Source: Oscillospiraceae bacterium (GTDB lineage Bacteria > Bacillota > Clostridia > Saccharofermentanales > Saccharofermentanaceae). From it: DNA of 35,812 bases. Both the position numbers and the translations under genes were made by a program. The notes beneath the pieces are model-generated. The model was not told the DNA's origin. It made no database searches and was given only the letters and a program-made list of their open reading frames with translations. The stretch is from the NCBI GenBank assembly GCA_902794115.1, contig CADBGD010000023.1:1-35812 (forward strand), in the 5' to 3' direction. Shown here one piece after another: positions 1 to 35,812 of this stretch (position 1 is the stretch's first letter; the number at the start of each line of letters is the position of its first letter).

Positions 1-411
1 GCCGTCATCCATGAGCGGGATGCCTGCGAAGATACGCTTTTTATCCTCAAGTCCCTTCATGAGCAGAATGCCCTCCGGGAGACCCCGGGTGTGCTTCACT
101 GCTTCTCCGGAAGCCCGGAAACGGCCGAGATCCTTTTGAAGATGGGATTCTATCTCGGTTTTGACGGACCGATCACCTTTAAGAATGCGCGAAAAGCACC
201 GGATGTGATCCGGATGTGTCCTTTGGACCGTCTTCTCGTGGAGACAGATTCGCCGTATATGACTCCGGCTCCGTTCCGCGGACAGAGAAATGAACCGGCC
301 TATGTGAAGTATATAGTGGAAGAAATGGCCAGAATCAAGGAGATCCCGGCAGAGGAGATGGCCCGGATCACGACTGAAAATGCACAGCGTCTTTTCGGAA
401 AGGATACGTAA
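1..411 (+). CDS. tatD: TatD-family metal-dependent hydrolase (3' part)
   Basis: The reading frame is open from the first base of the window, so the start lies upstream; about 136 C-terminal residues are visible. TatD proteins are TIM-barrel metal-dependent DNases of the amidohydrolase superfamily, acting in the cytoplasm on DNA ends and implicated in DNA repair. Visible family motifs are HCFSGS (metal-binding His on the barrel) and ETDSPYMTP near the C-terminus, which carries the last metal-ligand Asp, followed by the usual arginine-containing PFRGQRNEP segment. The stop codon is immediately followed by the ATG of the next gene, so the two are probably co-transcribed. The family is certain; the exact biochemical role of TatD paralogues is less so. 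Confidence 0.95.
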   Translation, partial: AVIHERDACEDTLFILKSLHEQNALRETPGVLHCFSGSPETAEILLKMGFYLGFDGPITFKNARKAPDVIRMCPLDRLLVETDSPYMTPAPFRGQRNEPAYVKYIVEEMARIKEIPAEEMARITTENAQRLFGKDT

Positions 412-867
412 ATGGATAGAAAAAAGCAGACTATCATTATGATCGTTCTTCTCGTGGTACTGGGCGGCGTACTGCTGTTTTTCTTTATCCGGGATGATAA
501 AAAGAGCGTCATTGAGAGAAAGACCGGCTACGATATCCCTTCGTACTGCACGATCGAGAAATATGTGGCATACGGATCCATCTTTAACCGTACCGGATTC
601 GAGGCGAAGATCCGTATCGACAATAACACGAATATGAATGCCACCATCATGCAGATGTATGAAAAGCTTGGAGAAGATCACCACGAGATCACGCTTCAGG
701 AATTCAATGTGGAGAAGTATTCATTGTTTGCCGACCAGAAACTTGTCCCGGAACCGACTACTGTTTCCTGGGTCATTGTAGGAAAAGCCGGGAAAGGATC
801 GCTGGTCGTCTTTATGTGTATTGAGAATCAGACAGAGTGCTATATGTATATGTACTATGCTGAGTAA
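412..867 (+). CDS. Small membrane-anchored protein of unknown function
   Basis: A 151-residue protein that I do not recognise. Residues 1-6 are basic (MDRKKQ) and are followed by a single hydrophobic stretch at about residues 8-26, consistent with an N-in membrane anchor or uncleaved signal. The remaining ~120 residues are soluble, mixed-charge and have two cysteines near the C-terminus (around residues 136 and 143), so an extracytoplasmic domain is likely. An AAAGGA ribosome binding site lies about 7 bases before the ATG, inside the end of tatD, and the ATG directly abuts the tatD stop, indicating translational coupling. No lipobox or catalytic motif is apparent. Function unknown; no strong terminator is visible after it. 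Confidence 0.75.
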   Translation: MDRKKQTIIMIVLLVVLGGVLLFFFIRDDKKSVIERKTGYDIPSYCTIEKYVAYGSIFNRTGFEAKIRIDNNTNMNATIMQMYEKLGEDHHEITLQEFNVEKYSLFADQKLVPEPTTVSWVIVGKAGKGSLVVFMCIENQTECYMYMYYAE

Positions 868-921
868 GAAATGACGAGAAGTTAAATTATCTTATTTATA
901 TAGTATCGATATCACCCTTTT

Positions 922-951
922 TTATCAGGAAATACTCAAAATGTGTATAAT
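922..951 (+). promoter_or_regulatory. Putative sigma-A promoter of the small-protein unit
   Basis: A perfect TATAAT at 946-951 is preceded, with an 18-base spacer, by TTATCA at 922-927 (4 of 6 to TTGACA). The surroundings are AT-rich, unlike the flanking genes. The next gene in this direction is the small ORF at 1061. Confidence 0.6.
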
Positions 952-963
952 TTGTGCAAAATT

Positions 964-981
964 TATACTGGCAGTATACTG
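964..981. promoter_or_regulatory. Palindromic operator-like site
   Basis: TATACTGGCAGTATACTG contains a perfect 15-base palindrome (964-978, TATACTG-G-CAGTATA) overlapping a second perfect 10-base palindrome (972-981, CAGTATACTG). Seen another way, TATACTG is repeated directly at an 11-base interval. It sits about 5-25 bases downstream of the expected transcription start of the TATAAT promoter, a typical place for repressor binding. The cognate protein is unknown; the XRE-type regulator at 1350 is a candidate by proximity only. Confidence 0.5.
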
Positions 982-1051
982 ACAAAACCAAATAAGAGTG
1001 GTAAATTACAAATATCAGTTAAGAAACTGAATGAATTTTAACGAAAGGAGT

Positions 1052-1248
1052 GTTTCACGAATGAAGTCTATTATTACCGCGAAAGCCACAATGAATAATA
1101 CATCTACCATCAAGTATGCCATCCATACCTCTGATATTCAGACCGCCGTCAAGCGTATTGTCTCTGACGTCGCCGCAGGTATGAAATGGACCCATATGAT
1201 CAAAGGAAAAGCAGGAGTGGAACACCAGGCAATATAGTTTCACGAATG
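1052..1248. repeat. 12-base direct repeat bracketing the small ORF
   Basis: GTTTCACGAATG occurs at 1052-1063, overlapping the start codon of the 58-residue ORF, and again at 1237-1248, overlapping its stop codon. The second copy can also form a short hairpin (GTTTCA with TGAAAC ending near 1257). Confidence 0.6.
1061..1237 (+). CDS. Small protein of unknown function (58 aa)
   Basis: The start is chosen at 1061 because AAAGGAG lies at 1044-1050, ten bases upstream; an in-frame ATG at 1031 has no ribosome binding site. The product is a 58-residue, mildly basic, Ser/Thr/Lys-rich protein with no membrane segment, no cysteine pair and no motif I recognise. The gene sits alone between its own promoter (TATAAT at 946-951) and a perfect hairpin terminator at 1268-1304, so it appears to be a complete monocistronic unit. 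The alternative is that the unit encodes a small regulatory RNA with a fortuitous ORF, but the RBS and start spacing argue for translation. No function is proposed. Confidence 0.55.
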   Translation: MKSIITAKATMNNTSTIKYAIHTSDIQTAVKRIVSDVAAGMKWTHMIKGKAGVEHQAI

Positions 1249-1267
1249 TGATGAAACGAGTTTCCCG

Positions 1268-1304
1268 CCGCTTTTCCGATGTCTCACTGGAAAAGCGGTT
1301 TTTT
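1268..1304 (+). terminator. Intrinsic terminator
   Basis: A perfect 10-base-pair stem, CCGCTTTTCC at 1268-1277 and GGAAAAGCGG at 1289-1298, with an 11-base loop and six T residues at 1299-1304. It closes the small-protein transcription unit. Confidence 0.92.
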
Positions 1305-1349
1305 GTTATATGTTTTATGGTTTTTTTATAGGAAAGGGGAGGATGACTT

Positions 1350-1580
1350 ATGTTACCGATCATCAACATGGAAGAAACAGGAAGTAATATCGTAAGGCTT
1401 CGTGAGAATGCCGGACTGTCCGTTCGAGATCTTCAGGATATCTTCGGATTCGCCACACCTCAGGCGATCTACAAGTGGCAGCGCGGTGTGAGCATGCCTA
1501 CGATCGACAATCTGGTCGTCCTGTCTGTGACCTTCCGGGTTCCGATCGAGCGGATCCTGGTTGTAGACACAGGAGTATAA
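1350..1580 (+). CDS. Small XRE/Cro-type helix-turn-helix protein
   Basis: A 76-residue DNA-binding protein consisting almost only of a Cro/C1-type helix-turn-helix domain: NIVRLRENAGLS and VRDLQDIFGF form the first helices, TPQAIYKWQRG is the recognition helix region, and the segment with MPTIDNLVVLS and VPIERILV completes the fold. AAGGGGAGG at about 1332-1340 fixes the start at 1350. Solitary regulators of this size are common in Clostridia, and their targets are generally unknown. It lies just after a terminator and just before uvrB, and may be read from a weak promoter in the T-rich stretch before it or by read-through. The palindrome at 964-981 is a possible binding site; this is inference from proximity. 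Confidence 0.9.
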   Translation: MLPIINMEETGSNIVRLRENAGLSVRDLQDIFGFATPQAIYKWQRGVSMPTIDNLVVLSVTFRVPIERILVVDTGV

Positions 1581-1606
1581 AAACAGTTTCTTCTTCCCGG
1601 CAATTG

Positions 1607-1615
1607 TGATATACT
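1607..1615 (+). promoter_or_regulatory. Extended -10 promoter of uvrB
   Basis: TGATATACT is an extended -10 element (TGn plus TATACT at 1610-1615). The -35 region (TTTCTT around 1587) is poor, as expected for an extended -10 promoter. Transcription should start near 1622, right at the LexA-like box. Confidence 0.6.
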
Positions 1616-1623
1616 GATGGAAA

Positions 1624-1637
1624 CGAAAATATGTTCG
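1624..1637. promoter_or_regulatory. LexA (SOS) box upstream of uvrB
   Basis: CGAAAATATGTTCG matches the Gram-positive LexA consensus CGAACRNRYGTTCG at all specified positions but one (A instead of C at position 5). It lies at the predicted transcription start and 20 bases before the uvrB start codon, where a bound repressor would block initiation. uvrB is a classical SOS gene, which supports the call. Confidence 0.75.
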
Positions 1638-1656
1638 ATGGATGCAGGGTGTCACA

Positions 1657-3678
1657 ATGCAGGAAGAAATGAAGCAACAATTTAAGATCCATTCGCCATT
1701 TGTGCCGACCGGCGATCAGCCCCAGGCGATCGAGAAACTGGTGGCCGGACTGGAAAGCGGGATGAAGGGACAGACCTTATTAGGTGTCACCGGATCCGGT
1801 AAGACTTTCACCATGGCGAACATTATTGAAAAGACCCAGCGTCCGACGCTGGTCATAGCGCCGAATAAGACTCTGGCGGCCCAGCTGGCCGCCGAGTTCA
1901 AGGCGTTCTTCCCGGATAATGCCGTGGAGTTTTTTGTTTCCTACTACGATTACTATCAGCCGGAGGCGTATATCGCGTCTACCGACACGTTTATCGAGAA
2001 AGACTGCGACATCAACGATGAGATCGACCGCATGCGCCATAGTGCCACCAGCGCACTTCTGGAGCGGCGGGATGTCATCGTGGTGGCGTCGGTTTCCTGT
2101 ATTTACGGCCTGGGCGATCCGTCTGATTATAAGGACCTGATGATCAACCTTAGGGTCGGGATGGAGCTTTCCCGTGAGCAGGTGATCAGACGCCTGATTG
2201 ACCTTCAGTATGTGCGGAATGATTATGAGATCACAAGAGGTGCATTCCGGGTAAAGGGAGACACATTGGATATTTTCCCGCCTTCATCGGAAGAACTCAT
2301 CACCCGCGTGACCTTCTTCGGCGACGAGATCGAAAAGATCACGGAAGTGCATTATCTTACGGGGAAACTGGTGTTTAACCGAAACTACACCATGATCTTT
2401 CCGGCTTCCCATTACGCCACCACAAGAGCGAAGCTTGAGGGGGCTTTAGTGACTATCGAGGAAGAACTGGAAGAGAGGCTGAAGGAACTGCGGGAAGAAG
2501 GAAAACTGATCGAGGCATACCGTCTTGAGCAGCGTACCCGTTACGATCTGGAGATGTTGAGCGAGACCGGATTTGTGAAGGGCATCGAGAACTATTCCCG
2601 GCATCTCACGAAGAGACAGCCCGGTTCTCCGCCGTTTACCCTGATGGACTTTATGCCGGAGGATTATCTTCTTATGATCGACGAGTCCCACGTGACCGTT
2701 CCCCAGATCGGAGCCATGTATAACGGTGACCGTTCGAGAAAGACCACGCTGGTGGATTATGGTTTCCGTCTGCCGTCGGCTTTCGATAACCGTCCTTTAA
2801 AGTTCGAGGAATTTGAAAAGAAGATGGGTCAGACGATCTTTGTATCAGCGACGCCATCGACTTATGAGGCGGAGCATAGCGGCCAGACCGTCGAGCAGAT
2901 CATCCGTCCGACAGGACTTCTGGATCCGGAGATCTCGATCCGTCCTGTCGAGGGACAGATGGAAGATATCCTTACCGAGATCCGCGAGACGGTGAAGAAG
3001 GGCGAGCGTGCCTTGATCCTGACCCTGACCAAGAAGATGTCTGAGGACCTGACGGGGTACCTTAAGCAGGAAGAGATCCGGGTCAAGTATCTGCATTCGG
3101 ATATCGACACGGTGGAGAGAATGAAGATCCTCCGCCAGCTCCGTCAGGGAGAATTCGATGTGCTGGTCGGTATCAACCTTTTGCGTGAGGGTCTGGATAT
3201 TCCGGAGGTGTCTTTGCTGATGATCCTGGATGCGGATAAGGAAGGATTCTTACGGTCCACCAGATCTCTCATCCAGATGATCGGACGTGCCGCCCGTAAC
3301 GTTAACGGACGGGTCGTCTTCTACGCGGATGAAGTGACGGATTCGATGTTTGCCGCCGTTTCGGAGACGAACCGCCGCCGTGAGATCCAGATGAAGTATA
3401 ATGAAGATAATCACATCACGCCGAAGAGTGTATCGAAGGAAGTCCGGGATGTACTGGAGACCATCGAAGAGATATCCGAGGAAGAAAAGATCGATATGAA
3501 AGATCTTTCCAATCTTCTGGATCAGAAGAAGACGAAGATGTCTACTGCGGAGCTTTCTAAGCTTGCGGCGAAACTGGAAAAGGACATGAAGGCGGCAGCC
3601 AAGGATCTGGCTTTCGAAGAAGCGGCGAGACTTCGCGATCTTCTGGTTCTCGTCAAGGGAAAACTGAGCGACTCATAG
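1657..3678 (+). CDS. uvrB: UvrABC excision nuclease subunit B
   Basis: UvrB is the damage-verifying helicase-like subunit of nucleotide excision repair; it is loaded by UvrA and recruits UvrC. The start at 1657 is preferred because AGGGTG lies five bases upstream; an in-frame ATG at 1642 is possible and would add five residues. From 1657 the protein has 673 residues, normal for the family. Visible are the Walker A motif GVTGSGKT (residues 43-50), the Tyr-rich beta-hairpin [10 protein letters not shown] near residue 95, the DESH Walker B box, the helicase motif VI segment with GRAARN, and a C-terminal UVR motif (FEEAARLRD) that binds UvrC. A LexA-like box overlaps its promoter. dnaE follows after 10 bases, so the two may share a transcript. 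Confidence 0.98.
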
Positions 3679-3688
3679 AGGAATTTGT

Positions 3689-6600
3689 ATGGCTGAGGAA
3701 ACGGCACAGGGTTTTGTGCATTTGCATCTTCATACGGAATATAGTCTTTTGGACGGCGCGATCCGCATCAAGAGACTGGCAGCCCGGCTCAAGGAACTGG
3801 GCATGACTTCCTGCGCCATTACCGATCACGGTGTCATGTACGGCACGGTGGAATTTTATAAAGCCATGGTGGAAGAAGGGATCCATCCTATCATCGGATG
3901 TGAAGTCTATGTGGCGCCAAGAGGGCGTTTTCTGAAGGAGCCGGAGGACAGAAACTACTACCATCTGGTGCTTCTTGCCAAGAATGATGTGGGTCTTGTA
4001 AACCTGAACCGTCTTGTTTCGGCAGGTTTTACAGAAGGCTTCTACTATAAGCCCCGTGTCGACCATGAACTTCTGGAGAAATACTCCGAAGGTCTGATCG
4101 CGCTTTCGGCCTGCCTTTCCGGTGAAGTGGCCTACTGGGTCATTCAAAACGAGGATGAAAAAGCAAAAGAGACGGCCCTTTGGTACGACAAGGTCTTCGG
4201 CCGCGGGAATTACTACCTGGAGATCCAGAGTAACCAGATGCCGGAACAGGCCAAGGTCAATTCCCATCTGATCCGTCTTTCCAATGAGACGGGGATCCCG
4301 CTGGTGGCCACCAATGACTGTCACTATATGTATAAAGAAGACAGTACTGCCCATGAGGTCCTTCTTTGTATGCAGACCGGAAAACGGATGAGCGATCCGG
4401 ACCGCATGCGGATGTCCTGTGATGATTTCTATATTAAGTCGGAAGAGGAGATGCGGAGCTATTTTTCTTCGGTTCCGTCTGCAATCGAGAATACGACGAA
4501 GATCGCCAGCATGTGTCATGCGGAATATACTTTCGACCAGATCCATCTGCCGGCTTTCGAAGTGCCGCTGGAGTATTCCGATGCGGAAGAATATCTGCGT
4601 CATCTTTGCGATGAAGGTTTACGGAAGCGCCTTTCGGGAAGGACTGATGAAGAAGAGATCCAGAAGTACTATGAACGCGCCGAGTATGAGCTTTCGGTCA
4701 TTACCTCCATGGGGTATACCGATTACTATCTCATCGTGTGGGACTTCATCCACTATGCCAAGGAGAATAAGATCATGGTGGGACCGGGACGTGGTTCCGG
4801 TGCCGGATCTTTGGTTGCCTATGCGCTTCAGATCACGAACATCGACCCGATCCGCTACGGTCTGATCTTCGAGCGTTTCTTAAATAACGAACGTGTATCC
4901 ATGCCTGACTTTGACGTGGATTTCTGCTATGAGCGCCGTCAGGAAGTTATCGATTACGTCACGAGAAAATATGGCGAAGACAGAGTGGCCCAGGTGATCA
5001 CTTTTGGTACACTGGCGGCCAAGGCCTGCATCAAGGATGTGGCCAGAGCCCTGGATGTTCCGTATACGGAAAGTGACCGGATCTGTAAACTGATCCCCAA
5101 CAGCCTGGGTATCACGATCGCCGACGCGCTGAAGGGTTCTCCTGAACTTCGTGCTGAATATGAGAACTCGGATACAGTGAAAAACGTGATCGATACGGCG
5201 ATGCTTTTTGAAGGCATGCCGCGTCATGCTTCGACCCATGCGGCCGGTGTCATTATCTCGGCTGTGCCGCTGACGGATATTGCGCCGCTTGCCAAGAATG
5301 ATGAGTCGGTGGTGGTGCAGTTTGCCAAGGCCAACTCCGAGGAGATCGGCCTTCTGAAATTCGACTTTTTGGGCCTTCGTACGCTGACGGTCCTTCGGGA
5401 TACGGCCGAGATGGTCCTGGCCAATCAGGGCATCGAGATCGATTTTGACCGGATCCCCATGGATGATCCGGCAGTCTTTGATATGATCTCCCGGGGCGAC
5501 ACCGAAGGTGTATTCCAGCTTGAAAGTACGGGCATGACTTCCTTTATGGTGGACTTGAAGCCATCTTCTCTTGAAGACATTATCGCAGGTATTTCGCTTT
5601 ACCGTCCGGGTCCGATGGATCAGATCCCGAAATATGTGGCGGCCCGTCACGATCCGTCTTCGATCAAGTACGATCATCCGCTTTTGGAGCCGATCCTGAA
5701 TATGACATACGGTTGCATGATCTACCAGGAGCAGGTCATGCAGATCGTCCGTGACCTGGCAGGTTTTTCCATGGGCCAGTCGGATAATATCCGCCGAGCC
5801 ATGGCGAAGAAGAAAGCGTCCATGATGGAGAAATACCGTCAGACCTTTATCTATGGCGGAAAAGATGAAAAGGGAAGAGAAGTGGCCGGCGCGATCGCAA
5901 ACGGAGTGCCGGAGCCGGTGGCCAGAAAGATCTTCGATGACGTGACCCAGTTTGCGGGCTATGCATTTAATAAGTCCCATGCGGCGGCCTATGCCGTGGT
6001 CGGCTATTTTACCGCCTATCTGAAAGTGCATTTCCCGACGGAGTTTATGGCGGCGATGCTGAACAGCTTCTTAGGAAACCAGTCCCAGCTTTCCTGGTAT
6101 GCGGCCTGCGCCAAGAAGATGGGCATTGCCATACTGCCGCCGTCTGTAGGAAAGAGCCAGGTGCGTTTCTGTACCGAGGGCGAAAAAGCCATCCGCATCG
6201 GCCTGACTGCCGTAAAGAATGTGGGTGCCCATGCGGTGGAAAAACTGGTCATCGACAGAGAGACCGCAGGACCGTTTACTTCCTTCGGAGATTTTCTGAG
6301 AAGATCGGAGAAGCTGGAGATCAACAAGAAGATGATCGAGAGTCTGATCTATTCGTCTGCCATGGATGAATTCGGGATCCCCAGATCCCAGATGCTGGGC
6401 GCTTCCGAGCCGTATCTGAACCGTCTGGCGTCCACGAAGAGAAATGCCATGGAAGGACAGATCAGTATCTTCAGTCTGATGGATCCGGATTCGGCTGCGG
6501 CACAGGATGAACCGGTACTTCCGAACGTCAGTGAATTTCCGTTGGATGAGAAACTTTCCAAAGAAAAAGAGATGCTGGGAATCTATATCTCCGGCCATCC

Positions 6601-7384
6601 TCTGGATAACTATAAGAAGGCAGTGGAAAGCTGCGCCGATACCGACAGTACGTCCTTCCGGGCCACTTTGGGAGAAGATGCCGGCTCCGGACGAGTCTTA
6701 AAAGACAGAGAAAGAGTCCGGATGGCAGGCCTGATCGTGGGGCGGACCCAGAAGACCACCAAGACCGGAAAGCTTATGTGTTTTCTCCGGATCGAGGATC
6801 TGTACGGCGATTATGAAGTCATCTGTTTTGCGGATGCCTACACCCGATACGGGCCGGTGATCAACTCGGCCAAGGCGCTTCTTATCCGCGGAACGGTCCA
6901 GGTGGATGAGGAAGAAGTCAAGCTTCTGATGGAAGACTGCGTGGCGTTAAGCCGTGACGACGAGCCGCTTTGCCAGCTTCCGCCTCCCAGATCCAGAGAG
7001 TATTCTTCTTCGGGAAGAACCTATGATAAGAAGCCGAAAGAGCAGGGAAATGCGGCTCCTTCCGCCGCGCCTTCACCTGAAAACGGGAACATTGCGCCTT
7101 CTTCCTCAAGTGAAGGGGAAAGTGGAGATCCCGTAAAGAAGCGGGAGACGGCAAAATCACCTATCCGTCTTGCGATCCGCTACTTCGGAAAGACGGATGA
7201 TCCGGGCTTTAAGCGTCTTCTTTCGACCTGCTCGTATTTTAACGGAAATGTGCCGGTTTATGTGGCAGTCATGGGCGAAAAGCGGGTCGTGCATCTGCCG
7301 GAGCAGTATAACATCGAATGGAATCGGGATATCTGCAAGATATTCGTTTCTCAATTCGGTGTAGAAAATGTTTCCCTGTTTTAA
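3689..7384 (+). CDS. dnaE: DNA polymerase III alpha subunit, DnaE type
   Basis: A C-family replicative polymerase of 1231 residues. The N-terminal PHP domain starts with HLHLHTEYS (residues 11-19). The catalytic aspartates of the palm are D407 and D409 in PDFDVDF, and the third is D559 in KFDFLG, matching the E. coli alpha triad. An OB-fold and C-terminal region follow (about 950-1231), with a Ser/Pro/Gly/Glu-rich linker at about 1100-1150. There is no exonuclease insertion, so this is DnaE and not PolC. In low-GC Gram-positives DnaE works beside PolC, mainly extending RNA primers on the lagging strand; the co-location with uvrB may give partial SOS co-expression (inference). AGAGGAA precedes the ATG. 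Confidence 0.97.
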   Translation: MAEETAQGFVHLHLHTEYSLLDGAIRIKRLAARLKELGMTSCAITDHGVMYGTVEFYKAMVEEGIHPIIGCEVYVAPRGRFLKEPEDRNYYHLVLLAKNDVGLVNLNRLVSAGFTEGFYYKPRVDHELLEKYSEGLIALSACLSGEVAYWVIQNEDEKAKETALWYDKVFGRGNYYLEIQSNQMPEQAKVNSHLIRLSNETGIPLVATNDCHYMYKEDSTAHEVLLCMQTGKRMSDPDRMRMSCDDFYIKSEEEMRSYFSSVPSAIENTTKIASMCHAEYTFDQIHLPAFEVPLEYSDAEEYLRHLCDEGLRKRLSGRTDEEEIQKYYERAEYELSVITSMGYTDYYLIVWDFIHYAKENKIMVGPGRGSGAGSLVAYALQITNIDPIRYGLIFERFLNNERVSMPDFDVDFCYERRQEVIDYVTRKYGEDRVAQVITFGTLAAKACIKDVARALDVPYTESDRICKLIPNSLGITIADALKGSPELRAEYENSDTVKNVIDTAMLFEGMPRHASTHAAGVIISAVPLTDIAPLAKNDESVVVQFAKANSEEIGLLKFDFLGLRTLTVLRDTAEMVLANQGIEIDFDRIPMDDPAVFDMISRGDTEGVFQLESTGMTSFMVDLKPSSLEDIIAGISLYRPGPMDQIPKYVAARHDPSSIKYDHPLLEPILNMTYGCMIYQEQVMQIVRDLAGFSMGQSDNIRRAMAKKKASMMEKYRQTFIYGGKDEKGREVAGAIANGVPEPVARKIFDDVTQFAGYAFNKSHAAAYAVVGYFTAYLKVHFPTEFMAAMLNSFLGNQSQLSWYAACAKKMGIAILPPSVGKSQVRFCTEGEKAIRIGLTAVKNVGAHAVEKLVIDRETAGPFTSFGDFLRRSEKLEINKKMIESLIYSSAMDEFGIPRSQMLGASEPYLNRLASTKRNAMEGQISIFSLMDPDSAAAQDEPVLPNVSEFPLDEKLSKEKEMLGIYISGHPLDNYKKAVESCADTDSTSFRATLGEDAGSGRVLKDRERVRMAGLIVGRTQKTTKTGKLMCFLRIEDLYGDYEVICFADAYTRYGPVINSAKALLIRGTVQVDEEEVKLLMEDCVALSRDDEPLCQLPPPRSREYSSSGRTYDKKPKEQGNAAPSAAPSPENGNIAPSSSSEGESGDPVKKRETAKSPIRLAIRYFGKTDDPGFKRLLSTCSYFNGNVPVYVAVMGEKRVVHLPEQYNIEWNRDICKIFVSQFGVENVSLF

Positions 7385-7390
7385 TAGCTT

Positions 7391-7399
7391 TGGTATAAT
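7391..7399 (+). promoter_or_regulatory. Extended -10 promoter of pfkA
   Basis: TGGTATAAT is a perfect extended -10 (TGn plus TATAAT at 7394-7399) starting 7 bases after the dnaE stop codon. The -35 region falls inside the end of dnaE and is weak. Confidence 0.65.
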
Positions 7400-7412
7400 A
7401 CAAGCAAAAATC

Positions 7413-7435
7413 CGGCGGGGAATTCCACCGTTTTT
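7413..7435 (+). terminator. Weak hairpin with T-run in the pfkA leader
   Basis: CGGCGG at 7413-7418 can pair with CCACCG at 7425-7430 with one mismatch, followed by five T residues. It lies downstream of the pfkA -10 box, so it could be a weak attenuator or merely fortuitous. Confidence 0.3.
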
Positions 7436-7451
7436 ATGAGGAGAAAAAACT

Positions 7452-8501
7452 ATGTTCGAAGAATATACAAATGGCAACCTTCCAAACCTGAAGGAAATGG
7501 TGGCGAAAAACTACGAAAATATCGACCTGAGCACGATCCCGGAGATCAAGGGTGTAGGTATTCTGACATCTGGTGGTGATGCCCCGGGTATGAATGCCAC
7601 GATCCGTGCGGTAGTCCGTGCCGGAACCAAAGCCGGATTTAAGATGATGGGTGTGACCCGTGGTTACCACGGCCTTTGGAAAGGCGAGATCAAGGAACTG
7701 GGTCACAGAGATGTTTCCGAGACACTCCAGCGCGGCGGTACCTTCCTGATGACAGCCCGTTCTAAGAGCTTTGAGACACCGGCCGGTGTTCTTCAGGGCG
7801 CGAAGATGTGTAACGTATTCGGCGTGGACTGCATGGTGGTCATCGGCGGTGACGGTTCTTTCCGCGGCGCCAGAGACCTGGCCCGTATCGGTATCCCGGT
7901 GATCGGTATTCCGGGCACCATCGATAACGACGTGGCCTGCACTGATTACACCATCGGATATGACACGGCGATGAATACCGCGATGGAAGCCATCGACAAA
8001 CTGAGAGATACTGCTTCTTCCCATGAGCGCTGCAGCGTAATCGAAGTTATGGGAAGACACGCCGGCTATATTGCCCTGAACGTCGGTATTGCCACCGGCG
8101 CCGAGATCATTTTACTTCCGGAGCGTCCTCTGGATATGAAGGAAGTCGTCCGGGAGATCCTGGATTGCAGAAACAAGGGCAAGCGCCATTACATCGTTAT
8201 CGTCGCCGAGGGTGCCGGTAACGCAACCGAAATTGCTAAACAGATCGAAGAAGCAACAGAGATCGAATCCCGTCCGACCATCCTGGGTCACCTGCAGAGA
8301 GGCGGAAGCCCGACGCTGCGTGACCGTACAATGGCCAGCCTCATGGGCATTCACGCCATCGAGTGCATTCAGCAGAAGAAACTGAACCGTCTGGTCTGCT
8401 ACCGTGACGGCCACATCACCGATGTGGATATCGAGGAAGGTCTTTCTGTGAAGAAGAGCATCTCCATGGAGGATGTGGAAAGATCGTCGCTTCTCTCGTA
8501 A
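7452..8501 (+). CDS. pfkA: ATP-dependent 6-phosphofructokinase
   Basis: Phosphorylates fructose 6-phosphate to fructose 1,6-bisphosphate, the committed step of glycolysis. The ATP loop is at TSGGDAPGMN (residues 39-48); GGDGS (132-136) and PGTIDND carry Gly at the two positions that separate ATP-dependent enzymes from pyrophosphate-dependent ones (which have GGDDS and PKTIDND). The catalytic Asp lies in TIDND, and MGRHAGYIA and the substrate-binding LGHLQRGG segment are present. At 349 residues it is about 30 longer than E. coli PfkA, all of it an extra N-terminal segment before the first beta strand; GAGGAG upstream of 7452 supports this start. It has its own extended -10 promoter. Confidence 0.96.
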   Translation: MFEEYTNGNLPNLKEMVAKNYENIDLSTIPEIKGVGILTSGGDAPGMNATIRAVVRAGTKAGFKMMGVTRGYHGLWKGEIKELGHRDVSETLQRGGTFLMTARSKSFETPAGVLQGAKMCNVFGVDCMVVIGGDGSFRGARDLARIGIPVIGIPGTIDNDVACTDYTIGYDTAMNTAMEAIDKLRDTASSHERCSVIEVMGRHAGYIALNVGIATGAEIILLPERPLDMKEVVREILDCRNKGKRHYIVIVAEGAGNATEIAKQIEEATEIESRPTILGHLQRGGSPTLRDRTMASLMGIHAIECIQQKKLNRLVCYRDGHITDVDIEEGLSVKKSISMEDVERSSLLS

Positions 8502-8513
8502 GAAAGAGGAAAT

Positions 8514-10961
8514 ATGTATACCACATTTGAAGAAGAGGCCAAGCGGAAATTAGTCCGCGGCCGCTCTCTTTCCATATTAGAGTATGACAAGATACTTGAC
8601 AGGCTCGTAAATCACGCTCGTACCATTTACGGGCGTGAACTTTGCTATGGGCTGCTCCCTACATCAGATAAGAAACTGGTGGAAGAATGGCAGCAGGAGA
8701 CACAGGATGCACTGGAGTTCCGGGTGAAGGAAGGTGCGCTTCCTTTAGGAGGTGTCAATGATATCCGGGACTGCGTGAAGTTTTCCGAGACCGGTGCGAC
8801 GCTTACCATGAAGCACCTTCTCTATATCGCCCAGTTTCTCCGCACCGTGGAGCGGCTTTCCCATGTGAAGGCGGAATCCCTTCAGGTGGATCCTATGGAC
8901 CACAGCCTTTTACGGGAACTGGGGCAGCTGATGCCGCTTTCCCATCTGGAAAAAGAGATCTCCTCGGCCATTACCGGGGAAAATGAGATGAATGACCGGG
9001 CAAGTAATGAGCTTTATGCCATCCGCCGCCAGATCCGGGAAGCCCAGAGCAGTATCCGTGAGATCCTGGAAAGACTGATCCGGAAGAATCCCCAGGCGCT
9101 TCAGGATCAGCTGGTCACCATGCGTGACGGCCGCTACTGCGTGCCGGTCAAGCCGGAAAAGAAAGGCGAAGTCCCCGGTGTCGTTCACGATACTTCTGCT
9201 TCCGGCCAAACGCTTTTTATCGAGCCGATGGCAGTGGTGGAACTGAATAACAAGATCCGGGAATGGACGGCTGCCGAGCAGGAAGAGATCAACCGCATCC
9301 TGGGCATTTTAAGCGGAAAAGTCGGCATTGAGAAGAGCTCGATCATGGCAGACATCGCATTGGTGGGCCATATCGACTTTATGCAGGCCAAGGCGGAACT
9401 GGCGCTGGAAATGGATGCGTCCCGTCCCCGTATGAATGAAGAAGGACGGATCGTCTTAAAGCGGGCCCGTCATCCGCTGATCGATAAAGACCGGGTCGTT
9501 CCGATCGAATTTTCCGTAGGTACCGAATACCGGACGCTGGTCATCACGGGACCGAACACGGGAGGAAAGACCGTATCTTTGAAGACCTGTGGCATCATCT
9601 CCCTGATGGCGATGGCGGGACTCTTTATTCCCTGTAAAGACGGCTCGGAAGTGTCGACTTTTACGAAAGTGTTGGCGGATATCGGTGATGAGCAGAGTAT
9701 CGAGCAGAGTCTTTCGACTTTCTCAGCCCATATGACCAATCTGGTCCAGATCCTGAAGCTGACCAAAGAGACCACACTGGTGCTGGTCGATGAACTGGGA
9801 AGCGGAACTGACCCGACGGAGGGCGCCGCATTGGCGATCGCGATCCTGGATGAGTGCAGAAAGAAGGGGGCTGTGACCGTTGCGACCACCCACTATAAGG
9901 AACTCAAGGCGTATGCGGTCGAGCAGGACGGCGTGGAGAATGCCTGCTGCGAATTTGATACCGAGACCTTGTCTCCGACATATCGTCTCATGATCGGTCT
10001 TCCGGGTGTTAGTAACGCATTCGTGATCTCCAGAAAACTGGGCCTTTCACCGAGGATCATTGAAAATGCCCAGAGCATCCTTTCCGAGGAGAGCCTGAAG
10101 GTGGAAGAACTTCTTTCTTCGGCGGAGCGTCATAACCGCGAAAGCGAAAAGCTCCAGCAGGAGATGGCGGATATGCGCGACCAGATCAAGAAACAGACCG
10201 AGGATCTGGAAAACCAGAGAAAGCAGATCGAAAAGGAAAGAAAACGCGTTCTTGCCCAGGCCAGGGAAGAAAAGCGGGAGATGCTGGAAGAGGTACTGGA
10301 AAAAGCCGATTCTCTTCTGGATGAGATCAAGGAACTGCAGAAGATGGAGAACTCCCACGAGGCGGAAAGAAAAGTCCGCGCCATCCGCAATAATCTTCGT
10401 GCCGGTCTTTCCGATATCGATGCGGAAGTGCCGGATGACGAGATTTCCGAAGTGCCCGGCGAAAAGCCGGAAGTGATCCGGGAAGGCGGCCTTTACTATT
10501 CTCCGAAACTGGATATTACCGGTATCGTGGTAAAGGGCCCGGATAAACAGAATAACTGCATCCTTTCTTCCGGAGCATTAAAGCTCACGGTACCTGCGGA
10601 TTCGCTCCAGTATCCGAAGAAGGAAGAAGTGAAAAAGAGCGCGAAAGGAAAGCGTGAACCAAAGCGTACGGCATCGGTATCCCGCGCCGAGCAGATCCGT
10701 CTTGCGAAGAAGTCCACCATGATGCCGGAGATCCAGCTTCTCGGCATGACGGTAGACGAAGCCCAGACAGCTCTGGACCGCTATTTAGATGATTGTGTGA
10801 TCAGTAATATCGAAAATGTCCGCATTGTCCACGGCAAAGGCACCGGCGCGCTGCGTTCGGCGGTGGACCAGTTCCTGAAAAAAGACCGGCGTGTCCGTTC
10901 TTACCGCTTAGGTACATTCGGTGAGGGCGAAGATGGCGTAACCATTGCGGAGCTTAGGTAA
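8514..10961 (+). CDS. mutS2: MutS2 family ATPase with C-terminal Smr domain
   Basis: An 815-residue MutS2, slightly longer than the usual ~785. It lacks the mismatch-recognition domains of MutS; the family has been linked to suppressing recombination and, in Bacillus, to rescue of collided ribosomes. Walker A is GPNTGGKT (residues 346-353), and Walker B is LVLVDE with D426 and E427. A long charged coiled coil (about 520-640) follows, then a KOW-like segment and the Smr domain (about 735-815) with HGKGTGALR at 773-781. The Smr LDLR motif is replaced by IQLLGM (740-745), so the acidic residue tied to nuclease activity is missing. AGAGGAA precedes the ATG, 12 bases after pfkA. Confidence 0.96.
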   Translation: MYTTFEEEAKRKLVRGRSLSILEYDKILDRLVNHARTIYGRELCYGLLPTSDKKLVEEWQQETQDALEFRVKEGALPLGGVNDIRDCVKFSETGATLTMKHLLYIAQFLRTVERLSHVKAESLQVDPMDHSLLRELGQLMPLSHLEKEISSAITGENEMNDRASNELYAIRRQIREAQSSIREILERLIRKNPQALQDQLVTMRDGRYCVPVKPEKKGEVPGVVHDTSASGQTLFIEPMAVVELNNKIREWTAAEQEEINRILGILSGKVGIEKSSIMADIALVGHIDFMQAKAELALEMDASRPRMNEEGRIVLKRARHPLIDKDRVVPIEFSVGTEYRTLVITGPNTGGKTVSLKTCGIISLMAMAGLFIPCKDGSEVSTFTKVLADIGDEQSIEQSLSTFSAHMTNLVQILKLTKETTLVLVDELGSGTDPTEGAALAIAILDECRKKGAVTVATTHYKELKAYAVEQDGVENACCEFDTETLSPTYRLMIGLPGVSNAFVISRKLGLSPRIIENAQSILSEESLKVEELLSSAERHNRESEKLQQEMADMRDQIKKQTEDLENQRKQIEKERKRVLAQAREEKREMLEEVLEKADSLLDEIKELQKMENSHEAERKVRAIRNNLRAGLSDIDAEVPDDEISEVPGEKPEVIREGGLYYSPKLDITGIVVKGPDKQNNCILSSGALKLTVPADSLQYPKKEEVKKSAKGKREPKRTASVSRAEQIRLAKKSTMMPEIQLLGMTVDEAQTALDRYLDDCVISNIENVRIVHGKGTGALRSAVDQFLKKDRRVRSYRLGTFGEGEDGVTIAELR

Positions 10962-10974
10962 CAGGAGGAAAGAT

Positions 10975-11664
10975 ATGGAAGAAGAAAAGAAAGTCCGTTT
11001 GTACGTTTTCGTAGGCGCATACGGAAGCGGAAAGTCTGAAGTTTCAGTGCATTTCGCGCATAAACTGAAAAAAGAGAATCCTGATGCGAAGGTGATGCTG
11101 GCGGATCTGGATATCGTCAATCCGTATTACCGTTCCGCCGATGCCAAAGAGGTCCTCGAGAAGGAAGGCATCCGTGTGATCGTGCCGGAATATGCCAATA
11201 CCAATGTTGATGTGCCGGCGCTTTCCGGTGAAGTCTATTCGGCCTTTGATATGCCGGATACCATCGCTGTCTTTGATATCGGCGGTGAGGATCTGGGAGC
11301 TCGAGTTCTGGGTGCGATGCTAAGCCGTTTCCAGAAGATCGAATACCGGGTCTTTATGGTCGTGAATGCGTTCCGTCCCTTTACTTCGGATGCGGAGAGC
11401 ATAAAGCTGATGGCCTCGGAGCTTTCCGAAGCGGCCAGGCTTCCGATCTCGGGCTTTATCAACAACTCCAACCTTCTGGAGGAAACAACAGAAGAAGAAC
11501 TGATCGAAGGGGAGAAGGTCCTTCTTTCGGCGCAGGAACTGACCGGGATCCCGGTGGTGTATCAGACAGGACTGGATCACGTTCTGCCTGAAAGCTGGAA
11601 GGAGAAAACCCCTTCCGGAATTCCGGTTCTGCGTATGGACCGTAATGTTCTATATAAATATTGA
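10975..11664 (+). CDS. P-loop ATPase, SIMIBI/MinD-like, unknown role
   Basis: The start at 10975 follows AGGAGG at 10963-10968; the longer in-frame start at 10945 lies inside mutS2 and lacks an RBS. The 229-residue protein begins with a strand leading into the Walker A GAYGSGKSE (residues 14-22), then an ADLDIVNPYYRS segment and a FDIGGEDLGA segment that resemble the switch and Walker B regions of MinD/CobQ-type NTPases. A later NAFRPF and GFINNSN pair fits nucleotide-base recognition in that class. No membrane segment is visible. It follows mutS2 by 13 bases and precedes the zinc-ribbon/SPFH genes, so it may belong to that group or to the mutS2 transcript. Its substrate is unknown. Confidence 0.85.
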   Translation: MEEEKKVRLYVFVGAYGSGKSEVSVHFAHKLKKENPDAKVMLADLDIVNPYYRSADAKEVLEKEGIRVIVPEYANTNVDVPALSGEVYSAFDMPDTIAVFDIGGEDLGARVLGAMLSRFQKIEYRVFMVVNAFRPFTSDAESIKLMASELSEAARLPISGFINNSNLLEETTEEELIEGEKVLLSAQELTGIPVVYQTGLDHVLPESWKEKTPSGIPVLRMDRNVLYKY

Positions 11665-11715
11665 CATAATGAAAAACGGTGTCCTTTTGAATAGACGGAG
11701 AAGGAGGAGAAGAGA

Positions 11716-12543
11716 ATGCCGGGTGGAATGATTGGAATCGGAATTTTAGTCGGAGGAGGACTTCTGGTCCTTCTGGGAATCGTGGCCGGAGTGCGGTCCG
11801 CCAAAAGAGCGTTCCGTAACTCGCTGGTAGGCCAGATCATGGAAGGGGTCAAGCAGGAAGTACAAGAGGGCAAAGTCGGCCCGGAGGACTTTAAGATGAC
11901 CCAGACCCTGGCCCAGCCGAAGTCCGTGTCGGATCTTTCCACTGCGCTGGTCCCGCGGATCAATAAAGACTTCCCGGATCTGAACCTTTCCCAGATGCAG
12001 AGCGCCGCCCAGGCGGTACTGGTCAAGAGCCTGGATCTTCTTTGTCAGATGACCTACGGAAACAACGGAGATACCATCGACCGGATCCGTGCGGAACTCG
12101 ACGGATGCGGCATCGGATGCACCCGTTCTCTGGCCGAAGAACTGTGGCATAAAGTGGAAGCAGCCAGGTCTGAAGGCAAATCTCTGGTTTACCGTGATGT
12201 AATTGTCCATAAAGGCGGAATTAACGAGTATCAAAAGACTTCTTCAACGGTGGAAATCACCTTCCAATATTCGTTACAATGTTTGCAATACCAGGAAAGA
12301 AATGGTAAATTTATATCAGGCAATCGAGCGACTCCGACACAGACCCGGTATAACGTAAAAGTAATTAACATTCTTGACGCTGACCGGTTTGCGTGGGAAG
12401 ACATTAAGGGAGTAGGTTTCACCTGTCCGCATTGCGGTGCCCCGGTCAAACATCTGGGAACAGATGTGTGTCAGTTCTGCGGAACGGCAATTAAGACAGT
12501 GGATATGCGAATCTGGCTTGTCGATAAGTTGATCGAGATCTGA
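11716..12543 (+). CDS. Membrane-anchored zinc-ribbon protein, possibly Tim44-like
   Basis: A 275-residue protein with a glycine-rich transmembrane helix at about residues 5-25, a soluble domain at about 70-230, and a C-terminal zinc ribbon with cysteines at 237, 240, 252 and 255 (CPHCG and CQFCG). The middle region (helices around DFPDLNLSQM and QSAAQAVLVKS, then beta strands) resembles Tim44-like domains; this is inference from pattern, not an alignment. AAGGAGGAG precedes the ATG. It lies directly upstream of an SPFH gene that also ends in zinc ribbons, suggesting a shared membrane-associated complex. The stretch 12190-12400 is AT-richer than the rest. Function unknown. Confidence 0.8.
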   Translation: MPGGMIGIGILVGGGLLVLLGIVAGVRSAKRAFRNSLVGQIMEGVKQEVQEGKVGPEDFKMTQTLAQPKSVSDLSTALVPRINKDFPDLNLSQMQSAAQAVLVKSLDLLCQMTYGNNGDTIDRIRAELDGCGIGCTRSLAEELWHKVEAARSEGKSLVYRDVIVHKGGINEYQKTSSTVEITFQYSLQCLQYQERNGKFISGNRATPTQTRYNVKVINILDADRFAWEDIKGVGFTCPHCGAPVKHLGTDVCQFCGTAIKTVDMRIWLVDKLIEI

Positions 12544-12572
12544 AAATTTTTTCTTGTAGGGAGGAGATTAAA

Positions 12573-13145
12573 ATGGGCTTAATTAAAGCTGCAATCCAGG
12601 CTGTTGGCGGAAACTTAAGAGATCAGTACCTTGAGTTCTTCACATGTGACTCGCTTGGACAGGAAGTTCTTCTGCGCCGCGGCGCGAAGGTAGTGCGTAA
12701 CGGCAGTAACAGAGGTGACGCAGAAATCATTTCTAATGGTTCTAAGATCGCAGTTCCGGAGGGAACCGCTTTGATCCTCGTAGACAACGGTCGTGTTGTT
12801 GACTTTACTACAGAAGCCGGTATGTATACTTGGGATACTTCTTCGGCTCCGTCTTGCTTCGGTAGTTCCGGATTCCTCGATGGTGTAAAGAAGTCCTGTG
12901 GTGATATCTGGAACCGTATTAAGGCTGGCGGTGAGGCTCTGACACAGCAGAGAGTTTACTTCGTAAATATGCTGGAGATGGTCGACAATAAGTTCGGCAC
13001 AGCTGCTCCGCTCCCGTACGATGATCCGACATATCGTGGTATTTACATCCGCATGAACGGTACATTCTCGTTCAAGATCGTTGACCCGGTTACATTCTTC
13101 AAGAACATTGCAACGTTTCCGGTGATTACCGTCGTGACGAACTGA
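12573..13145 (+). CDS. SPFH-domain protein, N-terminal fragment (frameshifted gene)
   Basis: The first 190 residues of an SPFH/Band-7-like protein of the family often annotated as virion core protein-like. A very strong RBS (AGGGAGGAG) precedes the ATG. The N-terminal part (GLIKAAIQAVGGNL, then a beta-rich SPFH region with VPEGTALILVDNG) runs normally to VDPVTFFKNI, after which this frame gives an unrelated tail and stops at 13145. Reading the next frame from 13112 gives NVSGDYRRDELMGKNG, the expected continuation. One missing base at about 13110 (GC in place of a likely GGC) therefore splits the gene; the rest is the following entry. Whether this is a real mutation or a sequencing error cannot be told from the sequence. 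The codon choice (GGT, GTT, GCT) resembles that of infB and pfkA. Confidence 0.85.
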   Translation: MGLIKAAIQAVGGNLRDQYLEFFTCDSLGQEVLLRRGAKVVRNGSNRGDAEIISNGSKIAVPEGTALILVDNGRVVDFTTEAGMYTWDTSSAPSCFGSSGFLDGVKKSCGDIWNRIKAGGEALTQQRVYFVNMLEMVDNKFGTAAPLPYDDPTYRGIYIRMNGTFSFKIVDPVTFFKNIATFPVITVVTN

Positions 13146-13897
13146 TGGGCAAGAATGGTCAGCCCGGTCAGGCAAAGGCTGAGTTCCTTATGTACCTCGG
13201 CGAAGCCCTCAACAAGATGGGTGCCGGCGGAGAGGATGTTCAGTACAACAGACTGCAGTCTCAGCAGGTTAAGCTTGCTAAGTACATGAACGAAGTTCTG
13301 GATGAAGACTGGCTCCAGGGCCGTGGTATGATCGTTGAGAAAGTAGCCGTTATGTCGGTTACTCCGGACGACGAATCCAGAAAGAGAATCCAGGACATGG
13401 ACGATGGTCTTATGTTTGGTAACAACCCGCAGATGGCTGCCGGTTACCAGATCAAGGGTTCCGTCGATGCCATGAAGACCGCAGCCGGCAACCAGGCTGG
13501 TGCCGGTAACGCCATGATGGGTCTCGGTCTTGTTGGTGGATTCAATGGTAGTGCTATGAACCCCGGTAACCAGGGTATGGCATTCCTGCAGCAGCAGCAG
13601 ATGATGCAGCAGCAGGCTCAGGCAGCCGCTCCGGCAGCTGCAGCAGGCGGCTGGACATGTTCTTGCGGCCAGGCAGGCAACCAGGGTAAGTTCTGCGCGA
13701 ACTGCGGTTCTCCGAAGCCGGCAGATCCGGGTACGTGGACATGTGCTTGCGGTGCCGCCGGTAACACAGGTAAGTTCTGTGCTGAGTGCGGTAAGCCGAA
13801 GCCGGCAGATACAGCAGCCGGCTGGACATGCAGCAACTGCGGTGCTACAGGTAACACCGGTAAGTTCTGCGGTGAGTGCGGTAAGCCTCAGGCTTGA
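13145..13897 (+). CDS. SPFH-domain protein, C-terminal fragment with three zinc ribbons
   Basis: The rest of the SPFH gene, in the -1 frame relative to the upstream fragment; coding continuity actually begins at about 13112, and the ATG at 13145 is an internal Met. It contains the second half of the SPFH domain (AKAEFLMYLGEAL to MSVTPDDESRK), a Gly/Met/Gln-rich linker (about residues 100-165) and three tandem zinc ribbons of the form WTC-x-CG...KFC-x2-CG, 28-29 residues apart. The middle ribbons have CxC and the last CxxC at the first knuckle. Such proteins are thought to form membrane-associated oligomers, with the ribbons as interaction modules. An excellent terminator follows at 13923. Together with 12573-13145 it would encode one protein of about 440 residues. 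Confidence 0.85.
   Translation: MGKNGQPGQAKAEFLMYLGEALNKMGAGGEDVQYNRLQSQQVKLAKYMNEVLDEDWLQGRGMIVEKVAVMSVTPDDESRKRIQDMDDGLMFGNNPQMAAGYQIKGSVDAMKTAAGNQAGAGNAMMGLGLVGGFNGSAMNPGNQGMAFLQQQQMMQQQAQAAAPAAAAGGWTCSCGQAGNQGKFCANCGSPKPADPGTWTCACGAAGNTGKFCAECGKPKPADTAAGWTCSNCGATGNTGKFCGECGKPQA
13652..13896 (+). repeat. Tandem zinc-ribbon repeat (three units)
   Basis: Three in-frame units begin at TGGACATG at 13652, 13736 and 13823 (periods 84 and 87 bases). Each encodes one WTC...CG...FC..CG zinc ribbon; GGTAAGTTCTG recurs in all three. This is protein-level repetition inside a CDS and not a CRISPR or transposon repeat. Confidence 0.85.
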
Positions 13898-13922
13898 TCC
13901 TCACTTCAAGAAAGTGATTTCA

Positions 13923-13953
13923 AAGACCGTCTCTTCGGAGACGGTCTTTTTTT
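13923..13953 (+). terminator. Intrinsic terminator after the SPFH gene
   Basis: An 11-base-pair stem, AAGACCGTCTC (13923-13933) with GAGACGGTCTT (13938-13948), capped by a stable TTCG tetraloop and followed by a run of T. Confidence 0.95.
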
Positions 13954-13977
13954 GCCTGCAATTAGCCGGACGGGTTA

Positions 13978-14006
13978 TTGACAGGAATAATTCTTCCTGC
14001 TACCAT
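13978..14006 (+). promoter_or_regulatory. Promoter of the thrS leader
   Basis: A perfect TTGACA at 13978-13983 with a 17-base spacer to TACCAT at 14001-14006 (4 of 6 to TATAAT). Transcription would start near 14013, just before the T-box stem I. Confidence 0.7.
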
Positions 14007-14012
14007 CAAGCC

Positions 14013-14270
14013 AATAACATAAGAAAAGCATTGACGGAAAAGAGTAGTCCGCAGGCAATCATCCAGAGAGAGCGACGTGAAGCTGGAAGCCGCTTATGAG
14101 GATCGCGAACGAAAACCATTCCCGAGCTGTAATGCTGAAACCGAAGTAAGCGTTACCGTATGTCTGCGTTAAAGGCTAGGATTTGTTGGAATCTGAAGTG
14201 AAAAGTTAAGGTGGAACCGTGCTATCAAGCACCCTTAAAGATCATTATAGGTCTTTTCGGGTGCTTTTCT
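14013..14270 (+). ncRNA. T-box leader, threonine-specific, controlling thrS
   Basis: The leader carries the hallmarks of a tRNA-sensing T-box riboswitch: a stem I beginning around GACGGAAAAGAGTAGTCC, an AGAGAG bulge element near 14072, the T-box AAGGTGGAACCGTG at 14208-14221, and an overlapping terminator stem AAGCACCC (14227-14234) with GGGTGCTT (14259-14266) followed by T residues. The likely specifier codon is ACC (Thr) at 14115-14117 in the AAAACCATTCC segment, which fits the downstream gene. By the known mechanism, uncharged tRNA-Thr would stabilise the antiterminator and switch thrS on. The specifier placement is by pattern and not by folding. Confidence 0.93.
14227..14270 (+). terminator. 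Regulated terminator of the thrS T-box
   Basis: AAGCACCC pairs with GGGTGCTT, extended by AAAGA/TCTTT in the inner part, and is followed by TTTTCTT. Its left arm follows the T-box sequence and competes with the antiterminator. Confidence 0.88.
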
Positions 14271-14321
14271 TATGTTGTTGCGAACATACACCTATTGATG
14301 AATGCAAAGGAGGCAACACAC

Positions 14322-16091
14322 ATGAAGATTTTATTGAATGATCAACAGGTACACGAGGCGGATTTTGAGAGCAAGGAAGGCAAGAAGGCTTTCTGGCATA
14401 CGAGTGCGCATGTGCTGGCGCAGGCAGTCAAGCGTCTGTATCCGGACGCGAAGTGCGGCATCGGCCCGGCGATCGAGAACGGATTCTACTATGACTTTGA
14501 CTTCGGTTTCCCGTTCACGGACGAGCACCTTGCGGCTGTGGAAGCGAAGATGAAGGAAATCGTCAAAGAGTCGCTGATCCTTCAGGTATACGACATGTCC
14601 AAGGATGAAGCGTATGCCTACATGAAGGAGAGAAATGAATCCTACAAGATGGAACTGATCTCGGAGATCTCTGATGAGGAGAGGATCACGTTCTATAAAC
14701 AGGGCGATTATGCCGAGTTCTGTGCGGGACCGCATATCTCCAATGTGAGCTTTATCAAGGCGATCAGGCTCCTGTCGGTCGCCGGCGCATATTGGCGCGG
14801 CAGTGAGAAGAACCCGATGCTTACGAGGATCTATGGTATCTCGTTCCCAAAGGCATCGATGCTCGAGGAATATCTCAGACAGCTCGAAGAGGCAAAGGCA
14901 AGGGATCACAGAAAACTCGGAAAAGAACTGGAACTCTTTGCACTGATGGAGGAAGGCCCGGGACTTCCTTTCTACTTCCCGAAGGGGCTTCTTCTTAAGA
15001 ACCTTCTGATCGACTACTGGAGAAAGGTTCATGTGCGTGAAGGATACGAGGAGATCAGTACGCCGATCATGCTGATGAGAACGCTCTGGGAAAAGTCCGG
15101 TCACTGGGACCACTACAGGGAGAATATGTATACGACGAGTGTTGACGATACGGACTACGCGATCAAGCCTATGAACTGCCCGGGCGGTATGCTGGTGTAT
15201 AAGTCGAAGCAGCACTCATACAAGGAGTTCCCGATGAGGGTCGGCGAGCTCGGTATCGTGCACCGCGCCGAGAAGTCCGGTACGCTCCATGGTCTGATGC
15301 GTGCCCGCTGCTTCACGCAGGATGACGCGCACATCTTCATGAGAGAAGATCAGGTGATGTCGGAGATCCAGGGCGTCATGCGTTTGATCGACGAGTTCTA
15401 CGAGCGGTTCGGATTCAAGTACGAGATCGAGCTGTCGACGAGACCGGAAAATTCGATCGGAAGTGATGAGGAGTGGGAGCTTGCGATCGCGTCACTTAAG
15501 GCCGCTGTGGAGAGCGTCGGAAAACCGTACGCGATCAACGAGGGTGACGGTGCTTTTTACGGACCGAAACTCGACTTCCATATCCGGGATTCCATCGGAA
15601 GAATGTGGCAGTGCGGCACGATCCAGCTCGACTTCCAGCTGCCACAGAGATTTGACCTTGATTATATCGGACAGGACGGTGAGAAACACAGACCGATCAT
15701 GCTGCACCGCGTGGTGTTCGGATCGATCGACCGTTTCATCGGCATCCTGATCGAGCACTACGCCGGCAAATTCCCGGTGTGGCTGTCACCGGTGCAGGCG
15801 AAGATCCTGCCGGTATCGGATAAGTATCTGGAGTATGGAAAGGCCCTCGCATCGAATCTCCGTGAGGCGGGTGTCCGAGTGGAACTTGACGAGTCTGACG
15901 AAAAACTCGGGTACAAGATCCGCGCGGCAAAGATGGAAAGAGTTCCGTATATCCTCGTGGTCGGTGAGAAGGAAGCGTCGAATCACTCCGTTTCCGTGAG
16001 AAGCCGCGATCTCGATCCCGACCAGCAGGACCTCGGCGAGATGGCCGTGGAGGTGTTCTTGGAGAGGATCAGGGAAGAAGAAACGGAGTGA
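14322..16091 (+). CDS. thrS: Threonyl-tRNA synthetase (form without a full TGS domain)
   Basis: Charges tRNA-Thr. The start at 14322 is set by AAAGGAGG at 14306-14313; the in-frame ATG at 14286 has no comparable RBS and the frame otherwise runs back into the T-box. The 589-residue product is shorter than the ~640 usual length because only about 20 residues precede the editing domain, so the TGS domain is absent. The editing site is present (H26, H30, C134, H138), as are the class II catalytic motifs (VGELGIVHRAE, then HRVVFGSIDRF), the zinc ligands C286, H337 and H462, and the C-terminal anticodon-binding domain. AGG arginine codons and CTC leucine codons appear more often than in neighbouring genes, hinting at different ancestry (inference). 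Confidence 0.97.
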   Translation: MKILLNDQQVHEADFESKEGKKAFWHTSAHVLAQAVKRLYPDAKCGIGPAIENGFYYDFDFGFPFTDEHLAAVEAKMKEIVKESLILQVYDMSKDEAYAYMKERNESYKMELISEISDEERITFYKQGDYAEFCAGPHISNVSFIKAIRLLSVAGAYWRGSEKNPMLTRIYGISFPKASMLEEYLRQLEEAKARDHRKLGKELELFALMEEGPGLPFYFPKGLLLKNLLIDYWRKVHVREGYEEISTPIMLMRTLWEKSGHWDHYRENMYTTSVDDTDYAIKPMNCPGGMLVYKSKQHSYKEFPMRVGELGIVHRAEKSGTLHGLMRARCFTQDDAHIFMREDQVMSEIQGVMRLIDEFYERFGFKYEIELSTRPENSIGSDEEWELAIASLKAAVESVGKPYAINEGDGAFYGPKLDFHIRDSIGRMWQCGTIQLDFQLPQRFDLDYIGQDGEKHRPIMLHRVVFGSIDRFIGILIEHYAGKFPVWLSPVQAKILPVSDKYLEYGKALASNLREAGVRVELDESDEKLGYKIRAAKMERVPYILVVGEKEASNHSVSVRSRDLDPDQQDLGEMAVEVFLERIREEETE

Positions 16092-16114
16092 GTGCTTTTC
16101 GCGAAGAAAAAGGA

Positions 16115-16145
16115 GGGACTGTCTCAGTATGAGGCAGTCCCTTTT
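16115..16145 (+). terminator. Intrinsic terminator after thrS
   Basis: GGGACTGTCTCA and TGAGGCAGTCCC form a 12-base-pair stem (one G-T pair) with a three-base loop, followed by TTTTG. On the other strand the same hairpin is followed, after a few bases, by a T-run, so it may also end the convergent gene. Confidence 0.88.
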
Positions 16146-16183
16146 GTGTTCTATTTAATTGTAGGATGCGCTATATAGTGTGC

Positions 16184-16588
16184 TCAGCAGTACTTGGTAA
16201 CGCTTTCAGGAAGCTCGTCCTTGGCACGGCTGCAAATAATCGTCGCTGTGATTTTGTCTCCCAGGAAGCTGTTGAGCTTATCCAGGAATTCTCCGAATCT
16301 CTCGTAATCTGTTTCGCCTGTGATCTTCAGGATACTGTCTACATAGATGTGTGTGACGTCGTAATCTTTGGCGCAAATGCCGGCTACGAAACTAATGAAC
16401 TGTTCGAAACCATTAACAGGATATTCATCGAGGTCCACGAGACGGACTCTGTATTTCAAAAGCCGGTCGAGACGGTGTCCACGCTGGATGCAGACGATAT
16501 TGTTGTCTGTCGTGGCCTGCCCGTTGATATCCTCAACCAGCTGTGCTGTTTTCCCTGTTCCCTTTTCTCCTGCAATTACCTTTATCAT
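16184..16588 (-). CDS. Small P-loop ATP-binding protein of unknown function
   Basis: The only minus-strand gene in the window. The start at 16588 (third Met of an ATGATGCCAATG cluster) is preferred because AAGGAG ends nine bases upstream; the first ATGs touch that RBS. The 134-residue product opens with MIKVIAGEKGTGKT, a Walker A motif at residues 7-14, and has a hydrophobic VTHIYVDSIL strand that may provide the Walker B Asp. It has the size of a minimal ATPase core with no added domain. Small P-loop proteins of this kind recur in Clostridia, sometimes loosely named after PilT, without known role. It is convergent with thrS and divergent from rimP, with its own promoter. Confidence 0.85.
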   Translation of the reverse strand: MIKVIAGEKGTGKTAQLVEDINGQATTDNNIVCIQRGHRLDRLLKYRVRLVDLDEYPVNGFEQFISFVAGICAKDYDVTHIYVDSILKITGETDYERFGEFLDKLNSFLGDKITATIICSRAKDELPESVTKYC

Positions 16589-16642
16589 TGGCATCATCTC
16601 CTTGTTTTGTTGATTATCCAACGGTTGTTTTGGATTACTTAT

Positions 16643-16671
16643 ATTCTACATGATAACTTGGATAATTTGAA
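16643..16671 (-). promoter_or_regulatory. Promoter of the minus-strand P-loop gene
   Basis: On the minus strand, TTCAAA (4 of 6) is followed after 17 bases by TAGAAT (5 of 6 to TATAAT). The transcript would start about 45-50 bases before the gene. Confidence 0.6.
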
Positions 16672-16763
16672 TAGTGATTCTGATAAAAAGATAGTGAAAA
16701 TTGTGTAAATAAAACAAAGGAACTGTGCATTTCGTATATTATAGGTAAAATACGGGAAAAGCA

Positions 16764-16792
16764 TTGCATTCGGGCACCTTTAGTAGTAATAT
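16764..16792 (+). promoter_or_regulatory. Candidate promoter of the rimP-nusA-infB operon
   Basis: TTGCAT at 16764-16769 and TAATAT at 16787-16792 are separated by 17 bases. Both are imperfect matches, but the spacing is ideal and the site lies about 30 bases upstream of the leader hairpin. Confidence 0.5.
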
Positions 16793-16821
16793 ATTACATG
16801 CTAGAAGTGTATTTGACATGG

Positions 16822-16846
16822 AAAGTGGGTCTTGGCCCACTTTTTT
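16822..16846 (+). terminator. Leader hairpin/attenuator before rimP
   Basis: AAAGTGGG (16822-16829) pairs with CCCACTTT (16836-16843), six-base loop, followed by T residues to 16846. It stands between the candidate promoter and the rimP start, so it should terminate or attenuate transcription of the operon. NusA, encoded second in the operon, acts on such hairpins, which suggests autoregulation (inference). Confidence 0.8.
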
Positions 16847-16871
16847 GTTTATGAAAACAAACGGAGGCAGC

Positions 16872-17333
16872 ATGGCAGGAAGATCGAAAGTGGCACAGGA
16901 AGCATTTGATCTGGCGGAGCCGATCGTGAAGTCGATGGGCTTTGACCTGGTGGACTGTGAGTATAAGAAGGAAGGACAGTATTATTTCCTTCGCCTTTTC
17001 ATCGACAAGCGGGGCGGCATCGGCATCGAGGACTGCGAGGCAGTAAGTAGAGAAGTGGATGCGGCACTGGAAGGAAAACTACATGCAGATCCGGACTATT
17101 TCGAGGTATCTTCACCGGGCGCGACGCGGCCGTTTACCTGTCTGGCGGATTATATCCGGCATCAGGGAGAAGAGATCGAAGTTTCACTTTTTGCGGCAGT
17201 GGACGGCGTAAAGCATATCGAGGGATTTATCGAGAGTGCGGACGACGCCAAGCTCGTGCTGAAGGTGGGGGATGAGACCAGAGAGTTCCTCTGGAATCAG
17301 GTCGCCAAGGCACAACGAACAATACGGTTTTAA
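16872..17333 (+). CDS. rimP: Ribosome maturation factor RimP
   Basis: RimP assists maturation of the 30S subunit, binding early with S12/S5 assembly steps. The start at 16872 follows CGGAGG; the upstream open frame would run through the terminator hairpin and is rejected. The 153-residue protein has the expected two-domain form: an N-terminal alpha/beta domain (about 1-85, with the GFDLVDCEY and LRLFIDKRGG strands and the EDCEAVSREVD helix, then YFEVSSPG) and a C-terminal SH3-like domain (about 86-153). The SSPGATRPF segment differs slightly from the usual SSPGLDRPL. It is first in the canonical rimP-nusA-rnpM-ylxQ-infB-rbfA order. Confidence 0.96.
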   Translation: MAGRSKVAQEAFDLAEPIVKSMGFDLVDCEYKKEGQYYFLRLFIDKRGGIGIEDCEAVSREVDAALEGKLHADPDYFEVSSPGATRPFTCLADYIRHQGEEIEVSLFAAVDGVKHIEGFIESADDAKLVLKVGDETREFLWNQVAKAQRTIRF

Positions 17334-17362
17334 TTTTGTGACGAAATCAAAGGAGAGACGTT

Positions 17363-18508
17363 ATGGAAAACAAAGAAATGCTGGAGGCTATTAAGGCGCT
17401 GTCGAAGGAGAGAGGAATCGAGGAAGAGACCCTCTTTGAGGCTATCGAGGAAGCGATCGTTGCTGCTTTTAAGAGAGAGTTTGCCGACGCCAAGCAGAAT
17501 GAGCAGGTATTTGCCGAGATCGACAGAGAGACCGGTGAGATGTACGTGTACGAGGTAGTTGAGGTCGTAGCGGAAGTAACCGACCCGAAGACCCAGATCT
17601 CCCTGGAAGAAGCAAGAGAGATCGATCCGGATCTGGAAGAAGGCGATACCATTGAAATGACCATCGACGTCGAGTCCCTGGGACGTCTTGCTGCCGGTGC
17701 CGCCAAGGCCGCTATCAGCAAGAAGCTGCGTGATACAGAAAATGACCGTATCCAGTCCGAGTTCTCCGATCAGATCGGTGAGCTGGCAAGCGGCGTGATC
17801 CAGAGAAGTGATAACCGTTTCGTATTCGTAGATATCGGACGTGCCGAAGCTACCCTTCCGCGTCAGGAGCAGGTGAAGGATGAGGATTATTCCTTCAATA
17901 AGAGAATGAAGTTCCTGATCCTTCGTGTGGAGACACAGAAGGAGCGTCCGGTGATCATCGTTTCCAGAAGCCATCCGTTCCTGGTAAAGAAGCTGATGGA
18001 AAAGGAAGTGCCGGAGATCCACGACGGTATCGTCGAGATCGTATCGGTTGCCCGTGAGGCCGGTTCCCGTTCCAAGGTGGCCGTTGTTTCCCGTGATCCG
18101 GATGTAGATCCGCTGGGCGCATGCGTAGGTCAGCGTGGTACACGTATCCAGGCGATCATGGACGAGCTGGGTAACGAGAAGATCGATATCATCCAGTACA
18201 GCGACGATCCGGCTGTATATATCAGCAATGCACTTTCTCCGGCAAAGGTAGAGCGTGTGGATACTGAGATCATCACAAAGGATGACGGCACCAAGGAGAT
18301 GAATGCTCAGGTCGTAGTTCCGGATCAGCAGTACTCTCTGGCAATCGGCCGTGCCGGACAGAATGTCCGTCTGGCTGCCCGTCTGACAGGCTGGAAGATC
18401 GACATCAAGAGCATGAGCCAGTACCAGACAATGGTACAGAATGACTTCGTCGCCAACTTCACCATCGCAGATGATGAAGCCGGTGAAGCAAATAACGAAG
18501 AAGCATAA
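17363..18508 (+). CDS. nusA: Transcription termination/antitermination factor NusA
   Basis: NusA binds RNA polymerase and nascent RNA and modulates pausing, intrinsic termination and antitermination. At 381 residues it has the short Gram-positive form without the C-terminal acidic repeats of E. coli NusA. In order: N-terminal RNA polymerase-binding domain (about 1-130), S1 domain (about 133-200), KH1 (with GACVGQRGTRIQ) and KH2 (with AIGRAGQNVRLAA, ending near residue 350). AAAGGAGAG precedes the ATG. Its own leader hairpin at 16822 may make the operon self-regulated. Very confident. Confidence 0.98.
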   Translation: MENKEMLEAIKALSKERGIEEETLFEAIEEAIVAAFKREFADAKQNEQVFAEIDRETGEMYVYEVVEVVAEVTDPKTQISLEEAREIDPDLEEGDTIEMTIDVESLGRLAAGAAKAAISKKLRDTENDRIQSEFSDQIGELASGVIQRSDNRFVFVDIGRAEATLPRQEQVKDEDYSFNKRMKFLILRVETQKERPVIIVSRSHPFLVKKLMEKEVPEIHDGIVEIVSVAREAGSRSKVAVVSRDPDVDPLGACVGQRGTRIQAIMDELGNEKIDIIQYSDDPAVYISNALSPAKVERVDTEIITKDDGTKEMNAQVVVPDQQYSLAIGRAGQNVRLAARLTGWKIDIKSMSQYQTMVQNDFVANFTIADDEAGEANNEEA

Positions 18509-18526
18509 GGAGAAGAAGCAGACATT

Positions 18527-18802
18527 ATGGCAAAGAAGATTCCGATGCGTATGTGCGTCAGCTGTAAAGAGCGCATGGCCAAAAAGGAATTGATCCGGAT
18601 CGTGGCGACACCCGACGGGCAGGTCGTATTGGATCCGACAGGACGGCTTCCGGGCCGGGGTGCCTATGTCTGCCATAATCCGGAGTGCCAGAAGAAGGCG
18701 CTGGAGCATCAGCAGTTCGACCGGGGACTTCACCGTAAGGTAGATACCGAGAGCTTAAAGCCGGCGTTACTCTCTTCGGAAGAAAACGGAGAGGAAAAAT
18801 GA
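18527..18802 (+). CDS. rnpM: RNase P modulator RnpM (YlxR family)
   Basis: A 91-residue protein of the YlxR/DUF448 family, reported in Bacillus to bind and inhibit RNase P RNA and renamed RnpM. The family pattern is clear: R-x-C-x-x-C near the N-terminus (MRMCVSCKER), LIRI, DPTGRLPGRGAYVC, then PECQKKALE. The two cysteine pairs are consistent with the fold. AAGGAG lies upstream of the ATG. Its last bases overlap the next gene by ATGA, which indicates coupled translation. Confidence 0.93.
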   Translation: MAKKIPMRMCVSCKERMAKKELIRIVATPDGQVVLDPTGRLPGRGAYVCHNPECQKKALEHQQFDRGLHRKVDTESLKPALLSSEENGEEK

Positions 18803-19167
18803 AAAAGAAGAGTGAAGGAAAGCCGGTGACAAAGGAGAGGATCCTTAAAACCATCGGACTTTCGTACCGGGCAGGATTGATGACATCCGGGTTCGAAGCC
18901 ATAGAACTGGCGCTTCACGCCGGCGCGGTCGCTCTTCTGATCCTTTCTAAAGACGGTTCGGAAAAGCAGCGTGAGAAGCTCCGCCGGATCGCAAAAGAAG
19001 AAAATACGTTGACCAGTGACTTTGCCACGGCAGAAGAACTGGGCGGGGCGATCGGAAAACCCTCGCGGATCGCCATCGCGATACTCGATGAGGGAATGGC
19101 CAAAAAGTTACATGGCCAGATCGAATTAGTAAACGAACAAGAGGCTTCCGCCGACAAAGCGGAATAA
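18799..19167 (+). CDS. ylxQ: L7Ae/L30e-like RNA-binding protein YlxQ
   Basis: A 122-residue protein of the L7Ae/L30e/S12e/Gadd45 superfamily found in this operon in most Bacillota; it binds kink-turn-like RNA but its cellular role is not settled. The recognisable core is [19 protein letters not shown] (residues ~21-39), the [11 protein letters not shown] strand-turn and a later [10 protein letters not shown] segment. The ATG overlaps the rnpM stop (ATGA). A charged Lys/Glu/Ala-rich tail of about 15 residues ends the protein. Followed 10 bases later by infB. Confidence 0.9.
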
Positions 19168-19180
19168 ACAGGAGGAAATG

Positions 19181-22054
19181 ATGGCAGAAAAAGAAAAGAA
19201 AGCATCGAAGTCGGAAGAGACGAAGGTAGAATCCTCGATCCCGCAGAAGACTGTCAGTGGTATCTCCGGTACCAAGACGCTTCGTGTAGGCCGTGTTAAT
19301 AAGAAGGCCAAGAAACCTCCGGTTGAAGAGGCCGTGGAGACAAAGCCGGCAGCAGTGGAAAAGCCGGTAGAGGAAGTGGCTCCTGTAAAGAAGGAGACTT
19401 CTGAAGTAAAGAAGGAGACCAAGGCTGAAGCTCCGAAGAAGACCGCTGAAAAGAAAGCGGCCGCTAAGAGCGAGCCGAAGGCGGAAAAGCCGGAAGTCAA
19501 AGAAGCGGCTCCGGTGGAAGCACCGAAAAAAGAAGAGCCGAAGCCGGAAGTGAAGGCAGAGCCGAAGAGCGAACCGGTCAAGGCGGAAGAAACACCGAAG
19601 AAGGAAGAAAAGACAGAACCGGAAGCGCCGAAGGAAGAAGTGAAGCCGAAGGCGGAAGCACCGGCAAAAGAAGCTCCGGCCAAGGAAGGTCCGCGTCTTT
19701 CTTCTGCTGTAGTCCGTGCCCCGAGCGCCGGATATACCCGTGAGACATCGACATTTGTCCGCTCCAAGGATGGCGCACCGCGTCAGGGCGGCGGATACCA
19801 GGGAAATGGAAACCGTCAGGGTGGCGGTAACTTCCGCGACAGAAACAACGACAGAGGAAACGGCCCGCGTCAGGGTGGAAACTTCGGCGGTGGAAACCGT
19901 CCGGGCGGAAACCGTGGCGGTAATTTCGGAGGTGGCTTTGCCGGTAAAGACAAAGACGACGACGATATTTACAACAATAACCGTAACCAGCCGAAGAGAA
20001 GCACCAAGCCGAAGCAGGATCTGCCGCCGGAGGCAACGAAGGAGAAGGCGAATTTTGCGGCACGTGATGCATATGAGAAGAGCCGCAAGGATCCGAAGAA
20101 CGATACAAAGAAGGATAACGCGAAGTCTTCCAACAATAATGACCGCCGTATGGGCAACAAGCGTGCGAACCAGTTTACCGGTAACGCATCGGATATTCTT
20201 TCCAACGATGAAGCTCTCGACTCGATGTACATGGGCGGAAAGAAGAAGAAGAACCCGAAGCAGCGTCAGTCTTTTGTGGCGGCTCCGGTCGTGAAGCCTC
20301 AGCTGACCCACGTTTCGCTCCCGCCGTTCATCACGGTTAAGGAACTGGCCGAGGGTCTGGAAAAGCGCTCCGGCGATATCATCAAGTCCCTCATGACGAT
20401 GGGCATGCTGGCGACACTGAACCAGGAACTGGATTACGATACTGCGGCACTGGTCGCTTCGGAATACGGCATTACCGCCGAGCCAATCGTGGAGGTAACA
20501 GAAGAAGATATCCTCTTCGACGATAGCGAGGATAACGAGGAGAACCTCAAGCCGCGTCCGCCGATCGTGGTTGTTATGGGTCACGTTGACCATGGTAAGA
20601 CATCCCTTCTGGATAAGATCCGTTCGACATCCGTTGTTAAGGGCGAGGCCGGCGGTATCACCCAGCACATCGGTGCTTACACCGTACGCTGCAAGGGCCG
20701 TCAGATCACCTTCCTGGATACTCCGGGTCACGAAGCATTTACCACCATGCGTGCCCGTGGTGCGCAGGTAACCGATATCGCGATCCTGGTCGTTGCCGCA
20801 GACGATGGTGTCATGCCGCAGACCGTTGAGGCGATCAACCACGCAAAAGCTGCGAACACCGAGATCATCGTAGCCATTACGAAGATTGATAAGGTGGGTG
20901 CAAACCCGGATAAAGTAAAGCAGGAGCTTTCCACTCACGGACTTCTGCCGGAAGAGTGGGGCGGTTCCACCATTATGGTTCCGGTTTCCAGTAAGTCCGG
21001 TGAAGGTATCGATGAGCTTCTGGAAATGGTCCTTCTGACCGCGGATGTTATGGAACTGAAGGCTGACCCGAAGCGTCAGGCAAAGGGTACGGTTATCGAG
21101 GCCAAGCTGGATAAGAACAGAGGTCCGGTTGCTACCGTTCTGGTACAGCGTGGTACACTGCGTGCCGGTGATACAGTTGTGACAGGTCCGATCTTCGGCC
21201 ATATCCGTGCTATGTACGATGAGAACGGTGCGCCGCAGAAAAAGGCCGGTCCGTCCGTGCCTGTCGAGATCCTGGGTCTTCCGGAAGTACCGGAAGCCGG
21301 TGAGACATTCTATGCCGTTACCGATGAGAAGATGGCTCGTCAGCTGGTTGAAAAGCGTAAGATCAAGCAGAGAGAAGAGCAGCTGCATAAGTCCTCCAGA
21401 ATGACACTGGAGACATTGTCCCAGGTACTGGCCGAGGGCGAGGTCAAGGATCTCAACCTTATTATCAAGGCCGACGTTCAGGGTTCCGTCGAGGCGGTGA
21501 CCCAGTCCCTGGAGAAGCTGACCAACGACGAAGTCCGCGTCAAGGTTATCCACGGCGGTGTTGGTACGATCACCGAGTCCGACGTTACTCTGGCGGATGT
21601 ATCCAATGCGATCATCATCGGCTTCAATGTCCGTCCTTCGGCGATCGTTATGGAGCAGGCAAAGGAAGTCGGCGTCGACATCAAGCTTTACAGCGTTATC
21701 TACAATGCGATCGAGGATATCGAAGCCGCTATGCGTGGTATGCTCAAGCCGCAGTTTGAAGAAGTTATCCTGGGTCATGTCGAGATCCGTCAGACCTTCA
21801 AGGTTTCTTCTGTCGGTACCATCGGTGGTGCGTATGTTAAGGACGGTAAGGTCCTGCGTACCTCTGAAGTCCGTGTCGTAAGAAACGGTATCGTAGTACA
21901 TCAGGGCAAGCTTGCTTCCCTGAAGCGTTTCAAGGATGACGCCAAGGAAGTCGCTGCCGGCTATGAGTGCGGTATCTCCATCGAAAACTACAACGACATC
22001 GAAGAAGGCGATATCGTAGAAGTATTCGAGATGCAGGAGATCAAGAGAAAGTAA
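19181..22054 (+). CDS. infB: Translation initiation factor IF-2
   Basis: The GTPase that delivers fMet-tRNA and joins the subunits. Of the paired ATGs at 19178 and 19181, the second has better spacing from AGGAGG at 19170-19175. From there the protein has 957 residues. The first ~400 are low complexity: a Lys/Glu/Pro/Ala-rich part (about 1-180), then an Arg/Gly/Asn-rich part (about 195-265), and a conserved IF2_N domain at about 380-430. The GTPase domain has GHVDHGKT (467-474), DTPGH (from 513) and TKID (567-570, the accepted Thr variant of NKxD). Domains II-IV follow with the fMet-tRNA-binding C2 region. It lies in the canonical operon position. Confidence 0.98.
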
Positions 22055-22068
22055 TATAAGGTGAATCT

Positions 22069-22443
22069 ATGAGACAGAATCGAGCGGCCCGTGTGGGCGA
22101 CGAGATCCAGAAAGTGATCTCCCAGCTTCTTCTGACCGAAGTCAAGGATCCCCGTATCCCCATGATGACTTCGGTACTGGAAGTGCGCATGTCATCTGAC
22201 CTGACCCATGCCACTGTATTCCTGTCGGTGTATGGTTCGGATAAGGAAAAACAGGACTGCATGGCAGCCATGGAGCGTGCTTCCGGATTTATCAGAAGTC
22301 AGGTGGCTAAGCGTGTTAAACTTCGTGTGGCGCCGGAGATGCATTTCAAGCTGGATGAATCTATCCAGAAAGGTATGGAACTGATGGACCTTATCGACCG
22401 GACTATCAAGGAGGATCAGGCTCGTGGCGGAGACAATTCGTGA
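22069..22443 (+). CDS. rbfA: 30S ribosome-binding factor A
   Basis: RbfA is a small KH-fold factor for late 30S maturation, binding near 16S helix 1. The 124-residue protein shows the family hallmarks: VGDEIQKVISQLL at the start, KDPRI, and VRMSSDLTHATVFLSVYG in the KH region, then LRVAPEMHFKLDESI. The ATG is preceded by AAGGTG. Its 3' end overlaps the next gene by 20 bases. Confidence 0.96.
   Translation: MRQNRAARVGDEIQKVISQLLLTEVKDPRIPMMTSVLEVRMSSDLTHATVFLSVYGSDKEKQDCMAAMERASGFIRSQVAKRVKLRVAPEMHFKLDESIQKGMELMDLIDRTIKEDQARGGDNS
22408..22414 (+). promoter_or_regulatory. RBS fixing the GTG start of nrnA
   Basis: AAGGAGG lies inside the end of rbfA, nine bases before the GTG at 22424, and decides that non-ATG start. 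Confidence 0.8.
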
Positions 22444-23449
22444 TTTTTCAAAGAACGTCCTTCTGAAGCTTGAGAGCATTTCGGAAGGACAGATCCAGAT
22501 CTTTCCCCATGCCCGTGTGGATGGCGACTGCCTCGGCACGGCTGTGGCGCTGGCGCTTTCTTTACGGAAGATGGGAAAAGATGCGAAAGTCATGACCGAG
22601 TGGGCGATCCCGCCGAGACTTCAGTTCATGAATGTGCCGGAAGAGATCCTGACCATCGTAAATGAGGAAAATACACCTGAAAACCGGAAGATCCAGGCCG
22701 TGGCATTTGCCGTAGACTGCTCGGAAGGCAGCCGTATGGGCCCGGCGGAAGATCTTTTCGAAGGTGCTGAAATCAAGATCGTTCTGGACCACCATATTTC
22801 TTCTTCGGTTGCGGGAGACCTGGCCTATGTGGACGGCACTTCAGCCTCCTGTGCGGAACTTCTTTATCAGGTGCTGAAAGCCTGGGAAGAAGATCTTTCC
22901 GTGACCTTAATGGATCAGCAGGTGGCGGATTGCCTGATGGTAGGCATCCAGTCCGACTCCGGGAAATTCTCCTATGAAAACACCAAGCCGAGTACGCTTC
23001 GTATTGCGGCGGATCTGATGGAAAGAGGCGCCAATCTTACTGATAACGCCTTCCATCTTTTCGATGAAACTTCTGAGGGAAAAGTCCGTCTTCACGGTCT
23101 GGCCCTTTCGAATATGAAACTGTATGCCGATGGAAAGATCGCCATCACCAAGATCACAAGAAAGATGATGGAAGAGACGAATGCACCGGAAGGCGCGGCG
23201 GACGGGATCGTGAATATCCTCCGGGATATCGACACGGTCATGGCCTCTTTCGTGGTCCGGGAAAACGATGACGGTGTGCTTCGTGCCAACTGCCGTACCA
23301 AGGTCGGTTTCGACGCGGCGGAATTTGCCCAGAAAATGGGCGGCGGCGGACATCACCGCGCTTCCGGATTTGGTGAGAACGATATGGATATCGACAGCTT
23401 TATGGATAAGATCGTCAAAGAAGCGACGGCTTTCCTCAATCAGGCATGA
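22424..23449 (+). CDS. nrnA: DHH phosphoesterase, NrnA-type oligoribonuclease/pAp phosphatase
   Basis: NrnA enzymes degrade very short RNA (nanoRNA) and dephosphorylate 3'-phosphoadenosine 5'-phosphate. The gene starts with GTG at 22424 behind a strong AAGGAGG within rbfA, a 20-base overlap. The 341-residue protein has the DHH domain motifs HARVDGD (residues 29-35, Mn ligands), an AVDCSEGSR segment and LDHH (121-124), a linker, and a DHHA1 domain with GGGGHHRASG starting at residue 306. NrnA between rbfA and truB is a common order in Bacillota, linking RNA turnover to translation. Substrate range is inferred from the family. Confidence 0.93.
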   Translation: MAETIRDFSKNVLLKLESISEGQIQIFPHARVDGDCLGTAVALALSLRKMGKDAKVMTEWAIPPRLQFMNVPEEILTIVNEENTPENRKIQAVAFAVDCSEGSRMGPAEDLFEGAEIKIVLDHHISSSVAGDLAYVDGTSASCAELLYQVLKAWEEDLSVTLMDQQVADCLMVGIQSDSGKFSYENTKPSTLRIAADLMERGANLTDNAFHLFDETSEGKVRLHGLALSNMKLYADGKIAITKITRKMMEETNAPEGAADGIVNILRDIDTVMASFVVRENDDGVLRANCRTKVGFDAAEFAQKMGGGGHHRASGFGENDMDIDSFMDKIVKEATAFLNQA

Positions 23450-24417
23450 CCCAGGTATCGGATAAATCAGGAATCGTACTGATCGATAAGCCGGAAGGGA
23501 TGACCTCCTTTTCGGTGGTTTCGGCTGTCCGGAAGATCCTGGGGATCAAGAAAGCCGGACATGCGGGAACCCTGGATCCGTTTGCCACGGGACTTCTGGT
23601 CGTGGCGCTGGGACGGGCGACCCGGGTCCTCCGGTATATGGAAAATCACGATAAGACCTACTGGACGACCATGGAACTGGGCATCATTACAGATACCGGC
23701 GATAAGGAAGGAAAGATCGTGGGCGGCACGCTTCCGGATGAAAAGGAACGGGCCCGTCTTTTAGAAAACGATGGCTACCTGATCCGCGAGGCCGTTATGA
23801 GCATGCAGGGAGAGATCACCCAGGTGCCCTCGATCTATTCCGCAATCAAGATCTCCGGAAGACCGGCCTATGACTACGCCAGATCCGGCCAGGAAGTGGA
23901 GATCCCGTCCCGGAAGGTGACGATCCACAGTATCGAGATCCATGAAATCTACGAAAAAGACGGGAAGATCCGGGTGGATATGACCGTATCCTGTTCTAAA
24001 GGAACCTATATCCGGAGCCTTTGTGAAGACATCGGAAAGAAGCTTGGCTGCGGTGCCTACTGTCTTGCGCTGCGGCGCCTTTCGGCAGGTGCTTTTTCCG
24101 TGGAAAATGCACTGTCGCTGGAACTTTTGCGGGAAAAGGCGGAAGGCGTAAAAGAAGGCGGGGAGATGGATTTTCTCCTTCCTGAAATGTGCGCGCTTTC
24201 GGATCTTATGAAGATATCTGTCTCGGAAAAAGAGGCCCGTGATCTGCGAAATGGGAAAAAACTTGATTTCTCCGTGTTTAAGGATAGAATGGAAAACATA
24301 GGTGCCACCATGGAACAGCGTGTTCTGGCTGTGGCAGGAACCGAACCGGTAGCGGTGATCTATTCCCAGAAAGATGAGGAGACCATCCTCATCCGGGAAG
24401 AAAGGGTGTTTTCGTAG
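23446..24417 (+). CDS. truB: tRNA pseudouridine-55 synthase
   Basis: TruB makes pseudouridine 55 in the T-loop of tRNAs. The 323-residue protein has the catalytic block GHAGTLDPFATG with Asp44 as nucleophile, followed by LLVVALGRATR, and the RNA-binding motifs (PSIYSAIKISGRPAYDYAR with the KxxGxxxYxxAR pattern; VSCSKGTYIRSL). A short C-terminal PUA-like part begins around residue 240. The ATG overlaps the nrnA stop (ATGA). Normal length for the family. Confidence 0.97.
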   Translation: MTQVSDKSGIVLIDKPEGMTSFSVVSAVRKILGIKKAGHAGTLDPFATGLLVVALGRATRVLRYMENHDKTYWTTMELGIITDTGDKEGKIVGGTLPDEKERARLLENDGYLIREAVMSMQGEITQVPSIYSAIKISGRPAYDYARSGQEVEIPSRKVTIHSIEIHEIYEKDGKIRVDMTVSCSKGTYIRSLCEDIGKKLGCGAYCLALRRLSAGAFSVENALSLELLREKAEGVKEGGEMDFLLPEMCALSDLMKISVSEKEARDLRNGKKLDFSVFKDRMENIGATMEQRVLAVAGTEPVAVIYSQKDEETILIREERVFS

Positions 24418-24420
24418 GTT

Positions 24421-25407
24421 ATGATCATCTGGAACTGCATCATGAACCGGGAGGGAAAACTGATTTCCACCCCCTCCAGTGCGACCGAGATCACAGCGCC
24501 GCGGGCCGTGGCACTGGGTTTCTTTGATGGCGTGCATCTGGGACACCAGCGGATCTTCCGCACCATGCAGGATGTGGGAAAAGAACTGGGCCTTCGCACG
24601 GCGGTACAGACTTTTGAAAATCCCCCGGCGGGAAAATCCCAGAATCATCTGATCACGACGTATCCGGAGCGCTGCCGTCTGGTGGCAAGCATGGGTATCG
24701 ACGATCTTTTCGCCCTTCCTTTTAATGAATACGTAAAGAGCATGAGCCCCGAACAGTTTATGGAAGTATGTCTTCGGGACTGGATGCATACCAAGGCCGT
24801 GATCGTAGGAAGAGACTATCACTTCGGCCTGGGAAGAGCTGGAGATGTGAAGACTCTTCAGGCATGGGGAAATAAGTACGGAATCACGGTCGTGTCCGTC
24901 GATCCGGTTAACTACGAAGACAGAAGAGTCTCTTCCAGCTGGGTCCGGGAACTTATTGCCGAAGGCGATGTGGAACTGGCGGAAAAACTTCTGGATCATC
25001 CGGTCGCCTGCTCCGGCATCGTGGAAAAGGGTCAGCAGCTGGGAAGAACTTTAGGTTTCCCAACGGCGAATATCCGTATCCCGAAGCAGAAGATGATCCC
25101 CCGTTTCGGTGTGTATGCGTCGGCCTATATCCTTGACGGGAAGATGTATCCCAGTATTACCAATATCGGCATGCGGCCGACAGTAAATAAGAAGGACGAT
25201 GTGCCCCTCACGGAAACGATGCTTTTTGACCAGCATGTCCAGCTTTATGGAACGAAGGGCACCGTGATGCTTCTGAAGTTTATCCGGCCCGAAGTGCCTT
25301 TCCCGTCGGTAGAAGACCTGAAAAAGCAGATGCAGCAGGATCAGATCGCAGTTCGGGAATACCATAGAAGCCGTCAAATGCCTGTTCGATTTGAAGGATA
25401 TGTGTGA
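24421..25407 (+). CDS. ribF: Bifunctional riboflavin kinase / FAD synthetase
   Basis: Phosphorylates riboflavin to FMN and adenylylates FMN to FAD. The 328-residue protein has the N-terminal nucleotidyltransferase motif GFFDGVHLGHQ (about 33-43), a VGRDYHFG segment, and SSSWVREL where the family has SSTxIR. The riboflavin-kinase domain follows, with GRTLGFPTANI and YPSITNIGMRPTVN. The start at 24421 lies 3 bases after truB; the RBS is weak, so translational coupling is likely. An ATG 21 bases further (MNREG) is an alternative. It is last in the translation operon. Confidence 0.95.
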   Translation: MIIWNCIMNREGKLISTPSSATEITAPRAVALGFFDGVHLGHQRIFRTMQDVGKELGLRTAVQTFENPPAGKSQNHLITTYPERCRLVASMGIDDLFALPFNEYVKSMSPEQFMEVCLRDWMHTKAVIVGRDYHFGLGRAGDVKTLQAWGNKYGITVVSVDPVNYEDRRVSSSWVRELIAEGDVELAEKLLDHPVACSGIVEKGQQLGRTLGFPTANIRIPKQKMIPRFGVYASAYILDGKMYPSITNIGMRPTVNKKDDVPLTETMLFDQHVQLYGTKGTVMLLKFIRPEVPFPSVEDLKKQMQQDQIAVREYHRSRQMPVRFEGYV

Positions 25408-25413
25408 TATTAT
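25405..25413 (+). promoter_or_regulatory. Possible extended -10 promoter of lgt
   Basis: TGATATTAT (TG-A-TATTAT) begins at the ribF stop codon and lies about 40 bases upstream of lgt; no good -35 is visible. Confidence 0.35.
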
Positions 25414-25453
25414 ATTGCGTGAACAAGAAAGATAGAGAAACGAGGCTCTGAAA

Positions 25454-26584
25454 ATGAATTATTTGCTCGCTCTTGAAAAAGAGATCGTAACTTTCCCGGG
25501 ACTTGGGTGGAAGTTTACTGTAGATAATGTGGCCATCCGTATCGGCGGATTGAATCTGTACTGGTACGGTATCCTGATCGCCGGTGCTGTGGCGCTCGGC
25601 CTGATCCTGGGTATGAAGCAGTGCAGAAAGTACGGGATCACGCCGGACCTTCTGACGGACTACTGCCTTCTGGCGCTGCCGATGGCATTTATCGGTGCCC
25701 GTCTCTACTATGTTATTTGTGAATGGGATTCCTACTACGTCAAAGGAAAGTTCGGTGAGACTTTCTCTTCGATCATCAACGTCAGAGGTGGCGGTCTTGC
25801 CATCTACGGCGGCGTTCTGGGCGCAGGTTTAGCGGTTTTCCTTATGAGTAAGATCCGGAAGATCCCGATCGCGACGATCATGGATTTTGCCATTGTCTAT
25901 ATCCCGCTGGGCCAGGCCATCGGCCGCTGGGGCAACTTCTTTAACCAGGAAGCTTTCGGTACTACCACCACTTTGCCGTGGGGCATGAAGAGTACCACCG
26001 TTGCCCGCTACCTTGCCGAGAACTGCCCGAACCTGGATTCGAATATGGCGGTGCATCCCACATTCTTCTATGAATTCCTTTGCACCTTAACGATCTTCTT
26101 TATCCTGCTCTTTGTCAGAAGCAAGAGCAAGCGTCCGTGGACGGTCACCTCTCTTTACTGCATTCTTTACGGTATCGCCCGTTTCTTCATTGAAGGACTT
26201 CGTACCGACTCTCTTTATATCGCCCACACTGAGCTTCGTACCTCGCAGGTACTGTCTCTGGTGCTGGTCGTCCTGGGTCTGGTCCTGATCTCTCTGGCAC
26301 ACATCTACGAATGGGAGAAGAAGCCGATCCCGGAGCGTTTCTTCAAGGCGGATGAGGCTATGGCCAGAGAAGCCCAGAGAAGAAAAGAAGAGAAGCTTCG
26401 TGCTTACGAAGAGGAAGAGGATGTGGAAGACCGTGTCGAGAGACTGGCCAAGAGCACCTTTACTTCTGAAGATGAGTATGAGGACGAAGATGAGTCTTCT
26501 TCGGAAAATGCACCGAAGGAAGATTCTGAAGGCGATGAGTCCGACGAGGATGCGGATGATGATGCGTCCGATAAGAAAGACTAA
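25454..26584 (+). CDS. lgt: Prolipoprotein diacylglyceryl transferase with acidic C-tail
   Basis: Transfers diacylglycerol from phosphatidylglycerol to the lipobox cysteine of prolipoproteins, in the cytoplasmic membrane. The 376-residue protein has seven predicted membrane segments, the NVRGGGLAIYGGV motif, the Lgt signature GRWGNFFNQE (residues 157-166, with R158) and HPTFFYE. A typical Lgt ends near residue 285; here 286-376 form a charged cytoplasmic tail, basic then strongly Asp/Glu/Ser-rich. The DNA of the tail keeps the local composition, so it seems native. AG-rich sequence precedes the ATG. rodA follows after 9 bases. Confidence 0.96.
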   Translation: MNYLLALEKEIVTFPGLGWKFTVDNVAIRIGGLNLYWYGILIAGAVALGLILGMKQCRKYGITPDLLTDYCLLALPMAFIGARLYYVICEWDSYYVKGKFGETFSSIINVRGGGLAIYGGVLGAGLAVFLMSKIRKIPIATIMDFAIVYIPLGQAIGRWGNFFNQEAFGTTTTLPWGMKSTTVARYLAENCPNLDSNMAVHPTFFYEFLCTLTIFFILLFVRSKSKRPWTVTSLYCILYGIARFFIEGLRTDSLYIAHTELRTSQVLSLVLVVLGLVLISLAHIYEWEKKPIPERFFKADEAMAREAQRRKEEKLRAYEEEEDVEDRVERLAKSTFTSEDEYEDEDESSSENAPKEDSEGDESDEDADDDASDKKD

Positions 26585-26593
26585 GAGGTCCCT

Positions 26594-27724
26594 ATGAGTC
26601 AGGGTAAGTCAGGTATTGAATTTCTGCGGAATAATTCCCTCCGTACGGTCGATTTCTGGCTCATTATTCCGATCCTTTCCATTACGACCATTGGCCTTTA
26701 TGTATTAAACCTGGTTTTATCCCAGGGCTTTGAAGGTTATCCCGGTATTTTCTTTAAGCAGGTGATCGCGGCGGTCATCGGCGTTACCATTGCGCTGACG
26801 ATCTGCCTTCTGGATACCCAGTTCATGAAGCTGATCGGATGGATCCTTTATGGTGTTTCGCTTCTGCTTCTGGTGTGGGTCATTATCGACGGCTTTACGC
26901 TGGAGAGCACCTGGGGCGCAGATTCCTGGATGCGTCTTCCTATCTTAGGAACATTCCAGCCATCGGAACTTACGAAGATCGGACTGGTTATCGTGTCCTC
27001 CTATGTCTTGGAGGACATGGGAAATAAGACAATCTCCCTGATCCGCGGCTGGGTCTATCTGGCCATGATCTACGGACCGCCGATGCTCCTGATCTTAAAG
27101 CAGCCGGACTTCGGTACCGCCATGGTTATCCTCTTTTCTCTGGTCTGCATGCTCTTTATCTGGAACCTAAAGTACCGTTATTTCCTTCTTGCGATCTCCG
27201 GTACTGTTGTCGGTATCGTACCGCTTATCTGGTCATTTTACTTAAAACCGTATCAGAAAAAACGTATCCTTTCGCTGATCTTTGAAGGATCGGACCCGGT
27301 ATCCGAGTGGAACCTGGTCCAGTCGAAGGCAGCCATCGCTTCCGGCGGACTTACGGGTAACCATACCGGTATCCTCGTAAAGGTGCCGGTAAAAGAATCG
27401 GACTTTATCTATTCCGCGGTATCGGAACGTATGGGATTTATCGGTACCACCGCCATTTTGCTTCTGGCCTTTTTCTTTCTGGTCCGGTGTCTTTATGTGG
27501 CATCGAAATCCTCCCGGAAAGCCTATTCTTACATCGTTGTGGGACTGACGGGATCGTACGCCTTCCATTTTATCGAGAATATGGGCATGTGTGTGGGACT
27601 TCTGCCGATCACCGGTATCCCTTTACCCTTTGTCAGTATGGGAGGTACGGCCATGATGGTTAACTTCATATCGCTAGGGTTTATATTGAATATTTCCATG
27701 GATCGCAAAAGCGCCGGAGGTTAA
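26594..27724 (+). CDS. rodA: SEDS peptidoglycan polymerase, RodA/FtsW family
   Basis: A polytopic membrane glycosyltransferase that polymerises lipid II together with a class B PBP. The 376-residue protein has about ten membrane segments and the SEDS motifs FQPSE (121-125), a conserved Asp in KESDFIYSAVSE (D270, corresponding to the essential acidic residue of RodA), and PLPFVSMGGT near the end. RodA is preferred to FtsW because of length, position outside the dcw cluster and overall pattern, but the distinction needs a tree. It forms a two-gene unit with lgt and ends inside a terminator hairpin. AGAGG precedes the ATG. Confidence 0.92.
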   Translation: MSQGKSGIEFLRNNSLRTVDFWLIIPILSITTIGLYVLNLVLSQGFEGYPGIFFKQVIAAVIGVTIALTICLLDTQFMKLIGWILYGVSLLLLVWVIIDGFTLESTWGADSWMRLPILGTFQPSELTKIGLVIVSSYVLEDMGNKTISLIRGWVYLAMIYGPPMLLILKQPDFGTAMVILFSLVCMLFIWNLKYRYFLLAISGTVVGIVPLIWSFYLKPYQKKRILSLIFEGSDPVSEWNLVQSKAAIASGGLTGNHTGILVKVPVKESDFIYSAVSERMGFIGTTAILLLAFFFLVRCLYVASKSSRKAYSYIVVGLTGSYAFHFIENMGMCVGLLPITGIPLPFVSMGGTAMMVNFISLGFILNISMDRKSAGG

Positions 27725-27742
27725 GCTCCCGGCGCTTTTTTA
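27707..27742 (+). terminator. Intrinsic terminator after rodA
   Basis: AAAAGCGCCGG and CCGGCGCTTTTT form a long GC-rich stem, overlapping the last codons and stop of rodA, with T residues following. Confidence 0.93.
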
Positions 27743-27777
27743 CTGCTTTTTTCCAATTTTTACAAGCAAACCGAACA

Positions 27778-27822
27778 AACGAGCGAAAATGCCTGCAAAC
27801 ACGGCATTTCTCTCGTTTTTTT
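27778..27822 (+). terminator. Second terminator before the dcw promoter
   Basis: ACGAG and AAATGCC pair with GGCATTT and CTCGT around a small internal loop, followed by seven T residues. It lies between rodA and the mraZ promoter. Confidence 0.8.
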
Positions 27823-27833
27823 GTGAAATGCTA

Positions 27834-27862
27834 TTGAAATAAAAAAGAAACTTCGTTAAAAT
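27834..27862 (+). promoter_or_regulatory. Strong promoter of the dcw cluster
   Basis: TTGAAA (27834-27839, 5 of 6) and TAAAAT (27857-27862, 5 of 6) with a 17-base spacer. Transcription would start near 27869, immediately before the MraZ-like boxes. Confidence 0.8.
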
Positions 27863-27870
27863 GACAACAG

Positions 27871-27917
27871 AGTGGTGAGAAGTGGAGCGATTTTTCATTA
27901 TTCTGGAGCAAAGTGGT
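27871..27917 (+). promoter_or_regulatory. Candidate MraZ-binding repeats
   Basis: AGTGG recurs at 27871, 27881 and 27912, the first two exactly ten bases apart (one helical turn), with TGGAG at 27904. MraZ is known to bind short TGG-containing repeats with 10-base spacing upstream of its own operon, so these boxes over the transcribed start fit autorepression. Confidence 0.65.
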
Positions 27918-27955
27918 GAAAATCACAGGGAATTTCAAGTAAACGGGGAGTGGCC

Positions 27956-28387
27956 ATGGCTCGTTTCATGAACAAAATAGATGCAAAGGGAAGATTCTTT
28001 GTCCCGGCAAAAGCCAGGGATAAGATGGGCCCGCGCATGTTTGTGACCGTGAACCAGGACAAGAACTACCTGAGTGTTTACAGTGAAGCCCGTTTTCAGG
28101 AGATCGTGGACTCATTTAATGCACAGCCCATGACTACCCCGGAGATCCGAAACGCCAGACGTGCCATCTTAGGTGAAGCGCTGGAGTGCGAACTGGACAG
28201 CCAGGGAAGAATCTCCGTTACATCCGAGCTCTGGGAACGGATCGGAGCGAAGCCTTCGACCGAGATCTGCATTTATCAGTATGCGGACATGCTGGAAATC
28301 TGCACTTCGACCTACTACGAGTCCAGTAAGGGAGATGAAGCTGCCACAAGCTTCAGCCTGCAGGGTTATGACATCCGGGGATTGTAA
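27956..28387 (+). CDS. mraZ: Division/cell-wall cluster regulator MraZ
   Basis: A DNA-binding regulator of the dcw operon. The start at 27956 follows GGGGAG; a GTG six bases upstream would touch the RBS. The product has 143 residues, the family's standard length, and two SpoVT/AbrB-like repeats with the diagnostic DAKGRFFVPAKAR and DSQGRISVTSELW motifs. It is first gene of the cluster, behind a strong promoter and candidate MraZ boxes. The end overlaps rsmH by 20 bases. Confidence 0.97.
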   Translation: MARFMNKIDAKGRFFVPAKARDKMGPRMFVTVNQDKNYLSVYSEARFQEIVDSFNAQPMTTPEIRNARRAILGEALECELDSQGRISVTSELWERIGAKPSTEICIYQYADMLEICTSTYYESSKGDEAATSFSLQGYDIRGL

Positions 28388-29345
28388 TTTTCATCATCTT
28401 CCGGTCATGTTCCATGAATGCATGGAGGGCCTTGCGATCAAGGAAGACGGCGTGTACGTGGATTGTACGGCCGGTGGCGGCGGACATAGCTCCGGTATCG
28501 TCGCAAGACTGGGCGGCAAGGGGAAACTGATCTCCTTTGATAAAGACGATGAGGCGCTGGCAGCTTGCGAAAGAAGAAGAAGCGAGCTTGGCGCGGAAGA
28601 TAAGTGGGTGCTGGTGAAATCGGATTTTTCCCGTTTTGCCGAGGTACTGACGGAAATGAACATTGAAAAGGTAGACGGGGTGCTGGCGGATCTGGGCGTC
28701 TCTTCTCATCAGATCGATACGGCGGACCGGGGATTCTCCTACATGCAGGAAGGACCTCTGGACATGCGGATGAATCAGCAGCAGAAGCTGAGCGCGGAAG
28801 ATGTCGTAAACGAATACTCGGTGGAAGATATGACCCGTATTTTCCGGGAATACGGCGAAGAGAGATTCGCCGGAAGGATCGCATCGGCGATCGAGAAATA
28901 CCGGAAGACGACACCGATCCGGACCACCACGCAGCTGGCGGATCTGATCCGCAGTGCGATGCCCCATACCGCAAGAAAAGAGGATCAGCATCCGGCAAGA
29001 CGGTGCTTTCAGGCGATCCGCATCGAGGTCAATCACGAACTGGATTCGGTCTCGGATCTTCTGAAGAATGTGCCACCGTTCCTTGCTCCTCACGGCCGGT
29101 TCGCCGTGATCTCCTTCCACAGTCTGGAGGACAGACTGGTGAAGGAAGCCTTCCGGAAGCTGGAAAGCCCGTGTACATGCCCGAGAGAATTTCCGGTATG
29201 TGTCTGCGGGAAGCGCCCGATGGGAAAACAGGTCAATGCGAAGCCCATCGTCGCGAGTAAGAAAGAAGCATTGGAAAATAAACGTTCAGGCTGCGCCAAG
29301 CTGAGGGTGTTTGAAAGGAATGAAGAAGTATGGCTCTGGCAGTAA
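28368..29345 (+). CDS. rsmH: 16S rRNA m4C1402 methyltransferase RsmH (MraW)
   Basis: Methylates N4 of C1402 in 16S rRNA using SAM. The start at 28368, within the end of mraZ, is the only in-frame start that retains the conserved HLPVM segment and does not run through mraZ; its RBS is weak, so translational coupling is probable. The 325-residue protein shows VDCTAGGGGHSS (SAM loop), DKDDEAL, DGVLADLGVSSHQ, and the family-specific YMQEGPLDMRM segment and FQAIRIEVN. The end overlaps the ftsL-like gene by 16 bases. Confidence 0.96.
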   Translation: MTSGDCNFHHLPVMFHECMEGLAIKEDGVYVDCTAGGGGHSSGIVARLGGKGKLISFDKDDEALAACERRRSELGAEDKWVLVKSDFSRFAEVLTEMNIEKVDGVLADLGVSSHQIDTADRGFSYMQEGPLDMRMNQQQKLSAEDVVNEYSVEDMTRIFREYGEERFAGRIASAIEKYRKTTPIRTTTQLADLIRSAMPHTARKEDQHPARRCFQAIRIEVNHELDSVSDLLKNVPPFLAPHGRFAVISFHSLEDRLVKEAFRKLESPCTCPREFPVCVCGKRPMGKQVNAKPIVASKKEALENKRSGCAKLRVFERNEEVWLWQ

Positions 29346-29977
29346 AAATGACAAAGAAAGAAACATTGGATGCACTCTATCGAAGCACAGGTGCCGATTA
29401 TTCGATCGGTCTGAACCTGATGGCCTTTGATGATGGAGAAGCAGAGCAGTATATGAGCGCAATGGAACAGAGCACACCGGTACTTCGCCTTTCGAACGAA
29501 GAAAAGAAGAAGAAAGTCCGCGCCGAGAATAAGCGTGCGGTAGAAGCAGCATACGGCAATTTCCGCAAGAAGTCATTTTCCAAAACATTACGCCGTTTTC
29601 GCGACTTTATTTTCATCTCTTTCGCTATAGCTTTTGTCGCCTCGTTATTCGGAATGTTGGTGTATAATGAAGCACAGATTGCATCGATGAACTTTGCGAA
29701 TAATCAGAAAGAACAGCAGATCAATAAAATGCGTCAGGAGACATCCCAGCTGAAGGAGAGTCTCTTCGTAAATGCGGACCTGGAAGCGGTCCGGAAGGCT
29801 GCCACCCTGAACCTGGGTATGGTTGAGCCCAATGAGAAGCAGATCGTACGCGTGGTCGTCCCGTTCCGGGATCACCTGACCACGAACCGTTCTTATAACT
29901 CCGTCGGACTTTCCGAGGAGATCGTGGAAGAAGCCAAGCAGGATTTGGCAGATTATTATTCCAAAGCCGATGCCTGA
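29330..29977 (+). CDS. ftsL: FtsL-like divisome/cell-wall protein
   Basis: A 215-residue bitopic membrane protein between rsmH and the PBP gene, the position of ftsL in nearly all Bacillota. A long, charged, cytoplasmic N-terminal part (about 1-92) precedes one membrane helix (about 93-113, DFIFISFAIAFV) and an external coiled coil (QKEQQINKMRQETSQLKES). AAAGGA lies about ten bases before 29330; the ATG at 29348 lacks an RBS. FtsL is small and poorly conserved, so the call rests on topology and synteny. The cytoplasmic part is longer than usual (B. subtilis FtsL has ~35 residues there). Confidence 0.75.
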   Translation: MALAVKMTKKETLDALYRSTGADYSIGLNLMAFDDGEAEQYMSAMEQSTPVLRLSNEEKKKKVRAENKRAVEAAYGNFRKKSFSKTLRRFRDFIFISFAIAFVASLFGMLVYNEAQIASMNFANNQKEQQINKMRQETSQLKESLFVNADLEAVRKAATLNLGMVEPNEKQIVRVVVPFRDHLTTNRSYNSVGLSEEIVEEAKQDLADYYSKADA

Positions 29978-30012
29978 CGTAAAGTAAGTGGAAAGGAACG
30001 GACTTTTCGAGC

Positions 30013-32982
30013 ATGGCTTCGAAGAAACGTAGAAATAGCGCCAACCGCCGACCAGGCCAGAATCCCGCACGGCCGGGCGCTTCACGCTCCTCAAATGGAA
30101 GAACGGTCCCTTCCGGATCTTCGAAAAGAACCAATGTATCCCGCTCATCCCTTTCCGGAAAGAATCTTTCTTCCCGGAAAAATCCGTCTTCACGTGTAAT
30201 TTATTCGGGAAAATCTGTCGCTCCGAAAGAACCGGTTCCTTCAGAAAAGAAGAATCCGGTCCTTCGTTCTGCCTCGGTCTATAAGCCGTATACTCCCTGG
30301 TTTGAAAGAAACCGCACACCACAGGAAGAAGCAGAGCAGGCGGCCAAGAGAAGAAAGATCCGGCTCTTTAAAAGAAGAGAGAAGAAGGTCGAAAAAGATC
30401 CTTCTCAGAAGCCGGAACTCAAAAAGATCGAGAACTATAACTACCAGGAAGAAGAAGAAAAGAACAGATTTGTTCCCGAGGTGCAGGAAGAGACGAAATC
30501 CGTGGGTTTCCGTATCGGCGGCCGTATCGTTCTGACGATGGTTTTTCTGGCCCTTTCCGCCTTTATGGCCTACCTTATTAAGGTGCAGTTCGATATTCAG
30601 GTCAACCGCTATGAGGAATATTCCCATAAGGCTTCCCAGATGCACTGGCAGCGTTTGAAAGATACTCCGTCCCGTGGCGACATTCTGGACCGAAACGGAA
30701 ATATTCTGGCAAGTACCACCTATGAGTACACCATCGGTATGACCCCGTCGGACGTCATTAAGTCCCAGGAGACGAAAAAAGAGCCCCAGAGTAATGAAAT
30801 GATCGCCGATGCCTTTTCCGAGATCATCGGGGTGGACCGGGAAGAGATGCTGACCTGGCTTTCCCAGGTGGATAAGCCCTATATCCAGGTCAAAAAGAAA
30901 GTGACTTACGAGCAGAAAAATGCCCTTCAGGCCTATATATCAGAACATGGCTTAGGCGGCATTAAGATCGATTCCGTGCCGAAGAGATACTATAACTACG
31001 GAAATCTCGGCGCCCAGGTCATCGGTTTTGCGGACCAGAATAACAACTCCCTCGTCGGCCAGTACGGAATCGAGGCCTACTATGACCGGTATCTGACCGG
31101 TACCGAAGGCTATACCTATGCCGAGGTGGATAACTACAACCAGAGTGCCCTTCCGTATTCCATCCCCACAAGTATCCAGGCGCAGGACGGCTATAACGTC
31201 CAGCTGACTCTCGACATGAATATCCAGCGTATTGCGGAAAATGCCTGCCGGGACGCCTATAACGAATATAAGCCGAAGGAAGGCGTGACCTGCATCGTCA
31301 TGGACCCGTACACCGGAGAGATCCTGGCCATGGTTTCCATGCCGGACTTTGACCTTAATACTCCGCGTGAAAAACCTTACGGCATGTCTGATGAAGAGTG
31401 GGCCAAGCTGAAAGACGAAGTGGTGGAGATCGGGGAAAACAAGATCGACGGCCAGTCCAACTACCTCATGAGCTCGGCATGGCGTAACCGCTGCATCTCC
31501 GATACCTACGAGCCGGGTTCCACCATGAAGGCGGTCACCACGGCGATTGCCCTGGAAGAAGGACTGACATATGAAGACGAGTATTTCGAGGACCTGCCTA
31601 TTGCGATCACCGAAGTCGATACCATCCGCTGCTGGCGTGAAAAGACAGAAGAAGGAAACCATGGCGTAGAGACCTTACGGGAAGCTTTCGAGCGTTCCTG
31701 TAACCCGATCTTCGTAAAACTTGCCCAGAGGATCGGCATCGATAAGTACTATGACTATATCCGTAACTGCGGTTTCTATGACCGTACCGGCGTTGACCTT
31801 CCGGCGGAAGGAAAAGGCATTTTCCACGAAAAGCCGACCGAGGTCGATATGGCAACGCTTTCTTTCGGCGAGTCTTCGACCGTGACGCCGCTTCAGCTGG
31901 TCACCGTGTATTCGGCACTGGTTAACGGCGGATCCCTGATGCGTCCGCATATCGCTTCCCGTGTCGTGGATTCCCAGGGAAATATCATCCGTGAATATGA
32001 ACCGGAAAAGATCCGTACTCTTTTCTCGGAAAAAACATCGGCCCGCGTCCGTTCTCTCCTGGAGGACGTAGTTAAGGCCGGTACCGGTGCCGCCGGTTAT
32101 GTTCCGGGCTACTATGTTGCCGGTAAGACCAGTACATCCACCATCGAAGTCGGTGACGATGCCGGTAAGCACGTTATCTCCTTCGGCTGCTATGCGCCGT
32201 CTTACGATCCGAAGATCGTGGTACTGGTGGTTATCAACAAGCCGGAAGATAACGATATCGGTTCTTCCGCCCCGGCGAAGGTTTCGGCCCGTATCGTGGA
32301 AGAGACGCTGGAATATATGGGCGTGAAGAGAAAACTCAGTGATGACGAATATGAGCGTATGCTTCTGGAGTTCCACGTTCCGGATGTGGTGGGCATGACC
32401 TATGGGGAAGCCAAGAAAGTCCTGACCGGGGAAGGCTATGTGGTAAAAGACGGTTCCGGATGGATGGATGACGATACCATTGTGGAGCGGATGTATTACG
32501 GTGAAGATGAGACTGTACTGAAGAATTCCACCGTCGTTCTTTTCGGCGAGGAGATCGCAGTAGAAGATATGCCGACCACCAAGATCCCCAGCTTCGACGG
32601 CATGAATATTATCGAGTGCATCCGTACTTCGAAAGAATACGGGATCAACTTTAAGATCGAAGGCAACATCAAGGGTGTAGTGGTATCCCAGAATCCGCCG
32701 GCCTCAATGGGTATGGAGGAACAGCAGCCGGATGACAAAGTCCCGCCGGATGAAAGCGACGAGACTTTGGAGGAAGACGGCACCACGGGCGAGGAGGGTA
32801 CCTCGGAGACACGCCCGCCTGATGAAAACGGAGAAAGTGACATCGGGGATGATAATGAAAACTCCGAAGATAACGAGAACGGAGAGGGCGAAGGCGAAGG
32901 AGACGAAGAAACTTCCGAGACCACGCCACCGCCGCCGACAGATCTTCCTTACGGAAGTGTGATCGTTCTGAAAATGGAGTAA
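30013..32982 (+). CDS. Class B penicillin-binding protein with PASTA domains (SpoVD/PBP2B-like)
   Basis: A transpeptidase that cross-links peptidoglycan at the septum or in spores. The 989-residue protein has a very basic, Ser/Arg/Lys-rich cytoplasmic tail (1-~170), one membrane helix (~172-192), the PBP dimerisation domain, and a transpeptidase domain with SxxK at S503-K506 (STMK, S503 nucleophile) and SCN at 562-564. The third motif, normally KTG, is KTS (705-707). Two PASTA-like repeats (~788-900) and an acidic Glu/Gly/Asp-rich tail follow. PASTA domains bind peptidoglycan. SpoVD and PBP2B cannot be separated without a tree. RBS (AAAGGAA) is distant from the ATG. Confidence 0.93.
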   Translation: MASKKRRNSANRRPGQNPARPGASRSSNGRTVPSGSSKRTNVSRSSLSGKNLSSRKNPSSRVIYSGKSVAPKEPVPSEKKNPVLRSASVYKPYTPWFERNRTPQEEAEQAAKRRKIRLFKRREKKVEKDPSQKPELKKIENYNYQEEEEKNRFVPEVQEETKSVGFRIGGRIVLTMVFLALSAFMAYLIKVQFDIQVNRYEEYSHKASQMHWQRLKDTPSRGDILDRNGNILASTTYEYTIGMTPSDVIKSQETKKEPQSNEMIADAFSEIIGVDREEMLTWLSQVDKPYIQVKKKVTYEQKNALQAYISEHGLGGIKIDSVPKRYYNYGNLGAQVIGFADQNNNSLVGQYGIEAYYDRYLTGTEGYTYAEVDNYNQSALPYSIPTSIQAQDGYNVQLTLDMNIQRIAENACRDAYNEYKPKEGVTCIVMDPYTGEILAMVSMPDFDLNTPREKPYGMSDEEWAKLKDEVVEIGENKIDGQSNYLMSSAWRNRCISDTYEPGSTMKAVTTAIALEEGLTYEDEYFEDLPIAITEVDTIRCWREKTEEGNHGVETLREAFERSCNPIFVKLAQRIGIDKYYDYIRNCGFYDRTGVDLPAEGKGIFHEKPTEVDMATLSFGESSTVTPLQLVTVYSALVNGGSLMRPHIASRVVDSQGNIIREYEPEKIRTLFSEKTSARVRSLLEDVVKAGTGAAGYVPGYYVAGKTSTSTIEVGDDAGKHVISFGCYAPSYDPKIVVLVVINKPEDNDIGSSAPAKVSARIVEETLEYMGVKRKLSDDEYERMLLEFHVPDVVGMTYGEAKKVLTGEGYVVKDGSGWMDDDTIVERMYYGEDETVLKNSTVVLFGEEIAVEDMPTTKIPSFDGMNIIECIRTSKEYGINFKIEGNIKGVVVSQNPPASMGMEEQQPDDKVPPDESDETLEEDGTTGEEGTSETRPPDENGESDIGDDNENSEDNENGEGEGEGDEETSETTPPPPTDLPYGSVIVLKME

Positions 32983-33003
32983 AGAAGACTTAAGGAGGGG
33001 AAC

Positions 33004-34539
33004 ATGAAAGCACGGGATCTATTGGATGGATTGAATTTCAAGTGCATTTCCGGCGACCTGAATATCAATATCGATAAGGTGGTGCTGGATTCCCGGCAGG
33101 TCGTACCCGGTACGGCCTTCGTGGCCATGATCGGCCAGAAAAGCGACGGACATAAGTATCTGGAGAAAGCCGCCGGACAGGGTGCTTCCCTGATCGTGGT
33201 GGATGAAAGAAAATATAGTGAATGCGAACAGACGATCAAGTCGATCCTCGACCAGTATCAGGTGGCCGTGATCGTGGTGGACGATTCCCGTGCGGCCTTT
33301 TCCGACCTGTCCTGCCGGTTCTTCGGCCATCCTTCCAAGGATATGACCATGATCGGCATTACCGGCACCAAGGGAAAGACCACATCGACATATATCGTCA
33401 ATGCGATCTTAAATCACTCCGGCAGAAAATGCGGCCTGATCGGTTCAGTGGAGAATAAGTACGGCGGCTTTTGTGAAAGATCGGCCCATACCACTCCGGA
33501 AGCATGGGAATTCCAGGAGCTTCTTTCCGACATGAAGGAGGATCAGGTGACCCACTGCGTGATGGAAGTCTCTTCCCTCGGACTGAAGTTCGACAGAACA
33601 GATAATGTAAAGTTCGAAGTGGCGGTGTTTACGAATTTTCTGAATGACCATATTTCTCCGGAAGAGCATCCGACGGAAAAAGATTATTTCGACAGCAAGA
33701 TCAAGCTCTTTACCCAGAGCCGTCTGGCCCTGATCAATAAAAACAGCAACCATTTCGACGACATTGCATCTGAAGCAGGAAAATACTGTGAAAAGGTATA
33801 TTCCTACAGCTTCACCCAGCCGGCGGATTTCTATGTGAAGGAATATCACTCCACCGTTAAAGACGGGATCCCCGGAATGTCCTTTACCTTTGTCACACCG
33901 ACATATGAGTCGGCCATGTTCATCCCGCTGATCTGTGACTTTAACGTGGACAATGCCCTTTGTGCGGCAGCGACCGCCTATCTTCTGGGCGTTACTCCGG
34001 AAGAGATCCTGGACGGCATGCAGGATGTCAGGGTTCCTGGCCGTATGGAAAAGATCGATAATGACCTGGGACTTCAGATCTATGTGGACTATGCCCATAA
34101 CGGCGACAGCCTGCGGGTGCTGCTCCAGGCCCTGCGGCGTGTCTGCAAAGGCCGCATTATCACGGTATTCGGCTGCGGCGGCGACCGTCCGACAGACAGA
34201 AGATATACCATGGGCGAGATGTCCGGTCGATATAGCGACATCACCATCGTCACCACAGATAACTCCCGAAGCGAAAGCTTCAGCGTGATCTCCGGCATGA
34301 TCGTGGAGGGCATCAAGAGAGCGCCCGATAACCCGGAATACTGCGTGATCGAAGATAGAAAAGAAGCCATCCGGAAGGCCATTGAAATGGCGACTGAAGA
34401 AGATATCGTCGTCATTGCCGGAAAAGGCCATGAGCTTACCATGGAGATCCAGGGAACAAAGGTCCGCTTCGTGGATGCCGAAGAAGCTTCCGATGTGATC
34501 AGAAAACTGGAAGCGGAAAGAAAGGGGAACGAAGCATGA
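33004..34539 (+). CDS. murE: UDP-MurNAc-tripeptide synthetase MurE
   Basis: Adds the third amino acid to UDP-MurNAc-L-Ala-D-Glu in the cytoplasm. The 511-residue protein has the Mur ligase P-loop GTKGKTTS (~residues 120-127), the HTTPEAWEF substrate segment, K232 in YFDSKIKLF (the carbamylated lysine), NALCAAATAYLLG and the GRMEKID segment. The amino-acid selectivity motif, usually DNPR for diaminopimelate, is DNSR (419-422). The conserved Arg suggests that a diacid such as meso-DAP is still used, but this is inference. GGAGGGG precedes the ATG; the stop overlaps murF (ATGA). Confidence 0.95.
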   Translation: MKARDLLDGLNFKCISGDLNINIDKVVLDSRQVVPGTAFVAMIGQKSDGHKYLEKAAGQGASLIVVDERKYSECEQTIKSILDQYQVAVIVVDDSRAAFSDLSCRFFGHPSKDMTMIGITGTKGKTTSTYIVNAILNHSGRKCGLIGSVENKYGGFCERSAHTTPEAWEFQELLSDMKEDQVTHCVMEVSSLGLKFDRTDNVKFEVAVFTNFLNDHISPEEHPTEKDYFDSKIKLFTQSRLALINKNSNHFDDIASEAGKYCEKVYSYSFTQPADFYVKEYHSTVKDGIPGMSFTFVTPTYESAMFIPLICDFNVDNALCAAATAYLLGVTPEEILDGMQDVRVPGRMEKIDNDLGLQIYVDYAHNGDSLRVLLQALRRVCKGRIITVFGCGGDRPTDRRYTMGEMSGRYSDITIVTTDNSRSESFSVISGMIVEGIKRAPDNPEYCVIEDRKEAIRKAIEMATEEDIVVIAGKGHELTMEIQGTKVRFVDAEEASDVIRKLEAERKGNEA

Positions 34540-35812
34540 GTCAGTTTACACTTCAGGAAATACTGGACGCCACAGGAGGTGAACTCCGTCAGTTTACGGC
34601 GACAGAAGAATATTCCGATCCGTCATCTTTCCCGATCCGGGAGGTGTCGACCGATACCCGTACCATCGAAGAGGGAGACCTCTTTCTTGCCCTTCGCGGC
34701 GAGAAGTTTGACGGTCACCAGTATGCGGTGGCGGCAGTCAACGACGGAGCGAAGGCCCTGGTCCTGGATTCGATGGCGCAGGCGCCGGAAAATGTACCTG
34801 TGGTCCTGGTGGAGGATACGAAACTGGCCCTGGAGCAGATCGCGGCCTGGTACCGCCAGAAACTGGGCTGCACGGTCATTGCCGTGACCGGAAGCGTAGG
34901 AAAGACTTCCACAAGAGAGATGATCTCCTGCGCGCTTTCCACGTCTTTCCGCGTGGCGGTGACGAAGAATAACGAAAATAACGAGATCGGCCTGAGTAAG
35001 ACGATCCTGGCCGCGCCGGAAGATACAGAAGTTATCGTTCTGGAAATGGGCATGCGTCTTCGCGGCGAGATCTCCGAACTTACCCATATCGCCCGTCCGG
35101 ATGTGGCCGTGATCACGAACGTGGGCGTGGCGCATATCGAGAGACTGGGCACCCAGGAAAACATCCTTCTTGCGAAGCTGGAGATCATCGAAGGCTTAAA
35201 AGAAGGGGGACTTCTGATTCTGCCTTACGGCGATCCGCTTCTTCGGGATGCGGTGAAGCGCGGCCTCATAAGAAAAGACGTGAAAGTCGCCTATACCTCC
35301 ATCGGGAAGGTGGATTTCCCGACCCGCCCCGTAGGCATGGCGGTGGCCGACGACGTCAAGACCGGCGGTGGACAGGTGCGTTTCACGGCGACAGCGGGAT
35401 TCGAGGAATACAAGGATGTGGATATCCTTCTGAATGTCGTAGGTGTGCATCATGTGGGAAATGCACTGGCGGGGCTGCTTTGCGGTTTCTACCTGAATGC
35501 GGATGCGAAGAAGATCGCAGAAGGCGTCCGAAACTTTATGCAGGTGGGAAGAAGAGAGTGCCTTCTGAAAGTCGGCGATATCCAGTTCCTGGATGATTCT
35601 TATAACGCCGGACCGGAATCCATGATGGCGGCGTTTGCGTCGATCCGGCACATTGCGGGAGAGAAAAAGGCCTATGCCTGCATCGGCGATATGCTGGAGC
35701 TGGGGCCGGTGGCGAAGCAGAAACATTTCGAGATCGGAAAGCGCGCTGCGGAATTAAAACTTGACGCATTGCTGATCATCGGCGACTATAAGGAGGATGT
35801 CATGACGGGTGC
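34536..35812 (+). CDS. murF: UDP-MurNAc-tripeptide-D-Ala-D-Ala ligase MurF (5' part)
   Basis: Adds D-Ala-D-Ala to the UDP-MurNAc-tripeptide. The frame runs open off the window end, so about 425 residues are visible and the C-terminus is missing. Motifs: VSTDTRTIEEGDLFLAL (Mur N-terminal domain), P-loop TGSVGKTST (118-126, where TGSNGKT is more usual), NNENNEIGLS, LEMGMRLRGEI, and ITNVGVAHIERLG. DDSYNAGPESM is near the visible end. It overlaps the murE stop by ATGA and continues the dcw operon. Confidence 0.96.
   Translation, partial: MSQFTLQEILDATGGELRQFTATEEYSDPSSFPIREVSTDTRTIEEGDLFLALRGEKFDGHQYAVAAVNDGAKALVLDSMAQAPENVPVVLVEDTKLALEQIAAWYRQKLGCTVIAVTGSVGKTSTREMISCALSTSFRVAVTKNNENNEIGLSKTILAAPEDTEVIVLEMGMRLRGEISELTHIARPDVAVITNVGVAHIERLGTQENILLAKLEIIEGLKEGGLLILPYGDPLLRDAVKRGLIRKDVKVAYTSIGKVDFPTRPVGMAVADDVKTGGGQVRFTATAGFEEYKDVDILLNVVGVHHVGNALAGLLCGFYLNADAKKIAEGVRNFMQVGRRECLLKVGDIQFLDDSYNAGPESMMAAFASIRHIAGEKKAYACIGDMLELGPVAKQKHFEIGKRAAELKLDALLIIGDYKEDVMTG

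Follow-up and report, generated by a model that had tools for sequence, protein, structure and literature searches.

Contacts between MurE ligases and meso-DAP have been ascribed to the Asp, Asn and Arg of the DNPR motif and not to its Pro, and functions are given for Asp413, Asn414, Arg416 and Glu468 of the E. coli enzyme (PMC3829189). The same work reports on mutants of the L-Lys-adding MurE from S. aureus: Asn407Ala has no activity, and Pro408Ala has a kcat/Km for L-Lys of 0.091 instead of 8.787 s-1 mM-1, a loss of approximately 97-fold, with the P408A enzyme still lysing E. coli in vivo after a delay. A change at motif position 3 therefore has consequences in the S. aureus Lys enzyme at least. 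Meso-DAP is stated for Bacillus and Clostridia species in PMC4015370. Full-text searches on MurE with DNPR and with DNSR returned the latter motif only in plant (conifer) MurE-like proteins and gave no study of a MurE with Pro changed to Ser. MurE installs residue 3 of the cell-wall peptide, usually diaminopimelate (DAP). We describe here a clostridial MurE with DNSR from a gut bacterium, which is a real but modest variant of the enzyme.

The murE gene and its genomic setting

The window, i.e., the whole stretch of 35,812 nucleotides that was analysed, shows an ordinary dcw gene order, with murE located between a penicillin-binding protein gene and murF (Table 1). Also present are uvrB, dnaE, pfkA, mutS2, thrS, nusA, infB, truB, ribF and a rodA/ftsW-type gene. 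The source assembly consists of 210 contigs, and the genome is about 90% complete. The closest named relatives are MAGs, namely Ruminococcaceae bacterium RUG14762 (94% identity; the RUG prefix presumably denotes a rumen MAG series) and a goat omasum MAG (61%). As separate observations, the SpoVD/PBP2-like protein is 989 aa long, carries a long acidic low-complexity tail (ESDIGDDNENSEDNENGEGEGEGDEE...) and stays under the curated cut-offs of all 25 families listed, and the region 10945-12543, between mutS2 and thrS, holds two ORFs (239 and 275 aa) with no NCBIfam match at E 1e-30.

Table 1. Positions of the dcw genes and of the MurE motifs in the window
Feature	Position	Strand	Basis
rsmH	28173..29345	+	TIGR00006 367.7 vs 154.3; marker of normal dcw cluster
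FtsL-like protein	29330..29977	+	TIGR02209 E 1.1e-5, under cut-off
SpoVD/PBP2-like penicillin-binding protein, directly upstream of murE	30013..32982	+	TIGR02214 454.8 bits, under 688 cut-off
murE ORF, 511 aa	33004..34539	+	Translation; TIGR01085 423.7 bits vs cut-off 257.3; NF001126 450.5 vs 373
GGDR (392-395)	34177..34188	+	R395 on E. coli R389
DNSR (419-422)	34258..34269	+	On E. coli DNPR 413-416 (PDB alignment)
F426	34279..34281	+	Pro in 51/51 same-family comparison rows (DNPRxExP)
GKGHE (473-477)	34420..34434	+	E477 on E. coli E468
T479-M480	34438..34443	+	Tyr-Gln in 51/51 same-family comparison rows
murF, start overlaps murE end by 4 bases, runs off window	34536..35810	+	TIGR01143 336.7 bits vs 288.6

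The translated murE ORF contains ...TIVTTDNSRSESFSVI..., and the protein is clearly a member of the MurE family, passing the TIGR01085 cut-off. A preliminary description of this DNA had read D-N-S-R at residues 419-422 with SES next, and the translation agrees, residue numbers included; the span given there for the motif, 34255-34275, is one codon off, as the codons GAT AAC TCC CGA begin at 34258 and DNSRSES, with which the motif runs into SESF, ends at 34278. In phmmer alignments, DNSR falls on the DNPR of the MurEs from E. coli (7b6o) and M. tuberculosis (2wtz). Judged by the literal DNPR string as the mark of a meso-DAP-adding MurE, the window protein falls outside, and it is therefore described here as a protein working like a DAP-adding MurE.

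An AlphaFold model built from 38 aligned sequences (mean pLDDT 94.3) confirms the MurE fold at the level of predicted structure. In the model, the motif lies in the loop following strand 413-416, and helix 426-438 begins where the family's other MurEs carry Pro. A Foldseek search placed the M. tuberculosis and M. thermoresistibile MurEs on top (TM about 0.8), followed by a MurE-like protein of plastids and the S. aureus MurE (ranks 9-10); as the Lys-adding S. aureus enzyme also ranks high, the fold does not decide the substrate.

Distribution of the DNSR motif

Each of the 23 genomes of the genus, our own included, has exactly one match to the window MurE at E <= 1e-40, and all 23 carry DNSR, with identity down to 54%. 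Outside the genus, a MurE match was obtained for 89 of 92 genomes of the same family, and the motif was read in 51 of the 89 (52 rows, one gene being present twice), giving 50 DNPR and a single DNSR (L083, from genome G071). Further out in the order, 16 of the 18 rows read in family f4 have DNPR, the other two being EDNR (L110) and EDCR (L112), and none of the 17 rows read in families f2 and f3, at 29-35% identity to the window MurE, has DNPR. Three of four more named relatives have DNPR and one has DDPR. A class/phylum sample of 99 rows, picked among the matches listed and biased to canonical MurEs, contains 96 DNPR and one each of DNCR, DNPI and DNPA, and no DNSR. The preliminary description was right that Pro of the motif is replaced and Arg retained; Asn is retained as well, and the combination is unusual. 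Given its presence in 23/23 genomes of the genus and its scarcity elsewhere, DNSR is a variant that is rare overall and fixed in this clade. A FastTree tree of 194 rows, made with the motif columns excluded, separates the genus from all other rows by a branch of support 100; on it, Pro loss needs three changes: in the genus, in L083 and in L204.

Retained and altered residues of the pocket

Residues R395, D419, N420, R422, G473 and E477 are each retained in 23/23 genus rows, 51/51 family rows and all 16 f4 rows compared, a set that leaves out the divergent f4 rows L110 and L112. They correspond to R389, D413, N414, R416, G464 and E468 of the E. coli enzyme, where R389 and G464 are ones we take to have roles at the DAP site. 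Within the genus, P421S is accompanied by P426F (22/23), Y479T (23/23) and Q480M (23/23), while same-family rows outside it have Pro, Tyr and Gln at these three positions, in 51/51 cases each.

The other two cases of Pro loss, L083 and L204, are likewise without Tyr at 479. Over 196 rows (L101-L119 left out), Tyr is absent in 27/27 rows without Pro and in 3/169 rows with Pro, and on the 194-row tree these Pro and Tyr losses amount to 3 and 6 changes, respectively. A crude count gives 2.4e-5 for the association when Pro-bearing rows are treated as independent; an independent-pairs test found just two pairs on supported branches, mostly in the expected direction and too few for significance, and both L083 and L204 sit on long branches. 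Moreover, the 19 left-out rows show no link between the two positions, as Tyr occurs in two of the seven Pro-less rows (L101 and L102) and in two of the twelve that have Pro (L106 and L118). The sequences thus hint at a joint change of the motif loop and the loop after GKGHE, in which the latter may compensate for the lost Pro; with only two independent pairs and no link in the 19 divergent rows, loop compensation stays at the level of a hint.

DAP supply and ligase class

In the genome under study, dapF (C11:12611-13462) adjoins dapL (C11:13491-14666), and lysA is found on contig C105. Across the genus, dapF is present in 22/23 genomes, dapL over cut-off in 22/23 and lysA over cut-off in 20/23; genus member G001 has neither a dapF match nor a dapL match over cut-off. 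FemAB is absent from our genome and from 22/23 of the genus, with two weak fragments in G017. Bridge-forming enzymes of the FemAB type are typical of many Lys-type walls, albeit not universal. The check for a second MurE proposed in the preliminary description yielded none in the approximately 90% complete genome (TIGR01085 search); the other TIGR01085 matches, considered as candidates, proved to be MurF, MurC, FolC, MurD and, under its cut-off, a MurT-like protein.

Among the ligase models, the window MurE passes the DAP-ligase equivalog NF001126 (Table 1), fails the second DAP equivalog NF001124 (432.2 vs 476) and fails the L-Lys ligase model NF010628 (331.1 vs 536). Absence of the motif Arg, an L-Lys trait as in the DNPA of S. 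aureus, is not seen, R422 being present in 23/23. As NF001126 also accepts L083 (413.1) and NF001124 is failed, the equivalog models are no proof of substrate. Overall, the doubt raised earlier about the choice between DAP and another diamino acid is mostly not borne out: no second MurE turned up, dapL, dapF and lysA are present, the DAP-site residues that were compared are kept, NF001126 is passed and NF010628 failed, and FemAB hardly occurs in the genus.

Divergent MurEs within the order

Families f2 and f3, which belong to the same order, supplied a contrast set of nine genomes (completeness 68-93%); in eight of them, all but G115, the motif was read, and it is non-DNPR throughout. No dapF was found in any of the nine, including all eight with a read non-DNPR MurE, and FemAB occurs in 6/7 f2 genomes (5/6 with a read non-DNPR motif) and in 0/2 f3 genomes. 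With non-DNPR motifs and dapF in 0/9, real motif loss accompanies loss of DAP epimerase within the order, and the DNSR genus departs from that pattern. The f2 and f3 genomes appear to be lineages of the Lys or Orn type within an order rich in DAP-type MurEs. The motifs in rows L103-L119 (f2 and f3, apart from L110 and L112 of f4) include DDPG, EDPR, DCPY, DNPD, DNPG and DNSS. In L101 and L102 (genomes G159 and G160), QHSR replaces DNPR and TGLGRT replaces the GKGHE motif, with no dapF and no FemAB match.

The DNSR protein of G071 (L083:311-1873) is a long-branched MurE with GGGR for GGDR and KVQ after KGHE. The whole G071 genome gave no dapF match; lysA is present, at 60.6% identity to the genus lysA, and only weak dapL-like matches were obtained in the 1.25 Mb examined of about 2.2 Mb. 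This MurE is a possible second, independent pocket change. As DNSR coincides there with no detectable dapF, an altered substrate is possible somewhere, and MurEs outside the genus, such as that of G071, may have one. Two further observations concern single sets of rows. L204 (G563:C12) is a second MurE-like gene (DNCR, GCVGER) in a genome that also has a canonical MurE (L203). TGA recoding, considered for eight MurE rows flagged with one TGA (L045-L052), was rejected, as these ORFs end in an ordinary C-terminal TGA crossed by the alignment.

Interpretation of the DNSR variant

Based on these results, the window MurE most likely adds meso-DAP in the ordinary way and has pocket loops of a form specific to its clade (P421S together with P426F, Y479T and Q480M). 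Motif position 3 would give the loop its shape and would not make contacts. Ser would have taken the place of Pro in the ancestor of the genus, alongside P426F in the same loop and Y479T and Q480M just past GKGHE; Asp, Asn and Arg would have been left in place, holding the amino and D-carboxylate groups of DAP. The data show the motif, its fixation across the genus, the retained contact residues, a single MurE as far as found and the DAP-pathway genes; a preference for meso-DAP and a compensation of the lost Pro by the accompanying changes are inferred.

It is unlikely that MurE of the genus has instead switched, or broadened, to another diamino acid (L-Lys, L-Orn, LL-DAP or lanthionine), with P421S, P426F, Y479T and Q480M re-tuning the pocket. 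The four fixed or nearly fixed changes do flank two pocket loops, and DapF matches are missing from the other DNSR genome, G071, and from the eight order genomes whose MurE was read as non-DNPR; however, Arg422 is retained throughout the genus along with the rest of the pocket residues compared, DapF is kept in all but one of its genomes, and FemAB is weak in 1/23 of them vs 5/6 f2 genomes with a read non-DNPR MurE. A more specific form, that the DAP pocket of the genus was rebuilt by changing two loops as one unit (P421S/P426F and Y479T/Q480M) and that MurE would accept other or wider third residues, e.g., LL-DAP or modified DAP, is quite unlikely as well; if true, it would imply a non-standard rumen peptidoglycan, with G071 as a second, independent case.

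The motif change could also be neutral drift, with neither effect nor compensation. Pro supplies no contact among those ascribed to the motif, and the S. aureus P408A enzyme is active enough in vivo for delayed lysis of E. coli (PMC3829189). Nevertheless, the in vitro cost of P408A given there is about 97-fold, Ser is fixed in the genus despite identity down to 54%, and it is retained in both TCN and AGC codon forms (TCC 17, TCG 4 and AGC 3 in 24 rows, from the 23 genus genomes and one named MAG). Retention of Ser across a switch of codon class favours the view that this residue is kept by selection, and drift is very unlikely. Finally, an error of sequencing, binning or reading frame, which a source assembly this fragmented might suggest, is refuted by the same DNSR in 23/23 genus genomes and identical residues in two named MAGs, with the frame intact, and its probability is practically negligible.

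Read as a DAP-adding enzyme, the DNSR MurE provides a natural, genus-wide counter-example to the literal DNPR string as a test for DAP-type peptidoglycan. In addition, the genus separates the contact residues (Asp, Asn and Arg) from the scaffold residue (Pro), and its MurEs form a natural set for probing the coupling of the motif loop with the loop after GKGHE. Outside MurE annotation, the significance is small unless the substrate turns out to be different.

Comparison with known MurE enzymes

E. coli MurE (1e8c and the 7b53 series) and the window MurE have in common the fold, the P-loop, Asp-Asn-x-Arg, GGDR and GKGHE, and differ in that the E. coli enzyme has DNPR and DYQ after KGHE, whereas the window MurE has DNSR and LTM. 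The DAP-adding MurE of M. tuberculosis (2wtz, 2xja) is the best PDB sequence match and also gives the top structural matches, with 34% identity in the latter; there, DNPR is followed by E-D-P, whereas here DNSR is followed by E-S-F. S. aureus MurE (4c12, 4c13) shares the MurE fold but is L-Lys-adding, with DNPA and hence without the motif Arg that the window MurE has (PMC3829189). The same DNSR is reported for conifer MurE-like proteins, in a few Pinaceae (PMC9434261) and in podocarps (PMC12681378), but these are plant proteins. MurE of Thermotoga maritima (4bub) resembles the window MurE in having an altered motif with Arg retained, and it uses DAP in vitro; its motif, however, is DDPR, in which Asn and not Pro is changed, and L-Lys and D-Lys are added in vivo (PMC9434261).
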